From Mycolicibacterium mengxianglii (GTDB lineage: Bacteria > Actinomycetota > Actinomycetes > Mycobacteriales > Mycobacteriaceae), in assembly GCF_015710575.1 (NCBI RefSeq), contig NZ_CP065373.1, forward strand, positions 124,001 to 188,000: 64,000 bases of DNA, in the 5' to 3' direction. A program made the position numbers and the translations under genes. The notes below the pieces were generated by a model that saw only the letters and a list, made by a program, of their open reading frames with translations, had not been told where the DNA came from and made no database searches. Positions 1-64,000 of the stretch are shown here, piece after piece (position 1 is the first letter of the stretch; the number at the start of each line of letters is the position of its first letter).

Positions 1-710
1 GTAATTCGAGTATCTTCATCACCGGGGTGGACCCGGGCTTCGCCACCGACCTGGTGCCGTTCGCGCTGGCGGGCACCTGTCAGCGCATCGAACAGGTCCG
101 CACCATGGAGATCGCCGACTATGCCACCTACGACGGCGTCGAAGTCATGTCGACGGTGATGGGTTTCGGTAATCCGCTGGACCAGCCGGGTCTGTTGTTC
201 CTGCCTGGGGTTCTGAGCGACGCGTGGGGAACGGCGATCCGGATGCTCGGTGCCGGCTTGGGCGTCGAGATCGACGAGATCACCGAGAGCTACGAGCTGG
301 AGCCGGCGCCCGAGGACATCGAGGTCGCCACCGGTGTCATCGCCGAGGGCACCGTGGCAGCCATGCGTTTCGAGATCAGTGGGCTTGTCGACGGCAAACC
401 CGTGGTGGTCGTCGAGCACATCACCCGAGTGCGCGGCGACCTGCGCCCGGACTGGGCGCAGCCCGCGCAGCCCGGCGGGTCCTACCGGGTGGAGATCACC
501 GGTGAGCCGTCCTATGCGGTGGACATCTGCCCGACCAGCAGCCGAGGCGATCACAACTATGCGGCGATCCTGGTCGCCGCCGGGCGCATCGTGAACGCCA
601 TCCCTGCCGTGGTCGCCGCGCCGAGCGGGATCCGCACCACGCTGGATATGCCACTGATCACCGGGACGGGTGTCTACTCGCCGGCGCAGGACAAACGGAC
701 CCGAATTTAA
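1..710 (+). CDS. DapB-like NAD(P)H-dependent amine dehydrogenase family protein, C-terminal part
   Basis: The reading frame is open from the left edge (first full codon at base 3) and ends at TAA 708-710, so the N-terminal Rossmann domain lies outside the window. The visible 236 or so residues include [20 protein letters not shown] near the start, a region typical of the dihydrodipicolinate-reductase-like / 2,4-diaminopentanoate dehydrogenase family found in many copies in mycobacteria. The remainder matches the expected C-terminal substrate domain in length. Family membership is from pattern recognition. The substrate is unknown, and mycobacterial members are not true DapB. A downstream MFS transporter starts 46 bp later on the same strand and may be co-transcribed. 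Confidence 0.7.
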
Positions 711-756
711 AGCACCTGCTTGTAAACTCCCTTCTCGGTTATGGAGAGGGGGTTTC

Positions 757-2058
757 ATGACGTCGACGTCCGAAGGTGTCAGTCCGGCGACGTTGAGGCG
801 CGTTATCACCGGCGCTTCCATCGGCAACGCCGTCGAGTGGTTCGACTTCGCCATCTACGGCTTCCTTGCCACGTTCATCGCTGCCAACTTCTTTCCCGCC
901 GGAGATGAGACAGCCGCGCTGCTGAACACCTTCGCGATTTTCGCCGCGGCGTTCTTCATGCGTCCCCTGGGCGGATTCGTGTTCGGCCCCCTCGGCGACC
1001 GGATCGGCCGGCAGCGGGTGCTGGCCATTGTCATTCTGTTGATGTCGGCGGCCACGTTGGGCATCGGTCTGTTGCCCACCTACGCGAGCATCGGGGTCGC
1101 CGCTCCGCTGCTGCTGCTACTACTGCGGTGTGTGCAGGGCTTCTCCGCTGGCGGCGAATACGGCGGCGGCGCAGTCTATCTCGCCGAGTACGCCCGTACC
1201 GAGCACCGCGGCCGCACGGTGACCTTCATGGCGTGGTCGGGCGTGGTGGGATTCCTGATCGGGTCGGTGACCGTCACGATCCTGCAGGCAGCCTTGTCCG
1301 CCGAGGCGATGGACAGCTTCGGCTGGCGGATCCCGTTCCTGATCGCCGCACCGCTGGGGTTGGCGGGCCTCTACATCCGCCTCAAACTCGACGACACCCC
1401 TGAGTTCGCCGAACTCAGCAAGACCGACGCGGTGGCCGAGTCACCGCTGCGCGAGGCCGTCCGCAGCGCGTGGCCGTCGATCCTGCGCGTCATCGGCCTT
1501 TTCATCCTCTTCAACGTCGGCTACTACGTCGTCTTCACATTCCTGCCGACCTACTTCATCAAGAACCTGGAGTTCAGCAAGACCCAGGCGTTCACGTCGG
1601 TGTCGGCGGCCAGCGTCGTGGCGATCGTGCTGATCCTGCCGTTCGCCGCGCTGTCGGACCGTATCGGCCGCCGCCCCCTGCTCCTCGGCGCCGCCATCGG
1701 TTTCGTGGTGCTGGGCTATCCGCTGTTCATGTTGATGACCTCGGGTTCGGTGGTTGCTGCCATCGCCGGGCACTGCCTGCTGGCGGTGCTGGAGTCGGTC
1801 TTCGTCTCCACCGCGGTGACCGCCGGGGTGGAGATGTTCACGACAAGGGTGCGCTACAGCGGCTTCTCGATCGGCTACAACCTCTGTGTCGCGGTGTTCG
1901 GCGGTACCACGCCGTATGTCGTGACCTGGCTGACGGAGCGCACCGGCAACATCCTGGCCCCGGCGGTCTATCTCGTGGTGACCGCGGTCATCTCGCTGGT
2001 GACCGTGCTGACGATCAAAGAGACCGCCGGGGAGCCGTTGCGGCTCAGCGAGACGTGA
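757..2058 (+). CDS. MFS transporter, metabolite:H+ symporter (MHS/ProP-ShiA-like) family
   Basis: A 433-residue integral membrane protein with about 12 hydrophobic segments. The N-terminal segment [20 protein letters not shown] is the hallmark of the MHS family (ProP, ShiA, KgtP), and the loop [10 protein letters not shown] is the MFS motif between helices 2 and 3. It is repeated in the second half as [10 protein letters not shown], as expected from the internal duplication. The start was chosen at ATG 757 because GAGAGGGG lies just upstream; the frame is open to 670 but that segment lacks membrane character. The likely role is proton-coupled import of a small organic acid, amino acid or betaine; the substrate cannot be read from sequence. 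It overlaps the convergent acyl-CoA synthetase gene by 14 bp. Confidence 0.85.
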
Positions 2059-3706
2059 CGGTGGCCTCGGTGGCAACGGCTTTCGCCCACCGGTAGTCGG
2101 CCTTGCCTGCTGGGGAACGCACCACCTTCGGCGTGCGGATGAACGCCTTCGGGATCTTGTAGCGGGCGATCGTGCGCTGACACACCTCGATGAGCTCGTC
2201 ATCGGTGACCGCCGCACCCTCGACGAGCTGCACCACCGCCACCACCTCGCTGCCCCAGCGTTCCGAGGGACGGCCGGCGACGACGACGTCGTACACGTGC
2301 GGGTGTGCCGCCACGGCGCGCTCGACCTCTTCGGCGAAGATCTTCTCGCCACCGGAGTTGATGGTCACCGAATCGCGGCCCAGCAGTTCGATGCGGCCGT
2401 CGTCGAGGGCGCGGGCCTTGTCGCCGGGCACCGACCACCGGACCCCGTCGATGGTCGGGAAGGTGCGCGCGGTCTTGGCCTCGTCGCCGAGGTAGCCCAG
2501 CGGGATCAGGTCGCGGCGGGCCAGCCAGCCCTCGCCGTCGCCCGGTGCCAGCACCCGGCTGTAATCGACGGCGACCACGGCCGTGTCGGACTGGGGGTTG
2601 AACACCGGGGACGTCCCGGAGTCGTCGCCGGCAATGGTGTTCATCTGTTGGCCGGACTCCGAGGACCCGACCGCGTCGATCAGCAGCACGTGCGGCAGCG
2701 CAGCGCGGATGCGGTCGCGGACCGTCGGTGACATCGGTGCGCCACCGTTGGTGATCGACAGCACGCCGGACAGGTCGTAGTCGCCGGATTCGATCTCGTC
2801 GATCAGCGGTCGGGCCATCGCGTCGCCCACGACCGGGATGCTGAGCACTTTCTCCCGTTCGACCAGCCGCAGCACGTCGGCGATCTGGAGCTTTTCCACG
2901 TCGTCGGGAATGGCGATCCAGCCGCCCATGGTGATGATGTTGAACGCGGCCCACTGCGCGGCACCGTGCATGAACGGCGGCAACATCAGCAGCGACATCG
3001 CACCGGCGGCGGCCTTGGCCCGCTCGGCGATCTCGGTGTACGACGTCAGGGCGGTGCTGCTGCCGAACGGCCGTCCACCCATCGCCGAGATGAAGATGTC
3101 GTGCTGGCGCCATAGCACGCCTTTGGGCATCCCGGTGGTGCCGCCGGTGTAGAGGATGTAGAGGTCGTCGCCAGTGGGCGTCGGCAGCCCGTCCGCGGGA
3201 GCGGGTGTGGCCACGATCGACTCGTAATCCACGGCGCCGGGGAGCAGGTCATTGCCGGTGTGGTCGGCGACCTGGATCAGCACCCGCAGGTGCGGTAGCC
3301 GGTCCCGGATGGCTGCCACCCGCGGCGCGAACTCGGCGTTGTAGACCAGCGCCGTCGCCGAGGAGTCGGTGAGCAGGTAGACCAGCTCTTCCTCGACGTA
3401 GCGATAGCTGACGTTGAACGGTGCCACCCGGGCGCGGTAGGCCGCGACCATCGATTCCAGGTACTCGTTGCCGTTGCGCAGGTACAGGCCGAGGTGATCC
3501 TGGCCGGATTCGTGTCCCGCCAGAGCGGCCCGCTCGGTGTGACAACCCAGGCCGACCGAGGCCAGGTAGTTCGCCACCCCGTCCACCCGGCTGTTCAGCT
3601 CGCGGTAGGTCAGGCGCAGGTCCCGCCACATCAGCGCGGTGTGCTCCGGAATCGCGGCGGCGACGGTGGCGAAAACGGTCGAGAGGTCGAAAGTATCGCT
3701 GCTCAT
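2045..3706 (-). CDS. FadD19-like acyl/steroid-CoA synthetase
   Basis: A 553-residue member of the ANL adenylating superfamily. Seen: the phosphate-binding motif [18 protein letters not shown] (about residues 183-200), a C-terminal-domain hinge [17 protein letters not shown], and the terminal [12 protein letters not shown] carrying the catalytic Lys. The N-terminal region [18 protein letters not shown] and the overall pattern strongly recall mycobacterial FadD19, the ligase that activates C26/C24 carboxylated cholesterol side chains with ATP and CoA. A palindrome matching the KstR consensus lies 43 bp upstream, so control by the cholesterol regulator is likely. No other sterol gene is adjacent. 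It may be a paralogue of the canonical cluster enzyme acting on another steroid or branched acid. CoA-ligase activity is well supported; the exact substrate is inferred. Confidence 0.85.
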
Positions 3707-3748
3707 GGCGCTCCCGGGTCTGCGGTGTGGGGCAGGTCGGATTCAATC

Positions 3749-3762
3749 TAGAACACGTTCTA
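3749..3762. promoter_or_regulatory. KstR-type operator upstream of the FadD19-like gene
   Basis: The sequence TAGAACACGTTCTA fits the established KstR consensus TnnAACnnGTTnnA at every fixed position, and the palindrome extends one more base on each side. It sits 43 bp before the minus-strand ATG at 3706, a normal promoter distance. KstR is the TetR repressor of cholesterol catabolism in mycobacteria and rhodococci. Its gene is not in this window. Confidence 0.8.
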
Positions 3763-3812
3763 GTCGACGCGTGGCACGGGTCACAGCATCGGCGATCCGA
3801 CCGCCGGCGGCA

Positions 3813-5312
3813 CTAGGCCTTTTCTCGCCAGGTGCGTTCGAAGGGCAGGCGCCAGCCGTTCGGGGCGATCAGCTGGTGAATGGCGTTGGGCCCCCACGTG
3901 CCTTGGGGGTACATCTTGACCGGCGGTGGATCGTCGAGCAGTTGGGCGGACCGCTCCCACAGCGATTCGATACCTTCGGCGGTGGTGAACAGGGTGTGAT
4001 CGCCGCGCATCGCATCCAGGATCAGGCGCTCATAGGCTTCCAGCACGTCGGCGACGTATTCGGTTTCCTGGGTGGAGAACTGCATCGACAGCTTCTCCAG
4101 CTTCATCCCCGGCCCCGGGCGTTTGCCGTAGAAGGACAGCGACACCTTGGAAGAATCAGCGAGGTCGAACGTGAGGTGGTCCGGCCCCTGGGAGCCGACG
4201 CCCGAGCCGGGCGGGAACATCGTGCGCGGAGCTTCTTTGAACGCGATGGAGATGATCCGCTGCCCCTCGGCCATCCGCTTGCCGGTGCGGAGGTATATCG
4301 GCACTCCGGCCCAACGCCAGTTGTCGATGGCCACCTTCAGCGCGATGAACGTCTCGGTGTCGGAATCCCTTGCCACCCCGGGCTCTTCCCGATAGCCGAC
4401 GTACTGACCGCGCACCACATTGGCGGTGTCGATCGGCAACATCGACCGGAAGACCTTGTTCTTCTCCTCGCTGATCGCCCGCGGCTCCAGCGCGGTGGGC
4501 GGTTCCATCACCACGAACGCCATCACCTGGAACAGGTGGGTGACCACCATGTCCTTGTAGGCGCCGGTGCTCTCGTAGAAGTTGGCGCGCAGGTCCAGGC
4601 CCAGGGTCTCGGGGATGTCGATCTGGATGTGGTCGATGAAGTTGCGGTTCCAGATCGGCTCGAACAGCCCGTTGGCGAAGCGGAAGGCCAGGATGTTCTG
4701 GGCGGCCTCTTTACCGAGGAAATGGTCGATGCGGAAGATCTGCCGCTCCCGGAACGTCTCGTGGACGAAGTCGTTGAGGGCGACGGCACTGGCCAGATCG
4801 GTGCCGAACGGTTTCTCCATCACCACGCGTGAGCGCTCGACCAGGTTGGCATCCCGCAGCATCGTGATGACCTCGCGGGCGGCCTTCGGTGGCACCGACA
4901 GGTAGTGCAGCCGCTGGACCTCCGGGCCCAGTTCGGCTTCGGCTTCGGCGACGGCCGCGGCCAGGGCCTCGGGTCCGGCGCTTTGGGGCACGTAGGACAC
5001 CCTGGAGGCGAATGCGTCCCACTCCAGGTCGGTCAGCTTGTGGTTGCCGAAATCGTTGATGGCTTCGCGGGCCACCTCCCGGAACTCCTCATCGGACAAG
5101 TCCTCCAGCGAGGTGCCGACCACCCGGATCTTGGGCGCCAGTGCGGACTTGACCAGGTACGCCATCCCCGGCAGGAGCTTGCGTTTCGCGAGGTCGCCGG
5201 TCGCGCCGAAGAGCACGATCACATGCGGGACCAGTGCTTCCTCACCGCGACGCAGTGGGCGAGCCTCTGGTGCCGGGTAGGCGATGGTCTGCGGGGTGTT
5301 GATGGGGGCCAT
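3813..5312 (-). CDS. zwf: Glucose-6-phosphate dehydrogenase
   Basis: A 499-residue cytosolic enzyme that oxidises glucose 6-phosphate to 6-phosphogluconolactone with NAD(P)+, the first step of the oxidative pentose phosphate pathway. Seen: the nucleotide-binding motif LFGATGDLAKRKLLPGM (about residues 34-50) and the substrate-binding/active-site motif FRIDHFLGKE (about residue 196), both intact. The length is usual for the family. It is transcribed alone between the FadD19-like gene and a DUF2218 gene. Usual mycobacterial partners (tal, tkt, opcA, pgl) are not adjacent, so this may be a second zwf copy; that is inference. The ATG at 5312 is adopted, with GGAA about ten bases upstream as a weak ribosome site. 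Confidence 0.95.
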   Translation of the reverse strand: MAPINTPQTIAYPAPEARPLRRGEEALVPHVIVLFGATGDLAKRKLLPGMAYLVKSALAPKIRVVGTSLEDLSDEEFREVAREAINDFGNHKLTDLEWDAFASRVSYVPQSAGPEALAAAVAEAEAELGPEVQRLHYLSVPPKAAREVITMLRDANLVERSRVVMEKPFGTDLASAVALNDFVHETFRERQIFRIDHFLGKEAAQNILAFRFANGLFEPIWNRNFIDHIQIDIPETLGLDLRANFYESTGAYKDMVVTHLFQVMAFVVMEPPTALEPRAISEEKNKVFRSMLPIDTANVVRGQYVGYREEPGVARDSDTETFIALKVAIDNWRWAGVPIYLRTGKRMAEGQRIISIAFKEAPRTMFPPGSGVGSQGPDHLTFDLADSSKVSLSFYGKRPGPGMKLEKLSMQFSTQETEYVADVLEAYERLILDAMRGDHTLFTTAEGIESLWERSAQLLDDPPPVKMYPQGTWGPNAIHQLIAPNGWRLPFERTWREKA

Positions 5313-5399
5313 CCTCGCGATGATTCCATCGCGGGGGGACCGACGCAGGGCTACCGGAGTCCGTCGGCTGGGTTCCGCCGGCGCGGCTACCGGGGTCGA

Positions 5400-5726
5400 C
5401 TACTGGGCGGTGCCGGTGGTGCCGTCAGAACGTTCCCACTGCACGTGGAGTTCGTCGCGATCGGCGAAGCGCACCAGATGCCGGCCGAGGACGTCTTCGT
5501 AGTTGGCGATATCGGTGTCGGCAGCCCGTATTTCGAGCAACAGCGCTTCAACTGTGGAGGTCAGGGTGACATGCGCGGCGCCGCCACTCATGTTCAGGGT
5601 CCCGGTGGAGGTGTCCGGGTCCCAGTGGCCGACAGAGCGCCGGCTCAGATGGGAGACGAGTTGCTTGCCGTAGCGCGGGGCGCGTTTGGTGACGACGCGG
5701 GCGGTGCTGATGGTTTCGGTGGCCAC
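5400..5726 (-). CDS. DUF2218 family protein
   Basis: A small 108-residue soluble protein. The segments RAPRYGKQLVSHLSRR, MSGGAAHVTLT and YEDVLGRHLVRFADRDELHVQW match the DUF2218 family, whose members are roughly 100 residues and biochemically uncharacterised. The start is a GTG at 5726 preceded by a strong AGGAGG at 5731-5736. It is divergent from a DUF1330 gene, with an inverted repeat in the shared 150-bp region. No catalytic motif is evident and no function is proposed. Confidence 0.8.
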   Translation of the reverse strand: MATETISTARVVTKRAPRYGKQLVSHLSRRSVGHWDPDTSTGTLNMSGGAAHVTLTSTVEALLLEIRAADTDIANYEDVLGRHLVRFADRDELHVQWERSDGTTGTAQ

Positions 5727-5742
5727 GAGGCCTCCTCGTTGA

Positions 5743-5762
5743 TAGTTGTGTATTTACAACTA
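5743..5762. promoter_or_regulatory. Inverted repeat upstream of the DUF2218 gene
   Basis: The arms TAGTTGT (5743-5749) and ACAACTA (5756-5762) are perfect inverted copies separated by six bases. The element lies 17 bp before the GTG start of the minus-strand DUF2218 gene, overlapping where its promoter should be. The size and AT-rich character fit a MarR- or TetR-type operator; the cognate regulator is unknown. Confidence 0.5.
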
Positions 5763-5877
5763 AACTAACACAACTCCTCGCGCGACGAATTCCGCGAGGC
5801 GGCGTTGACGGGTGAACTCCCGTCTGGAAATCTCATGCCCCGTTATCGAGAGCGACATTCTCAAACATGGAGGAAGC

Positions 5878-6171
5878 ATGGCGGAAACTGCCAAGGGTTA
5901 TGTCATCATCACCGAGGCCATCAAGGATCCCGAAGGGATGAAGGCCTACGGTGCCGCGGCGATGAAGGCGATGGGCGGGGCGAAAGTGCTGGCCGCCGAC
6001 ACCAAGGCGGAGACCATCGAAGGCGAATGGCACGGCAACCAGACCGTGCTGCTGGAGTTCGAATCCGTTGAGGCCGCCAAGCAGTGGTACTACTCCGACG
6101 AGTACCAGGCCGCGCTGAAACTGCGGCAGGCCGCCGCCGACTGCAATGGCGTGATCATCTCCGGCTTCTGA
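5878..6171 (+). CDS. DUF1330 domain-containing protein
   Basis: A 97-residue protein of the dimeric alpha/beta-barrel (ferredoxin-like) fold. The pattern GYVIITEAIKDPEGMKAY near the N-terminus, EGEWHGNQTVLLEFES in the middle and AAKQWYYSDEYQAALKLR toward the C-terminus are typical of DUF1330. ATG 5878 was chosen over an upstream in-frame ATG at 5812 because GGAGGA lies directly in front of it. The function of the family is not established. A perfect hairpin follows the stop codon. Confidence 0.85.
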   Translation: MAETAKGYVIITEAIKDPEGMKAYGAAAMKAMGGAKVLAADTKAETIEGEWHGNQTVLLEFESVEAAKQWYYSDEYQAALKLRQAAADCNGVIISGF

Positions 6172-6180
6172 GCCGCGAGA

Positions 6181-6223
6181 TGCACCCAGTGCGCGATCTC
6201 GGGATGCGGGCGCACTGGGTGCA
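6181..6223. terminator. Bidirectional hairpin between convergent genes
   Basis: Perfect 14-bp arms (6181-6194 and 6210-6223, TGCACCCAGTGCGC and its complement) enclose a 15-base loop. It lies 9 bp after the DUF1330 stop and 12 bp before the end of the convergent SDR gene. There is no U-tract, which is usual for mycobacterial terminators. Confidence 0.6.
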
Positions 6224-6235
6224 TTCGGCGCGGGG

Positions 6236-6958
6236 CTAGGTGTTGCGGCCGCCGTTGACGCCGAGGATCTGGCCGGTGATGTAGCTGGCTTCCTCGGAGG
6301 CCAGGAACGCGACCGCCGCGGCGATGTCCTCGGGCTTGCCCATCCGCCGCACCGGGGTGGCCTCGATGGTCTTGTTGATGTCGCCCAACATCCCGCGCTC
6401 CTCGGCCTTGCGCAGCATCGGGGTGTCGATGAAGCCGGGCGGCACCGCATTGACCGTGACACCGCTGGGGCCGAACTCCAGGGCCAGGGATTTGGTGAGC
6501 CCGTTGACGCCGGACTTGGCCGATACATAGTGCGACATGTACGGGGTGCCGGAGTGCGTGCTCGAGGAGGAGATGTTCACGATTCGCCCCCAGCCGGCGT
6601 CGACCATCTCCGGCAGCACGGCCTGGATCATGTGGAAGACGCCGTGCAGGTTGACATTCACCACCTTCTGCCAGTCCTCGAACGAGATTTTCAGGAACGG
6701 TTTGAAGCCGTCGAGTCCGGCGGCATTGACCAGGATCCCCACCTGACCGAGTTCGTCATGGACGCGCTGCAGTGCAGCGTCGATCGCCGCGCGGTCGGTG
6801 ACGTCCACGGCGTAGGAGTGCGGGGCCTCACCGGGATTGAGGTCGAACACCGCGATCTGATGGCCATCGGCGGCGAGCCGCTCCGCAATGGCCTTGCCGA
6901 TACCGGAGGCGCCGCCGGTCACCACGGCAACTCTTGGGGCGTCATTGCGCGCTGACAT
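6236..6958 (-). CDS. SDR family NAD(P)-dependent oxidoreductase
   Basis: A 240-residue classical short-chain dehydrogenase. Seen: the cofactor motif TGGASGIGKA near residue 14, NAAG about residue 80, the catalytic Ser in NISSSS and the catalytic pair in YVSAK. The C-terminus AAVAFLASEEASYITGQILGVNGG is characteristic of FabG-like SDRs. ATG 6958 was chosen over the upstream ATG at 6973 because GGAAGGAAG precedes it. It follows tetR on the same strand after 53 bp, so it is probably co-transcribed and controlled by that regulator together with the divergent P450 genes. A plausible role is oxidation of the alcohol made by the P450; this is inference. Confidence 0.9.
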   Translation of the reverse strand: MSARNDAPRVAVVTGGASGIGKAIAERLAADGHQIAVFDLNPGEAPHSYAVDVTDRAAIDAALQRVHDELGQVGILVNAAGLDGFKPFLKISFEDWQKVVNVNLHGVFHMIQAVLPEMVDAGWGRIVNISSSSTHSGTPYMSHYVSAKSGVNGLTKSLALEFGPSGVTVNAVPPGFIDTPMLRKAEERGMLGDINKTIEATPVRRMGKPEDIAAAVAFLASEEASYITGQILGVNGGRNT

Positions 6959-7011
6959 CACACTTCCTTCCATGAGGGCGTTGTGCCCGGATTCGAAATC
7001 AATTGAACTGC

Positions 7012-7620
7012 TCAGCTTTTCGCTGAAGGACCGCGGCGCGGCGTCCGCAGGCCCAGCGCCCGGCGGCCCGCATCCACGAGATGCTCCCGCAGGGCGTCAC
7101 GGTCGAGGTTGACGAAGGTGGGGCCCGAGGCGCCGGCGATACCGGCAAGTGCCACAGCGGCTTTGACCATGCCGGCCGGCCCGGGTTCCAGGGCGACCAA
7201 CAGCGCCATCTGCCGCTCGATCAACGCGTCCCACTCGCGGTGCGTGCGCAGCATCTGGGCTACGGACGGATCAGCCGCCAGCACGGAGACCACCCGATTG
7301 TCGACTGCCAACTGGGCGTAGCCCGTCAACAGGTAATCAGCACGCGCGTGAACGCCGCGAAGCTGTTCGGCGGCGTCGATCACCACGGTGAGTTGTTCGA
7401 GCATCGGCGCAACGACCGCGTCCAACAATTGCTCGCGCGTCCGGAAGTGGTGGTAAATAGCAGCTTTGGTGAAGCCCAGCTCATCGGCGATCATCTGCAA
7501 CGAGGTGCCGGCGAAGCTGAACCGGGTGAACAGGTCCACCGCGACGTCGATCAACCGCTGGCGGGTGTCGGCACGGGTCTGGAGATCCTCGGCTGCGTCC
7601 GCAGGTGAAGGGCCGGCCAT
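7012..7620 (-). CDS. TetR/AcrR family transcriptional regulator
   Basis: A 202-residue repressor. The N-terminal helix-turn-helix is seen as RLIDVAVDLFTRFSFAGTSL followed by ADELGFTKAAIYHHFRTREQLLDAVV (about residues 20-62), textbook TetR. The C-terminal ligand domain is not assignable. The start is ATG 7620. The gene is divergent from a P450-ferredoxin pair and upstream of an SDR gene, and a large dyad in the intergenic region is its probable operator, implying joint autoregulation and control of the oxidation module by a small-molecule ligand. Confidence 0.92.
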   Translation of the reverse strand: MAGPSPADAAEDLQTRADTRQRLIDVAVDLFTRFSFAGTSLQMIADELGFTKAAIYHHFRTREQLLDAVVAPMLEQLTVVIDAAEQLRGVHARADYLLTGYAQLAVDNRVVSVLAADPSVAQMLRTHREWDALIERQMALLVALEPGPAGMVKAAVALAGIAGASGPTFVNLDRDALREHLVDAGRRALGLRTPRRGPSAKS

Positions 7621-7661
7621 CACACGATCCCTTCTGCGGAGTCCGAAATACGGTAGATCGT

Positions 7662-7700
7662 CTTTACGATCGTATAGTAGCGTACTAGTCGATCGTAAAG
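7662..7700. promoter_or_regulatory. 39-bp dyad, probable TetR operator
   Basis: Outer arms CTTTACGATCG (7662-7672) and CGATCGTAAAG (7690-7700) are perfect inverted copies. Inside is a second inverted pair TAGTA/TACTA (7675-7679, 7683-7687) around GCG. The nested symmetry shares one centre. It lies 41 bp before the tetR start and 70 bp before the P450 start, so one occupied site could block both promoters. Confidence 0.75.
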
Positions 7701-7770
7701 GAGCGTCCTTGCCGACCGGCAAGCGGCGCTTACCTTCGACTGACTTCACCGACACGCTGGGAGCGACACG

Positions 7771-9063
7771 ATGACCGACCTGGAGACGCTGAACTTCTTC
7801 ACCGACCAGACCCTTGTCGCCGATCCCTATCCGTATATGGAAGCCATGCGTTCGGGTTGCCCGGTCCGGCGCGAACCGCACCAGAACGTGATGGTGGTGA
7901 CGGGTTACGACGAGGCGGTGGCGGTGTTCGGCGACGCGGAGAACTTCTCCTCCTGCACCGCGGTCACCGGGCCGTTCCCCGGTTTCCCGGTACCGCTGGA
8001 AGGCCGGCCGGAATCCGAGATCGCCGAGCTGATCGACCAGCGCCGCTCGGAGCTGCCCTTCAGCGACCAGGTCACCGTGATGGACCCGCCGACGCACACC
8101 GCGCACCGGGCACTGCTGATGGGGTTGATCACCCCGAAGCGGCTCAAGGAAAACGAAGACTTCATGTGGAACCACGCGAACAAGGTGCTCGACCCGTACC
8201 TTGCCGCCGGCGGCGGCGAGTACATCAAGGGTTTCGCCGCGCCGTTCACCCTGGCGGTCATCGCCGACCTGCTGGGTGTGCCCGAGGAGGACCGGGCCGA
8301 TTTCGCCAAGCACATGGACCATTCCCAGGGTGGCGTCGGGAGCACCGGCAAGGGCGAGATGCCACACAGTCCACTGGAGTACCTGTACGAGAAGTTCTCC
8401 GGTTACATCGAGAACCGTCGGCGCGAGCCCCGCGCGGACGCACTGACCGAGATGGCAGGAGCCAAGTTCCCGGACGGATCGACGCCCGAGGTGATGGACG
8501 TCGTACGCATCGCCGCGAACCTCTACACCGCAGGCCAGGAGACCACGGTACGACTGCTGAGCTCGGCCCTGATGGTCCTCGCCGACCGGCCGGATCTGCA
8601 GGATCTGCTGCGCAAGGAGCCCGAGCGCGTCTCCAACTTCATCGAAGAGATGCTGCGGATCGAGAGCCCGGTCAAGGGTGACTTCCGGCTGGCTCGCAAG
8701 ACCGTCACCATCGGCGGGGTGGAAATCCCCGCGGGCACCACCGTCATGGTGATGAACGGCGCCGCCAACCGGGACCCGCGGCAGTTCGAGAACCCGGACA
8801 CCCTTGACGTCAACCGTTCGAACGCGCGCCGGCACATCGCCTTCGGACGCGGCGTGCACTCATGCCCGGGTTCCCCGCTGGCGCGCGTGGAAGCCAAGGT
8901 CAGCATCGACCGGCTGCTGAAAGCCACCACCGGCATCCGACTGTCCGAGGAACACCACGGCCCGGCCGGTAACCGGCGCTTCAATTACGTGCCGACGTTC
9001 ATCCTGCGCGGGTTGACCGAGCTGCATCTGGAGGTCGATCTCGCCGAGCCAGGTGTCGCCTGA
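7771..9063 (+). CDS. Cytochrome P450
   Basis: A 430-residue soluble bacterial P450 that inserts one oxygen atom from O2 into an organic substrate. Seen: I-helix AGQETT, K-helix EEMLR (ExxR), and the heme loop FGRGVHSCPG with the ligand Cys at residue 365. The subfamily is not recognised with confidence. It is immediately followed, with a 1-bp stop/start overlap, by a ferredoxin gene that probably supplies electrons, and is divergent from tetR-SDR. Expression is probably repressed by that TetR protein through the 39-bp dyad. A separate ferredoxin reductase is not encoded nearby. Confidence 0.93.
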   Translation: MTDLETLNFFTDQTLVADPYPYMEAMRSGCPVRREPHQNVMVVTGYDEAVAVFGDAENFSSCTAVTGPFPGFPVPLEGRPESEIAELIDQRRSELPFSDQVTVMDPPTHTAHRALLMGLITPKRLKENEDFMWNHANKVLDPYLAAGGGEYIKGFAAPFTLAVIADLLGVPEEDRADFAKHMDHSQGGVGSTGKGEMPHSPLEYLYEKFSGYIENRRREPRADALTEMAGAKFPDGSTPEVMDVVRIAANLYTAGQETTVRLLSSALMVLADRPDLQDLLRKEPERVSNFIEEMLRIESPVKGDFRLARKTVTIGGVEIPAGTTVMVMNGAANRDPRQFENPDTLDVNRSNARRHIAFGRGVHSCPGSPLARVEAKVSIDRLLKATTGIRLSEEHHGPAGNRRFNYVPTFILRGLTELHLEVDLAEPGVA

Positions 9064-9251
9064 TGAAAGTCGGCGTCAACGACGAACTGTGCCGTGGCCA
9101 CGGAGTCTGCGTCGCGGTGTGTCCCGAGGTGTTCTGGCTGACCGACGACGGTTACGCCGAGGCGCAGGACGGCGACGTGGCGCCCGAACACGAAGCGGGT
9201 GTCCGTGAGGCCGTCGAGGCCTGCCCGGAACGGGCCATCACCGCCGGCTGA
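9063..9251 (+). CDS. Ferredoxin of the P450-associated type
   Basis: A 62-residue ferredoxin with the cluster motif CRGHGVCVAVCPEVF near the N-terminus and CPERAI at the end. The second usual cluster Cys is His (CxxHxxC...CP), the pattern known in mycobacterial ferredoxins that accompany P450s and bind a [3Fe-4S] cluster. The ATG overlaps the P450 TGA by one base, so translational coupling and a dedicated redox partnership are likely. The stop lies 6 bp from the convergent ldtA end. Confidence 0.93.
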   Translation: MKVGVNDELCRGHGVCVAVCPEVFWLTDDGYAEAQDGDVAPEHEAGVREAVEACPERAITAG

Positions 9252-9257
9252 ATGCGG

Positions 9258-10019
9258 TCAGGAGTTGATGATGATCGGGTCGCCGACGCTCACCATGTCG
9301 AAGTACCAGGCGGCGTTGTCCGGGCTGAGGTTGATGCAGCCGTGGCTGACGTTGGCGTAGCCCTGTGAACCGACCGACCAGGGCGCGGAGTGCACGTACA
9401 CCCCGCCCCAGGTGACGCGGACCGCGTTCTTCACATCGAGCTTGTAGCCCTCGGGGTCCTCGAGTGGGATGCCGATGGTCCGGGAATCCATCACGACGTC
9501 ACGTTCCTTGGCCAGCGCGGTGAACGAGCCGACCGGCGTCGGGTGATTCGGCTTGCCCATCGAGGCCGGCATCTCACGGGCGACCACGTCGTCGACGCTG
9601 ACGGTGAAGGTGTGCGCGTCGATGTCGGCGACCCCGACGACCGAGGCCCCGGTGTTGAAACTCAGCGGCATATCGCCGGCCATCAGTCTGATCGTGGAGT
9701 GCGCGGGCCAGAACTGGTCGGGGGTGAACCGGACGGTGTTGCTGGCCGGCCAGTCGAACTGTCCCGTCACCGCGTCCGGGTCGACGACACGGATCGACTG
9801 CTCGACCGAGGCGCGGCTCGCGGTGGTGACGGGCGCGGCGAACTCGATCTGCACCGGATGGCCGACGCCGACCACCGCAGCGGCGGCAGGTGCGACCTCG
9901 GCGATTGCCGGTAGGGGCGCTGACCTGGGGACAGCGGCCGACGCGATGGACAGTGAGCCGGTGCTCATCGTCAGAAATACGAGGCCCAAAACCAGGGCGT
10001 AGCGGGGCGTAACACGCAC
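9258..10019 (-). CDS. ldtA: L,D-transpeptidase, LdtMt1-like
   Basis: A 253-residue secreted cell-wall enzyme forming 3-3 peptidoglycan cross-links. Seen: an N-terminal signal-like segment ending near ASAAVP, an Ig-like domain, then a YkuD catalytic domain with HSAPWS and SHGCINL (catalytic Cys228). The sequence from SKERT/AKERD onward, VVMDSRTIGIPL and YANVSHGCINLSPDNAAWYF, is essentially that of M. tuberculosis LdtMt1 (Rv0116c, 251 residues). This class is inhibited by carbapenems. The start is a GTG at 10019 with GGGAGG upstream. Genes on both sides point the other way or are unrelated. Confidence 0.93.
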   Translation of the reverse strand: MRVTPRYALVLGLVFLTMSTGSLSIASAAVPRSAPLPAIAEVAPAAAAVVGVGHPVQIEFAAPVTTASRASVEQSIRVVDPDAVTGQFDWPASNTVRFTPDQFWPAHSTIRLMAGDMPLSFNTGASVVGVADIDAHTFTVSVDDVVAREMPASMGKPNHPTPVGSFTALAKERDVVMDSRTIGIPLEDPEGYKLDVKNAVRVTWGGVYVHSAPWSVGSQGYANVSHGCINLSPDNAAWYFDMVSVGDPIIINS

Positions 10020-10069
10020 GATGGCCCTCCCTTCACAGCAGGTGTGTCATCCAGCGTATAGGCGCGCGT

Positions 10070-10086
10070 CGTTTGCAGGGCAAACG
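10070..10086. terminator. Short hairpin downstream of the minus-strand hydrolase operon
   Basis: Perfect 7-bp arms CGTTTGC (10070-10076) and GCAAACG (10080-10086) around AGG, about 30 bp beyond the end of the alpha/beta hydrolase gene and upstream of ldtA. It could terminate the operon; it is short, so confidence is low. Confidence 0.35.
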
Positions 10087-10114
10087 TCCGCCGCTGCCGG
10101 TGCGGGCAGAGCCG

Positions 10115-10888
10115 TTACAGCCCGAGCCCGCTGAGCCAAGCGGCTATCCGCCCGGCCACCGCGGGCCAGCCCGGCTCGAGCATCAGATTGTGGCCCATCC
10201 CGGGGAAGAACTCCGCGTGAGTGCGGTAGGCCCGCGCGGTGGCGCAGACCTCGCGCTGGCTGAAGAACCCGTCCCGCGCTGCGCCCAGCACCAGCATCGG
10301 GGCCGACACTTTCGCCGGTTCGGCCAGATCGGCCCACAGCAGATCGCGATAGAGCACCCGGGTGCTCTCGTCGCACAACAGACCGGTGTAGCGGTCCACC
10401 AGTGCGGCGGGGGTGTCGGGGTTGTAGAAGGTGGCGCGGGCGACCGCAGGTGTGCGGAAGAACAGCAGGGGTCTGCGGAGTGCAGCCGGCCGGCCGCTGT
10501 AGCGGGCGTTGCGCCGAGCGACCCGCAGCATCGCGGTGCGCAGCCCGTACGGCGGCGCCGACGCCAGCAGCACTCCAGCGGGCGCCGGGTCGGTGGCCAG
10601 GTATTTCTGCACCACGAAACCGCCCATCGAGTGGCCGATGACCACCGGCGGCGTCGGCAACGACCGGGCGACCTCGCGGACGTCGGCGACGTAGTCGGCC
10701 ACAGTGTGGACATTGTCGGCGGCTGCGGTACCGCCGTGCCCGCGGAGGTTGAGCGCCAGCGCCCGGTATCCGTGATCGGCGAAGTACTGCAGGAAGTGCT
10801 CGTCCCAGCACCACGCCCCGTGAAAGGCGCCGTGTACGAACAACAGTGGGGGTCGGTTGGCGTCGCCGCGCTCGATCAGGTCCAGCAT
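10115..10888 (-). CDS. Alpha/beta hydrolase
   Basis: A 257-residue alpha/beta-hydrolase-fold protein. Seen: the oxyanion region LLFVHGAFHGAWCW, the nucleophile elbow GHSMGG (about residue 83), an acid-bearing segment VLGAARDGFF and the catalytic His in GMGHNLMLEP. The triad is therefore complete. The substrate is unknown; relatives include esterases, lipases and C-C hydrolases. The ATG at 10888 overlaps the end of the preceding SGNH hydrolase gene by 13 bp, indicating an operon of two esterase-type enzymes. There is no signal peptide, so it acts in the cytosol. Confidence 0.88.
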   Translation of the reverse strand: MLDLIERGDANRPPLLFVHGAFHGAWCWDEHFLQYFADHGYRALALNLRGHGGTAAADNVHTVADYVADVREVARSLPTPPVVIGHSMGGFVVQKYLATDPAPAGVLLASAPPYGLRTAMLRVARRNARYSGRPAALRRPLLFFRTPAVARATFYNPDTPAALVDRYTGLLCDESTRVLYRDLLWADLAEPAKVSAPMLVLGAARDGFFSQREVCATARAYRTHAEFFPGMGHNLMLEPGWPAVAGRIAAWLSGLGL

Positions 10889-11658
10889 TGATCGGTGTCC
10901 ACACCGAGCAGCTCGGGTCGTTTCGGTGACCTGCCGTGACCGGATGATTGGCCTCGCAGATGGCGCCAGATCCACGGCGCCAACATGTTCCGCGTCCAAC
11001 CGGCCTGCGCGCGCACCCGTGCTGCAGCCCCCGGGCGTTCGTCTGCACCGCTGCCCAACGCCCAATCATGGCTGCTGCCAGGCAATCCGATAGCCTCAGC
11101 GGCGGCATCGGCGAACAGTTGATGGCCGTGCGACGAGGCGTGCATCCGGTCGGCGCTCCACGTCGCCGGCTCCAACATCGACGGTGCGTTGAACAGGTCG
11201 ACCAGACCGAAGCCATGACGGTGGGCCATGCCGGTGATGACGGCGTTGATCCGGGTGACCCGGGCTGCCAGTAGCCGTCCCACCGGCAGGATCCGAGCCA
11301 CGTCGGGAAAGGCGGTGGTCGCCACCGTGGCCCCGGTTTCGGCGAGGCGGTTGTACAACGTCTCGAGGTCGGACAGCGCCGTCTCGAATGCGCGTCCCGG
11401 CCGCACCACGTCGTTCATCCCCACGCACACGGTCACCAGGTCGGGTTGCATCGCCAACGCCGTCGGCAGCTGCTCGATGAGCACCTCGCGGGTGGTCCGG
11501 CCGCGCACGGCGAGATTTGCATACTGCAGGCCGGGATAGAGCGTGCCGAGGTGGGCGGCCAGCCGGTCGGCGAAACCGCGGACCCCGATCTCGTCGTCGC
11601 CGTCCCAAAGTCCCTCGGTCTGGCTGTCGCCGATCGCGACGTAGCGCGTATACGCCAT
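10876..11658 (-). CDS. SGNH/GDSL-type esterase
   Basis: A 260-residue SGNH hydrolase. Block I is GDSQTEG (nucleophile Ser about residue 11), block III is GMND (about residue 81), and block V is SADRMHASSHGH with the catalytic Asp and His. There is no signal peptide, so it is cytosolic. Members hydrolyse ester bonds in lipids or acyl groups; the precise substrate is unknown. It starts 23 bp after corA and overlaps the next hydrolase, so the three probably form one transcript. Confidence 0.88.
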   Translation of the reverse strand: MAYTRYVAIGDSQTEGLWDGDDEIGVRGFADRLAAHLGTLYPGLQYANLAVRGRTTREVLIEQLPTALAMQPDLVTVCVGMNDVVRPGRAFETALSDLETLYNRLAETGATVATTAFPDVARILPVGRLLAARVTRINAVITGMAHRHGFGLVDLFNAPSMLEPATWSADRMHASSHGHQLFADAAAEAIGLPGSSHDWALGSGADERPGAAARVRAQAGWTRNMLAPWIWRHLRGQSSGHGRSPKRPELLGVDTDQCWT

Positions 11659-11681
11659 GCCGAGACCTTAGTGGACGGGGT

Positions 11682-12665
11682 TCAGAGCCAGTCGCGCCGA
11701 CGGAACATGACGTAGAGCACGACCACCAGCACCACCATCAACACCGAGCTCGCCACAAACCCCGAGGGCTCTTCGAAGCCGGGGTAGGGGACGTTCTGCC
11801 CGTAGAAACCGGTGATGGCGGTGGGCACCGCGATGATCGCCGCCCAGCCCGTCAGCTTCTTCATGACCAGGTTCAACCGGGCGTCCTGCAACGAGAGGTT
11901 GGTCTCGAACACGGTGGTCACCATGTCGCGCAGCGACTCCGTCCATTCGGAAACCCGCAGCACGTGGTCATAGAGGTCGACGTACAGCGGATCGAGTTCC
12001 GGAGCCCGGATGGCACCGGTGCGGTGGTGCTGGATCGCATTGATGACCTCTCGCATCGGCAGCACCACGCGCCGCAGGCTCACCAGGTCCTTGCGTACCT
12101 CGAAGCTGCGGCGGTGGATGTCGGTGTCGCGTGACGGCGGCTCGAACAGTTCGTCTTCGATGTCCTCGATGCAGTCGTCGAGCACCTGCACGGCGTCGAA
12201 ATGCCCGTCGACGACCACATCGAGCAGCCCGTGGACCAGGGCGGCGACGCCGTACTGCTGGCCCCCGAGATCCTCCCACCGCCGCACCACCGGGGTGATG
12301 TCGAGCAGCGGCGCCAGCCGGACCGTCACCAGGGCTTGCGGCAGGACGAATGCCGAGATCCGGTGCCGGCTCAGGCGTGAGCTCGGCTCATCCTCGGCGG
12401 CGGGTGTGGCGAACTCGACGGCATACACCGTGAAGAAGGTGTGCGACGGGTAGACGGTGGCCTTGACGCGCTCGGATGGGGCCGTGGCGTCCTCGACCGC
12501 CCAGACATTGAGCCCCAACTCGTCGGCCAGCTCCGCCAGCGCCACATGATCGGGGTCGGCCATGTCCACCCAGACGAGGGTGTCGGGTTCGGTCAGGTAA
12601 TCGGAGATGCGGTCGAACACGAATTCGTCCTGCAGCTGCCCGGATCGCCATACCCGGCCCTGCAC
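11682..12665 (-). CDS. CorA-family divalent metal transporter with GQN in place of GMN
   Basis: A 327-residue CorA-type protein: an acidic cytoplasmic N-domain, a long stalk helix and two C-terminal membrane helices ending in a basic tail (FRRRDWL). The signature between the helices reads TGFYGQNVPYPG, so the highly conserved GMN of CorA Mg2+ channels is GQN here. Two starts are possible: GTG 12686 without a ribosome site, and GTG 12665 with AAGGGA six bases upstream; the latter is used. A selectivity change is possible but unproven. It lies in a minus-strand run after the PaiB-like gene. Confidence 0.85.
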   Translation of the reverse strand: MQGRVWRSGQLQDEFVFDRISDYLTEPDTLVWVDMADPDHVALAELADELGLNVWAVEDATAPSERVKATVYPSHTFFTVYAVEFATPAAEDEPSSRLSRHRISAFVLPQALVTVRLAPLLDITPVVRRWEDLGGQQYGVAALVHGLLDVVVDGHFDAVQVLDDCIEDIEDELFEPPSRDTDIHRRSFEVRKDLVSLRRVVLPMREVINAIQHHRTGAIRAPELDPLYVDLYDHVLRVSEWTESLRDMVTTVFETNLSLQDARLNLVMKKLTGWAAIIAVPTAITGFYGQNVPYPGFEEPSGFVASSVLMVVLVVVLYVMFRRRDWL

Positions 12666-12735
12666 GACACATCCCTTGGGCGTCACCCGACCATGACAGC
12701 ACCCGCGAGGTTCGGTGCTGTCGGCGCCCCACGGC

Positions 12736-13356
12736 TCAGAGGTTGGTGGCCATCGCTTCGGCGACCGCGGTGGCCCCGGCGCGGCCTTCGGCGCGCAGCC
12801 CGGTGACCACACCGCGGCGGTCGGCGGGGGAGCGGTTCTGGCTCAGTTTGGCCTTGGCCTCGACCCGGTGCACACGCACCTCGATGCCGACGATGCCCTT
12901 CAGCTGCCCCGCGATATAGGGCGCGGGGGCGTCGGACACCTGCCAGGGCTGATCGCGTCCGGCTTCGTGAGCGACGGTGAGCCGTTCGGTCGCCATCCGC
13001 AACCAGCCGGGGTCGTCATGGACGCGGGCCGTTCCGGTCAGGTGGACCGCGCTGTAGTTCCAGGTGGGGACGACGCGGCCGTGCTCGGCTTTGGCTGCGT
13101 ACCAGGTCGGGCTGATGTAGGCCTGCTCGCCCGCGCAGATCAGCAGCGCCGGGGCGTCGTCGGCGATATCGCGCCACTGCGGGTTGGCGCGCGCCATGTG
13201 GGCGATGACGGTGTTGTCGTCCCACAGGATGGGCAGCAGGGTCGACGTCGGGAAACCGTCGGCGGCCACCGTCACGAGTTCGGCAGCGCCCACCTCGGCG
13301 ACCAGTGCGCGGATGGCGGCGTCGTCGTCGAGAAGGTTGGCGGGGGGAACGTACAC
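12736..13356 (-). CDS. PaiB-like FMN-binding protein
   Basis: A 206-residue protein of the PaiB / FMN-binding negative regulator family with a split-barrel flavin fold. The opening MYVPPANLLDDD and the middle WYAAKAEHGRVVPTWNYSAVHLTGTARV are typical of the family. In Bacillus PaiB is named as a regulator, but many members are probably flavin-binding enzymes. The GTG at 13356 is used. The downstream F420/FMN-fold gene ends just 4 bp away on the same strand, so two split-barrel flavoproteins are adjacent. Confidence 0.82.
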   Translation of the reverse strand: MYVPPANLLDDDAAIRALVAEVGAAELVTVAADGFPTSTLLPILWDDNTVIAHMARANPQWRDIADDAPALLICAGEQAYISPTWYAAKAEHGRVVPTWNYSAVHLTGTARVHDDPGWLRMATERLTVAHEAGRDQPWQVSDAPAPYIAGQLKGIVGIEVRVHRVEAKAKLSQNRSPADRRGVVTGLRAEGRAGATAVAEAMATNL

Positions 13357-13360
13357 CCCG

Positions 13361-13774
13361 TCAGGGTAATCCCCAGGAGGACCATCGGCGCACCGATATT
13401 TCGATCACCGGGCCGTCGAGCGAAACCGTCTGGTATTGAGGATATTTCGCGCGGAGCAGGGCATGGCCGCGAGCGTAAACCGGCCCGTCGTCGACCACCG
13501 CGGCCTCACCGTCGGCGCGGACCCACCACAGCTGGGACCAGTCGCTGTCATAGTGGTCGACGAGCAGGCAGACGCGGGGGTCGGCGGCGATATTGGCCAG
13601 CCGCTTGAGGTGTCGGGTCGATTTCGGTTTGCCGTCGACGGCGGTGAACACCGTTTCACCGTGTGCGGCGAACACCACGGGCACCAGGTGCGGTGCATGG
13701 TCTCCGGTGACGGTGGCCAGCCGGGCCACTGGAGCGTTGGCGAACCGGGACAACAGCTCGGCGTGATCGGCCAT
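13361..13774 (-). CDS. PPOX-class F420-dependent oxidoreductase (TIGR03668-like)
   Basis: A 137-residue split beta-barrel protein. The pattern [40 protein letters not shown] and [21 protein letters not shown] matches the actinobacterial F420-dependent PPOX-type family. Such enzymes use the deazaflavin F420H2 for reductions of varied substrates. It is divergent, with only 31 bp between starts, from a luciferase-like F420 enzyme, suggesting a shared bidirectional promoter and a common F420 theme. Confidence 0.85.
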
Positions 13775-13805
13775 TTCCTCAGAGTAGGTGCGTCATGATC
13801 GAAGA

Positions 13806-14732
13806 ATGAAGATCAGCATCCTGGAGTACACCGGAGACCAGAGCGGGCCGTACCGGGTCGACACCTACGTCGAGCAACTGGCCGAGCTGCGGGACGAGGG
13901 CTTCGGCCGGATGTGGAGCGCCCAGCTGCCGTACGAGCGGGATCTGCTGACCGCTCTGGCGGTGGCCTTCCGCGAAGTCGACACCATCGAGGTCGCTACC
14001 GGGGTGCTGCCGATCCAGAACCAGCACCCGATGCTGCTTGCGCAACGCGCCTTGACGTTGAACGCGATTGCCGGCGGCCGCTTCACGCTCGGGATCGGCA
14101 TGACCCACGCCCTCGTGACAGAGGGGATGTGGGGCATCTCGTGGGCCAAGCCGATCCGCCGACTCACCGAGTACCTCGACGGTTTACTGCCGCTGCTCAA
14201 CGGGCAGCCCGCCGACGCCACCGGAGAGCTCGTCACCACCCGGGGTGCCTTGCACATTCCCGGCGCCCCCGCGCCCGAGGTCTATATCGCCGCACTCGGC
14301 CCGCAGATGCTGAGGGTGGCCGGGCGACGCACTGCCGGTACGGTGACCTGGATGACGGGGCCCGCCACGCTGGAGACCCACATTGGATCCGTGTTGCGAA
14401 GTGCGGCAACAGAAGCCGGCCGACCGGAGGGGGCGGTGCGGGTGGTGGCCGTCCTGCCGGTCAGCGTCACCGACGACGTCGACGCCGCCCGGAAGCGGGC
14501 GGCCGACGAGTACGTGGTGTACGGCCAGTTGCCGTCCTACCGGGCGATGCTGGACAGGGAGGGTTATGCGGGACCCGAGGATGCCGCGTTGATCGGCGAC
14601 GAGCAGACGGTCTCCGAGCGCCTCGACCAGCTGCGCGCGGCCGGGGTCGACGAGTTCGTGGGGGCGACCTTCGACCCGTCAGCAGAAGGCCGGGCACGTA
14701 CTCGCGCGCTGCTGCGCCGTTGGGCGGGGTAG
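13806..14732 (+). CDS. LLM class F420-dependent oxidoreductase (TIGR03564-like)
   Basis: A 308-residue luciferase-like monooxygenase-fold (TIM-barrel) protein. The pattern ATGVLPIQNQHPMLLAQRALTLNAI followed by GRFTLGIGMTHALV is the central LLM signature binding the flavin or deazaflavin. ATG 13806 is chosen over an in-frame upstream ATG at 13788 because the conserved beta-strand begins at KISILEY. The substrate is unknown. It converges on the GH114-like gene with a 14-bp gap. Confidence 0.88.
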   Translation: MKISILEYTGDQSGPYRVDTYVEQLAELRDEGFGRMWSAQLPYERDLLTALAVAFREVDTIEVATGVLPIQNQHPMLLAQRALTLNAIAGGRFTLGIGMTHALVTEGMWGISWAKPIRRLTEYLDGLLPLLNGQPADATGELVTTRGALHIPGAPAPEVYIAALGPQMLRVAGRRTAGTVTWMTGPATLETHIGSVLRSAATEAGRPEGAVRVVAVLPVSVTDDVDAARKRAADEYVVYGQLPSYRAMLDREGYAGPEDAALIGDEQTVSERLDQLRAAGVDEFVGATFDPSAEGRARTRALLRRWAG

Positions 14733-14746
14733 GTACTCGGCTCCGT

Positions 14747-15580
14747 TCAGGGGCACAGCTGGAAGTGGTACCCCGGCTCGGACGGGGCGACGAGGTCGCG
14801 GTCACGCAGGACCATCGATGTCACGGCGTCGGGGGCGGTGCACATCTGCCCGAACGGCCGGGGGAGGTTGTCGGTGTACTCGACGTCCACCACGTGGTCG
14901 CCGTAAACGCTGGTGTAGCTGGCGCATTCGTCGTAGGCGGCGCACTCTTCGGCGACGGCGAAATCGAATCCGGCTCCCTGCAGCACCGGTGCGTCCTCGG
15001 CGGCATTTTTCTGCGCTGCCGCGAGGCCGACGCCGTGCGCGGTCGACGTCAGGTCGCGTGCCAGCGCCACGGCGTCGTCACGCGTCACCAGACCGCCTGT
15101 GCGGGTGTAGCTGTCGAGATTGTCGAATTCGACTGCGTTGTAACCTTTGTCGGCGCAGTCGCTGATCCACGGGCTGACGACGCCGCGGATTGTCTCGCGC
15201 TGCTCCGGCGTGCGGGTGTCCAGCAGCACTTCGTCGGGCCAGTCCGGGTCGTGCACGAGGGAACCGTCGCTGTCGCGCAGGAGCACTTCGTCGGGCCAGG
15301 AGCCGGACTCGCCCGGCTGGGTCTGGAACGCGTTGACGTAACAGATCGCGTACCTGCCCTCGGGTGGCATCGCCGTGCGATCGCGGGCCACGATCGTGAC
15401 CTGGCTGTTCGGCGGGTACGCCTCGCCGAGTTGATAGTCGGGTGCGCCACCGGCCGGCGGCAGTGTGATCGGTGATGCGGAGGCCGGCGCGGATCCGACA
15501 GCCAGGATCGCGACCAGTGCCGCCGTGATGCTCACCGCCGACACGAATAGCCGTGGGATTTCAACCGTGGTCTTCGACAT
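14747..15580 (-). CDS. Secreted GH114-like endo-alpha-1,4-polygalactosaminidase family protein
   Basis: A 277-residue protein with an N-terminal signal peptide (hydrophobic core VSAVSITAALVAILAVG, probable cleavage after ASAS). The body resembles the TIM-barrel GH114 family: ICYVNAFQTQPG early, GYNAVEFDNLDSY carrying the acidic residues in the middle, and AEECAAYDEC later. GH114 enzymes cut galactosaminogalactan-type polymers. Bacterial roles are mostly unknown. The phrase WPDEVLL occurs twice 19 residues apart, encoded by an 18-bp exact direct repeat (15225-15242, 15282-15299). The ATG overlaps the end of the GntR gene by 20 bp, suggesting coupling to that gene. Confidence 0.75.
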   Translation of the reverse strand: MSKTTVEIPRLFVSAVSITAALVAILAVGSAPASASPITLPPAGGAPDYQLGEAYPPNSQVTIVARDRTAMPPEGRYAICYVNAFQTQPGESGSWPDEVLLRDSDGSLVHDPDWPDEVLLDTRTPEQRETIRGVVSPWISDCADKGYNAVEFDNLDSYTRTGGLVTRDDAVALARDLTSTAHGVGLAAAQKNAAEDAPVLQGAGFDFAVAEECAAYDECASYTSVYGDHVVDVEYTDNLPRPFGQMCTAPDAVTSMVLRDRDLVAPSEPGYHFQLCP

Positions 15581-16247
15581 CCTTGAGCCCCCTGTTCTTG
15601 ACGCCGTGCAGATGATTGACCATCGCTTGCCGCGCCTTCTCCGGTGAGTGATCCCGGAATGCGGTCAGGATCGCGGTGTGCTCGTCGATGGTGTTCTCGG
15701 CGTCGGTGACCCCGAGACCGGTGAAGAGTCGGAACCGTTGCACCGACCCGCCGAGGCAGTTGTAGGCCATCAGCAGAAAACGGTTGCCGGCGCCTTCGGC
15801 GATGAGCTCATGGAATCGCATGTCGGCCTGCCAGTAGTCCCGGTACTCGGCGAACTCGGGGCCCCTCGGGGCGGTACGCAGGTCGGTGATCGAACGGTCA
15901 AGTGCTTCAATGAGTTCGGGCGTGGCCCGCTCGCAGGCGTGCGTCGCGTTGACCGGCTCGATGACCAGGCGGGCGTCCATCAACTCGGCGAGTTCGGCGG
16001 TGGTGAGCAGTGGCGCGACACGGTAGCCGCGTAGCGCCACCCGGTTCACGAGGCCGGTTACTTCGAGCCGGGCGAGGGCTTCGCGAACGGGAGTCGCCGA
16101 AACGTCGAGTTCGCGGGCGATGCCGTCGATGCTCAGCGCATCATTGGGCTCGTAGCGGCCGTCCATCAGCAGTTCGAGCAACTTGTCGTGAACGTGGTCG
16201 GTCAGAACCTGCCGGACCAGTCGAGAACCGACGCCTTGGGAGACCAC
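15561..16247 (-). CDS. GntR family transcriptional regulator (FCD/FadR type)
   Basis: A 228-residue regulator. The winged helix-turn-helix is seen at about residues 12-77 (VHDKLLELLMDGRYEPNDAL, ELDVSATPVREALARLEVTG), followed by an all-helical FCD ligand domain with RFHELIAEGAGNRFL and EHTAILTAFRDH, where metal-binding acidic and His residues are expected. FCD regulators usually sense organic acids or sugar acids. It is divergent from the kinase operon at 16406, and a duplicated palindrome lies between them, so it very likely controls that operon. The start is GTG 16247. Confidence 0.9.
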   Translation of the reverse strand: MVSQGVGSRLVRQVLTDHVHDKLLELLMDGRYEPNDALSIDGIARELDVSATPVREALARLEVTGLVNRVALRGYRVAPLLTTAELAELMDARLVIEPVNATHACERATPELIEALDRSITDLRTAPRGPEFAEYRDYWQADMRFHELIAEGAGNRFLLMAYNCLGGSVQRFRLFTGLGVTDAENTIDEHTAILTAFRDHSPEKARQAMVNHLHGVKNRGLKDVEDHG

Positions 16248-16252
16248 GAAAA

Positions 16253-16315
16253 GATCCTATAGGAAATGCTTGACACCGCATTGTTGATCCTAGATCCTCG
16301 ATCCTATAGGAAATG
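16253..16315. promoter_or_regulatory. Twin GntR operator candidates
   Basis: The 16-base sequence GATCCTATAGGAAATG occurs twice as exact direct copies at 16253-16268 and 16300-16315, 47 bp apart. Each contains the perfect 10-bp palindrome TCCTATAGGA. A partial copy (TGATCCTAGATCC) lies between. The pair sits between the gntR start and the kinase start, as expected for a regulator controlling both directions. The remaining 90 bp up to 16405 show nothing else distinctive. Confidence 0.75.
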
Positions 16316-16405
16316 ACGTGACGTACGTCTCACTGCAGTCCGCGCGGTCGTCGGTACCGCTGGCGCTCACGCGAGCCCCAGAGGGCAGTCGAGTGAAGGG
16401 GAACC

Positions 16406-18193
16406 GTGACTTCGATCTACGACGACCCCGCAGTGTTCGCGGACGAGTCGCTTGACGGTTTCGTCGCCGCCAATCGTCAATACGTCGATCGACTCGATGG
16501 CGGCGTGGTCCGCTCCACCCGATCGTCTCCTGGCCACGTCGCTGTCGTCATCGGTGGCGGATCGGGGCACTACCCCGCGTTCGCCGGCCTGGTGGGCACA
16601 GGCTTGGCCACCGCATCCGCTTGCGGGAACACCTTCGCCTCACCTTCTGCCGGCCAGATCTACCGAGTGGCGAAGGCGGCGGACATGGGCGGCGGCGTTC
16701 TCTTCAGCTACGGCAACTATGCGGGCGACGTCATGCACTTCAACCAGGCGCAAGTGCGGCTCAGAGGTGAGGGTATCGACGCCCGCACAGTGCGGGTCAC
16801 CGACGACATCGCCAGCGCTCCGCCCGACCAGCGCCACGATCGCCGCGGCGTCGCGGGCGATCTGACCGTCTTCAAGGTCGCCGGGGCGGCGGCCGAAGCG
16901 GGAAAATCGATCGACGACGTTGAGCGGCTGGCCCGGAAAGCCAATGACCGCACCCGATCTCTGGGCGTGGCCTTCGGAGGCTGCACCCTGCCGGGCCAAG
17001 CGTCACCCCTGTTCTCGATCCCTGCGGGAAAGATGTCGGTCGGCCTGGGAATCCACGGCGAACCCGGCATCTTCGATCTGAACATGCCCACGGCGACCGA
17101 CCTGGCCGAACTCTTGGTCAGTCGGCTACTGGCGGAGCGCCCCGATGACGCGGGTAGTGCCGTAGTGCCCATCGTCAACGGCCTGGGCACCGCGAAGTAC
17201 GACGAGCTGTTCCTGCTGTACGGCAAGGTCGAGAAGATCTTGACCGCCCACGGACTGCGCATCGTCGAACCGGAGTGCGGTGAGTTGGTCACCAGCCTGG
17301 ATATGCCGGGGCTGTCCCTGACCTTGTTCTGGCCCGACGACGAACTCGCCGAATACTGGTCTGCGCCGGCCGACACGCCCGCCTACCGCAAGAGCGCGGT
17401 CGACACACAGGCCCGGCGTGTCGCTGCCCCGCACCGTCACGCCGTCGCCCACGGCGAACCGGCAACCGCGGAGGCTGTCCGACTCGGACACCTTGCCGCC
17501 GTCGCGCTCCGCGCGATCGGCACTGTGGTCGCTACGAACGAAGATGCCTGGGGCAAGCTCGATTCCGTCGCCGGTGACGGCGATCACGGTATGGGCATGC
17601 GACGCGGAGTCGACGCCGCATGTGCGGCGGCGGATGCGGCCGCGGGCACCGGGGTACACAACATCCTCAGCTGCGCCGGTGAAGCCTGGAGCGAGAGAGC
17701 CGGTGGCACGTCGGGTGCGCTATGGGGAACCGGGTTGATCCAGGTGGGCAACGCTTTTGGGAACAAAGACACCTACTCGGCGATCGACGTCGTGTCGGCG
17801 GTGCGCGCCTTCGCCGCCGCCGTCACCGATTTGGGCAGCGCCGATGTCGGCGACAAGACCATGGTGGACGCCATTGTCCCCTTCGTCGAGTCGCTCACCG
17901 CGGACCTCGATCATGGTGTAGGCCTTGGTCCATCGTTGATCGGGGCAGCGGCGGCGGCAAAGCGCGCCGCCGATGCCACAGCGGCGCTTCGACCGAGGCT
18001 GGGCCGTGCCCGGCCGCTGGCAGAGAAGAGCCTCGGGCATCCCGACCCCGGCGCGGTGTCGTTCGCCGACATCGTCGGGGGCTTGGCCGGCATTGTTCCC
18101 TCTGTCGACGTCAGTGCCCGCGGCCCGACCGGGAAAGCCCCACTTCAGAGTTCCGACGTACCAGGCCCGCGAGATCGAGGTGTGACGGCATGA
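16406..18193 (+). CDS. Dihydroxyacetone-kinase-family kinase (DhaK-DhaL fusion), probable erythrulose kinase
   Basis: A 595-residue ATP-dependent ketose kinase. The DhaK half (about 1-330) shows GGGSGHYPAFAGLVGTGL and GLGIHGEPGIF with His217, which forms the covalent hemiaminal with the keto substrate. The DhaL half (about 360-570) shows GDGDHGMGMRRG, binding ADP-Mg. Homologues in mycobacteria act on dihydroxyacetone or on L- or D-erythrulose (LerK/DerK of M. smegmatis tetritol pathways). With a triosephosphate-isomerase homologue in the same operon, L-erythrulose 1-kinase is the favoured guess. The stop overlaps the next start by 4 bp (ATGA). Confidence 0.88.
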   Translation: MTSIYDDPAVFADESLDGFVAANRQYVDRLDGGVVRSTRSSPGHVAVVIGGGSGHYPAFAGLVGTGLATASACGNTFASPSAGQIYRVAKAADMGGGVLFSYGNYAGDVMHFNQAQVRLRGEGIDARTVRVTDDIASAPPDQRHDRRGVAGDLTVFKVAGAAAEAGKSIDDVERLARKANDRTRSLGVAFGGCTLPGQASPLFSIPAGKMSVGLGIHGEPGIFDLNMPTATDLAELLVSRLLAERPDDAGSAVVPIVNGLGTAKYDELFLLYGKVEKILTAHGLRIVEPECGELVTSLDMPGLSLTLFWPDDELAEYWSAPADTPAYRKSAVDTQARRVAAPHRHAVAHGEPATAEAVRLGHLAAVALRAIGTVVATNEDAWGKLDSVAGDGDHGMGMRRGVDAACAAADAAAGTGVHNILSCAGEAWSERAGGTSGALWGTGLIQVGNAFGNKDTYSAIDVVSAVRAFAAAVTDLGSADVGDKTMVDAIVPFVESLTADLDHGVGLGPSLIGAAAAAKRAADATAALRPRLGRARPLAEKSLGHPDPGAVSFADIVGGLAGIVPSVDVSARGPTGKAPLQSSDVPGPRDRGVTA

Positions 18194-19140
18194 CAGTTCA
18201 GATCGCAGTAATCGGCTCCGGGTACATGGGCGGCGGTATTGCGCAGGTGTTCGGCCTCGCCGGAGCCCGCGTCGCCCTCGCCGACGTCAGCGCGGAGATC
18301 GCCGAGAAGAACTACCACCGGTTGATCGCCGAATCACAGGAGTTCGTCGCCGAGGGACTCTTCCCCGAGGGTGCCACCGCGACCCTGGAGGAAAACCTGT
18401 GGCCGGCCGCGTCATTGGCCGAGGCGGTGCGCGACGCCGATTTCATCGAGGAAGCCGTTCCAGAAGTCCTGGCGATCAAGACCGACATCCTCAGCCAGAT
18501 CAGCGCAGCCGCGAAACCGGACGCCATCATCGGGTCCAACACCTCGACGATTTCCATTGGCGATATGACCGGTGCCGTCACCAATGCAGGGCGATTCCTC
18601 GGGGTGCACTTCAGTAACCCGTCCCCGTTCATCCCCGGCGTCGAGATCATTCCACACGCCGGTACCGATGAGACCGTCGTGGCGCGGGCACGTCAACTCA
18701 TCCACGATGCCGGCAAGTCGACCGCCCAGGTGAAGGATGTCACCGGATTCGTGTTGAACCGGTTGCAGTACGCGCTCTTTCACGAAGCAACCCAGTTGGT
18801 CGAAGACGGCACCGCGACCGCCGAGGACATCGACACCCTGGTGCGCACCACCTTCGGCTTCCGACTCCCGTTCTTCGGTCCATTCGCCATCGCCGACATG
18901 GCCGGCCTGGACGTCTACGACTTCTGCTACCGGTCTCTGCAAACCGGGTTTCCCGATCGGTTCGCGACACCGCGGGTGCTCTCGGAACTGGTTGCGGCGG
19001 GCAAGCTCGGGACCAAGACCGGCTCGGGATTCTTGAACGTCCCGACGGAGCGCATCCCCGAACTGATCGCCTACCGCAACAAGGCCTATGTGCTGATGCA
19101 GAAACTGCTCGATGAGCTCGGGCCCGCTCCCCTCGCGTAG
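18190..19140 (+). CDS. 3-hydroxyacyl-CoA dehydrogenase family NAD-dependent oxidoreductase
   Basis: A 316-residue two-domain dehydrogenase. The NAD site is GSGYMGGGIAQVF at the N-terminus, the catalytic His lies in VHFSNPSPFIPG, and the helical C-domain contains TGFVLNRLQYALFHEA. The motif after the His differs from the HFFNP of true fatty-acid enzymes. The same family contains L-gulonate 3-dehydrogenase, which oxidises the C3 hydroxyl of a sugar acid. In this operon, C3 oxidation of a sugar acid to a beta-keto acid is more plausible than a fatty-acid role; that is inference. It is coupled to the kinase by a 4-bp overlap. Confidence 0.85.
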   Translation: MTVQIAVIGSGYMGGGIAQVFGLAGARVALADVSAEIAEKNYHRLIAESQEFVAEGLFPEGATATLEENLWPAASLAEAVRDADFIEEAVPEVLAIKTDILSQISAAAKPDAIIGSNTSTISIGDMTGAVTNAGRFLGVHFSNPSPFIPGVEIIPHAGTDETVVARARQLIHDAGKSTAQVKDVTGFVLNRLQYALFHEATQLVEDGTATAEDIDTLVRTTFGFRLPFFGPFAIADMAGLDVYDFCYRSLQTGFPDRFATPRVLSELVAAGKLGTKTGSGFLNVPTERIPELIAYRNKAYVLMQKLLDELGPAPLA

Positions 19141-19183
19141 GGACCATCGACCACCGCCACGATCCCGAACAGGAGCACCGCGC

Positions 19184-19291
19184 ATGCGTACTGACGGCTC
19201 GTCACGGTGGACCCGCGATCGACTGCTGTATCTGACCATCGGCTTGATCATCTGTGGTGTCGGGGTGGCTCTGATCCTCACGTCACGTTAG
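19184..19291 (+). CDS. 35-residue single-pass membrane peptide
   Basis: ATG 19184 to TAG 19291 encodes a 35-residue peptide with a charged N-terminus (MRTDGSSRWTRDR), one membrane helix (LLYLTIGLIICGVGVALIL) and a short TSR tail. AGGAG lies about nine bases before the ATG. It sits in the 208-bp gap between the dehydrogenase and the transporter, in the same direction as the operon. Orientation by the positive-inside rule would place the N-terminus in the cytosol. No family is recognised. It may associate with the transporter encoded next; that is a guess. Confidence 0.6.
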   Translation: MRTDGSSRWTRDRLLYLTIGLIICGVGVALILTSR

Positions 19292-19348
19292 AGATCAAAA
19301 TCACCGGCCACACCCGCTGTGTTGCAACATCATTCGACAGGAGAAGCG

Positions 19349-20698
19349 ATGTCAACGGTAGACCTCACCACAAGTAAGGAACTGTTGCGCGACCCGGTTC
19401 TCGCATCGGCGATCTCCAAGGCCTCGCGCCGGTTGATGCCGATGCTGGTCATCCTCTACATCGTCTCGTTTCTCGACCGCACCAACGTCGGCTTCGCCGC
19501 GGATGCGCTCGAGGTGGACCGCGGGGTGTCCGCAGGTGCTTATGCCCTGGGCGCGGGGATCTTCTTCATCGGATACGCGATATTCGAGATCCCGAGCAAC
19601 CTGATCCTCAACCGGGTCGGGGCGAAGTTCTGGTTGGCCCGGATCGCCATCACCTGGGGAATCGTTTCGGCGTCCTTTGCCTTCGTGCAAGGCCCGAACA
19701 GCTTCATCGCACTCCGGTTTCTGCTGGGTGTGACCGAGGCCGGCCTGTTTCCCGGGGTGATCATGTTTCTTGCCGCCTGGTTCCCGAACAAGGTGCGGGT
19801 CAAGATGTTTGCCATCTTCTATCTGGCCCAGCCCGTGTCCCAGATGCTGGGGGCACCATTGTCCGGGTGGTTGATCAACATCGGTGACCAGATGCCGGGC
19901 GTGCACGGCTGGCAGGTCATGTTCGCGGTCGAGGGGTTGTTGGCCGTGCTGGCAGGAGTTGCCGCCTTCGTCTTCCTCATCAACGGGCCCGACCAAGCGA
20001 AGTTCCTGACAACCGCCGAGAGGAAAGCTCTCAAAGATGTCATGGCACAGGAAGACACGGTGAAGGAACAGACCGGTCCCAGTGGCGTGTGGAACGCGAT
20101 GAAGAACGGCAAGGTCTGGTACTTCACCACCATCTACTTCTGCATGCAGGTGGCCGTCTACGGGGTGACTTTCTACCTGCCGACGCAGGTGTCGGACCTC
20201 ACCGGGACCAAGGTGGGGCTGAAAGTCGGTCTCCTGGTCGCTGTCCCGTGGTTCTTCGGCATCTTCGCGTGTTACCTGATCGGACGCGCGGCCACCACGA
20301 TCCAGCGGCGACGCATCTGGGCAACCCTGCTGTTCATCTCGACCGGGTTGTGCATCTTCGGATCTGCGTGGGCGGGGACATACCACCAACCAGTACTGGG
20401 GCTGATCTTCATCACCCTGGCGGTCTGCAGCTTCCTCGGTGTCGGCCCCATCGTCTGGTCCTACCCCACGGCATTCCTGACCGGAGCGGCCGCGGCAGCC
20501 GGTATCGGTCTGATCAATTCGCTGGGCAACCTGGGTGGTTTCATCGCCCCCATTCTGCGGACCAAGGTCAATTCCGTCGTCGACGACGCTGCGGGCTCGG
20601 CCGGCATCTACGCACTGGGCGTCCTGCCGCTGGTCGCGGCCGCGATGATCTTCTACACCCGCAGGTTCCGCGTCAAGGCCGACGAGCTACTCGACTGA
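19349..20698 (+). CDS. MFS transporter, anion:cation symporter (ACS) family
   Basis: A 449-residue protein with about 12 membrane segments. The sequence ILYIVSFLDRTNVGFAADAL near helix 1 and GYAIFEIPSNLILNRVGAKFW are diagnostic of the ACS family, whose members import organic anions such as galactonate, glucarate, tartrate or phthalate. ATG 19349 follows AGGAG and is preferred to the upstream in-frame start at 19319. As the only transporter of the operon it should bring in the pathway substrate, which argues for an acidic sugar derivative rather than a neutral tetritol. Confidence 0.9.
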   Translation: MSTVDLTTSKELLRDPVLASAISKASRRLMPMLVILYIVSFLDRTNVGFAADALEVDRGVSAGAYALGAGIFFIGYAIFEIPSNLILNRVGAKFWLARIAITWGIVSASFAFVQGPNSFIALRFLLGVTEAGLFPGVIMFLAAWFPNKVRVKMFAIFYLAQPVSQMLGAPLSGWLINIGDQMPGVHGWQVMFAVEGLLAVLAGVAAFVFLINGPDQAKFLTTAERKALKDVMAQEDTVKEQTGPSGVWNAMKNGKVWYFTTIYFCMQVAVYGVTFYLPTQVSDLTGTKVGLKVGLLVAVPWFFGIFACYLIGRAATTIQRRRIWATLLFISTGLCIFGSAWAGTYHQPVLGLIFITLAVCSFLGVGPIVWSYPTAFLTGAAAAAGIGLINSLGNLGGFIAPILRTKVNSVVDDAAGSAGIYALGVLPLVAAAMIFYTRRFRVKADELLD

Positions 20699-20779
20699 CG
20701 TAAACGCGCTCCCGGCCGGTGCCGGTCAGGGATTCGCTTTCCGCTCAGACCTTTCCGCACATCCGCAAGGAGACCACGA

Positions 20780-21733
20780 ATGACGATCGGCGAGACCGAA
20801 CCGCTCACCGCGCAGAATTGGCCGATCGCGGCGGCAATGATCAATTTCCCGTCGGTGCTACCGGATGGAACCACTACCCAGGACCAGAGCGCCGAAGGCT
20901 GGGCCGCGACTCTCGAGCAAGTTGCCGACGCCGGGTTCACCGAGGTGGATCCCACTGATTCCTGGCTCCGGATCGCGGACCTCAGTTCTGAACGGCTGCA
21001 GGAATTCCAGGATGTCGTCAAGAGTGCCGGCCTGACCATCCCCGCGATCTCCACGGCGCGGCGCAGCGTCGTCGACCCGGAGTTCGGAGAGGCCTACCTG
21101 ACCTACGGGCACCGGGTGATCGACACCGCAGCGGCCATCGGCGCCACCGTGGTGTCCTTCGGATTCTTCCGCGCCCTGAACCCTGCGCAACAGGCTGCGC
21201 TGTGGTTCTGGACCGTTCAGGGCCCGGTGGATTCGGCTGACCCCGACGACTGGCGGCTCGCTGTTCGGCGCACGCGCGAACTGGGGGAGCACGCCGCGCA
21301 GGTGGGCGTCGCCATCTCGCTGGAGATGTACGAAGACACCTATCTCGGGTCAGCAGACAGTTCGGTGCGGTTCGTCCGCGACGTGGACCACCCGGCGGTT
21401 GGCCTCAATCCTGACCTGGGCAACCTGCAGCGCTTGCACAGACCCGTCGAACGATGGGAAGTGATGGCGGAGAAGACACTTCCTTACGTGAATTACTGGC
21501 ATGTCAAGAATTACCTCCGCACCGAGGACGGCACCAGCGGTGCCATTGTCACCGCACCAGCCCCCATGGAGCTGGGAGTCATCAACTATCGCAAGGCGGT
21601 GCGGATGGCCATCGACGGCGGCTTCAGGGGCGCTTTCTGCACCGAGCACTACGGGGGCGACGGACTCAGCGTCAGCGCAACCAACCGGGAGTACCTGCGG
21701 CGAATACTGCCCAAGGTGATGACGAGCCCATGA
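20780..21733 (+). CDS. Sugar phosphate isomerase/epimerase-like TIM-barrel protein
   Basis: A 317-residue protein of the xylose-isomerase-like/AP-endonuclease-2 barrel family. Candidate metal ligands are the acidic and His residues in ISLEMYEDTYLGS, VGLNPDLGN, NYWHVKNYL and FCTEHYGGD, arranged in the usual order of the fold. The family includes epimerases, isomerases and decarboxylases, among them 3-oxo-isoapionate decarboxylase, which yields L-erythrulose. Given the kinase and isomerase beside it, a decarboxylase producing erythrulose is proposed but not shown. It has a good AAGGAG ribosome site and lies 81 bp after the transporter. Confidence 0.8.
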   Translation: MTIGETEPLTAQNWPIAAAMINFPSVLPDGTTTQDQSAEGWAATLEQVADAGFTEVDPTDSWLRIADLSSERLQEFQDVVKSAGLTIPAISTARRSVVDPEFGEAYLTYGHRVIDTAAAIGATVVSFGFFRALNPAQQAALWFWTVQGPVDSADPDDWRLAVRRTRELGEHAAQVGVAISLEMYEDTYLGSADSSVRFVRDVDHPAVGLNPDLGNLQRLHRPVERWEVMAEKTLPYVNYWHVKNYLRTEDGTSGAIVTAPAPMELGVINYRKAVRMAIDGGFRGAFCTEHYGGDGLSVSATNREYLRRILPKVMTSP

Positions 21734-21756
21734 TCGACCAAAGATGGATGACTTGA

Positions 21757-22530
21757 ATGCACCGCCCGGCCACCATCGGGATCAGCCTGAAAATGTATAT
21801 GGGCTACGAACAGACGGCCCTATGGTGCACACGAATCGCTGAGATCGCCGACGCGCACCCCGCGATAGCGGGAGGCCTCGCGCAGCTCTTTGTGCTCCCC
21901 AGCTTTCCCGCCATCCCGCGCTGTGTCGAAATCTTCGCCGGTCGCGGTGTCGACGTGGGCGCCCAGAATCTGTTCTGGGAGGATGCCGGCGCCTTCACGG
22001 GAGAGGTCAGCGGGAGGATGCTGTTGGAGATGGGATGTTCCTACGTTGAAGTCGGGCACGCGGAACGGCGCCGGATCTTCGGGGAGTCAGACCGCATAGT
22101 GGCCGCGAAAACAGTTGCGGCACTGCGTAACGGCCTCACGCCTGTGGTGTGCGTAGGAGAGCCGGTGCGGATGACACCCGAGGAGGCCGCGGTATCCTGT
22201 ATCCGCGATGTGGATGCCGTGGTCGCTGCGGCTGGGCTCATGCCCGCATCCTTGGTCGTGGCATACGAGCCGCAATGGGCCATCGGGGCCGCAGACCCCG
22301 CGCCCGTGGACTACATCCAGCAGGTGTGCCGGACCATCAGCGGCTGGCTGGCTGGGCAACCCAACGCGACGGGCAGCCGAATCGTTTACGGAGGAAGTGC
22401 CGGGCCCGGACTGCTGAGTCAGTTGGGGGACGCAGTTGACGGGTTGTTCCTGGGGCGCCGCGCACACGACCCAGGTGCGGTGGTTTCCATTCTGGACGAG
22501 GTGGCCGTTTCGGCGAGGGCGGCGAAGTAG
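21757..22530 (+). CDS. Divergent triosephosphate isomerase, probable L-erythrulose-1-phosphate isomerase
   Basis: A 257-residue TIM homologue. The catalytic residues are all present: Lys12 (ISLKMYM), His101 (EVGHAERR) and Glu171 (AYEPQWAIG), with the phosphate loop YGGSAGPG. The sequence departs from housekeeping TpiA (SLKMYM for NWKMN, GHAERR for GHSERR), as do LerI/EryH enzymes, which convert L-erythrulose 1-phosphate to D-erythrulose 4-phosphate. Being next to a DhaK-type kinase supports that role. The ATG at 21757 lacks a clear ribosome site, but later starts would lose Lys12. Confidence 0.85.
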   Translation: MHRPATIGISLKMYMGYEQTALWCTRIAEIADAHPAIAGGLAQLFVLPSFPAIPRCVEIFAGRGVDVGAQNLFWEDAGAFTGEVSGRMLLEMGCSYVEVGHAERRRIFGESDRIVAAKTVAALRNGLTPVVCVGEPVRMTPEEAAVSCIRDVDAVVAAAGLMPASLVVAYEPQWAIGAADPAPVDYIQQVCRTISGWLAGQPNATGSRIVYGGSAGPGLLSQLGDAVDGLFLGRRAHDPGAVVSILDEVAVSARAAK

Positions 22531-22562
22531 GACTCGGTGTGGTGTCTGAGTGCGCACCCGGG

Positions 22563-23465
22563 CTACTTGCTGAAGCCCGCCGTCAGCCCGCTGACCAGCT
22601 GGCGCCGGCCCACGGCGTAGAGCACGATGACCGGGAAGGTGCTGAGCACGACGGAGGCCATGACCGCGGGCACGTTGACGCTGTACTGGCCCTGAAATGT
22701 CCACAGTGCCAGGGGTAGGGTGCGCTGGTCCGGGCTCTGCGTCAGGATCAACGGCAACAAGAATCCGTTCCACACCGTCAGGCCGTTGTACACCGCCACT
22801 GTCACCAGAGCCGGCCGGGCCAACGGGAAAGCCAGCTGCCACATCGATGCCCACTCGCTGGCGCCGTCCATACTCATCGACTCGAACAGTTCCTTGGGCA
22901 CATCCCGGATGAAGTTCGCCAGGACCAGCACCGACAACGGGATCGCAAACGCTATGGAGGGCAGGATGATTGCCAGCAGGGTGTCATACAGTTGCAGCCT
23001 GATGATGATCAGATAGACCGGAATGACCACAGCTTGCAACGGAATGGCCAGCCCGGACAGGAACACCATGTTCGCCAAACGGAGAAATCGTCCGTTGCCT
23101 CGCACGATCGCGTACGCCGCCATGAAGGCGAGCAAGATCGTCGGCACCACCGTACCGACCGCCACGATGACGCTGTTGAGGAAGTAGCGCGGGAAGTCCG
23201 ACTGGGCCACGAATTCGTACTGGTCGAAATTCGACTCCGGCGAGGGCAGCAACGGGTTGGTGGCGAAGTAGTTGCTCTGGCTTTTCAAGCTGGTGATCAC
23301 GATCCAGTAGATCGGGACCATCACCACCGCCAGCCAGAGGAACGCAATCAGCGCGCCGACCCAGTTCGGCCGTTCGCCACGGTATGTCCGTGCCCGTCGT
23401 CGGGCCCTCGGCCGCTGCGGTGGGGGCGCGGTTCGGCTGGCCGGGCTGGTCATGGTCGCCGACAT
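22563..23465 (-). CDS. Carbohydrate ABC transporter permease (MalG type)
   Basis: A 300-residue inner-membrane permease with six predicted helices. The cytoplasmic EAA loop is seen as ELFESMSMDGASEWASMWQLAFPLARPAL, where it contacts the ATPase. The C-terminus ends VSGLTAGFSK, typical of MalG-like sugar permeases. It is the last gene of a binding-protein/permease/permease operon, one base after the preceding stop. ATG 23465 is used; an in-frame ATG at 23453 is an alternative. The operon has no ATPase gene, so a shared MsiK/SugC-type ATPase must energise it. Confidence 0.92.
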   Translation of the reverse strand: MSATMTSPASRTAPPPQRPRARRRARTYRGERPNWVGALIAFLWLAVVMVPIYWIVITSLKSQSNYFATNPLLPSPESNFDQYEFVAQSDFPRYFLNSVIVAVGTVVPTILLAFMAAYAIVRGNGRFLRLANMVFLSGLAIPLQAVVIPVYLIIIRLQLYDTLLAIILPSIAFAIPLSVLVLANFIRDVPKELFESMSMDGASEWASMWQLAFPLARPALVTVAVYNGLTVWNGFLLPLILTQSPDQRTLPLALWTFQGQYSVNVPAVMASVVLSTFPVIVLYAVGRRQLVSGLTAGFSK

Positions 23466-23466
23466 C

Positions 23467-24387
23467 TCAGGCTCCGTCCAACTGGCTGTCCGAGGGCGTT
23501 CCCCCGCCGAGACGGCGCAGCAGCAGGGCCACCGCCAGACCGACGAGCACCAGGATGACGGCGATCACGCTGGCCGGGCCCATCAGGTTGGCCTGGAAGC
23601 CGCGTCGGTACATGTCGAGTGCGAGCACCCGGGTGGCGTCGCCCGGCCCGCCCGCGGTCAGGACGAAGATCAGGTCGAAGAACGTCAGCGAGCCGATCAC
23701 CATGAGCGTCGACGACGTGACGATCGTGTAGCGCAATTGCGGCAGCGTGATGGAGAAGAACTGGCGGCACCGGCCGGCGCCGTCCAGCTGTGCGGCCTCA
23801 TACATCGAACGCGGAATCTGCTGGATGGCACCCTGATAGATCAGTGAGTGCAGCGGCACGAACTGCCAGGACACCATGAAGATGACGACTCCGAGGGCCA
23901 AGCCGCCGCGGCCGAGCCAATCCTGGCTCAGTAGCGGCATGCCCAGCCCGACGCCGAGGCCGAAGTTGGGGTCCAGCAAGGCCTTGTAGGTGATCGCGAT
24001 GGCCGCCGAGCTGAGCAACAGCGGGATGAAATACAGCACCGCGAGCCATTCCCGGTAGCGCTGACGTCCGGCAAGAAAGGCTCCGATGACCAAGCTGGCC
24101 GGGGTCTGGACCGCCCACGACAGCACCATCAACAGAAAGGTCACCCAAATCGAATGCGGTAACCCGGGATCGGTCAGGACCGACCTCCAGCTGTCGAGGC
24201 CGGCCGGATGGATGGCGCCGATGCCGTCCCACTGGGTGAAGCTCAGCAGCAGCACGCCGAGTAGCGGAATCACCGCGAAGGCAACAAAAAAGACCAGCGC
24301 GGGCAGCGCCAGGAGGGCGACCCGGTTGTCGCGGACTGAGCGCGGAACCGGTTGCCGATGGCTGAACCCCGGTAGCGCAAGGGTCAT
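23467..24387 (-). CDS. Carbohydrate ABC transporter permease (MalF type)
   Basis: A 306-residue permease with about six helices. The EAA loop reads SMYEAAQLDGAGRCRQFFSITLPQL, and LIFVLTAGGPGDATRVLALDMYRRGF is typical of MalF/UgpA-like sugar permeases. ATG 24387 overlaps the stop of the binding-protein gene by 4 bp (ATGA). It pairs with the MalG-type permease to form the channel. The sugar is inferred from the divergent GH3 and GH1 genes to be a beta-linked glucoside oligomer. Confidence 0.92.
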   Translation of the reverse strand: MTLALPGFSHRQPVPRSVRDNRVALLALPALVFFVAFAVIPLLGVLLLSFTQWDGIGAIHPAGLDSWRSVLTDPGLPHSIWVTFLLMVLSWAVQTPASLVIGAFLAGRQRYREWLAVLYFIPLLLSSAAIAITYKALLDPNFGLGVGLGMPLLSQDWLGRGGLALGVVIFMVSWQFVPLHSLIYQGAIQQIPRSMYEAAQLDGAGRCRQFFSITLPQLRYTIVTSSTLMVIGSLTFFDLIFVLTAGGPGDATRVLALDMYRRGFQANLMGPASVIAVILVLVGLAVALLLRRLGGGTPSDSQLDGA

Positions 24388-25736
24388 TTGCCGATAGCCT
24401 GATTCATGTTGTCGGCGAACTGTTGTGGTCCGATCGAGAGCTGGAACAACCTGGCGATGTTGTCGAGCAGGGTCTCGGCGGCTGTCGGTGACAGGGCCTG
24501 ATCCCACGACTGTGCGAAAACCTTGGCGTCGGTGGATACCTGGTAGATGAACTCGAGGAATTCGGCGTCCTTCGAGGCGCCCAGTTCGTTCTGCGTGCCC
24601 TGCACGATGGGAACGCTGCCGATGTCGATCCACTGCTTGACCTCGTCATCGGACAAGACCGCGGTGCTGAGGAACTTCTTGGCGGCTTCCTTCTGCTCAT
24701 CGGTGGCCTTCGAGTAGATCGACAGATACTGGGCTGGATTGCCGACCGTATCGGTCAGGTCGCCGCGGCCGCCGTCGACAGCCGGGAAGTTCATGTAGCC
24801 GAGCTTCCCGCTGGAGACGAAATCACCCCCGTCAGTAGACATTCCGCCGTACGTCCAGCTCCCGTGCAGCATCATCGCTGCCTTGCCCGTGTACAGCAGC
24901 GCCTGGTCGGCGTTGGAGTCGGCAGTGATCGAGGAGAAGCCCCTGACGAAACCGTCGGCCTTGATCAGGTCCTGCACCCTGGTCAGCGCGTCGATGGCGG
25001 CGGGGTTCGACCAGGCGTTCTGCTCGCCGTTGTACGCAGCCTCGAACACCTCGGGCCCGCCTATGCGGTCGAACAGGAACTCCAGCCACATCATTTCGGT
25101 CCACCGGGATTGCCCGCCGAGCGAGAAGGGAGCAATGCCGGCCGCGTTGAACTTCGGCACCAGATCCATGATGTCGCCCCAGCTTTGCGGTGGTGCGGCA
25201 CCCACGTTGTCGAACACCTCTTTGTTGTAATAGAGGACAACCGGTTGCACGACCTCGGCGGGCATCGCATAAATCTTGTTGTCCACCGTGGCGGGGGCGA
25301 AAGCGGTTGGAAACAACCGGTTCTTCGCCGCCGGGTTCTCGTCGAACCAGGAGGTCAGGTCATCGACCTGGCCGGCATCGACGTAGCTACGCAAGGTGCC
25401 GCCGCCCCAGCCGAAGATGAGCGTCGGCGCCTGGCCGGCACCGATCGCCGTCTTGATCTTCGTCTTGAAGGCGTCGTTCTGGAAGGCGGTGATTTGAATT
25501 TGGTTGTCCGGGTTGGCCTTGTTGAACCGGTTGACCGTGTCGGTCCGGATCCCTTCCTGCGGCTGGGAGGTGAGGAACCAGTAGGAGGCCGATCCGACCC
25601 CGCCGCCACCGGAGTCGCCGGGCCTGCTGGGTCCTGAGCTCCCGCAAGCGGCCAGGGCGCCCAGGGCGGGCGCAGCGAGTGCGGCGGCCAGGAAGGTCCG
25701 ACGCGTTGTGGTGAAGTCGACGGTTGTGAAGTCCAC
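24384..25736 (-). CDS. Sugar ABC transporter substrate-binding lipoprotein with Tat-type signal
   Basis: A 450-residue extracytoplasmic binding protein. The N-terminus shows TTRRTFLAAALAAPALGAL, a twin-arginine motif, followed directly by the lipobox LAAC, so it is likely Tat-exported and lipid-anchored. The body has the bacterial solute-binding 1 fold: NKANPDNQIQITAFQNDAFK, MPAEVVQPVVLYYNKEVFD, LLYTGKAAMMLHGSWTYGG. GTG 25736 is chosen over the open frame reaching 25898 because GGAG precedes it and it places the signal at the N-terminus. It is the first gene of the importer operon, beginning 103 bp from an operator-like palindrome. Confidence 0.9.
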   Translation of the reverse strand: MDFTTVDFTTTRRTFLAAALAAPALGALAACGSSGPSRPGDSGGGGVGSASYWFLTSQPQEGIRTDTVNRFNKANPDNQIQITAFQNDAFKTKIKTAIGAGQAPTLIFGWGGGTLRSYVDAGQVDDLTSWFDENPAAKNRLFPTAFAPATVDNKIYAMPAEVVQPVVLYYNKEVFDNVGAAPPQSWGDIMDLVPKFNAAGIAPFSLGGQSRWTEMMWLEFLFDRIGGPEVFEAAYNGEQNAWSNPAAIDALTRVQDLIKADGFVRGFSSITADSNADQALLYTGKAAMMLHGSWTYGGMSTDGGDFVSSGKLGYMNFPAVDGGRGDLTDTVGNPAQYLSIYSKATDEQKEAAKKFLSTAVLSDDEVKQWIDIGSVPIVQGTQNELGASKDAEFLEFIYQVSTDAKVFAQSWDQALSPTAAETLLDNIARLFQLSIGPQQFADNMNQAIGK

Positions 25737-25838
25737 GCTCAGCTCCGTACGTGAAAGCCGCGCCGTCGCGGCTTGTCGGTCATCCGAGGCGGGCATCGCG
25801 GGTCCGGGAGGTCGCCGTTGCTGTCGCGAGGCGAGGGC

Positions 25839-25852
25839 CCGAAATATTTCGA
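25839..25852. promoter_or_regulatory. LacI-type operator candidate, importer side
   Basis: The core palindrome CGAAATATTTCG (25840-25851) is a perfect 12-bp inverted repeat identical to the core at 26027-26038. It lies about 100 bp before the binding-protein start in the 337-bp divergent region. The regulator is presumably the LacI protein encoded at 28520. The rest of the divergent region is AT-richer than its surroundings and contains no gene. Confidence 0.7.
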
Positions 25853-26025
25853 CGGTGGCCGCAAACTCACGGTATATTTTCGGTTTTGTGGATGTCAATA
25901 GCGTGTTTTATTTGGCATGGACAACCGCACCTGGCCGGGGGCAGTTATGGCAAATGCATTGTTGGCACGACTTTTTAGTGCTAGGACGTTAGTGTCGACT
26001 TTTGTCCACGGCCTCCGAAAATAAA

Positions 26026-26039
26026 TCGAAATATTTCGA
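26026..26039. promoter_or_regulatory. LacI-type operator candidate, glucosidase side
   Basis: TCGAAATATTTCGA is a perfect 14-bp palindrome 34 bp before the GTG start of the GH3 gene. It shares 13 of 14 bases with the element at 25839-25852, 187 bp away. Two identical operators flanking a divergent promoter region suggest cooperative or looping repression. Confidence 0.7.
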
Positions 26040-26073
26040 ATACGGATGGCCGTCGAGTTGGAAGGACTGTCCC

Positions 26074-28527
26074 GTGACGCCAACACAACCGGCCGAGCAG
26101 ACCACTGCTGCCGCGGGGCCGGATACCCGGCCGTGGCAGGACACGGCGCTTCCGGCAGCCGAGCGGGTTGAACTCCTACTGGCCGAACTGAGCCTCGAGG
26201 AGAAAGTCGCCCAACTGGGCAGCCGTTGGGTCGGTAACGACAGGCAAGGTGGCGAAGAAGGCCGGGACACCAACGACTTTGACGGGCAGGGTGCCGAAGC
26301 CGTCAACAATGTCGCGCCGATGGAGAACGTCTTCGCGCTCTCCGGCGGCGTCACGTTGCGTGACGCGGCCAGAAACGGGCTGGGGCACCTCACGCGCATC
26401 TATGGCAGTAGACCCCTCACGCCGGCCGAGGGTGCCGCCGAACTGATCAGCCAGCAGCGGACCGTGCTCGAGCAGTCCCGGCTGGACATTCCCGCCCTCG
26501 TGCACGAGGAGTGTCTGACCGGCTTCACCGCGTACGGCGCGACGGTATACCCCGCGGCAATTGCGTGGGGCGCCACCTTCGACCCACTCCTGGTGCAGGA
26601 GATGGCCGCCGCGATCGGCGCTGATATGGCCGCCGTCGGTGTGCACCAAGGACTCTCGCCGGTACTCGATGTCGTCCGCGACTACCGCTGGGGCCGGGTC
26701 GAGGAGACGATGGGTGAGGATCCCTACGTCGTGGCCACACTCGGCGCGGCGTATGTCCGCGGGCTGCAGAGCGCGGGTGTGATCGCCACCCTCAAGCACT
26801 TCGCCGGTTACTCCGCGTCCCGCGCGGGACGCAACCACGGGCCGGTACCGATGGGCAGGCGCGAGCTCTTCGACGTGATCTTCCCGCCGTTCGAGGTCGC
26901 GGTCACCGTCGTCGGGGCGGGCTCGGTGATGAGTGCCTACCACGACGTGGACGGAATCCCGGCGTCCGCGGACCCCTGGCTGCTCACCGAAATTCTGCGC
27001 GGGCACTGGGATTTCGCCGGCACTGTGGTCTCCGATTACTGGTCGGTGCCGTTCCTGTCGATGATGCACCGCGTGGCGGCGGACGCCGAGGAGTCCGGGG
27101 TGGCAGCGCTGGCCGCCGGCGTCGACGTCGAGCTGCCGGATACCGTCGGTTTCGGAGGCCTCACCGAACGGGTGCGCAACGGCGACCTACCCGAGGAACT
27201 GGTTGACCGGGCAGTGCGTCGGCTGCTGCTGCAGAAGGTGCAGCTCGGTCTGCTGGACCCGGACTGGACCCCGGAAGCGTCGGTGGCGAACGCCTCCGGT
27301 GTCGACCTGGACTCGCCGGCCAACCGCGACCTCGCGCGGCGGCTGGCCGAACGCTCCATTGTGCTGCTCGACGAAGGCACTGCGCTGCCCCTCGGCGGTG
27401 CCGGTCGTCCCGTGGCCGATCGGATTGCCGTCGTCGGCCCGTGCGCAGCGGACCCGCGAACCTTCATGGGCTGCTACGCCTTTCCCAACCACGTGTTGCC
27501 GCGCTATCCGGGGCGCGGACTCGGCGTGCCGGTGGCTACCGTGGTGGAGGCCCTGGAACACGAACTCACCGACGCGCAGATCCGTTACGAGCAGGGCTGC
27601 CCGGTTCAGGGCACCGACCGCTCCGGGTTCGCTGCCGCGGTCGAAGCCGCTGCGTCCGCGGATCTCTGTATCGCCGTGGTCGGTGATCTCGCCGGACTCT
27701 TCGGTCATGGTTCCTCCGGCGAGGGATGTGACGCGGCGGATCTGCAACTTCCCGGTGTCCAGGCCGACCTACTCGAGGCGCTCCTGAACACTGGCGTTCC
27801 TGTTGTGGTGGTGGTGGTTTCGGGCCGTCCGTACGCACTCGGCGCCGTGGCGGGCCGGGCGGCCGGGCTGATCCAGGCGTTCATGCCCGGGGAGGAAGGC
27901 GGTGCGGCCATCGCGGGAGTGCTGTCCGGACGTGTTCAGCCCGGCGGCAAGCTGCCGGTTCAGATTCCGCGAATCCCGGGCGGCCAGCCCGGCACGTACC
28001 TGCAGCCCCCACTGGGCACGCAGGATGCCGGTATCAGCAGCATCGATCCCACCCCGCTGTTCCCGTTCGGGTACGGGCGCAGCTACACCACCTTCGAACT
28101 GGATGACCTGCGGATCAGTGCTGACAGCGTGCCCACCGACGGAGAGTTCACCGTATCCGTGCGGGTCCGCAACACCGGGTCCCGCGCCGGAGACGAAGTG
28201 GTGCAGATCTACCTGGAAGACCCGGTGGCGTCGGTGGTACGCCCGGCCCGGCAGCTCATCGGCTACGCGCGCGTGACCGTGCCGGTTGCGGGTGCGGTCA
28301 TCGTGAGCTTCACAGTGCACGCCGACCGCACGGCGTTCACCGGGCGGGACCTCGACCGGATCGTGGAGGCGGGTCAGCTGGAGCTGCTGGTGGGCACCTC
28401 GGTCACCGACGTGCCCTGTCGCGGCACCGTCTGGCTGACCGGCGCCACCCGCGTGGTCGGTGCCGACCGCGCCCTGCTCACCCCGGTGGTCGTCACCGCC
28501 GCTCCCCAGGTCAATGCCCATGGCTGA
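26074..28527 (+). CDS. Glycoside hydrolase family 3 beta-glucosidase
   Basis: An 817-residue GH3 enzyme with the three usual domains: a TIM-like barrel, an alpha/beta sandwich and a C-terminal fibronectin-III-like domain (from about residue 680, FTVSVRVRNTGSRAGDEVVQ). The nucleophile Asp321 lies in TVVSDYWS, and substrate-binding residues are in LKHFAGYSASRAGRNH. There is no signal peptide, so it acts in the cytosol on imported oligosaccharides. GTG 26074 has GAAGGA upstream; the frame is open to 26002 but would run through the operator. It overlaps the lacI start by 8 bp. Confidence 0.93.
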   Translation: MTPTQPAEQTTAAAGPDTRPWQDTALPAAERVELLLAELSLEEKVAQLGSRWVGNDRQGGEEGRDTNDFDGQGAEAVNNVAPMENVFALSGGVTLRDAARNGLGHLTRIYGSRPLTPAEGAAELISQQRTVLEQSRLDIPALVHEECLTGFTAYGATVYPAAIAWGATFDPLLVQEMAAAIGADMAAVGVHQGLSPVLDVVRDYRWGRVEETMGEDPYVVATLGAAYVRGLQSAGVIATLKHFAGYSASRAGRNHGPVPMGRRELFDVIFPPFEVAVTVVGAGSVMSAYHDVDGIPASADPWLLTEILRGHWDFAGTVVSDYWSVPFLSMMHRVAADAEESGVAALAAGVDVELPDTVGFGGLTERVRNGDLPEELVDRAVRRLLLQKVQLGLLDPDWTPEASVANASGVDLDSPANRDLARRLAERSIVLLDEGTALPLGGAGRPVADRIAVVGPCAADPRTFMGCYAFPNHVLPRYPGRGLGVPVATVVEALEHELTDAQIRYEQGCPVQGTDRSGFAAAVEAAASADLCIAVVGDLAGLFGHGSSGEGCDAADLQLPGVQADLLEALLNTGVPVVVVVVSGRPYALGAVAGRAAGLIQAFMPGEEGGAAIAGVLSGRVQPGGKLPVQIPRIPGGQPGTYLQPPLGTQDAGISSIDPTPLFPFGYGRSYTTFELDDLRISADSVPTDGEFTVSVRVRNTGSRAGDEVVQIYLEDPVASVVRPARQLIGYARVTVPVAGAVIVSFTVHADRTAFTGRDLDRIVEAGQLELLVGTSVTDVPCRGTVWLTGATRVVGADRALLTPVVVTAAPQVNAHG

Positions 28528-29578
28528 GCGGGGCGGTACGCGCGCGACCCTGGCCACGGTGGCCGCCTCGGCGGGGGTGTCGGTGGCCACGGTCTCCAAG
28601 GTGCTCAATGGCCGCACCGACGTCGCCCCGGCTACCCGGTCCCGGGTGAAGAACCTGCTGGCGCAGCACGACTACGTTGCCCGGCGCGCCGAGCCTCCCA
28701 CCGCGGGGGACCGAGCCGAGCCGCCGACGGTAGAGCTGTTGTTCCACAAGGATTTCAACGCCTACGGCATCGAGGTGGTCCAGGGTCTGCTCGATGCCGG
28801 AGACGCCGCCGGGGTCGCGGTGGTCGTCAGCCGCCGGCCCGACGACCAGCGCGATACCGGTGGGGCGGCACAGTGGGTGGCCGACCTGGCCGCCGCGGGC
28901 CGCCGCGCGGTGATCTCCGTGGTGGACCAATTGCCCGAGGCCGACATCGAAGCGTTGCACCGGTTCGGGCTCCCCCTGGTCGTCATCGATCCGCTCAACC
29001 AACCGAGCGCGCGGATCACCAGCGTCGGGTCGACCAACTTCTCCGGCGGACTGGCGGCGACACAACACCTGCTCGCGCTGTCGCACCGGCGGATCGCGTA
29101 CGTCGGGGGCCCCATGACCGCGGCGTGCAACCAGGCCCGGTTGCACGGCTACCGGGCGGCGATGGAGGAGGCGGGCGCCCAGGTCGACGACGCGTATGTG
29201 CGAACCGGGGATTTCCTCTACGACGACGGACTACGTGAAGGCCTCGCACTGCTCGACCTCGCGGAGCCGCCGACGGCAGTGTTCGCGGCCAGTGATGAGA
29301 CCGCGCTGGGGGTGATCGAGGCAGCACGGTCGCGGGGATTGCGGGTGCCCGAAAACCTCAGTGTGGTGGGGTTCGACGACACCCAGTTGGCCAAGCTGTC
29401 CGCGCCACCGCTGACCACGATCCGACAGCCACTGCGCGAGATGGGCGCGGTCGCCATGCGCACCGCGCTGCGTCTGGCCGCCGGCGAGGAACTCGATTCA
29501 CACCACGTGGAACTGGCCACCCAACTCGTCGAACGCCGGTCGACCTCGCAGCTGCAAACCCCGACAGGAGCAACGTGA
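28520..29578 (+). CDS. LacI family transcriptional regulator
   Basis: A 352-residue repressor. The DNA-binding head is TLATVAASAGVSVATVSKVLNGRTDVAPATRSRV, with the hinge region following, then a periplasmic-binding-protein-like sensor domain (GGPMTAACNQARLHGYRAAM, FAASDETALGVIEAARSRGL, VVGFDDTQLAKLSAPPLTT). It lies between the GH3 and GH1 genes with overlaps at both ends (8 bp, and 1 bp by ATG 29578), so it is part of the operon it probably represses. ATG 28520 is used; ATG 28514 is also possible. The inducer is presumably a beta-glucoside. Confidence 0.92.
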   Translation: MAERGGTRATLATVAASAGVSVATVSKVLNGRTDVAPATRSRVKNLLAQHDYVARRAEPPTAGDRAEPPTVELLFHKDFNAYGIEVVQGLLDAGDAAGVAVVVSRRPDDQRDTGGAAQWVADLAAAGRRAVISVVDQLPEADIEALHRFGLPLVVIDPLNQPSARITSVGSTNFSGGLAATQHLLALSHRRIAYVGGPMTAACNQARLHGYRAAMEEAGAQVDDAYVRTGDFLYDDGLREGLALLDLAEPPTAVFAASDETALGVIEAARSRGLRVPENLSVVGFDDTQLAKLSAPPLTTIRQPLREMGAVAMRTALRLAAGEELDSHHVELATQLVERRSTSQLQTPTGAT

Positions 29579-30987
29579 TGAGCAGCCATGACGACACGGC
29601 GGGATTTCCCACAGGGTTCGTCTGGGGCACGGCGACAGCCAGCTACCAGATCGAGGGAGCAGTCACCGCAGGAGGACGCCGGCCGTCGATCTGGGATACG
29701 TTCTCGCACAAGCCCGGAACGATCCACAACGGTGACACCGGCGACGTCGCCGACGATCACTACCACCGCTACCGCGAGGACGTCGGCCTGCTGGCCGACC
29801 TCGGCGTGACCCATTACCGATTCTCGCTGGCATGGCCGCGGCTGCAACCAGACGGCAAGGGCGCCATCAACGCAGACGGCCTTGATTTCTACACCCGGCT
29901 GGTCGACGAGTTGCTCGCCCACGACATCCAACCGTGGGTGACGCTGTACCACTGGGATCTGCCGCAGGCCCTCGAGGACGCCGGAGGCTGGCCGGAGCGC
30001 GACACCGCCGAACGCTTTGCCGACTACGCGGCACTGACGCACGACAAGCTGCACGACCGGATCCAGCACTGGACGACGCTGAACGAACCGTGGTGTTCGG
30101 CTTTCCTGGGATACGCGGCCGGCGCACACGCGCCCGGCCGTACAGAGCCCGCCGCCGCGCTGGCCGCGGCCCACCACCTGCTGCTCGGGCACGGTCTGGC
30201 GGTGGAGGTCATGCGGGAGCAGGACCGCGACTCCCGGCTCGGCATCACCGTGAACCTGTCGCCGGTCGATCCGGCGACCGAGGATCCCGCCGACGTCGAT
30301 GCCGCCCGCCGGGTCGACGCCGTGTCCAACCGCGTGTTCCTGGATCCGCTTCTGCGCGGCCGTTATCCGGACGACCTGCGTGCCGATGTCGCCGCCATCA
30401 GCGATCTCGGCTTCGTGCAGCCCGGCGACGAGGCGGTGATCGCCGCGCCGCTGGACTTCCTCGGCGTCAACTACTACTTCCGGGCCGTCGTGCGGGCCAA
30501 TCCCGGCGAGCCGGTGCCGGATCCGCACGCCCGCGCCTGGGTGGGCAGTGCCGACGTCGAACCGGTACGTACCGGCCTGCCGACGACGGCGATGGGCTGG
30601 GAGATAGACCCGTCTGGCCTCCACGACGTGCTCACCAGGGTGCACCGCGACTACGGGCCGGTGCCGATCTATGTGACCGAGAACGGAGCGGCCTTCGACG
30701 ACGAAGTTGCAGACGACGGCAGGATCCATGACGAAGATCGGATATCGTTTCTGGACAGCCACTTTCGGGCCACGCTTCGGGCGATCGACGACGGCGCTGA
30801 CGTGCGGGGCTTCTTTGTGTGGAGCCTGCTGGACAATTTCGAGTGGGCGTACGGCTACGACAAGCGGTTCGGGCTTGTTCACGTCGACTACGCGACGCAG
30901 ACCCGCACGCCCAAAGACAGCGCGCGCTGGTTCGCCGCGGTGACCCGACGCAACGGCTTGGCGGCGGAAGTCGCGGTGCTCGACTGA
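29578..30987 (+). CDS. Glycoside hydrolase family 1 beta-glucosidase
   Basis: A 469-residue GH1 (alpha/beta)8-barrel enzyme. N-terminal signature: FVWGTATASYQIEGAV. The acid/base Glu170 is in TLNEPW and the nucleophile Glu368 in YVTENGAAF; both are intact. The aglycone-site Trp motif near the end is FVWSLLDNFEWAYGY. The length is standard. It is cytosolic. Having GH1 and GH3 glucosidases in one operon with an importer suggests use of beta-glucosides such as cellobiose or gentiobiose. ATG 29578 is chosen, seven bases after AGGAG. Confidence 0.95.
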   Translation: MSSHDDTAGFPTGFVWGTATASYQIEGAVTAGGRRPSIWDTFSHKPGTIHNGDTGDVADDHYHRYREDVGLLADLGVTHYRFSLAWPRLQPDGKGAINADGLDFYTRLVDELLAHDIQPWVTLYHWDLPQALEDAGGWPERDTAERFADYAALTHDKLHDRIQHWTTLNEPWCSAFLGYAAGAHAPGRTEPAAALAAAHHLLLGHGLAVEVMREQDRDSRLGITVNLSPVDPATEDPADVDAARRVDAVSNRVFLDPLLRGRYPDDLRADVAAISDLGFVQPGDEAVIAAPLDFLGVNYYFRAVVRANPGEPVPDPHARAWVGSADVEPVRTGLPTTAMGWEIDPSGLHDVLTRVHRDYGPVPIYVTENGAAFDDEVADDGRIHDEDRISFLDSHFRATLRAIDDGADVRGFFVWSLLDNFEWAYGYDKRFGLVHVDYATQTRTPKDSARWFAAVTRRNGLAAEVAVLD

Positions 30988-31009
30988 CAGCCGATGGCAC
31001 GCGGGCGGC

Positions 31010-32719
31010 TCAACTGATGCCGGCCGCACCGAGTCGAACGTCGGAAGCGCCCAGTCGCGCAGCGTCCGCGGTGAAGTCGTCCGCCTGGAGTTGGGAGTCC
31101 CGCTCCGCGGCGACGCGAGCGTCGTAGTGCGCCACCTCACGGGTGATGTCGTCGGGGGTCCAGCCGAGGACCGGCGCCACCAGGTCGGCCACCTCGCGCG
31201 CGGCGACGGTACCCCGGTCCGGCACCTCGATCGAGATCCGGGTCCGGCGGGTCAGCACGTCCTCGAGGTGGCGCGCGCCCTCGTGGCTGGCGGCATAGCA
31301 GGCCTCGACCTTCAGGTATTCGGGCGCGCCCGACAGCGGTGCCCCCAGTTCCGGTTGTCGGCGGACCAACTCGAGCACTTCGTCGATCAACGTCCCGTAG
31401 CGGCCGAGCAGGTGCTCGATCACCGAGACGTGCAGTCCGCTGCGCTCGGCGGTGTGATGGCGCGCGTTCCACGCGGCGCGGTAGCCGTCCGCGCCGACCA
31501 GTGACACGTGCTCGGTGCACGACGCCGGTGCAGCGCGGCCGAGTCCGCGGACCGCGGAATCGACTGCATCCCTTGCCATTACCCGATAGGTGGTGTATTT
31601 GCCGCCGGCGATCACGGAAAGTCCGGGGACCGGGCTGGCAACGGCGTGCTCGCGAGACAGGGTACTGGTCGAGTCGGATTCACCCGCCAACAGCGGACGC
31701 AGGCCGGCGTACACCCCGACGACATCGCTGTGGGTGAGTGGGTCGACGAGCAGGGTGTTGACGTGCGCGAGCAGGTAGTCGATATCGGTTCGGCTGGCGG
31801 CCGGGTGGGCGAGGTCCAATGACCAGTCGGTGTCGGTCGTTCCGATGATCCAGTGGCTGCCCCACGGGATCACGAACAGCAGACTCTTCTCGGTGCGGGT
31901 GATGATGCCGGTGGCGGAATTGATCCGGTGGCGGGGAACCACGAGATGCACACCCTTGGAGGCCCGCACCCGGAATTGACCGTGGCTTCCGATCAGGTCG
32001 TGAATTTCGTCGGTCCATACCCCGGCCGCGTTGATGACCTGCCGTGCGCGGATGTCGAGCTCGTCGCCGCTCTCCAGGTCACGGACCCGGGCCCCGACCA
32101 CGCGGTCGCCGTCGCGGAGGAAACCGATGACCCGAGTGCTGTTGGCGCACAACGCACCGAACTGCGCGGCGGTCCGGGCGAGCATCATCGTATGGCGGGC
32201 GTCGTCGACGCGGCCCTCGTAGAAGCGGATCGCCCCGCGGATGGTGGTGGGATCGCCGGAGGGGAATGATTGCAACGTTGTCCCGCGGGTCAGATGCCTG
32301 TGGTGTCCGGGCACACCGCGGCCTGCGCCCATGACGTCGTAGACGCCGATTCCCAGGCCCGCGTAGGCACGGTCGAGCCGCTTCTGCAGCGGATAGATGA
32401 ACGGCACGGGTCGGGCCAGGTGCGGGCACAGCGTGTTGAGCGCCAGTGAGCGTTCTCGCAGCGCCTCGAAGACCAGAGAGAAGTTGAACTGTTCGAGATA
32501 GCGCAGGCCGCCGTGGACGAGCTTGCTCGACCGGCTCGACGTGCCGGATGCGTAGTCGCGCGCCTCGACCAGTCCGACCCGTAGCCCTCGGGTGGCGGCG
32601 TCGAGCGCGGTGCCGGCACCCACCACACCGGCCCCGATGACGAGGACGTCGAGTTCCTCGGCGCCGAGCCGGTCCAGTGCCGCAGTGCGCTGGGTCGGGT
32701 TCAACGGCCTTGCCATCAT
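31010..32719 (-). CDS. glpD: Glycerol-3-phosphate dehydrogenase
   Basis: A 569-residue FAD-dependent, membrane-associated enzyme oxidising glycerol 3-phosphate to dihydroxyacetone phosphate and passing electrons to quinone. Seen: the FAD-binding motif [21 protein letters not shown] at residues 25-45, [24 protein letters not shown], and IGTTDTDW. The length matches GlpD. ATG 32719 overlaps the glpK stop by 4 bp, so the order is glpF-glpK-glpD. Control is likely by the divergent IclR-type regulator and CRP. Confidence 0.95.
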
Positions 32720-34230
32720 GGGACGTCGACCCAGTCCAGGGAGCGTTCGACGGCTTTCTGCCAACCGGTGTAGCCGGCGGCGCGTTCCTCTTCGCTCCAC
32801 TGCGGCGACCAGCGGTGGGATTCGTTCCAGTTCTGGCGCAGTTCATCGGTATTACGCCAGAACCCGACGGCCAGGCCGGCGGCGTAGGCGGCTCCCAGGG
32901 CGGTGGTCTCGGCCACCACCGGGCGGCTGACCGGGACACCGAGGATGTCGGCCTGCAGCTGCATGCACAATTCGTTGACGGTGACGCCACCGTCGACCTT
33001 CAACACCTCCAGGTGCACGCCCGAGTCGGCTTCCATGGCATCGGCGACGTCGCGGCTCTGGTAGCAGATCGATTCCAGGGTGGCGCGAGCCAGGTGCGCG
33101 TTGGTGTTGTACCGGCTCAGCCCCACGATCGCGCCGCGCGCGTCGCTGCGCCAGTAGGGAGCGAACAGGCCGGAGAATGCCGGCACGAAGTAAACGCCGC
33201 CGTTGTCACTGACTTGCCTTGCGAGTACTTCGCTTTCGGCCGCGGAGTCGATGACGTGCAGTTGATCGCGCAGCCACTGCACTGCTGATCCGGTGACCGC
33301 GATCGACCCTTCCAAGGCATAGACGGGTGCGTCGGTGCCGAGCTGATAACAGACGGTGGTGAGCAGACCGTTCTTGCTCCGGACCGGAGTGAGGCCGGTG
33401 TTGAGGAGCAGGAAGTTTCCGGTGCCGTAGGTGTTCTTCGCCTCGCCCGGGGCGAAGCAGACCTGGCCGAACATGGCCGCCTGCTGATCTCCGAGGTCGG
33501 CGGTGAGCGGGATTCCGCCATAGGGGCGCGTGGACGTGGTGGTGCCGTATCCGGCGGGGTCCGACGACGGCCGGATCTGCGGGAGCATGCGCCGGGGGAC
33601 ACCGAAGAAGCCGAGCAGTTCGTCGTCCCAGTCGAGAGTCTCCAGGTTCATCAGCATGGTGCGGCTGGCGTTGGTCACGTCCGTGACGTGCACACCTCCG
33701 TTGACCCCGCCGGTGAGATTCCACAACAGCCAGGAATCCGTCGTCCCGAACAGGGCGTCGCCGTTCTCGGCATCCGCACGCACCCCTGGCACGTTGTCGA
33801 GAATCCACTGGATCTTGCCGCCGGAGAAATAGGTCGCCGGCGGTAGGCCGGCCTTCTCGCGGATGACTTCTCCTCGGCCGTCGCGGTCCAGGGCCGCGGC
33901 AATCGCGTCGGTGCGGGTGTCCTGCCACACGATCGCGTTGTAGTACGGACGGCCGGTGCGGCGGTTCCACACCACAGCGGTCTCGCGCTGGTTGGTGACC
34001 CCCAGCGCGGCCAGGTCACTCGGCTGCAGTTGAGCGCGGTTGAGTGCGCTCTGCAGCGCAGAGCTGGAACGCTCCCAGATCTCGATCGGGTTGTGCTCGA
34101 CCCAGCCCGGTCGCGGCAGGATCTGCTCGTGCTCGAGTTGGTGGCGGGCCACCTCGTTGCCTGCGTGGTCGAAGATCATGAAGCGGGTGGAGGTGGTGCC
34201 CTGGTCGATGGCGCCGACGAAATCAGCCAT
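32716..34230 (-). CDS. glpK: Glycerol kinase
   Basis: A 504-residue FGGY-family kinase converting glycerol to sn-glycerol 3-phosphate. Seen: [16 protein letters not shown] (ATP phosphate-binding), [22 protein letters not shown] and [20 protein letters not shown] near the C-terminus. All landmarks are intact. It lies 29 bp after glpF and overlaps glpD. A second glycerol kinase is encoded at 36047, so this locus carries two; this one belongs to the complete uptake operon. Confidence 0.95.
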
Positions 34231-34259
34231 GTGCCGTTTCCTTTTGTTGTGGGTTGGGA

Positions 34260-35102
34260 TCAGAGAGCGGACGTGGATGCGGGCCGGTGGGAGTCGGCCG
34301 GATTCTCATCGGGGTCTTCCTGGTCCGACACCTCGTCATCGGGGAGGAAGCGCTCGATCAGCCAGCGGTAGGCACCGGCGCCGAGCAGACCACCGATCAG
34401 CGGCCCCACGATGGGGACCCAGAAGTACAACAATCCGGTCTGATCGCGGAATGCGGTGTCGTAGCCGGTGATGAACGAAGCCAACCGCGGGCCGAAGTCG
34501 CGGGCCGGATTGATGGCGTAACCGGCATTTGCGCCCCACGCCATGCCGATTCCGACGACGACGAGCCCGATGACCACCGGCGCCAGCCGCGGCCAGGGTC
34601 CGTGGTTGCGCGGATCGGTCAGCGCCATCACCAGGAACAGCAGGATCGCGGTACCGACGACCTGGTCGAGCAGCGCGATGCCCTGGCTGATCGGCAGTGC
34701 GCCGTTGCCGGGCAGGGTCGAGAAAATCCCCTGCGTGGCGACCGTGTGGCCCGGGTCGACGGCGCCGATCGCTTCGCTGTAGGTGGCGCGCACGATCAAC
34801 GCGGCGACGAACGCGCCGAGCAGTTGGGCGAGGCTGAACGGAACCACCTTGCGCCACGGGAAGCCCCGGAACACCGCCATGGCCAGCGTGACGGCCGGGT
34901 TGAGATGCGCACCGCTGATCCTCGCCGCGGTGTACACGCCCAGCACCACCCCCAGGCCCCAGCCCCACGCGATCGAGTCGTGGTCGCCGAGGTCCCCCTC
35001 GCCGGTGACGACCTGTGCGACCACGCCGACCCCGAACAGAATGAGAATGAGGGTGCCGGCGAACTCCGCGCAGAGTTCCCCGACGATGGTTCGTCGTGCC
35101 AT
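34260..35102 (-). CDS. glpF: Aquaglyceroporin / glycerol facilitator
   Basis: A 280-residue MIP-family channel with six helices and two half-helices. The NPA boxes are HLNPAV (about residue 68) and NPARDFGPR; the Asp after the second box marks the glycerol-permeable subgroup. The C-terminal tail is acidic and extended ([11 protein letters not shown]). ATG 35102 is preceded by AAGGAG. It is the first gene of the glpFKD operon, with a CRP-like site and several palindromes upstream. Confidence 0.94.
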
Positions 35103-35128
35103 GACCGTCTCCTTGATCCGGGTCCAGA

Positions 35129-35144
35129 TGTGTTGTGCATCACA
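35129..35144. promoter_or_regulatory. CRP-like site upstream of glpF
   Basis: TGTGTTGTGCATCACA fits the mycobacterial CRP (Rv3676) consensus TGTGA-N6-TCACA with one mismatch, and has the core GTG-N8-CAC. It is 27 bp before the glpF start on the divergent side. Confidence 0.55.
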
Positions 35145-35198
35145 TCGGTGGTTGGGCACGAATCTAGAAGCCGGGCGTCGGCGCAGCACTACCCGTCG

Positions 35199-35262
35199 TT
35201 CGGCATCGCCGAACACCACGGCGGTCGACAATGCCGACCGGGGGGGTCGACATGGCCGACCG
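35199..35262. promoter_or_regulatory. Palindrome cluster, probable IclR operators
   Basis: Three symmetric elements lie in the 168-bp divergent region: a perfect one, TTCGGCATCGCCGAA (35199-35213), and two 18-base direct copies, GGTCGACAATGCCGACCG (35223-35240) and GGTCGACATGGCCGACCG (35245-35262), spaced 22 bp or two helical turns. Each of the latter is itself a near-palindrome. The second copy ends 8 bp before the regulator start, fitting autoregulation. Confidence 0.65.
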
Positions 35263-35270
35263 CGTTGGCG

Positions 35271-36050
35271 ATGCTGAATCTCGTGCCAGGGACTGTGCAG
35301 TCGGTGGAGCGGGCGGCGGCGATACTGCAGTTACTGGGGGTCGAGGACGAACCGCTCGGGCTGGTGCAGATTTCCGGCGCGCTCGGATTGGCGAAGGGCA
35401 CCGCCCACGGGCTGTTGCGCACCCTGCACGGTGTCGGGTTCGTCGAGCAGGACGCGTCGGGGCGTTATCGGCTGGGACCTGATCTATTTCATCTCGGCTC
35501 GACTCAGCTGGACCTCAACGAGCTGAAGGCCCGCTCGTTGAACTGGGCCGATGCGCTGGCCGCCCGGACCGGCGAATCGGTGCGCGTGGCCGCGTTCCGC
35601 AACGGTCGGGCGGTGGTGGCCCACCACGTGTTCCGCGCCGACACCACCGCACAGGTGCTCGAGGTGGGCTCGACGGTGCCACTGCACGCCAGCGCGCTGG
35701 GCAAGGTGCTGCTCGCTTTCGACCCGGGGGCCGCACGCAGTCTCACCGGCCCCAGCCTGGTCAGCCTCACGTACCGGACCATCACCAACCGGGCGCAGCT
35801 GCAGCACGAATTGGCCGACACCCGTGACCGGGGCTGGTCGGCGTCGGTCGAAGAAGAGCACCCCGGCATCACGAGCATCGCGGCGCCGATTCGCGACCGC
35901 GGTGGCTACGTGGTGGCCAGCATCGGCATCAGCGGCGCCGTCGACCGGCTCTGTGACCATCGCGCCCGACCGGTCGAACGGCTCGCCGACCTGGTGGTGC
36001 GCGCCGGCCGGTCGATCTCCCGCGAATTCGGCCACGGGCGCGAACAGTGA
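35271..36050 (+). CDS. IclR family regulator of the glycerol locus
   Basis: A 259-residue IclR-type protein. The winged helix is at about residues 8-70 ([42 protein letters not shown]), and the effector domain contains [17 protein letters not shown] and [24 protein letters not shown], typical of IclR. The order glpF-K-D / iclR / glpK2 resembles Streptomyces gyl, where the IclR-type GylR represses glycerol use. ATG 35271 has no clear ribosome site; a GTG four codons later (35283) is an alternative. It overlaps the second kinase by 4 bp. Confidence 0.9.
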
Positions 36051-37564
36051 CCGAGCGCTACATCGCCGCGCTCGACCAAGGCACCACCTCAACCCGATGC
36101 ATCGTCTACGACCACCACGGCCGACTGGTCTCGGTGGCGCAGCGCGAACACCGGCAGTACTACCCGCGGCCGGGCTGGGTCGAGCACGACCCGGCCGAGA
36201 TCTGGGACACCGTGGCGCGGATCATCCCGCAGGCGCTGGCCGACGCGGAGATCGATCCCCGTCAGATCCTGGCCCTGGGCATCACCAATCAGCGCGAGAC
36301 CACCGTGGTGTGGAACCGCCACACCGGCGAACCCGCGCACCGGGCGATCGTCTGGCAGGACACCCGGACCGCGGGGCTGTTGCCGCGAATCGCCGCCGAA
36401 CTCGACGAAGAGACTCTGCATGCCCGCAGCGGCCTGCCGCTGGCCACCTATTTCTCCGGTCCGAAACTGCGGTGGCTGTTGGACAGCGACCCCGAGCTGA
36501 AGGCCGGAGCCGAGCGCGGCGACCTGCTGTTCGGCACCATCGATTCCTGGCTGTTGTGGAACCTGACCGGCGGCGTCGACGGCGGTGTGCACGCCACCGA
36601 TGTCACCAACGCCAGCCGCACGATGCTGATGGACCTGGAGACCCTCGACTGGGACGACGAGCTGCTCGCCGGCATGCACGTCCCGCGCCGGATGATGCCC
36701 GAGATCCGGCCCAACACCGGGCCGTTCCCACCAACGGTCAACCCCATCGCCGGCATTCCGATTGCCGCGGTGATCGGCGACCAGCAGGCCTCCCTGTTCG
36801 GCCAGACGGCGTTCGAGCCAGGTGAGGCCAAGTGCACGTTCGGCACCGGAAGCTTCGTGCTGCTCAACACCGGCAGCGAGATCGTCCAGTCCCGGCGCGG
36901 GCTGATCACCACAGTCGCCCGCAAGTTCGACCGCGAACCAGCCGTTTATGCCCTCGAAGGGTCGGTCGCGGTGGCCGGCGCGCTCGTCGCGTGGTCACGC
37001 GACAACCTCGGCCTGATCAAGACGCCGGCCGAGATCGAGACGCTGGCACGTACCGTCGACGACAACGGGGGCTGCTACATCGTGCCCGCCTTCTCCGGTC
37101 TGTACTCGCCGTACTGGGCGACGGAGGCCCAGGGCACCGTCGTCGGACTGACGTCCTACATCACCAAGGGACACCTCGCCAGAGCGGTGCTCGAGGCCAC
37201 GGCATGGCAGATCCGCGACGTCATCGACGCCATGAAAACCGATTCCGACATCACGGTGCATTCCCTGCACGTCGACGGCGGCATGACCGCAGACAACCTG
37301 CTCATGCAGTTGGTCGCCGACATCCTGGACACACCGGTGGTACGGCCGATGATGGCCGAAACGGTGGCACTCGGGGCCGCCTATGCGGCGGGTCTGGCGG
37401 CCGGCTACTGGTCCGACCGCGAAGTGCTGCGGGCGAATTGGCAACGCGCCGCCGAATGGCATCCCGACATGGACCCGGCGCGTCGCCAGACCGAACTCGA
37501 CGACTGGCACCGGGCAGTCCAACTCGCCATCACCTGGGGGCGGGGGCGCGGCCACACGGCCTGA
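36047..37564 (+). CDS. Second glycerol kinase
   Basis: A 505-residue FGGY kinase closely related to the GlpK encoded at 32716 but clearly divergent. Seen: [65 protein letters not shown] and [20 protein letters not shown]. The start GTG overlaps the iclR TGA (GTGA), so kinase and regulator are co-expressed. It may give kinetic backup or act on a different polyol; both motifs needed for glycerol binding appear kept, so glycerol is the default assumption. Confidence 0.92.
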
Positions 37565-37583
37565 GTCTTGCCCCGGTGCCGTT

Positions 37584-38384
37584 CTAGAAGGCGCGTGCAG
37601 ATTTCACCAAATCGATTGTGGCAGAACGCATTTGCTCAATATCGCGCAATCGATCCGGGAAGCCCACGCGGGTGTAGGCCACCCCGCGCGGTGTGGTGAC
37701 CTTGAGGTCGAGGCCGTAGCGGTCGGCGCCCGTGCAGGCCGCGGCGGTGGCATCGGGGAATCCGCCGAGTGCCTGCGCCATCCGGCACAGTGAATCGCCG
37801 TGATCGGCATTGAGGTGGGCGATCACGCCGGGTGCGTGGGGCGCCACCGGATCCGGTTGTGCCGCCGAATAATCCGCGCCGCTGGCCGAGTCCATCCGTC
37901 CGTAACCGCCGACCCAGCGCACCCGCTGCGCCCGCAGCACCCAGAGCGCGAAATCGCTGTAGTCGATGTAGTACTTGGCGGCCGGGACGGCGGCGATGTG
38001 CGCCGCGCGCGCGGCGGCCAGTTCGTCACCAACCGGTCGCTGGACGACCCCGGCCAGGGTGATGCGGGCATTGGCCAGCGGGTCGGAGTCGGTGGCGGGC
38101 GCAACCACGGCGATGCTGGCGCGCGGGTCCCCGGCGAGGTTGCGGCCGTGCTCGGCCATGTTGGACACGCACAGCACCGGTGCCCCGTCGAGTAGGCCGT
38201 AGGTGACCAGCGAGGCCCACGGGTCCCCGTCGGCGGTGAGGGTGGCCAGCGTGCCGGCGTTGGTGGAGGCGGCAATGGTGCGCGCCTCCTCGGCGGCCGA
38301 CGGCCGCACCGGGTTGACGGGCTCGGTCAGCGGCGGCGGTACCGACGGCGCATCGCCGGGGTCGCCGTGGTCACGAACTGCCAC
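37584..38384 (-). CDS. HugZ-like pyridoxamine-5'-phosphate-oxidase-fold protein with DUF2470
   Basis: A 266-residue protein: an FMN-binding-type split barrel (about residues 28-165; NAGTLATLTADGDPWASLVTY, CVSNMAEHGRNLAGDPRASI) followed by a DUF2470 domain (HAPGVIAHLNADHGDSLCRMAQAL, DRYGLDLKVTTPRG). This arrangement is that of HugZ-family proteins, some of which degrade or bind heme. Function here is not established. The GTG at 38384 is preceded by AAGGAG. It converges on the second glycerol kinase. Confidence 0.83.
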   Translation of the reverse strand: MAVRDHGDPGDAPSVPPPLTEPVNPVRPSAAEEARTIAASTNAGTLATLTADGDPWASLVTYGLLDGAPVLCVSNMAEHGRNLAGDPRASIAVVAPATDSDPLANARITLAGVVQRPVGDELAAARAAHIAAVPAAKYYIDYSDFALWVLRAQRVRWVGGYGRMDSASGADYSAAQPDPVAPHAPGVIAHLNADHGDSLCRMAQALGGFPDATAAACTGADRYGLDLKVTTPRGVAYTRVGFPDRLRDIEQMRSATIDLVKSARAF

Positions 38385-38426
38385 GTGGCTGCTCTCCTTG
38401 TCATCGGACTGCTGAGCACCAGCGTC

Positions 38427-39161
38427 TCAGACGGTGCGCCGCAGCCAGGACAGCACCGGCGGCGCGACGGTCTCAACCGCCGACTCGGCGATGATCCAGT
38501 GCGGCAGGGTCGGATGGATCTGATGCTGGGCCCGGTACCGCGTCGCGATCCGCCGCGACACCCAGTGTGCGATATCGCGGTCCTGCCCGGCACTGACACA
38601 CAGCACCGGACAGGTCACGTCGTCGGCCTTGACCCGGGTGGCTGCGGCACCCATGGCCAGCTCGCGGTACACCCGGCCCGAGTCGCGGACCAGCCGCGGC
38701 AGCAGGATGTCCTGCTCAGCCCGGGTCAGCGAGTTCATCAGGACCGCACGCAGGGTCGCTTCGGAGGGGGCAAACGGTCGACCTGCGACGATGGCCGGCA
38801 GCAGCGGAATCAGGTGGGGCACCATCTTCGGGTGCGGCACCAGCATCCCCGGCGGTGCCGAGGCCAGCAGTACCAGCGCCGGACAGTCGCGAGCGGCGGC
38901 CAGTTTCTGTCCCAGCAGGCCGCCCATGCTGTGGCCGATCACGATTGCCGGCTCTCCCAGCGCGTCGTAGGCCGATAACGCCGCGGAGAAGCAGTCGTCG
39001 ATACCGGTGCGAGCCAGCACCGCGTCGTCGGTCGGATCGCGGCCCGGCAGCGTGACGGCATGGCACGGGTAGCCGGCGGCGGTGAAGTAGTCGATCCACG
39101 GCCCGAACAGCGACGGACGCCCGAATACGCCGTGCAGAAAGAGGATCGGCGGAGAGCCCAT
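38427..39161 (-). CDS. Alpha/beta hydrolase
   Basis: A 244-residue alpha/beta-hydrolase-fold protein. Seen: PPILFLHGVFGRPSLFGPW (oxyanion strand-loop), nucleophile elbow GHSMGG (about residue 86), and LCVSAGQDRDIAHW preceding the likely acid. The C-terminal His is in LPHWIIAE. ATG 39161 is used; an upstream in-frame GTG at 39179 also exists. The choice is supported by a possible small upstream gene whose stop lies 5 bp before this ATG. The substrate is unknown. Confidence 0.85.
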   Translation of the reverse strand: MGSPPILFLHGVFGRPSLFGPWIDYFTAAGYPCHAVTLPGRDPTDDAVLARTGIDDCFSAALSAYDALGEPAIVIGHSMGGLLGQKLAAARDCPALVLLASAPPGMLVPHPKMVPHLIPLLPAIVAGRPFAPSEATLRAVLMNSLTRAEQDILLPRLVRDSGRVYRELAMGAAATRVKADDVTCPVLCVSAGQDRDIAHWVSRRIATRYRAQHQIHPTLPHWIIAESAVETVAPPVLSWLRRTV

Positions 39162-39166
39162 GGGCG

Positions 39167-39487
39167 TCAGTATGCCCACGATGGCGTGGGCTTACGCCCG
39201 AGCGGTACGAGCCTGGTAGCGCCTGCCCGGCAGGGCTGAAGGTGATTCCAAAAGGCCCGGCGGAGGTTGCGGACAAAACGCTCGGCGTCCAGTTCGGCGG
39301 CGCGCAGGCCGGCGATCCTGGCGGCGGCGGTCACGGCGGAGAGCACCCGGCCCGCCGACGTCCGGGGAGCCGCACGCAGCCCGAACCAGGACGACCGGCG
39401 GTCACGTCGGCACACAGCAAATCCTGTTTCGCCGTAAGGGGCCGGTAGAGCGTTCGTAACCGACACACCAGCATCGGTAGTGGCCAC
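39167..39487 (-). CDS. Possible small gene or gene remnant upstream of the hydrolase
   Basis: An open frame of 106 residues from GTG 39487. Its middle part (about residues 38-72, TSAGRVLSAVTAAARIAGLR and following) has strong G/C third-position bias, as in real mycobacterial genes, whereas the ends do not. The stop lies 5 bp before the ATG of the hydrolase, which would fit translational coupling. No family is recognised. It may be a short real gene or the eroded remains of one. Confidence 0.3.
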   Translation of the reverse strand: MATTDAGVSVTNALPAPYGETGFAVCRRDRRSSWFGLRAAPRTSAGRVLSAVTAAARIAGLRAAELDAERFVRNLRRAFWNHLQPCRAGATRLVPLGRKPTPSWAY

Positions 39488-39738
39488 TTCGGCCCAGCTC
39501 CGTCATGCCCCGGGGGAGCAACCGCATTACCACCACCGGTCCCAGAGTCTCTCGCGGGCGTTCGGTTCGCACCGTTTGTGCAGGTGGGGCGCTTGCAGTC
39601 CCGCTACCGGAGGCGCTGGCAACGGCGTGTTTGCCGAAGCTCTGGATGATTACGGTTCGCGTACGAGTTGATAGATCCCGTAGCGTTCACTATCGCGAGC
39701 TGGGAGTGCCCTGTAGGGTCACCCCGCAGGGGAGCGTC
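39488..39738. other. Intergenic stretch without recognisable gene
   Basis: No convincing gene, tRNA or repeat was seen here. The GC content falls toward the right end, as expected for the promoter region of the antigen 85 gene that follows. A TTGATA hexamer near 39668 followed 17 bases later by TATCGC could be a weak promoter. Confidence 0.4.
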
Positions 39739-39843
39739 ATGTGTGAATACGAAGACTGGAACAGGTCTGCCGTCGCCCACCGTGCGTCGGCAATGGAGTC
39801 GCGACGGCATCTGCGTCGTACGCACAGATTGGCTGGAAACTAA
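39739..39843 (+). CDS. Possible 34-residue leader ORF ahead of the antigen 85 gene
   Basis: ATG 39739 opens a short frame (MCEYEDWNRSAVAHRASAME and a basic tail RRHLRRTHRLAGN) ending with TAA 39841-39843, three bases before the antigen 85 ATG at 39847. GGGAG lies just before its ATG, while the antigen 85 start has only a weak ribosome site. Such an arrangement could couple translation of the two. The frame may equally be chance. Confidence 0.3.
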   Translation: MCEYEDWNRSAVAHRASAMESRRHLRRTHRLAGN

Positions 39844-40827
<984 letters not shown>

Positions 40828-40837
40828 TCCCAAGCGC

Positions 40838-40873
40838 ACACAATCCCTCGACTCCGGTCGGGGGATTTTGTGT
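40838..40873. terminator. Rho-independent-like terminator after antigen 85 gene
   Basis: A long stem pairs 40838-40852 with 40857-40873 around the loop TCCG, with one G-U pair and a two-base bulge; the right arm carries GGGGGATTTTGTGT, including a short T-run. It starts 10 bp after the antigen 85 stop. Confidence 0.7.
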
Positions 40874-40969
40874 ATCTGGGACCGTCCGGCCGGTTACGTT
40901 CACCCCTGGGTAGCGCGGCGGCCACCGTCGCGCTACCTTGCCGTCGATTGCCCATCGGAAGGTTCGGCC

Positions 40970-42123
40970 ATGACATCAGTCCTCCCCCCGCGGCGCCTCT
41001 TCGCAGCCCGTACCACCGCAGCCCTGACCACCGCTGCGCTTGTCGTTGCGCTGGCGGCCTGCTCCCCACCGGAGAAGGAGAGTTCCGGCCAGCAGACCGA
41101 TTCCGGCGTGAACGCCGCGACCGCCACCTCGGCAGAGGACTTCGGCGGACTCGAAGGCCTGGTCGAGGCGGCCAAGGCCGAGGGCGAGCTGAACGTCATC
41201 GCGCTGCCGCCGGACTGGGCCAACTACGGGGCCGTCATCACGGCGTTCGGCGACAAGTACGGCATCAAGGTCAACTCCGCACAGCCGGACGCCTCCAGCC
41301 AGGACGAGATCAACGCCGCCAACCAGCAGAAGGGCCGCAGCACCGCCCCGGACGTCTTCGACCTGGGGCAGTCCGTTGCCCTGGCCAACACCGCAGCGTT
41401 CGCCCCCTACAAGGTGGAGACGTTCGACGAGATCCCCGCCGACCTCAAGGACGCCGACGGCGCCTGGGTCAACGACTACGGCGGCTACATGTCGATCGGG
41501 TTCGACTCGGCCAAGGTGCCCCCGGTCACCGGCGTCAACGATCTGCTCAAGCCCGAGTTCCAGGGCAAGGTCGCGCTCAACGGCGATCCGACCCAGGCCG
41601 GTGCGGCGTTCTCCGGGTGGTCATGGTGGCGCTGTCCCAGGGTGGATCGGCCGACGACATCGCCCCCGGCGTGGAGTTCTTCCGCAAGCTCAGGGAGGCC
41701 GGGAACTTCCTGCCTGTCGACCCGACCCCGGCGACCGTCGAGTCGGGTCAGACCCCGGTGGTGATCGACTGGAACTACCTCAACGCCGCGGAGACCAAGA
41801 AGCTGCCGAGCTGGCAGGTGCTGGTACCTCAGGACGCCGCGGTGGCGGGCTACTACTACCAGGCCATCAACAAGGAAGCCCCGCATCCGGCGGCGGCCCG
41901 GCTCTGGCAGGAATTCCTCTACAGCGACGAGGGGCAGAACCTGTTCGCCCAAGGCGGGGTGCGTCCGGTACGCGCCGAGGCGATGACCAAGGCCGGCACC
42001 ATCGACGCCGAGGCCGCCAAGCTGCTGCCCACAATCGACGGGCCCACCACGATCCTCGACCAGGAGCAGACCGAGACAGCATCGAAGTACCTGGCCGAGA
42101 ACTGGGCCGCCGCGATTGGCTGA
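40970..42123 (+). pseudogene. ABC transporter substrate-binding lipoprotein, interrupted by a frameshift
   Basis: The N-terminal part, from ATG 40970, has a signal peptide with lipobox LAAC and a binding-protein domain (GELNVIALPPDWANYGAVIT) and runs well to DPTQAGAAFSG. At 41615-41617 the run GGG forces the frame into nonsense; adding one G restores GVVMVALSQGGSADDIAPG and the true C-terminus, which continues in the next frame to TGA 42121-42123. Total length would be about 384 residues, normal for the iron/polyamine/phosphonate class. The permease and ATPase genes behind it are intact. The gap could be a real mutation or a base lost in sequencing. Confidence 0.85.
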
Positions 42124-42124
42124 C

Positions 42125-42979
42125 ATGACGGTGGTCCTGCGGCGGGTACGCGACGGGCTGCCGCTGCTGCCGTTCTTCGGATTCGTCGGCATCTTCCTGA
42201 TCGTCCCGACGGTCACGGTGATCGTCAGCGCCTTCGCCGGCGACGACGGTTTCACCCTCGCCCGGGTCCGGGCGCTGTTCAGCGAGACGGCGTTGACCGC
42301 GTTGTCGCGCAGCCTGGTGCTCTCGGCCGGCACCGCCGTGATCGGCGCGGTGCTGGGCGCGGTACTGGCCTGGCTGATCGTGGCGCGGCCCCCGACGTCG
42401 TTGTTCCGCCGGGTGGCCGTGTCGCTGTGCAGTGTGCTGGCCCAATTCGGCGGCGTGGCACTGGCATTCGCCTTCCTGGCGACCATCGGGCTCAACGGCG
42501 TGCTCACGGTGTGGGTGGTGGACCTGTTTGGCTGGAACCTCGCCGGTAGCGGCTGGTTATACGGGTTGAGCGGACTTGTGCTGGTGTACACCTACTTTCA
42601 GATACCGCTGATGGTGATCGTCTTCCTGCCGGCACTCGAGGGCCTGCGGGAGCAGTGGCGCGAAGCCGCTGTCAGCCTGGGCGCGACCACCTGGCAGTAC
42701 TGGCGCGAGGTCGCATTGCCCTTGCTGACGCCGGCGTTCCTCGGTGCGACGCTTCTGCTGTTCGCCAATGCGTTCGCCGCGTATGCCACGGCTGCGGCGT
42801 TGGTCAGTCAGGGCAGCCCCATTCTGCCGTTGCTGATCCGGTCGGCGCTGACCAGTGAAGTGGTGCTGGGACAGTCCGGGTTCGCCTACGCACTGGCGTT
42901 GGAGATGATCGTCGTCGTCGCGGTGGTGATGGTGGCCTACAACCTGTTGGTGCGGCGCACGTCGCGGTGGCTGCGGTGA
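42125..42979 (+). CDS. ABC transporter permease (PotB/ThiP/AfuB-like), first
   Basis: A 284-residue permease with six predicted helices and the loop EGLREQWREAAVSLGATTWQYWREVALPLLTPAFL, the EAA motif of the spermidine/iron/2-aminoethylphosphonate-type family. ATG 42125 lies one base after the frameshifted binding-protein gene. The substrate is not evident from sequence. Confidence 0.9.
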   Translation: MTVVLRRVRDGLPLLPFFGFVGIFLIVPTVTVIVSAFAGDDGFTLARVRALFSETALTALSRSLVLSAGTAVIGAVLGAVLAWLIVARPPTSLFRRVAVSLCSVLAQFGGVALAFAFLATIGLNGVLTVWVVDLFGWNLAGSGWLYGLSGLVLVYTYFQIPLMVIVFLPALEGLREQWREAAVSLGATTWQYWREVALPLLTPAFLGATLLLFANAFAAYATAAALVSQGSPILPLLIRSALTSEVVLGQSGFAYALALEMIVVVAVVMVAYNLLVRRTSRWLR

Positions 42980-43800
42980 AGCGGGGCACGTTGGGCGGCC
43001 GGGTGATTCGCGCGCTACTACTGGTGCTTTTCGGCCTCTTTTTCCTGTTTCCGCTCTACGCCATGGCGGACTTCTCCACCCGCGATCTGCTGGGCGGCGG
43101 GCGGACCCTGCAGGCGTGGCAGAACCTGATCTCCGACGAGGCGCTGTTCTCCTCCATCGTGACCTCGCTGCTGCTGTCGGTGTTGACGGTGGCGGTGATG
43201 CTGGTGCTGTTGTTGCCGACGATGATCTGGGTGCGGTTGCGGGCGCCGTGGGCCAAGGGTCTGGTGGACTTCCTGTGCCTGCTGCCGTTGACGATTCCGG
43301 CGTTGGTGATCGTCGTGGGGTTGCGCAACGTCTACCTCTGGGTGACGTATTTTCTGGGCGAATCGGCCTTGACGCTGACCTTCGTGTACGTGATCGTGGT
43401 GCTGCCGTTCGCCTACCGGGCACTCGATGCTGCGTTGTCCGCCATCGACCTGCGCACCCTGTCGGAGGCGGCGCGCTCCCTGGGTGCCGGTTGGGTCACC
43501 ACCATCCGGACGGTGATCGTGCCGAACGTATGGACGGGCGTGCTCTCGGCGGCCTTCATCTCGATCGCGGTGGTACTCGGGGAGTTCACCATCGCGTCGC
43601 TGACCGGCTATCAGACGTTGCAGGTGCAGATCGTCGCGATCGGCAAGAGTGACGGGCCGACGTCGGTGGCCGCGTCCCTGGCGGTTCTGGTGTTCGGTTT
43701 CGTGCTGCTGCTGGGGCTTTCACTGATTTCGAGGAAACGGGCGGGCCGGCGCACCGGCGCTGCCGAGCTGACTGCGGCAGTGCCGCTAGGAGGGCCATGA
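42976..43800 (+). CDS. ABC transporter permease (PotC/AfuB-like), second
   Basis: A 274-residue permease. The EAA loop reads LDAALSAIDLRTLSEAARSLGAGW followed by TIRTVIVPNVW, and the protein has about six helices. GTG 42976 overlaps the previous stop by 4 bp; a GTG at 42967 is an alternative. It is coupled by ATGA to the ATPase gene downstream, completing the importer. Confidence 0.9.
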   Translation: MKRGTLGGRVIRALLLVLFGLFFLFPLYAMADFSTRDLLGGGRTLQAWQNLISDEALFSSIVTSLLLSVLTVAVMLVLLLPTMIWVRLRAPWAKGLVDFLCLLPLTIPALVIVVGLRNVYLWVTYFLGESALTLTFVYVIVVLPFAYRALDAALSAIDLRTLSEAARSLGAGWVTTIRTVIVPNVWTGVLSAAFISIAVVLGEFTIASLTGYQTLQVQIVAIGKSDGPTSVAASLAVLVFGFVLLLGLSLISRKRAGRRTGAAELTAAVPLGGP

Positions 43801-44834
43801 GTGTCACCGTCGATTTCAACGACCTGACCCGGGCCTACGGTCCGGTGAAGGCCCTCGACGGGCTGAACCTGCATCTGCAGCCGGGTGAGATGGTGGCATT
43901 GCTGGGCCCTTCGGGCTGCGGCAAGACCACGGCGCTGCGGATCCTGGCCGGTCTCGACGAGCCGACCTCGGGCACGGTCGCAGTGGACGGGCGCGATATC
44001 ACCGGGGTGCCCGCCAACAAGCGGGATATGGGCATGGTGTTCCAGGCCTACAGCCTGTTCCCGCACCTGACTGTGGTGGACAACATCGCCTTCGGTCTCA
44101 AGCTGCGTCGAAAAGGCAAGCAGGACAGGATTTCCCGGGCTCAAGAAATGCTGGAGTTGGTGGGGTTGTCCGAGCATGCCGACAAGTTCGCCAATCAGCT
44201 TTCCGGTGGACAGCAGCAGCGGGTGGCGCTGGCGCGTGCACTGGCGATCGAGCCCCGGGTGCTGCTGCTCGACGAACCGCTCTCGGCGCTGGACGCCAAG
44301 GTGCGTGTGCAGCTGCGAGATGAGATCCGGCGGGTTCAGTTGGAGGTCGGCACCACCACGCTGTTCGTCACCCACGACCAGGAGGAAGCCCTGGCCGTCG
44401 CCGACCGGGTGGGTGTGATGAGCCGCGGGAAGCTGGAGCAGATCGCCACACCGGCGCAGCTGTACACGAATCCGTCGACCCCGTTCGTGGCCGAGTTCGT
44501 GGGCCTCAACAACAAGGTTGCCGCACAAGTGAATCGGGGTACCGTCACCGTGCTCGGCACCGACATGCCCGCGTTGTCCGGCTCCATCGACAGCGGTTCC
44601 GGTGTGGCACTGGTGCGCCCGGAATCGGTCACGGTGCAGCCGGATACCGACGGCACCGCCGTCGTGGCCTCGGTGGCGTTCCTCGGTCCGATGTCGCGGG
44701 TCAGTGCGACGCTGGCCGACGGCGCCCTCGTCGTCGCTCAGATGGCCAGCGCGCAGGCGCAGCAATTCACGGTAGGCGACCGGGTGGCGGTCGGAGTCGC
44801 CGCGGCACCGGTGCTGGTGGTGGCGGCGGCCTGA
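43797..44834 (+). CDS. ABC transporter ATP-binding protein (PotA/FbpC-like)
   Basis: A 345-residue ATPase with an intact nucleotide domain: Walker A GPSGCGKTT (about residues 40-48), Q-loop VFQAYSLFPHLTV, signature LSGGQQQRVALARAL, Walker B VLLLDEPLSALD and the H-loop THDQEEAL. A C-terminal TOBE-like regulatory domain follows from about residue 240. The organisation of the operon (binding protein, two permeases, ATPase) is that of polyamine, ferric iron or phosphonate importers. GGAGG precedes the ATG. Confidence 0.93.
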   Translation: MSVTVDFNDLTRAYGPVKALDGLNLHLQPGEMVALLGPSGCGKTTALRILAGLDEPTSGTVAVDGRDITGVPANKRDMGMVFQAYSLFPHLTVVDNIAFGLKLRRKGKQDRISRAQEMLELVGLSEHADKFANQLSGGQQQRVALARALAIEPRVLLLDEPLSALDAKVRVQLRDEIRRVQLEVGTTTLFVTHDQEEALAVADRVGVMSRGKLEQIATPAQLYTNPSTPFVAEFVGLNNKVAAQVNRGTVTVLGTDMPALSGSIDSGSGVALVRPESVTVQPDTDGTAVVASVAFLGPMSRVSATLADGALVVAQMASAQAQQFTVGDRVAVGVAAAPVLVVAAA

Positions 44835-44840
44835 ACCGGG

Positions 44841-45572
44841 TCAGCTCAGCCCGGAGCGCTCGTAGAACTCGTGGATGTGGCGGGTGACTGCGGCCGCGGC
44901 CTGCTCAGGCGCGCCGCGCGCGATGGCGTCGGCCACCGCGTGGTGCTCGCGGCGCAGCTTGTCCAGCACTGCCGGCCAGTCGTCGATCTGCGGGATGGCC
45001 GCCAGGACGTAGGTTTCGATGGACCCCCGCAGCGACGTCATCATCTGTGCCACCACCGTGTTGCCGGACAGCCCGGCGATGGTGACGTGGAATTCGGCGT
45101 CCAGGCGCAGGAACTCGTGGATCTCGATATCGGGGGCGTCCATCAGCTCGAGCAGGCGGTGCACGTCGTCCAGGGAGGTCGTCGCGCTGTCCGAGGCCGC
45201 CGCCCGCGACACCGCCCAGGATTCGAGCAGCACCCGGGTTTCCACCACGTGGGCGACCGGGAAGGCGCGGGTGGTCACGTGCAGTCGCAGCGCGGCGTCC
45301 AGCGCTGCGGCCGGTTCGGCGATCAGGATCGCGCCCGCGTCCTGGCCGGACCCGACGGACCGGCGGACCGCGCCCATCGCGGCGAGCACCTGCAATGCCT
45401 CGCGCACCGAGCCGCGCGAGACACTGAGCTGCTCGGCCAGTCCGCGTTCGCCGGGCAGTCGCATGCCCACCTGTAGATCTCCCGACTCGAGTTGCTGCTC
45501 GATGTGGCGCAGAACGATCTCGGTGGCACGCACGCGGCGAACTTTACCGGGATCTGCGCACATCAGAGGCAT
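44841..45572 (-). CDS. GntR family regulator (FadR subfamily)
   Basis: A 243-residue FCD-type regulator. The winged helix-turn-helix is seen as QQLESGDLQVGMRLPGERGLAEQLSVSRGSVREALQVLAAMGAV (about residues 25-68), with the acidic/His ligand domain behind it (RLDAEFHVTIAGLSGN). ATG 45572 or 45563 may start it; neither has a clear ribosome site. Its own FadR-type operator lies 10 bp upstream. It is convergent with the ABC operon and divergent from mak. The targets are unknown; control of the neighbouring importer is possible. Confidence 0.88.
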   Translation of the reverse strand: MPLMCADPGKVRRVRATEIVLRHIEQQLESGDLQVGMRLPGERGLAEQLSVSRGSVREALQVLAAMGAVRRSVGSGQDAGAILIAEPAAALDAALRLHVTTRAFPVAHVVETRVLLESWAVSRAAASDSATTSLDDVHRLLELMDAPDIEIHEFLRLDAEFHVTIAGLSGNTVVAQMMTSLRGSIETYVLAAIPQIDDWPAVLDKLRREHHAVADAIARGAPEQAAAAVTRHIHEFYERSGLS

Positions 45573-45581
45573 GACGACGCC

Positions 45582-45594
45582 GTGGTCCGACCAC
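45582..45594. promoter_or_regulatory. FadR-type operator upstream of the GntR gene
   Basis: GTGGTCCGACCAC is a palindrome with perfect 6-bp arms around one base and contains TGGTCCGACCA, the classical core for FadR-subfamily GntR proteins (consensus TNGTNNNACNA). It lies 10 bp before the regulator start, fitting autorepression. Confidence 0.65.
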
Positions 45595-45701
45595 ATTGGT
45601 GCGGGGGGTCGCTCGATTGAGGGCGGGTAGGTTCGGGTACTGCGAGGGACGATGAATTCCGCTACCTGCTCGACACCCCAGATCCACAAGAAGAGGCACC
45701 C

Positions 45702-47012
45702 GTGAACCTCCCCTTTGATGACTGGCTGCCGAAGCAACGTTGGTACGCCGGACGTAACCGGACGCTGGTCTCGGCGAAACCGGCTGCGGTGACCGAACTG
45801 CGTAACGGCCTGGACCTGGCGCTCGTCGACGCCGTGTACGCCGACGGACCTGGGGAGCGCTACCAGGTGCTGGTGGCCTGGGATGCCGACGGCCTGGCCG
45901 GTGACGAGGTCGCCACCATCGGTACCGACGATGGCCGCGCCGGTTACGACGGCCTGTACGACCCGGAGTCGGCGAGCTATCTGCTGTCGCTGATCGACGG
46001 CTCGGCCCGGCGCGGTGACGTCGGCTTCGAGCGGGAGCCCGACGTGACCCTGCCGGTGGATGCCGCGCCGCGGGTGTCCTCGGCGGAGCAGAGCAACACC
46101 AGCGTCATCTTCGGCAAGCAGGCGATGTTCAAGGCGTTCCGGCGCGTCAGCCCCGGCATCAACCCCGATATAGAGATCAACCGGGTTCTCGGACGCGCGG
46201 GCAACACCAACGTCGCGCGGCTGCTCGGAGCGTACGAGACGGTATGGGACGGCCAACCCTGCCCGCTGGGTATGCTCACCGATTTCGCCGCCAATTCCAC
46301 CGAGGGGTGGGACATGGCGACGGCCAGTTCCCGCGCCCTCTACGCCGGCGATCCGGGCGCAGACCTGGGCCCGGAGACGTATCGGCTGGGCGAGGCCGTC
46401 GCCTCGGTGCATCAGGCCCTCGCGGCGGAATTGGGTTCGGACACTGCGGAATTCCCGGTCGACACCGCGCTTTCCCGGCTGCAGTCCGCGGCCGCGCAGG
46501 TGCCTGAACTGGCGGACTATGCACCCGCAGTCGAGCGCCGTTTCCGGGAGCTCACCGGAGTTCCCATGCTGGTCCAGCGGATGCACGGCGACTTACATCT
46601 CGGGCAGGTGTTGCGCACCCCCGACACCTGGCTGCTGATCGATTTCGAGGGCGAGCCCGGTGCGCCGCTGGAGGAACGACGCCGGCCGGACTCGCCGATC
46701 CGCGACGTCGCCGGGATGCTGCGCTCCTATGAATACGCGGCATACCAGCCGCTGGTCGGCGACGGCTCGGACCCCGACGACGCGGCGGTGGCTCAGGCGG
46801 TGGCGTGGACCGAGAGCAACCGCGCCGCGTTCTGCGAGGGGTATGCGGCGGTGTCCGGAGAGGATCCGCGCGCCCAGGCGGCGCTGCTGGCGGCCTACGA
46901 GCTGGACAAGGCGGTGTACGAGGCGGCCTACGAATCGCGTTACCGGCCGGCCTGGCTGCCCATTCCGCTACGTTCGATCGCGCGACTGGCCACCCCCCTC
47001 GCCGAACCGTGA
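45702..47012 (+). CDS. mak: Maltokinase
   Basis: A 436-residue kinase phosphorylating maltose to maltose 1-phosphate, the donor for GlgE-mediated alpha-glucan synthesis. The sequence is close to M. tuberculosis Mak (Rv0127): [13 protein letters not shown] at the N-terminal cap, [42 protein letters not shown] with the catalytic Asp297, [17 protein letters not shown] for the metal site, and the C-terminal [15 protein letters not shown] 45702 has GAGG upstream. In other mycobacteria treS precedes mak; here the upstream gene is an unrelated divergent regulator. Confidence 0.93.
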
Positions 47013-47062
47013 GTTTGGGCGCGAAAGTGCGAGAAGATTCCGCCATTACGTCGATCTCGGCG
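47013..47062 (-). repeat. 50-bp dispersed intergenic repeat, copy A
   Basis: Starts at the mak stop codon. Its reverse complement matches 58117-58166 behind recD at 43 of 50 positions, with two perfectly conserved blocks (CGCCGAGATCGACG and CTCGCACTTTC). No gene is present in it. Confidence 0.7.
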
Positions 47063-47084
47063 CCGAACTTCCTATGATCACGCC

Positions 47085-47555
47085 ATGCATGCTGCCGTGA
47101 CAATCCACATGAACGCCCCTGCCGATGAGGTGTGGAATGTCGTCGCCGACATCCGTAACACCGCCAAGTTCTCCCCGGAGGTGTTCGAGTCCGAGTGGCT
47201 CGACGGCGCGACGGGGCCGGCACTGGGCGCGAAGTTCCGCGGGCACGTTCGGCGCAATGAGATCGGCCCGGTGTACTGGACCACCTGCCGGGTGACGGCC
47301 TGCGACCCGGGCAGCGAGTTCGGTTTCGAGGTGCTGATCGGCGACAAGGCAATCAACAACTGGCATTACGCGTTCGCCCCCGCCGCCGGTGGTGGCACGG
47401 ACGTGACCGAGTCGTTCCGCATGTCGGAGTCACCGCTGACGACGCTGTTCGGGCTCTTCGGCGGCCAGCTGCGGACCCGGCGGAACAAGCGGGACATGAC
47501 CACCACGCTCAACCGGATCAAAGCCGAGGTGGAAGCCTCCGGTAGTCGGGCCTGA
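47085..47555 (+). CDS. SRPBCC family protein
   Basis: A 156-residue protein of the START/Bet v1-like (polyketide cyclase/dehydrase) fold: an opening strand AAVTIHMNAPADEVWNVVADI, then strands YWTTCRVTACDPGSEFGFEV and the C-terminal helix RNKRDMTTTLNRIKAEVEAS. Such proteins bind hydrophobic ligands in a helix-grip cavity. No catalytic residues can be assigned. It follows mak after 72 bp holding a dispersed repeat. Confidence 0.82.
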   Translation: MHAAVTIHMNAPADEVWNVVADIRNTAKFSPEVFESEWLDGATGPALGAKFRGHVRRNEIGPVYWTTCRVTACDPGSEFGFEVLIGDKAINNWHYAFAPAAGGGTDVTESFRMSESPLTTLFGLFGGQLRTRRNKRDMTTTLNRIKAEVEASGSRA

Positions 47556-47561
47556 GCCGGT

Positions 47562-48119
47562 CTAGAAGAACGTCCGGGTGCAATAGGTGCGCTGCGGCGA
47601 CGGGTACGGCCACACGTACTGGTTGCCGGCGTTGGGACAGGCCCGCCGGTCGTGGATGTCGAGGCGTTGCGTGACCTGCACCAGCAGGCCGCCGGCCGGA
47701 TTCACGGCTGCCGGTTCACAATCCGCGCGCTGCATCGCGCCGAACGGCAGCTGCATCAGGTAGCAGTGCTCGGCCACCAGGTTGGGCACCAGGCACAGGC
47801 CGGCCGTCGAGTCGTCGGCGACGTCGGCGGAAAAGCGCTGATACTCCGGGCTCGGGCAGTCGCTGGCAGACGGGATCATGGCGCCGACGGTGTAGCTGGG
47901 GTCCTGCGTGCACGACGCGCGCTGGGCGCGGACTTCGTTGGTTTCGGCCGACGGCACCACCACGCAGTCGCCGACGGCGAAGGTGCCGTCGTGCTCGTTC
48001 TCGAACGCGACGCGGGCGCGATGCAGTGCGGTGACTCCGACGATGGTGGCGGCGACGACCATCACGGTCACACCGAGCGCGACGAGGCTGCGCTCCTGGC
48101 GTCGCAGGCGTGGTGTCAT
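47562..48119 (-). CDS. Membrane-anchored or secreted Cys-rich protein of unknown function
   Basis: A 185-residue protein with one N-terminal hydrophobic segment (VALGVTVMVVAATIVGVTAL) preceded by basic residues, acting as an anchor or uncleaved signal. The remaining ~145 residues are exported and contain eight Cys, enough for four disulfides (DCVVV, SCTQD, DCPSP, LCLV, HCYL, DCEP, ACPN, YCTR). I do not recognise the family. It is convergent with the SRPBCC gene and divergent from cyp124. Confidence 0.75.
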   Translation of the reverse strand: MTPRLRRQERSLVALGVTVMVVAATIVGVTALHRARVAFENEHDGTFAVGDCVVVPSAETNEVRAQRASCTQDPSYTVGAMIPSASDCPSPEYQRFSADVADDSTAGLCLVPNLVAEHCYLMQLPFGAMQRADCEPAAVNPAGGLLVQVTQRLDIHDRRACPNAGNQYVWPYPSPQRTYCTRTFF

Positions 48120-48244
48120 GGCGAAGAGGTTCTCAGAACCGGCCGCCGTTGTCTCCCCGTTCCGGCGATCCCCATTACCCGCGAGCGGGCGTGTTCGGCG
48201 CGCGACACGCCGGTGTGTGCCGACAAAACTGCACGCTCGCTGGC

Positions 48245-48268
48245 GTTACCTGTGTGACAAAAGTGAGG
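48245..48268. promoter_or_regulatory. 24-bp element shared with the fbpC upstream region
   Basis: It contains TTACCTGTGTGACAAAAGTG and matches 59295-59318 upstream of fbpC at 20 of 24 bases. It lies 62 bp before cyp124 and 126 bp before the divergent Cys-rich gene. A common regulator is possible. Confidence 0.5.
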
Positions 48269-48293
48269 TAGTGGTGCACTCTAGCGCGCTTAT

Positions 48294-48309
48294 AGTGACT
48301 AAGATCACA
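48294..48309. promoter_or_regulatory. CRP-like site upstream of cyp124
   Basis: AGTGACTAAGATCACA fits the mycobacterial CRP consensus TGTGA-N6-TCACA with one mismatch and has the core GTG-N8-CAC. It lies 21 bp before the cyp124 start, close enough to act as a repressor site or to overlap the promoter. Confidence 0.5.
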
Positions 48310-48329
48310 CTGTCGGAAGGGGGTTCATC

Positions 48330-49637
48330 ATGACAACACGCACCGAACCGGCCGGAATCGCCCGACGGGAAAACGGCATGCCACCGCCGGAGGTTGCGCT
48401 TGCCGACGTCCGCCTCGATCAGCTGGACTTCTGGGCGCTCGACGACGACATCCGCGACGGCGCGTTCGCGACGCTGCGTCGGGAAGAGCCGATCAAGTTC
48501 TTCGAGGTGCCCGAGGTCCCGGGGTTTCCGACCGGCGTCGGGCACTGGGCCCTGACCTCGTACGAGCACGTCCACGAGGCCAGCCGGCATCCGGAGACCT
48601 TCAGTTCGGTTCCTGCCAGCACATCCTTGAACGACGTTCCGGTGGAGATCGCGGAGTTCGTCGGGTCGATGATCAGCCTGGACGATCCACGGCATCAACG
48701 GTTGCGCGCCATCGTCAACCGCGCCTTCACCCCGAAGGTGGTGGCGCGCATCGAGCAGAGCGTGCGGGACCGCGCTTCCCGGCTCGTCGCCGACCTGATC
48801 ACCCAGCATCCCGACGGCCACGCCGACCTCGTCTCCGCGCTCGCAGGCCCGCTGCCGCTGCAGATCATCTGCGACATGATGGGCATCCCCGAGCAGGACG
48901 AAGCCGACATCTTCCACTGGACGTCGGTGCTGCTGGGCGCCGGCGACCCGGAGGTCGCCCACGATTTCGACGATGTCGTCAACGCCACCACCGATCTCGC
49001 GATGTACGGCATCGCCCTGGCCGAGGACCGGCGCGCCCACCCGGCCGACGACCTGACCACCAACCTGGTGTCCGCCGAGGTCGACGGCGAGCGGCTCAGC
49101 TCAGCTGAGATCGCGTCGTTCTTCATCCTGCTGTCCGCTGCAGGCAACGAAACCACCCGCAACGCCATCAGCCACGGCATGGTCGCCCTGACCCGTTACC
49201 CGGAGCAGCGTCAGAGGTGGTGGGACGACTTCGACCGCACCGCCGCCACCGCCGTGGAGGAGATCGTGCGCTGGGCCTCGCCCATCATCTACATGCGACG
49301 CAACCTCACCCAGGACATCGAACTGGACGGCGTGCAGATGAAAGTCGGCGACAAGGTGTCGCTGTGGTACAACTCCGCCAACCGGGATGAACGAAAGTTC
49401 GTCAATCCGTGGCGATTCGACGTCACCCGGCACCCCAACCCGCAGTTGGGCTTCGGTGGCGGCGGAGCGCACTTCTGCCTGGGCGCGAATCTGGCGCGGC
49501 GCGAGATCCGGGTCGCCTTCGACGAACTGCACCTGCGGGTGCCCGATATCGTCGCGGACGCCGAGCCGGCGATCCTGCAGTCGCCATTCGTGCACGGCAT
49601 CAAGCGGCTACCAGTAGCGTGGTCGCCGCTGGACTGA
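48330..49637 (+). CDS. cyp124: Cytochrome P450 CYP124
   Basis: A 435-residue P450 nearly collinear with M. tuberculosis CYP124A1: LDFWALDDDIRDGAFATLRRE, GSMISLDDPRHQRLRAIVNR, AGPLPLQIICDMMGIP, I-helix AAGNETTRNAI, K-helix EEIVR and heme loop FGGGGAHFCLGANLARREIR with Cys383. CYP124 is an omega-hydroxylase of methyl-branched lipids and also oxidises cholestenone side chains and vitamin D. ATG 48330 follows GGAAGGGGG. It may act with the FadD19-like ligase encoded at 2045 on sterol-type substrates, though the two are far apart. No redox partner is adjacent. Confidence 0.93.
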   Translation: MTTRTEPAGIARRENGMPPPEVALADVRLDQLDFWALDDDIRDGAFATLRREEPIKFFEVPEVPGFPTGVGHWALTSYEHVHEASRHPETFSSVPASTSLNDVPVEIAEFVGSMISLDDPRHQRLRAIVNRAFTPKVVARIEQSVRDRASRLVADLITQHPDGHADLVSALAGPLPLQIICDMMGIPEQDEADIFHWTSVLLGAGDPEVAHDFDDVVNATTDLAMYGIALAEDRRAHPADDLTTNLVSAEVDGERLSSAEIASFFILLSAAGNETTRNAISHGMVALTRYPEQRQRWWDDFDRTAATAVEEIVRWASPIIYMRRNLTQDIELDGVQMKVGDKVSLWYNSANRDERKFVNPWRFDVTRHPNPQLGFGGGGAHFCLGANLARREIRVAFDELHLRVPDIVADAEPAILQSPFVHGIKRLPVAWSPLD

Positions 49638-49674
49638 GCCCACGGTTTTGTACCTTGGGTACGGCGCGGGGTAA

Positions 49675-49691
49675 CGGTACGTCGCGTACCG
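49675..49691. promoter_or_regulatory. GTAC-rich palindrome upstream of recC
   Basis: CGGTACG and CGTACCG are perfect 7-bp arms around TCG (49675-49691). A second smaller palindrome GTACCTTGGGTAC lies just upstream (49650-49662). They occupy the 87-bp gap between cyp124 and recC, 33 bp before the recC start, and could be an operator or a cyp124 terminator. No mycobacterial LexA box was seen. Confidence 0.45.
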
Positions 49692-49724
49692 AGACGTACG
49701 TTCGCGCGAGACCTGAGGGGGCCA

Positions 49725-52700
49725 GTGGCGTTTCACATCCACCGCGCCGAGCGCACCGACCTGTTGGCCGACGGACTCGGCGCGTTGCTGTCCACCCCGC
49801 TGCCGGACCCGTTCGCCCAGGAACTCGTGCTGGTCCCGGCGCGCGGCGTGGAGCGCTGGCTCAGCCAGCGGCTGTCCCATGTGCTCGGCAGCGGACGCAG
49901 CGACGACGGCGTGTGTGCCGGGGTGGCGTTTCGCTCACCTCGGTCGTTGATCGCCGAGATCACCGACACCGTCGACGAGGATCCGTGGGCGCCGGACGCA
50001 CTGGTCTGGCCCCTGCTCGACGTGATCGATACCAGCCTGGACGAGCCCTGGTGCCAGACCCTGGCCACCCACCTGGGGCACTTCGCCTCGGGGGAGGAGG
50101 CCACCCTGCGCCGCGGTCGGCGGTATGCGACCGCCCGGCGACTGGCCGGGTTGTTCGCCTCCTATGCCGCGCAGCGCCCGCAGCTGTTGACCGACTGGGC
50201 CGACGGCGCGGCCACCGACGGCGCCGGCGGCCCGCTCGACGCTGACCTGGCGTGGCAGCCCGAACTGTGGCGGGCGGTGTGCGCGCGGCTACCCGCCACC
50301 ACCCCCGCGGCACGGCACGAGCAGACCCTGTCGCGGTTGCGGGCCGCCCCGGTGGACCTGCCGGCGCGGTTGTCGCTGTTCGGGCACACCAGGCTGTCGG
50401 CGACCGACCTCGCACTCCTGGAGGCCCTGGCGACTCATCACGACCTGCATCTGTGGTTGCCGCACTCCAGCGACGCGCTGTGGCGCGCGTCGGCCGGAGT
50501 GGGCGGGCCGGTCGCGCGCACCGAGGATCTGAGCCACCTCGACGCGCGGCACCCGCTGCTGGCGACCTTGGGCCGCGACCTGCGTGAACTGCGCCGCAGT
50601 CTGCCCGCCGCGGGTGTCCACGACGACTACATCGGCGGGGACCACCGGCGCCCGGACACCGTGCTCGGATGGCTGCAATCCGCCATCGCCGCCAATGCGC
50701 CGCGCCCGCAGAATCGCACCTTGACCCCGGATGACCGCTCCGTCCAGGTGCACAGTTGTCACGGCCCGGCCCGCCAGATCGACGTGCTGCGGGAAGTGCT
50801 GCTGGGGCTCCTGGCCGACGACCCGACGCTGGAGCCCCGCGACATCCTGGTGATGTGCCCCGACATCGAGGCGTACGCGCCCCTGATCGTCGCCGGGTTC
50901 GGGCTCGGCGACGTCGCCGGGGACCGGCACCCCGCACACCGGTTGCGCGTGCGGCTGGCTGACCGGGCACTGGTGCAGACCAATCCGCTGCTGGGGGTGG
51001 CCGCACAGGTACTCGCGCTGGCCGATGGCCGGGCCACCGCGGGGGAGGTGCTCAACCTCGCCGAGGCAGCGCCGGTGCGGGCCCGGTTCGGGTTCACCGA
51101 CGACGATCTGGAATCGATCACCGCCTGGGTGCGCGAAGCCGGTATCCGCTGGGGGATCGACAACGCCCACCGGGCGCGGTACGGGCTGGACAACTATGTG
51201 CAGAACACCTGGCGGTTCGGCATCGACCGGGTACTGGCCGGCGTGGCGATGTCCGACGACGCGCAGGCGTGGTTGGCCACCACCCTGCCGCTCGACGACG
51301 TGGGCAGCAACAAGGTCGAATTGGCCGGGCGGGTAGCCGAATTCGTGGATCGGCTGACCGCGGTGATCGACGCGCTGAGCGGTACCCGGGCGCTACGCGA
51401 CTGGATCGACACCCTGCGGGACGGCGTCGGTCTGCTCACCCGGGCCGACGGCGCCGACGGCTGGCAGGCGGGCCAGCTGCACCGCGAGTTCGCCGAGATC
51501 GTCGACCGCGCCGCCGAGCACGCCGCGATTCCTCTGCAGCTCAACGATATTCGTGCACTGCTGGACCGGCAGCTGGCGGGCCGGCCCACCAGGGCGAACT
51601 TCCGTACCGGCACGCTGACGGTGTGCACCATGGTCCCGATGCGGTCCATCCCCCACCGGGTGGTCTGTCTGGTGGGTCTCGACGACGGGGTGTTCCCGCG
51701 CATCGACCTGGCGGACGGGGACGATGTGCTGGCGCGCAGGCCCATGACCGGAGAACGTGACATCCGGTCCGAGGATCGGCAGTTGCTGCTCGACGCGGTG
51801 ATGTCGGCCACCGAGAAACTGGTGATCACCTATACCGGGGCCGACGAGTACAGCGGACACCGCCGCCCCCCGGCGGTGCCGCTGGCCGAGCTGCTCGACG
51901 TCCTGGATCAGACCACCGACGCCCGCATCAGGGAACGGCTCCTGGTTCAACATCCGTTGCAGCCCTTCGATGTTCGTAACGTCACCCCAGGCAAGCTGGG
52001 TGTTCCGACACCGTTCACCTTCGATCCGACGGTACTGACGGCGGCCACGGCCGCAGCGGGGGCACCCACCGAGCCGGCGACCTTTCCGTCAGGGCCGCTG
52101 CTGGCGGCGCCGAATGGTGATGTCGCCCTGGCCGACCTCATCAGCTTTGTGAAGAATCCGGTGCGCGGGTTCTTCCGGACTCTGGACATGGCGCTGCCCC
52201 GCGAAGAAGACAGTATCGAGGAGGCGATGCCGATCGAACTCGACGGCCTGCAGCGCTGGCAGGTAGGCGAACAGATGCTGGCCGACCTGCGCCGCGGTAA
52301 GGACAGCCGATGGGTGCTGGATGCCGAATGGCGCCGCGGCACACTGCCACCGGGGCAGTTGGGCTGGCGGCTGGCCAAGGAGATCCGGGATCAGTCCGAG
52401 GTGCTGGCGCGGGCCGAGGCGCCGTACCGGGAACTGACGCCGCAGGCGGTGGACGTCGACATCGATCTCGGCGCAGGTCGCCGGCTGACGGGCACGGTGA
52501 CGCCGGTGCACGGCACCACCGTGGTGGCCACCACGTTCTCCCGCCTCGACGGCAGACACCTGCTCGATCCGTGGGTGCGGTTGCTGGCCCTGGCAGTGAC
52601 CGAGCCCGGCCGGGACTGGACCGCGGTGTGCACCGGCCGCGGTGGGGATGGGGTGCTCACCCGGATCCTCGGTGTGCCGCCTGATCCGGAGGATGTTCTG

Positions 52701-53030
52701 AAAGACATTGTGGCGCTTTACGACGCGGGCTGTCGCGAACCGCTGCCGCTGCCCATCAAGACGTCGTACACGTGGGCCGAGAACCGGTTCCGGGGCCGTG
52801 ACCCCTGGCAGGCGGCGCAGCGTACCTGGCGCAGCAAGTACGGCGGCGACCATGAGGACGAAGCCCATGTCCGGGTCTGGGGCGGGCCACCGGCACCGTT
52901 CGACGCCCTGCTGGGTGCGCCGCGCCCCGGCGAAGAGGTGCCGGGGGAGGACACCCGGCTGGGTGCATTCGCCACCCGGCTCTGGCTGCCGCTGCTCAAA
53001 GCCGAACTGCGGCCCGGACGGGGGCACTAG
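49725..53030 (+). CDS. recC: Exodeoxyribonuclease V gamma subunit RecC
   Basis: A 1101-residue RecC subunit, an inactivated SF1 helicase-like scaffold of RecBCD that unwinds and degrades DNA ends. Seen: LVPARGVERWLSQRLSHVLG near the N-terminus, HSCHGPARQIDVLREVLLGLL, DILVMCPDIEAYAPLI (about residues 370-390) and VCLVGLDDGVFPR (about 645), all RecC landmarks. The start is GTG 49725. The stop is directly followed by recB. In mycobacteria RecBCD serves single-strand annealing, while AdnAB does end resection (known from M. smegmatis). Confidence 0.95.
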   Translation: MAFHIHRAERTDLLADGLGALLSTPLPDPFAQELVLVPARGVERWLSQRLSHVLGSGRSDDGVCAGVAFRSPRSLIAEITDTVDEDPWAPDALVWPLLDVIDTSLDEPWCQTLATHLGHFASGEEATLRRGRRYATARRLAGLFASYAAQRPQLLTDWADGAATDGAGGPLDADLAWQPELWRAVCARLPATTPAARHEQTLSRLRAAPVDLPARLSLFGHTRLSATDLALLEALATHHDLHLWLPHSSDALWRASAGVGGPVARTEDLSHLDARHPLLATLGRDLRELRRSLPAAGVHDDYIGGDHRRPDTVLGWLQSAIAANAPRPQNRTLTPDDRSVQVHSCHGPARQIDVLREVLLGLLADDPTLEPRDILVMCPDIEAYAPLIVAGFGLGDVAGDRHPAHRLRVRLADRALVQTNPLLGVAAQVLALADGRATAGEVLNLAEAAPVRARFGFTDDDLESITAWVREAGIRWGIDNAHRARYGLDNYVQNTWRFGIDRVLAGVAMSDDAQAWLATTLPLDDVGSNKVELAGRVAEFVDRLTAVIDALSGTRALRDWIDTLRDGVGLLTRADGADGWQAGQLHREFAEIVDRAAEHAAIPLQLNDIRALLDRQLAGRPTRANFRTGTLTVCTMVPMRSIPHRVVCLVGLDDGVFPRIDLADGDDVLARRPMTGERDIRSEDRQLLLDAVMSATEKLVITYTGADEYSGHRRPPAVPLAELLDVLDQTTDARIRERLLVQHPLQPFDVRNVTPGKLGVPTPFTFDPTVLTAATAAAGAPTEPATFPSGPLLAAPNGDVALADLISFVKNPVRGFFRTLDMALPREEDSIEEAMPIELDGLQRWQVGEQMLADLRRGKDSRWVLDAEWRRGTLPPGQLGWRLAKEIRDQSEVLARAEAPYRELTPQAVDVDIDLGAGRRLTGTVTPVHGTTVVATTFSRLDGRHLLDPWVRLLALAVTEPGRDWTAVCTGRGGDGVLTRILGVPPDPEDVLKDIVALYDAGCREPLPLPIKTSYTWAENRFRGRDPWQAAQRTWRSKYGGDHEDEAHVRVWGGPPAPFDALLGAPRPGEEVPGEDTRLGAFATRLWLPLLKAELRPGRGH

Positions 53031-56000
53031 ATGGTCGAGCGCTTCGATCTCCTCGGGCCGCTGCCCAGCCCGGGGTCGACGACCGTGCTGGAGGCCAGTG
53101 CGGGCACCGGCAAGACCTTCGTACTGGCTGGGCTGGTCACGCGTTACCTCGCGGACGGCGTAGCGACCCTCGACGACATGCTGCTCATCACCTTCAGCCG
53201 CGCAGCCACCGCGGAACTGCGGGAGCGGGTCCGAGACCAGATCGTCCAGGCCGTCGCCGCCTTCGATACCGGCGCTGCGGTGCCGGGCAACGAACTGATC
53301 ACCCAGCTGCTGGCCGGCACGGAGCAGGAGCGGGCGGACCGGCACGCCCGTCTGCGGAATGCGTTGGCGGAGTTCGATTCCGCCACCATCGCCACCACCC
53401 ACGAATTCTGCCGTCTGGTGCTGAAGTCGCTGGGGGTGGCCGGTGACAGTGACGCCGGGGTGGCGCTGGTGGAGGACCTCAGCGATCTGGTCCGCGAGAT
53501 TGTCGACGACGTGTATCTGCGTCGCTTCGGTGGGCAGGCATCGGACCCGGTGCTCAACCGGGAGGCCGCGCTGAAGCTGGCGATGGCCGTGGTGGACAAG
53601 GGCGGCACGCAGCTCACGCCCTCGACACCGAAGCCGGATTCCCTCGCCGAGGCCCGTGTCGAGTTTGCCCGAGAGGTGCTGGCGGAATTGGAGATTCGCA
53701 AACGACGGCTCGGCATCCTGCATTTCGACGACCTGCTGTCCCGGCTCGCTGAAGCCCTCGAATCGGTGGACTCTGCGGCCCGCAACCGGATGCGTCGCCG
53801 CTGGAGCATCGTGATGATCGACGAGTTCCAGGACACCGACCCCGTGCAGTGGCAGGTGGTCGACCGCGCGTTCCGTGGGCACGCCACGCTCATTCTGATC
53901 GGCGACCCCAAGCAGTCCATCTACGCGTTCCGTGGCGGCGACATCGATGCTTATCTCGATGCCTCCCGTACGGCGGGCACGAAGTTCACCCTCGGTACCA
54001 ACTGGCGCAGCGACAGCGCCCTGGTCGACAGCCTGCAGGTGGTGCTGCACGGCGCCGCACTGGGTGACCCCGAGATCGTGGTGCACGGTGTGGAGGCCGC
54101 CCATGACGGCCACCGACTCTCCGGGGCGCCGAGTAATGCCCCGTTCCGGTTACGGGTCGTGGACCGTTCGACGCTGGGATACAGCCGCACACAGAACATT
54201 CCGATCGACGACGTACGCAAGCACGTCGTCGCCGATCTCGCCGCCGACATTGCCGCCACCGTCGCCGCCGAACCCAGATTCGGCGAGCGTGAGCTGCAGC
54301 CGGGAGATATCGCGGTGATCGTCGAGAGCCACGCCGACGCGCGCCGATGCCACAACGCGTTGTCCGCGGCGGGAGTGCCGGCGGTGTACACCGGTGACTC
54401 CAACATCTTCGCCTCGGAAGCGGCCACTGAATGGTTGACCCTGCTCAACGCCTTCGACCAGACGCACCGCAGTGCGCTGGTGCGTGCCGCCGCTGCCACC
54501 TCCTTCTTCGGCCGGTCCGTGGAAGACCTGGTGGCTCAACAGGATTCGCTGACAGACGAGATCGCGGAGACGCTGCGCCAGTGGGCCGACCACGCCCGCG
54601 AACGTGGGGTGGCCGCAGTGCTCGAAGCAGCGAATGTGGCCGGGATGAGCAAGCGGGTGCTGGCCCGCCGCGGTGGTCAACGGGTGATGACGGATTTGGC
54701 GCACGTCGGTGAACTGCTGCTCGACGTCGCACATCAGCAGCGCCTGGGGATCCCCGCCCTGCGGGACTGGCTGCGGGAGCGGTGTGCCGAAGGTGGGCGC
54801 GCCGAGCGGAACCGGCGCCTGGACAGCGACGCCGCGGGTGTGCAGATCATGACGGTGTGGGCCAGTAAAGGTCTGCAGTTCCCGATCGTCTACCTGCCCT
54901 TCAATTTCAACCGGTACGTCGGAAGCAGCGATGTGGTGGCCTATCACGACAGCAACGGCCGCCGCTGCCTGTATATCGGCGGGGAGACCGGAGAGGATTT
55001 CGCCGACGCCGCCGACAAGGCGCGGGCCGAGGAGACCCAGGAGCGGCTCCGGTTGGCCTATGTCGCACTCACCCGGGCCCAGTCCCAGGTGATCGCCTGG
55101 TGGGCGCCCACCAAGGACGAGGTCAACGCCGGCCTGTCCCGGTTGCTGCGTGGCCGGTCACGTGGCGAGGCCGAGGTGCCCGATGCCTGTCGGCGGGGTA
55201 TCACCGACGCCGATGCCCGCGCGTGTTTTGCTGCCTGGTCGCAACACGGGGGCCTGGTCGTGGAGGAGTCGGTGATCGGCATCGCAGCCGCCGTGCCCAC
55301 CGACCCCGTCCCGGACGGGCTGGGAGTGCGGCACTTTCACCGCGGCATCGATACCGGATGGCGGCGCACCTCGTATTCGGGGCTGGTCCGCGCGGCCGGT
55401 ACCGCCGAGAGCGGGGCGCCCGGGGTCAGCAGCGAACCCGAACACGGCGGCAAGGACGACGAGGTGGAGGACCTCCCCGTCTCGGCCGCCCCGGCGCCCG
55501 CCGGACCCGACGTACCGTCGCCGATGGACGCACTGCCGGGCGGCACGGACTTCGGGTCCCTGGTGCATGCCGTGCTCGAGACAGCAGACCCGGCAGCAGA
55601 GGATCTCGGCGCCGAACTCACCCGTGAGGTGAACCGGCACGCGTCCTGGTGGGCGGTGGATGCCGCCGCCGAGGACGTGGCGGATGCCCTGGTCGCCGTG
55701 CACGACACCCCGCTGGGGCCGCTGCTGCCGGGCGGCACGCTGCGGCAGATCGCTCTGCGCGACCGGCTGTGTGAGCTGGACTTCGAAATGCCCTTGGCCG
55801 GTGGCGATTCCGGACGGGGTGTGGCTGGGGAGCCGACGCTGTCAGATGTCGGGGCACTGCTGCGGCGACACCTGCCCGCCGACGACCCCCTGGCCGGGTA
55901 CGCCGACCGGTTGACCGGCCCGGCCCTGGGAGGCCAGTCGTTGCGCGGTTATCTCACCGGTTCCATCGACGTGGTGCTGCGGGTTCCTGATGCCGACGGG

Positions 56001-56348
56001 CCGCGATACCTGGTGGTCGACTACAAGACAAACCGCCTGGGTGAGGCGGGGCGACCGCTGACTGCCGCCGATTACGCGCCCGCGCAGCTGGCCCAGGCGA
56101 TGCTGCATTCGGACTACCCGTTGCAGGCATTGTTGTACTGCGTTGTGTTGCACCGGTTTCTGCGGTGGCGCCAACCCGGCTACGACCCGGCGCATCACCT
56201 CGGCGGGGTGCTGTATCTGTTCCTGCGTGGCATGTGCGGCCCCGCCACCCCGGAATTCGACGGGCACCCCGCGGGAGTCTTCAGTTGGCGGCCGCCGGCG
56301 GCGCTGGTCACCGCGGTCTCGGAACTGCTGGACGGAGGCGCCTCATGA
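53031..56348 (+). CDS. recB: Exodeoxyribonuclease V beta subunit RecB
   Basis: A 1105-residue UvrD-type 3'-5' helicase with a C-terminal nuclease domain. Walker A is LEASAGTGKT (residues 20-29); motif II is MIDEFQDTDPVQWQVVDRAF; GDPKQSIYAFRGGD is motif III; VWASKGLQFPIVYLP motif V; LRLAYVALTRAQ motif VI. The nuclease motif LVVDYKTNRLGE (about residue 995) with its Asp and Lys is intact. It starts immediately after the recC stop and overlaps recD by 4 bp. Confidence 0.96.
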   Translation: MVERFDLLGPLPSPGSTTVLEASAGTGKTFVLAGLVTRYLADGVATLDDMLLITFSRAATAELRERVRDQIVQAVAAFDTGAAVPGNELITQLLAGTEQERADRHARLRNALAEFDSATIATTHEFCRLVLKSLGVAGDSDAGVALVEDLSDLVREIVDDVYLRRFGGQASDPVLNREAALKLAMAVVDKGGTQLTPSTPKPDSLAEARVEFAREVLAELEIRKRRLGILHFDDLLSRLAEALESVDSAARNRMRRRWSIVMIDEFQDTDPVQWQVVDRAFRGHATLILIGDPKQSIYAFRGGDIDAYLDASRTAGTKFTLGTNWRSDSALVDSLQVVLHGAALGDPEIVVHGVEAAHDGHRLSGAPSNAPFRLRVVDRSTLGYSRTQNIPIDDVRKHVVADLAADIAATVAAEPRFGERELQPGDIAVIVESHADARRCHNALSAAGVPAVYTGDSNIFASEAATEWLTLLNAFDQTHRSALVRAAAATSFFGRSVEDLVAQQDSLTDEIAETLRQWADHARERGVAAVLEAANVAGMSKRVLARRGGQRVMTDLAHVGELLLDVAHQQRLGIPALRDWLRERCAEGGRAERNRRLDSDAAGVQIMTVWASKGLQFPIVYLPFNFNRYVGSSDVVAYHDSNGRRCLYIGGETGEDFADAADKARAEETQERLRLAYVALTRAQSQVIAWWAPTKDEVNAGLSRLLRGRSRGEAEVPDACRRGITDADARACFAAWSQHGGLVVEESVIGIAAAVPTDPVPDGLGVRHFHRGIDTGWRRTSYSGLVRAAGTAESGAPGVSSEPEHGGKDDEVEDLPVSAAPAPAGPDVPSPMDALPGGTDFGSLVHAVLETADPAAEDLGAELTREVNRHASWWAVDAAAEDVADALVAVHDTPLGPLLPGGTLRQIALRDRLCELDFEMPLAGGDSGRGVAGEPTLSDVGALLRRHLPADDPLAGYADRLTGPALGGQSLRGYLTGSIDVVLRVPDADGPRYLVVDYKTNRLGEAGRPLTAADYAPAQLAQAMLHSDYPLQALLYCVVLHRFLRWRQPGYDPAHHLGGVLYLFLRGMCGPATPEFDGHPAGVFSWRPPAALVTAVSELLDGGAS

Positions 56349-58108
56349 CCATTCTCGCGGTCGAGGACCCGCATGACTGGCGGCGGGTCCGCGCAGCCCC
56401 GCCACTGCTGCGGCTGTTCAACGACGCCGGTGTGCTGGAGGCGGCCGACGTGCACGTCGCGGCCCGGCTGGCGGTGTTGGCGGACGAGACCGATGAAACC
56501 GTCATGCTGGCAGTCGCACTCGCTGTCCGGGGACTGCGGAGTGGGTCGGTATGCGTTGATCTGGCCGGCGTCGCCGACGAGATCGGGCTCGACCTGCCCT
56601 GGCCCGAGGTGGCGGGGTGGTTGGCGGCGGTGCGGGCCAGCCCGCTGCTGGGCACCCCGCCGGTGCTGCGGCTCTACGGCGACAGCCTGTTGTACCTGGA
56701 CCGCTATTACCGCGAGGAGGAGCAGGTGTGCGCCGACCTGCTCGCGACCCGTGGTGAGCACGTTCCGGTGGACGACGCAGCGCTGGCGGCCGGGCTGGAT
56801 CGGGTGTTCCCGGCGCCGAAGTTCGTCGAGCAGCGGTCCGCCGCGCAGATCGCCTTGTCGCAGTGGACAACGGTGCTCACCGGCGGGCCGGGCACCGGCA
56901 AGACCACCACGGTGGCGGGTCTGCTGGCGCTGCTGGCCGAGCAGGCCGAGCTCGCGGGCCGGGCGCGGCCGCGGATCGCACTGGCGGCGCCCACCGGCAA
57001 GGCCTCGGCGCGGTTGCAGCAGGCGGTGCAGGCCGAGATCGACCACCTCGGGCCGGTGGATCGGGAGCGGTTGCGCGGCTTGCAGGCGGTGACCCTGCAC
57101 CGGCTGCTGGGTGCCCGCCCGGATACCTCCGCGCGCTTCAAACACCACCGGGCCAACCGATTGCCCTACGACGCCATCGTGGTCGACGAGACGTCGATGG
57201 TGCCGCTGACCATGATGGCCCGGTTGCTTGAATCCGTTCGTCCCGCAACCCGACTCATTCTCGTCGGCGACCCCGATCAGCTGGCTTCGGTGGAGGCCGG
57301 CGCGGTGCTGGCCGATCTGGTCGACGGTCTGGGTGCGCGGAGCGATCTGCGGGTTGCGGCACTGCACACCTCGCACCGCTTCGGCGAGACGATCAGCCGG
57401 TTGGCTGAGGCGATCCGCCTCGGCGACGGAGACACGGTGCTGGAATTGCTGCGCGCCGGCGGCGAGCACATCGAGTACATCGACGAGCAGGATCCGACGT
57501 CGCGGCTGCGTGAGGTGCTTGTGGGCCATGCGCTGGACGTGCGGGCGGCGGCGATGCGCGGTGACGCCGCGGGCGCACTGGCCGCCCTGGACACCCACCG
57601 GCTGCTGTGTGCGCACCGCGACGGCCCCCACGGGGTACGGCACTGGAACCGGCAGATCGAACGCTGGCTCACCGAGGAAACCGGCGAGGCGTTGTGGACG
57701 AGCTGGTATGTGGGGCGCCCGGTGTTGGTGACGGCCAATGACTACGGGCTGAGGTTGTACAACGGCGACACCGGCGTCGCCGTTCTCGACGGTTCCCGGG
57801 ACGACGGGGCGCTGCGGGCGGCAGTCGGGAGTGCCACCGGGACAATGGATTTCGCTACCAGCCGACTCGCCGACGTGGAGACCATGCATGCCATGACCAT
57901 CCACAAGAGCCAGGGCAGCCAAGCCGCGGAGGTGACCGTGCTGCTGCCGCCCGAGGATTCGAGGTTGTTGACCCGCGAGTTGTTCTACACCGCGGTCACC
58001 CGGGCCAAGGCCAAGGTGCGGGTGGTGGGTACCGAGGCCGGGGTACGGGCAGCATTGCAGCGACGGGTGGTGCGGGCGACCGGCCTGCGGCAGCGGCTGA
58101 GTTCGTGA
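56345..58108 (+). CDS. recD: Exodeoxyribonuclease V alpha subunit RecD
   Basis: A 587-residue 5'-3' SF1B helicase. Walker A is LTGGPGTGKTTT (about residues 178-189), motif Ia LAAPTGKASARL, motif II VVDETSMVPLTMMARLL, motif III LVGDPDQLASVEAGAVLADL and motif V/VI AMTIHKSQGSQ...TRELFYTAVTRAK. The ATG overlaps the recB stop (ATGA); longer frames starting inside recB are not used. Last gene of the operon; a repeat and a strong hairpin follow. Confidence 0.96.
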   Translation: MTILAVEDPHDWRRVRAAPPLLRLFNDAGVLEAADVHVAARLAVLADETDETVMLAVALAVRGLRSGSVCVDLAGVADEIGLDLPWPEVAGWLAAVRASPLLGTPPVLRLYGDSLLYLDRYYREEEQVCADLLATRGEHVPVDDAALAAGLDRVFPAPKFVEQRSAAQIALSQWTTVLTGGPGTGKTTTVAGLLALLAEQAELAGRARPRIALAAPTGKASARLQQAVQAEIDHLGPVDRERLRGLQAVTLHRLLGARPDTSARFKHHRANRLPYDAIVVDETSMVPLTMMARLLESVRPATRLILVGDPDQLASVEAGAVLADLVDGLGARSDLRVAALHTSHRFGETISRLAEAIRLGDGDTVLELLRAGGEHIEYIDEQDPTSRLREVLVGHALDVRAAAMRGDAAGALAALDTHRLLCAHRDGPHGVRHWNRQIERWLTEETGEALWTSWYVGRPVLVTANDYGLRLYNGDTGVAVLDGSRDDGALRAAVGSATGTMDFATSRLADVETMHAMTIHKSQGSQAAEVTVLLPPEDSRLLTRELFYTAVTRAKAKVRVVGTEAGVRAALQRRVVRATGLRQRLSS

Positions 58109-58116
58109 CGGCTGCA

Positions 58117-58166
58117 CGCCGAGATCGACGAAATGGCGTGAATTACTCGCACTTTCCCGCCCAAAC
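58117..58166 (+). repeat. 50-bp dispersed intergenic repeat, copy B
   Basis: Begins 9 bp after the recD stop. It matches the reverse complement of 47013-47062 at 43 of 50 positions. Both copies lie right behind a gene, but in opposite orientation relative to that gene. Confidence 0.7.
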
Positions 58167-58197
58167 GTGAGTTTCGGCGGGGGGTGCGCGTGCGCGA

Positions 58198-58230
58198 AAG
58201 CGGCCCCCGCCGGTATGGCGGGGGCCGCTT
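58198..58230. terminator. Strong hairpin between convergent recD and fbpC
   Basis: Perfect 14-bp arms (AAGCGGCCCCCGCC at 58198-58211 and its complement at 58217-58230) around the loop GGTAT. Lying 20 bp from the fbpC stop and 90 bp from the recD stop, it should terminate both directions. Confidence 0.85.
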
Positions 58231-58249
58231 CGCGTACTACTTCGTGGTG

Positions 58250-59275
<1,026 letters not shown>

Positions 59276-59294
59276 TCAGTAGAACTACAAGGGT

Positions 59295-59318
59295 GTTACT
59301 TGTGTGATCAAAGTGAAG
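59295..59318. promoter_or_regulatory. 24-bp element shared with the cyp124 upstream region
   Basis: Contains TTACTTGTGTGATCAAAGTG; 20 of 24 bases match 48245-48268. It lies 37 bp upstream of fbpC, at promoter distance, on the opposite strand relative to the gene when compared with cyp124. The 194-bp gap between fbpC and the LtrA gene holds nothing else obvious. Confidence 0.5.
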
Positions 59319-59451
59319 CATGTGGTTTCCGGTGGACATGCCGGTGAAACCGGGAAGCGCTGTCGCAGTTGGACAACGATTGAGTTTCTGCGGAGAAGCT
59401 CATTCGTCACCCGGTCGTGACCATCGTCGGGCGTGTCGGGCCCGACCGCGG

Positions 59452-60729
59452 TCAGCTCTGGCCGGTAGCCCCCGCGGCGCGCTGTCGGGCAGGGTGGGCG
59501 CCGACCAGCTCGAATCCGAGGACGGCCACCACCGGCGCTGCCGTGACAACCAGCAGGCAGACCGCCATGTCGACACCCGCAGCTGCCAGCGCCACCGCCC
59601 CGCACAGCACCCCCAGCGAGACCGCCGCCGATACAACATGGGACACGCGGCGGGAGTGCAGCAGAAGAAACTGCAGGGCGAAGATCAAGACAAGGTAAAT
59701 ACCCACCGGAATCGCCACCGCGGCCACGGTTTCCACCGAACCCAGCTTGGAGTGTTCTTCGATGAAGTACGCCGCCGTGTGCAATCCCGCTCCGGTGGCG
59801 ACGATGGAGCCGAACACCAGGATGTGGCCGTAGCCCCAGCGGAAGGAGCACTCGCGTTGTTGGTGCAGCAGGTCGGCGGAGGGCGCGACGAAGTAGGCCC
59901 ACCACATGCTGAAGGTCAGGCCGGTTCCGGCGACCGCGACCAGCGCCGCGTCGACTGACCAGCCCTGCTCGCTGATGACGGCGGAGATGGAGGCGACCGT
60001 CCCCACCACACCTTCGCCGAGCGCGATGATCACCAGTAGTCCGTACCGCTCGGCGATGTGGTGGGCGTGCCACGGGGTGCCGTTGTGGGCCCGTTCTCCC
60101 AGCCAGGGCCCGGCCATCTCGATGAGCGTCATGATCGCGACGAGCAGGAAGGTGACCGCGACGGAGGTGTTGGCCACGATCACCCCGATCCACCCGAGCT
60201 GCGCGACGGTGATGGACGCGGCATACGTCAGGCAGGCCTTCCGGCGGCCCGGGTCCTGCCGGGCCGCGCGTAACCACTGGAACACCATGGCAATTCGCAT
60301 CACCACGTATCCGGCGACCATCACCCGGTTGTCGACGTGCACGCCTTCGGCGATCGACCTGAACACCGGCGGGATGCCCAGCGCCAGGATCAGGACCCCC
60401 ACCATCTGCAGCATGGTGGTGAGCCGGTACACCCAGTCGTCGGTGTCATAGGCCGAGGCGAACCAGCTGAAGTTGATCCACGCCCAGCACACCGCGAAGG
60501 TGGAGAAGGCAAAGCCCGCCAGCCCGGCGCCGACGTGATTGTCCGCGAGCTGATGTGCCAACTGTGATGCCGAGATGCTGAAGGCGACGACGAATGTCAG
60601 GTCGAACAACAGTTCCAGCGGCGTTGCCGCGCGCCCCTGCTGGTGGGGGTCCCGACCGGACATCACCTGCAGTCCGTACGCGGGAGTGCGGCGTTTCCGT
60701 CGGCCAGACTCGAGATCGCTCACCGGCAC
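59452..60729 (-). CDS. Low temperature requirement protein A (LtrA) family membrane protein
   Basis: A 425-residue polytopic membrane protein with ten or more hydrophobic segments. The early pattern ATPLELLFDLTFVVAFSISA and later AERYGLLVIIALGEGVVG are the two conserved blocks of the LtrA family. Function is not established beyond a Listeria cold-growth phenotype. The start is unclear: GTG 60729 is used, and an in-frame ATG at 60663 (MSGRDPH) is equally possible since conserved sequence starts after it. The neighbouring MarR gene ends 15 bp upstream on the same strand. Confidence 0.85.
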   Translation of the reverse strand: MPVSDLESGRRKRRTPAYGLQVMSGRDPHQQGRAATPLELLFDLTFVVAFSISASQLAHQLADNHVGAGLAGFAFSTFAVCWAWINFSWFASAYDTDDWVYRLTTMLQMVGVLILALGIPPVFRSIAEGVHVDNRVMVAGYVVMRIAMVFQWLRAARQDPGRRKACLTYAASITVAQLGWIGVIVANTSVAVTFLLVAIMTLIEMAGPWLGERAHNGTPWHAHHIAERYGLLVIIALGEGVVGTVASISAVISEQGWSVDAALVAVAGTGLTFSMWWAYFVAPSADLLHQQRECSFRWGYGHILVFGSIVATGAGLHTAAYFIEEHSKLGSVETVAAVAIPVGIYLVLIFALQFLLLHSRRVSHVVSAAVSLGVLCGAVALAAAGVDMAVCLLVVTAAPVVAVLGFELVGAHPARQRAAGATGQS

Positions 60730-60744
60730 ATAGTGGCAGGCCAG

Positions 60745-61227
60745 TTACCGACTGTCGCCGTCTTGGCGGTGCCTCTCGATGGCGGCTATGACCTCATCGG
60801 AGGCCTCACGCAACATCGCGAGGCGCTCTTGCCCCAGCACGTCGATGAAGAGCTCGCGCACCCGGGCGGCGTTGGCGGGAGCGGATGACTCGATGGCTGC
60901 GCGTCCTGCCTGGGTCAACACCACATACGGGTAGCGCGCATCGGCGCCGGGAACCAGTTCGCGGCGGACGAGTCCGCGTTTTTCCATCCTGCTGAGGTGA
61001 TGCGACAACCGGCTCTTCTCCCACAGCGTGGCCTGGCCCAACTCGTAGGCGCGCATTCGTTGCTCTGGTGCTTCGGAGAGGGTCACCAGAATTTCGAAGT
61101 CGGAGTCGGACAGTCCGAACTCGCGCTGCAGGCAGCCGGCCAGGTGTCTTTCCAGGAGATGGTGCATCCCGACGAAGCTCCGCCACGCCGCCAGCTCGTC
61201 GTCGTTGAGTTGTGCTCGGTCGGCCAT
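60745..61227 (-). CDS. MarR family transcriptional regulator
   Basis: A 160-residue winged-helix repressor. The recognition region is DSDFEILVTLSEAPEQRMRAYELGQATLWEKSRLSHHLSRMEKRGLVRRELV, the MarR core, followed by the wing DARYPYVVLTQAGR. ATG 61227 is chosen; the upstream frame would start within the operator region. It is divergent from the NmrA-like gene with two near-identical operators between, so it probably represses both. MarR proteins with such partners often respond to phenolics or oxidants. Confidence 0.92.
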   Translation of the reverse strand: MADRAQLNDDELAAWRSFVGMHHLLERHLAGCLQREFGLSDSDFEILVTLSEAPEQRMRAYELGQATLWEKSRLSHHLSRMEKRGLVRRELVPGADARYPYVVLTQAGRAAIESSAPANAARVRELFIDVLGQERLAMLREASDEVIAAIERHRQDGDSR

Positions 61228-61247
61228 GAAGGGGAGTCTAACGCCGC

Positions 61248-61301
61248 GGGTTGACATATCAACTCACAGGGTTATCGTGGATTGAGTTGACATATCAACT
61301 C
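61248..61301. promoter_or_regulatory. Twin MarR operators
   Basis: GAGTTGACATATCAACTC at 61284-61301 has perfect 7-bp arms (GAGTTGA/TCAACTC) around CATA; a copy with one change lies at 61248-61265. The two are 36 bp apart, in the gap between the marR and NmrA-like starts. Confidence 0.8.
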
Positions 61302-61318
61302 GAAAGAAGGGCCGACTC

Positions 61319-62290
61319 ATGGCAGCCAAGAAATTGATCTCCGTGGTGGGGGCGACCGGATCTCAAGGTGGAGGACTGGTCAAAGCCATCCTCGATGATC
61401 CCGACCAGCAGTTCAGGGTGCGCGCACTCACCCGCAGTAGGGAGTCTGCGACCGCCCGGGAATTGGCAGGCGCGGGCGCCGAGGTGGTCGAGGCAGACCT
61501 CGATGACGGGCAGAGTGTGCTCAAGGCGTTCGACGGCGCCCACGGCGCGTTCATCGTCACCAACTACTGGGCGCCGCGCTCGCCCGAGGACGAGGCACTG
61601 CGGACACGGGCCGACAGGGAACTCGCGCAAGCCGATACCGCCGCGCTGGCGGCCAAGAAGGCCGGCGTCGGGCACGTGGTCTGGTCCACTCTCGAGGACA
61701 CCCGCGACCACTTCGGCACCGATGAGCGCGTGCCCACCGTGGACGAGCGCTTCAAAGTGCCGCACTTCGACGCCAAAGCCGAGGCCGACAGCATTTTCCG
61801 TGAGTACGACGTGCCGGTGACGTTGCTGCGCACCACGCTGTTCTTCGAGGGTTTCACCGGCGCACTGGCGCCGGTGCGAGGCGACGACGGCGTACTGCGG
61901 CTGACGCTACCGATGGCCGACCAGCCGATGTCGGGCATCGCCGTCGGCGATATCGGAAAGGCGGCGTTACAACTGTTCAAGCGCGGTGAGGACGTCATCG
62001 GCACGACCGTCAGCATCGCCGGCGACCATCTGACCGGTGAGCAGTACGCCGCAGCACTGGGAGACGCACTGGGCGAAGAGGTCATCTACACCCCGATGGG
62101 GTGGGACGACTTCCGTGCGCAGGGATTTCCCGGCGCGGTGGAAATGGGCAACATGTTCCAGTACTACGCGGAGAACTCGGCCCGCTTCGTGGGCGCCCGT
62201 GATCTGGCGCAGGTCCGGGAGCTCAATCCCGAGCTGCAGTCCTTCCGGCAGTGGCTGAACCTGCACCGCAACGCATTTCAAGGAAGCTGA
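61319..62290 (+). CDS. NmrA/HSCARG family NAD(P)-binding protein
   Basis: A 323-residue atypical SDR. The nucleotide motif is VVGATGSQGGGLVKAIL at residues 9-25, followed by VRALTRSRESATARELAGAGAEVVEADLDD. The catalytic Tyr/Lys pair of classical SDRs is not in the usual place, as in NmrA/HSCARG redox sensors; related proteins also include quinone reductases. It is under the divergent MarR gene with twin operators. ATG 61319 follows GAAAGAAGG. Confidence 0.9.
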   Translation: MAAKKLISVVGATGSQGGGLVKAILDDPDQQFRVRALTRSRESATARELAGAGAEVVEADLDDGQSVLKAFDGAHGAFIVTNYWAPRSPEDEALRTRADRELAQADTAALAAKKAGVGHVVWSTLEDTRDHFGTDERVPTVDERFKVPHFDAKAEADSIFREYDVPVTLLRTTLFFEGFTGALAPVRGDDGVLRLTLPMADQPMSGIAVGDIGKAALQLFKRGEDVIGTTVSIAGDHLTGEQYAAALGDALGEEVIYTPMGWDDFRAQGFPGAVEMGNMFQYYAENSARFVGARDLAQVRELNPELQSFRQWLNLHRNAFQGS

Positions 62291-62305
62291 CTCCCCGTCG
62301 GCATG

Positions 62306-62869
62306 TCACGCCTCGGGATCGGGATCGGGCCGAATCCAGCCCAGGATCATCGCCGGTGCGGACCCGCCGGCCACCAGGACCGTCAGCACCATCAACCCGC
62401 CCGCATAAGCCATGTTCGGGTCGGCGCCGTCGGTGAAGGTCGCACCGAAGACCAGGTAGAACGCGGGAATCATCATGAGGTATTGGGTGATCGTCAGGCC
62501 GATCGAGCGGGCGCTGTTGCGCTGCGCGACCTCGAATTCATCGAGGGCGGCCTCGGGTGCGTCGCCTTGGCGGCCGGACACGATCTGCAGCACAGTGAAC
62601 ACCGGGAAGAACACCGCACATGCAGGCAGCCACAACAGCGGAGCCCACTGAATGCCGACTGCGCACAGGACTCCCACCGCGAACATGAAAAGGAAGGTGG
62701 CCACGAGCGCGACGACCAGGGTCCGCCGCCGCGCCCGGGTCCGCCAACCGGGCAGCGACTTCGCCCAGGTCCGTTCATGTTTGAGGAACCTGCGGGTTCG
62801 GAAGTCCTGGTAGCGCTGGATGAGATCGTGCTGCGTCGCGGCGGTGTCGGCAGGGATATTGCTAGGCAC
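62306..62869 (-). CDS. Four-helix membrane protein partnered with an XRE regulator
   Basis: A 187-residue protein with about four hydrophobic helices (VVALVATFLFMFAVGVLCAV, APLLWLPACAVFFPVFTVLQ, QYLMMIPAFYLVFGATF, GGLMVLTVLVAGGSAPAMIL) and a charged N-terminal cytosolic part (RYQDFRTRRFLKHERTW). GTG 62869 is preceded by AGGAGG. It overlaps the end of the XRE regulator gene by 8 bp, a pairing seen often in actinobacteria. The family and function are not recognised. Confidence 0.75.
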   Translation of the reverse strand: MPSNIPADTAATQHDLIQRYQDFRTRRFLKHERTWAKSLPGWRTRARRRTLVVALVATFLFMFAVGVLCAVGIQWAPLLWLPACAVFFPVFTVLQIVSGRQGDAPEAALDEFEVAQRNSARSIGLTITQYLMMIPAFYLVFGATFTDGADPNMAYAGGLMVLTVLVAGGSAPAMILGWIRPDPDPEA

Positions 62870-63152
62870 GGAGATCGCCTCCTTCGGTGGTGGTCCGTCG
62901 ATACATCTCGGTGGACAACGGGGTGAACTCGGTGCGGGAGAACACGGCCTCGACCGGCAGGCCGAAGACCTCACAGATCCGAAATGCCAGGTCCAGGCTC
63001 GGGTAGTGGTCGCCCCGCTCCAGTGCTCCCACGGTTTGCGGGTTCACCTCGATGCGTTCCGCCAACTCAGCCCGGCTCATGCTGCGCTCGGCGCGCAGCA
63101 CGCGGATGCGGTTGTGGATCGGCAGTGCCGTCCCGCGCCGAACCGGACTCAT
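62862..63152 (-). CDS. XRE-family helix-turn-helix regulator
   Basis: A 96-residue protein consisting mainly of one Cro/C1-type helix-turn-helix: IRVLRAERSMSRAELAERIEVNPQTVGALERGDHYPSLDLAFRICEVFGLPVEAVF. ATG 63152 is chosen over an in-frame start at 63188. Its stop overlaps the membrane-protein start, so the two are co-expressed. An imperfect palindrome 10 bp upstream may be its own operator. Confidence 0.88.
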   Translation of the reverse strand: MSPVRRGTALPIHNRIRVLRAERSMSRAELAERIEVNPQTVGALERGDHYPSLDLAFRICEVFGLPVEAVFSRTEFTPLSTEMYRRTTTEGGDLRA

Positions 63153-63162
63153 GCAACCAAGT

Positions 63163-63178
63163 GTTAGGAAAACCCAAC
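63163..63178. promoter_or_regulatory. Imperfect palindrome, possible XRE operator
   Basis: GTTAGGAAAACCCAAC fits GTTNGG-N4-CCNAAC and lies 11 bp before the XRE start. A direct repeat of GTTGAC (three-base spacer, on the minus strand near 63184-63198) lies further upstream. Confidence 0.45.
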
Positions 63179-63228
63179 GATCTGTCAACTAGGTCAACAA
63201 GTGGCAGCCGTCGTACCCCCGCTGACCG

Positions 63229-64000
63229 TCAGTGCGGACTCTCCACCTGAGGGTCCTCCAGGAAGATCGGCCGGGTTCCGGTCTGGTGGGCCTTGCCGGT
63301 CATCCGAAGCTGCTGACCCGGCCGGATATCGGCGCCCCGACCGGCATTGAACAGCACGTTGATCTCACCGCTGTCATCGCCGAGCACCACGATGCGCAGG
63401 GGTTGGCCGTCGCGGGTCTTGTCCTCGATCCGGACCACCTGGCCTTCGATCGTCGCTCGCAGACCGCTGACCAGACTGTCGACGGCGATCACCGGTGGCG
63501 GCGAGTCGGGTTGCTCGCGTGGCTCGGAGGCAGTTCGGTCGACCCGGGCTTGCACCTTCTCCAGCTCACGGGTGACCCGCTCTTCGAACCGGTCCGGGAA
63601 TGCCTGCCGGATGCGGGATTGCACATCGTAGGGCACGATGGTCGCCGCCGCGTGGGGCAATCGGCTGACCGCCCTGGCGATCCGGTCGGCGGTGCGGTCG
63701 TGCAGCAGTCGGCCGATGACCGGGGAATAACTGCGCCGCGGTAGCAGCAGCGTGACGTTGGTATTCGGGTGCTCGGCGGTCTCGGTGAAGACGAGTTCCT
63801 GTGCAGCCCTGATCAATCGGCAATCCGGGCAATCGATGATCTGCAGCGGCGGCTGCAGGCCGTAGTGCTGCCAGCGTTTACGCAGCAGTTCGGCATACGC
63901 CTCGTCGATCATGAAGTGCACCGCGGTCAGCTCATCGGCGCGCAGCCCGCGGCCGTAACGCAGCGCCTCCAGCAGGGCCAGGTCCACCGAGTTGACCAAG
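63229..64000 (-). CDS. C-terminal part of a transporter-like protein ending in an OB-fold-like segment
   Basis: The frame is open through the right edge, so the N-terminus is missing; 257 residues are visible. The segment LTAVHFMIDEAYAELLRKRW, DCPDCRLIRAA, LLPRRSYSPVIGRLLHDRTA and SRLPHAAATIVPYDVQSRIR resembles the cytoplasmic, USP-like C-terminal domain of actinobacterial APC-type permeases (M. tuberculosis Rv2690c type). It is followed by a Pro-rich linker and LRATIEGQVVRIEDKTRDGQ, VVLGDDSGEINVLFNAGRG, RPGQQLRMTGKA, which reads as a small OB-fold. Transport function is inferred from outside the window. Confidence 0.6.
   Translation of the reverse strand, partial: LVNSVDLALLEALRYGRGLRADELTAVHFMIDEAYAELLRKRWQHYGLQPPLQIIDCPDCRLIRAAQELVFTETAEHPNTNVTLLLPRRSYSPVIGRLLHDRTADRIARAVSRLPHAAATIVPYDVQSRIRQAFPDRFEERVTRELEKVQARVDRTASEPREQPDSPPPVIAVDSLVSGLRATIEGQVVRIEDKTRDGQPLRIVVLGDDSGEINVLFNAGRGADIRPGQQLRMTGKAHQTGTRPIFLEDPQVESPH

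What the first reader, a model, noticed from the sequence alone, without database searches (positions are those of the whole stretch)
16406..22530. Candidate sugar-acid to erythrulose phosphate pathway operon
One directional operon holds a DhaK-DhaL kinase, a 3-hydroxyacyl-CoA-dehydrogenase-family enzyme, an anion-type (ACS) transporter, a xylose-isomerase-like barrel protein and a divergent TIM with all catalytic residues. Known: DhaK-type LerK and TIM-type LerI/EryH act on L-erythrulose and its phosphate; L-gulonate 3-dehydrogenase belongs to the 3HCDH family; 3-oxo-isoapionate decarboxylase belongs to the barrel family. Inference: oxidation of a C5 sugar acid at C3, decarboxylation to erythrulose, phosphorylation and isomerisation to erythrulose 4-phosphate. 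I do not know of this gene combination described in mycobacteria. The final isomerase (RpiB/EryI type) is missing from the window.
Basis: partly seen in the sequence, partly recalled or inferred. Interest (0 to 1): 0.75.

Follow-up and report, generated by a model that had tools for sequence, protein, structure and literature searches.

The report
Sugar-acid to erythrulose-phosphate operon in a mycobacterium
A mycobacterium carries a self-regulated set of genes that most likely turns an unidentified five-carbon sugar acid into the four-carbon sugar L-erythrulose and then into a phosphate of central metabolism, by a front end that differs from the known apionate route.

Summary
Observation confirmed: a GntR/FCD regulator faces DhaK-DhaL kinase, 3HCDH-family dehydrogenase, ACS-type MFS carrier, PF01261 barrel and divergent TIM. 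(1) The TIM is not a glycolytic copy: it groups (100/100) with TIMs of two apionate-type clusters and shares with Brucella EryH (PDB 11ef) a Ser at the TIM Asn10 position and Gly-Arg in loop 8. (2) A second TIM tracks the barrel: 12 of 12 barrel genomes in the genus sample against 2 of 136 others, and 36 of 36 further barrel genomes that I chose. (3) The 'missing' RpiB-type isomerase is near the barrel in at least 7 of 11 other barrel genomes of the genus sample and, here, at 2.87 Mb in a tetritol-like operon. (4) The dehydrogenase keeps the 3HCDH catalytic residues but lacks basic CoA-contacting residues. (5) ATCCTATAGGA occurs twice in the whole genome, both before this operon. The layout mirrors the apionate route, with 3HCDH plus a distinct barrel in place of the ApnO/OiaC-like pair; D-apionate itself is unlikely. 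Best guess: L-pentonate, L-erythrulose, its 1-phosphate, D-erythrulose 4-phosphate, erythrose 4-phosphate. New variant of a known kind.

The parts
15561..16247 (-). GntR/FCD-family regulator, divergent to the operon
   Evidence: Pfam GntR 54.8 bits and FCD 100.1 bits; a GntR of about 50% identity also stands beside the barrel in L100-L103
16254..16264 (.). operator-like palindrome ATCCTATAGGA, copy 1
   Evidence: only 2 exact copies in 5.96 Mb; same palindrome in the cluster region of L015, L016, L100-L103
16301..16311 (.). operator-like palindrome ATCCTATAGGA, copy 2
   Evidence: two copies also in L015 and L016
16406..18193 (+). DhaK-DhaL kinase, proposed L-erythrulose 1-kinase (LerK type)
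   Evidence: PF02733, PF02734; NF011049 702.7 bits over cut-off 492; GGGSGHYPAF, GIHGEPG and GDGDHG motifs
18190..19140 (+). 3HCDH-family dehydrogenase, proposed sugar-acid 3-dehydrogenase
   Evidence: PF02737, PF00725; catalytic Ser/His/Asn kept, CoA-contacting Lys positions Glu/Glu/Leu
19184..19291 (+). 35-aa ORF with one hydrophobic stretch, function unknown
   Evidence: sequence; similar peptide at the same place in L015 and L016
19349..20698 (+). MFS carrier of the anion:cation symporter (ACS) type, proposed sugar-acid uptake
   Evidence: PF07690, TIGR00893 268 bits (below the family cut-off)
20780..21733 (+). PF01261 xylose-isomerase-like barrel, proposed 3-oxo-sugar-acid decarboxylase
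21757..22530 (+). [quoted passage not shown]
   Evidence: PF00121; 11ef 128.7 bits, third in the list; signatures; tree

Best explanation
The operon is a catabolic unit for a sugar acid, most likely a straight-chain L-pentonate (or another acid with a secondary alcohol at C3). Proposed steps: MFS uptake; NAD-dependent oxidation at C3 by the 3HCDH-family enzyme; metal-assisted decarboxylation of the 3-oxo acid by the PF01261 barrel to L-erythrulose; phosphorylation at C1 by DhaK-DhaL; isomerisation of L-erythrulose 1-phosphate to D-erythrulose 4-phosphate by the divergent TIM; final isomerisation to D-erythrose 4-phosphate by an RpiB-type enzyme, encoded near the barrel in many relatives and at 2.87 Mb here. 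The GntR/FCD regulator probably controls only this operon through the two ATCCTATAGGA palindromes. Shown here: gene content, operator, TIM clade and residues, second-TIM co-occurrence, loss of CoA-contact residues. Inferred: every enzyme reaction, the carbon number and the stereochemistry.
For: TIM: clade of 10 rows (7 distinct), support 100/100, with TIMs of the apionate-type clusters L154/L155; Ser at the Asn10 position in 19 of 20 distinct second-type TIMs and Gly-Arg in loop 8 in 20 of 20, against Asn in 9 of 9 and Gly-Arg in 0 of 9 glycolytic TIMs; one of the second-type rows, L118, matches PDB 11ef 'L-erythrulose-1-phosphate isomerase' at 541 bits. Co-occurrence: second TIM in 12/12 barrel genomes against 2/136 others in the genus sample, Fisher 6e-16 without correction for kinship; two or more TIM matches in 8/8 and 28/28 further barrel genomes chosen by me; background 8 of 118 in the class, at least two of the 8 bearing the barrel. 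Layout of L154/L155: MFS-DhaKL-RpiB-TIM-barrel-ApnO-like. P9-64: L016 holds the dehydrogenase-MFS-barrel part without kinase or TIM, and the genome's only second TIM stands in the apionate-type cluster L154 with DhaKL and RpiB. Acid-type carriers (TctA 35, DctM 7, MFS 20 of 80 loci; GntP in L100-L103). 3HCDH without CoA-contact lysines.
Against: No activity or growth data. The barrel's best characterised fold neighbours are ketose 3-epimerases and IolE, not decarboxylases. In many relatives the dehydrogenase near the barrel is PdxA-like (42 of 80) or DenD-like (26 of 80; the one tested passes the D-erythronate dehydrogenase cut-off, 370 over 325 bits), which would suit a C4 acid and dihydroxyacetone. 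TIM near the barrel: only 8 of 80 loci; among the 63 with 4.5 kb held downstream, 6 of 11 same-strand 3HCDH loci against 2 of 52 others, so 5 of 11 lack it. RpiB is absent from the stretches fetched for L102 and L104. 18 of 80 loci carry none of the labels TctA, DctM, MFS. ApnO/OiaC/LerK names for cluster genes are recalled, not tested. Co-occurrence counts are not corrected for kinship, and rhizobia and Brucella may carry EryH for erythritol anyway.
Confidence: 0.6

Rival explanations
1. C4 route: a tetronate (erythronate or threonate) is oxidised at C2 or C3, decarboxylated to dihydroxyacetone, phosphorylated by DhaK-DhaL to DHAP and isomerised by the TIM to glyceraldehyde 3-phosphate.
For: DenD-like (26 of 80) and PdxA-like (42 of 80) genes near barrels; the DenD-like L018 protein passes NCBIfam D-erythronate dehydrogenase; Dak family; the kinases of L023, L026, L032 and L044 carry a more DHA-kinase-like GGGSGHEPAF motif.
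Against: A specialised second TIM with EryH-type substitutions would be redundant; RpiB near the barrel has no place in this route; the window kinase has the GHYPAF motif, unlike the own-genome DhaK in L106 (GHEPLH), though this motif is not a validated marker.
Confidence: 0.17
2. The barrel is an epimerase or ketol-isomerase (2-oxo to 3-oxo acid, or D- to L-erythrulose), and decarboxylation is spontaneous or done by the dehydrogenase.
Against: A D-to-L epimerase would be a detour, since D-erythrulose can be phosphorylated and isomerised without a LerI (inference); the barrel is kept beside unlike kinds of dehydrogenase, which suits a shared later step; it shares the LExYE...HVK...EH[YW] pattern with the barrel of the apionate-type cluster (by eye).
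Confidence: 0.15
3. The dehydrogenase is a true 3-hydroxyacyl-CoA dehydrogenase and the cluster is a loose collection of sugar and fatty-acid genes.
For: Pfam and NCBIfam 3HCDH matches; CoA enzymes score close to the best match (143.4 against 149.7 bits).
Against: No Lys at the three CoA-contact positions in the window or in the 19 of 20 other cluster enzymes that have letters there (one, L092, has Arg at two), against basic residues at all three in the 3 strong own-genome matches besides the window; recurrent linkage to barrel and kinase in several phyla.
Confidence: 0.03

Closest known systems
D-apionate catabolism through 3-oxo-isoapionate to L-erythrulose (ApnO, OiaC, LerK, LerI, DerI; Carter et al. 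2018, recalled, paper not held)
   Same: ACS-type MFS, DhaK-DhaL, EryH-type TIM, RpiB and a PF01261 barrel in one cluster (L154, L155); their TIMs form one clade with the window TIM
   Different: no ApnO-like PGDH_C protein in the window operon; a 3HCDH-family dehydrogenase stands in its place; the barrel belongs to another subfamily
Erythritol and L-threitol catabolism (EltD, LerK, LerI, DerI; passages of PMC10733421 seen)
   Same: kinase and isomerase steps
   Different: starts from polyols with a polyol dehydrogenase; the window operon has neither that nor an ABC transporter of its own; a separate tetritol-like operon lies at 2.86-2.88 Mb
Brucella EryH, L-erythrulose-1-phosphate isomerase (PDB 11ef; compared through L118, 541 bits)
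   Same: TIM fold, catalytic Lys/His/Glu, Ser at the Asn10 position, Gly-Arg in loop 8
   Different: separate clade; SLKMY in place of SWKMN
PDB 5tnv, M. smegmatis PF01261 protein, no function in its title
   Same: 51% identity, Foldseek; near relatives, judged by eye (L100-L103), stand in a cluster with 3HCDH, DhaKL and TIM
   Different: those clusters use a GntP permease and a TIM of another clade
Tetronate catabolism with DenD, OtnI, DUF1537 kinase or PdxA2 (recalled)
   Same: DenD-like and PdxA-like genes occur near barrel relatives elsewhere
   Different: none of them among the window operon's proteins; Dak-type kinase instead of DUF1537

Membership tests
L-erythrulose-1-phosphate isomerase (EryH/LerI) | TIM fold with catalytic Lys, His, Glu | tested here: met
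   PF00121; residues
L-erythrulose-1-phosphate isomerase (EryH/LerI) | sequence features that set EryH apart from TpiA (Ser at the Asn10 position, Gly-Arg in loop 8) | tested here: met
   window has both; Ser in 19 of 20 distinct second-type rows (L037 has Gly), Gly-Arg in 20 of 20; 9 of 9 TpiA-type rows have Asn and none Gly-Arg
L-erythrulose-1-phosphate isomerase (EryH/LerI) | isomerisation of L-erythrulose 1-phosphate | not testable with these tools
   needs enzyme assay
L-erythrulose kinase (LerK, Dak family) | fused DhaK-DhaL with the substrate His and ADP-Mg Asp motifs | tested here: met
   (role of the motifs recalled)
L-erythrulose kinase (LerK, Dak family) | erythrulose rather than dihydroxyacetone as substrate | tested here: inconclusive
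   GHYPAF motif shared with kinases beside RpiB/TIM, but the motif is not a validated marker
OiaC (3-oxo-isoapionate decarboxylase) | membership of the barrel subfamily beside the ApnO-like gene | tested here: not met
   29% over 112 aa, E 1e-4 in a two-sequence comparison; 264 against 317 aa; the OiaC identity of that barrel is itself recalled
D-apionate pathway | ApnO-type oxidoisomerase (PGDH_C) in the cluster | tested here: not met
   no PF16896 match in the six operon proteins; present in L154 and, by similarity, L155
3-hydroxyacyl-CoA dehydrogenase | catalytic Ser, His, Asn | tested here: met
   (roles recalled)
3-hydroxyacyl-CoA dehydrogenase | basic residues that contact CoA (Lys54 and Lys56 in A2HBD, passage of PMC11476959; Lys50 recalled) | tested here: not met
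   Glu, Glu, Leu at the Lys50, Lys54, Lys56 positions of 4kug
D-tagatose 3-epimerase-like PF01261 enzymes | four metal ligands Glu, Asp, His, Glu | tested here: met
   invariant E182, D212, H241, E289 in 40 rows; assignment as ligands is by recalled pattern
D-tagatose 3-epimerase-like PF01261 enzymes | ketose 3-epimerase activity | not testable with these tools
   fold match only

The most novel reading that the evidence does not exclude
An undescribed way to break down aldonates: a 3HCDH-family aldonate 3-dehydrogenase paired with a metal-dependent PF01261 beta-keto-acid decarboxylase makes L-erythrulose. This barrel subfamily would be a shared hub fed by several unlike dehydrogenases (3HCDH, PdxA-like, DenD-like, FMN-dependent) in actinobacteria and proteobacteria, and the unassigned structure 5tnv would be its type enzyme.
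Probability: 0.4. Interest if true: 0.7.

Novelty: new variant of a known kind. Interest (0 to 1): 0.52.

Why it matters
It gives a testable function to a large PF01261 subfamily (3368 proteins at E <= 1e-30 among the 7998 candidates scored) that includes a solved structure whose title names no function (5tnv), and it suggests that L-erythrulose is a junction reached from several sugar acids, not only from apionate and tetritols. It also suggests a practical marker (EryH-type TIM residues) to tell erythrulose-phosphate isomerases from glycolytic TIMs in annotation: the EryH-like L118 passes an NCBIfam triose-phosphate isomerase cut-off (449.9 over 293 bits).

Tried and rejected
D-apionate as the window operon's substrate: rejected as unlikely because the C3 carbinol is tertiary (chemistry, own knowledge) and no ApnO-like gene is among the operon proteins. 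'Mycobacterium-specific combination': rejected, the combination is wider. Literature: searches in the held library showed no paper on this gene combination among the papers listed (14, 37 and 71 held none; others listed 30 of 1372, 10 of 84 and 15 of 210); seen as passages: PMC10733421, PMC6302742, PMC10176493, PMC11476959. Names given by sources were generic. NCBIfam had no match at E <= 1e-10 for the ApnO-like and OiaC-like proteins. The first operator pattern was mistyped and gave 0 hits, corrected. The first two gene-calling passes mis-called many ORFs in GC-rich loci (barrel found in 43 and 51 of 80 loci); maps were redone by tblastn, and the early clusters are not used for counts. The fold search did not tell decarboxylase from epimerase; families missing from its list are not excluded.
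Full report
The observation. The window is G000:C1:124001-188000 of a 5.96-Mb, single-contig genome; its genus sample includes the genome of [Mycobacterium] manitobense (G028 and L015 give the same contig place). Six genes are confirmed: regulator 15561-16247 (-), then on + DhaK-DhaL 16406-18193, 3HCDH 18190-19140, MFS 19349-20698, PF01261 barrel 20780-21733 and TIM 21757-22530. Kinase and dehydrogenase overlap by ATGA. A 35-aa ORF with a hydrophobic stretch lies at 19184-19291, and a similar peptide is found at the same place in L015 and L016.

Regulation. ATCCTATAGGA occurs exactly twice in the whole genome, both between regulator and kinase; the reversed control pattern occurs 0 times. The same palindrome is found in the cluster region of L015 and L016 (two copies each) and of the more distant L100-L103 (one each). 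The regulator therefore probably serves this one operon (inference).

Distribution. The barrel is found in 12 of 148 genomes drawn from the genus. Of 563 confirmed relatives in genome contigs the best 80 loci were kept. Within 6.5 kb of the barrel, by tblastn, of 80 loci (some cut short by contig ends): DhaKL 56, PdxA-like 42, TctA 35, DenD-like 26, 3HCDH 22 (same strand 11), MFS 20, FMN dehydrogenase 11, D-2-hydroxyacid dehydrogenase 11, TIM 8, DctM 7, RpiB 4; 18 of 80 carry none of the carrier labels TctA, DctM, MFS, and 5 none of the five dehydrogenase labels. Pfam identities of one representative each were checked. Among the 63 loci with 4.5 kb held downstream, TIM accompanies 6 of 11 same-strand 3HCDH loci and 2 of 52 others (Fisher 1.6e-4, no correction for kinship).

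The TIM. One search aligned the window TIM with TIMs from barrel clusters, from the two apionate-type clusters and from eight whole genomes. The 9 glycolytic-type rows have Asn in GNWKM and Gly-Gly (Gly-Ser in L115) in loop 8. The 20 distinct second-type rows have Ser at that place in 19 (Gly in L037) and Gly-Arg in 20. The window reads GISLKMY and DGLFLGR; the Brucella tritici second TIM L118, which matches PDB 11ef 'L-erythrulose-1-phosphate isomerase' at 541 bits, reads GTSWKMN and DGLFIGR. The tree (midpoint root for drawing) puts the window in a 10-row clade (7 distinct) at 100/100 with L154/L155, L015, two Acetobacteraceae cluster TIMs and the long-branched L037; the M. smegmatis-type clusters use a different TIM clade. 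Two TIM lineages paired with the same barrel-dehydrogenase-kinase set look like two recruitments of one function (inference; several long branches are flagged in that tree).

Co-occurrence. In the same 148 genus genomes, a second TIM is present in 12 of 12 barrel genomes and 2 of 136 others (Fisher 6e-16, not corrected for kinship; one of the two others, G121, has two TIMs of glycolytic score and 5% contamination). At least two RpiB: 12 of 12 against 26 of 136 (Fisher 2e-8). Two or more TIM matches also in 8 of 8 and 28 of 28 barrel genomes that I chose from the 80 loci; for most of the 28 the type of the second TIM was judged only from its lower score. Background: 8 of 118 genomes of the class have two or more, at least two of the 8 being barrel genomes. 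The background in alphaproteobacteria was not measured.

The missing isomerase. G011, G014, G027, G077, G082, G099 and G133 have an RpiB within about 4 kb of the barrel (the list was capped, so the others are not all seen); the stretches fetched for G009 (L102) and G028 (L104) show none. In the window's genome the two RpiB genes lie at 1.43 and 2.87 Mb; the second is next to another DhaKL, ABC-transporter genes, a zinc-type dehydrogenase and an FGGY kinase, a tetritol-like operon. No TIM lies there: the genome has two, one in the window and one at 3.10 Mb.

Comparison with the apionate layout. L154 and L155 carry MFS-DhaKL-RpiB-TIM-barrel-ApnO-like; the last, in L154, is PGDH_C with a KARI_N-like match, which I recall as the make-up of ApnO. 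Strain P9-64 has that cluster and, elsewhere, a dehydrogenase-MFS-barrel set with no kinase or TIM in its 20.9 kb (L016); its second TIM is the one in the apionate-type cluster. That suggests that both front ends feed the same erythrulose tail (inference). The window barrel and the L155 barrel share 29% over 112 aa but keep the pattern LExYE, HVK and EH[YW] (by eye).

The dehydrogenase. Catalytic Ser, His and Asn are kept; at the positions of Lys50, Lys54 and Lys56 of the butyryl-CoA enzyme 4kug it has Glu, Glu, Leu. Of 20 other cluster enzymes, 19 have letters there and none has Lys (L092 has Arg at two); two further 3HCDH rows (L025, L041; 31-33% identity) are distant and not counted. The three other strong own-genome matches (L156-L158) are basic at all three. 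PMC11476959 (passages seen) reports Lys54 and Lys56 contacting the CoA ribose and 3'-phosphate; Lys50 is recalled.

Stereochemistry (inference). A LerI-type TIM implies L-erythrulose, hence an acid with the L configuration at C4: L-arabinonate, L-ribonate, L-xylonate or L-lyxonate. D-pentonates would give D-erythrulose, whose 4-phosphate needs only the RpiB-type step.

Verdict. Observation confirmed. It is a new variant of a known kind.

Noticed in passing
window 19184-19291 (+): 35-aa ORF with a single hydrophobic stretch between dehydrogenase and carrier, with a similar peptide in L015 and L016; function unknown.
   Followed up: partly
L105 and L166 (G000:C1:2858000-2890000): Tetritol-like operon: zinc dehydrogenase, ABC transporter genes, DhaKL, RpiB, FGGY kinase, without its own TIM.
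   Followed up: partly
L017, L018, L020, L024, L030, L033, L034, L050, L052, L057 (acetic acid bacteria): The barrel stands with a DenD-like and an FMN-dependent 2-hydroxyacid dehydrogenase but no kinase within the stretch held.
   Followed up: partly
L023, L026, L032, L044: Kinases beside the barrel of another subtype (GGGSGHEPAF, GASSGPLY), possibly with a different ketose substrate.
   Followed up: no
window 22563-28527: Sugar ABC transporter genes with a binding protein on the minus strand and a large beta-glucosidase-like ORF (26002-28527, +) beside the operon; read by eye only.
   Followed up: no
window 14747-15580 (-): Secreted-looking ORF directly downstream of the regulator (its start overlaps the regulator's end), possibly co-transcribed with it; read by eye.
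   Followed up: no
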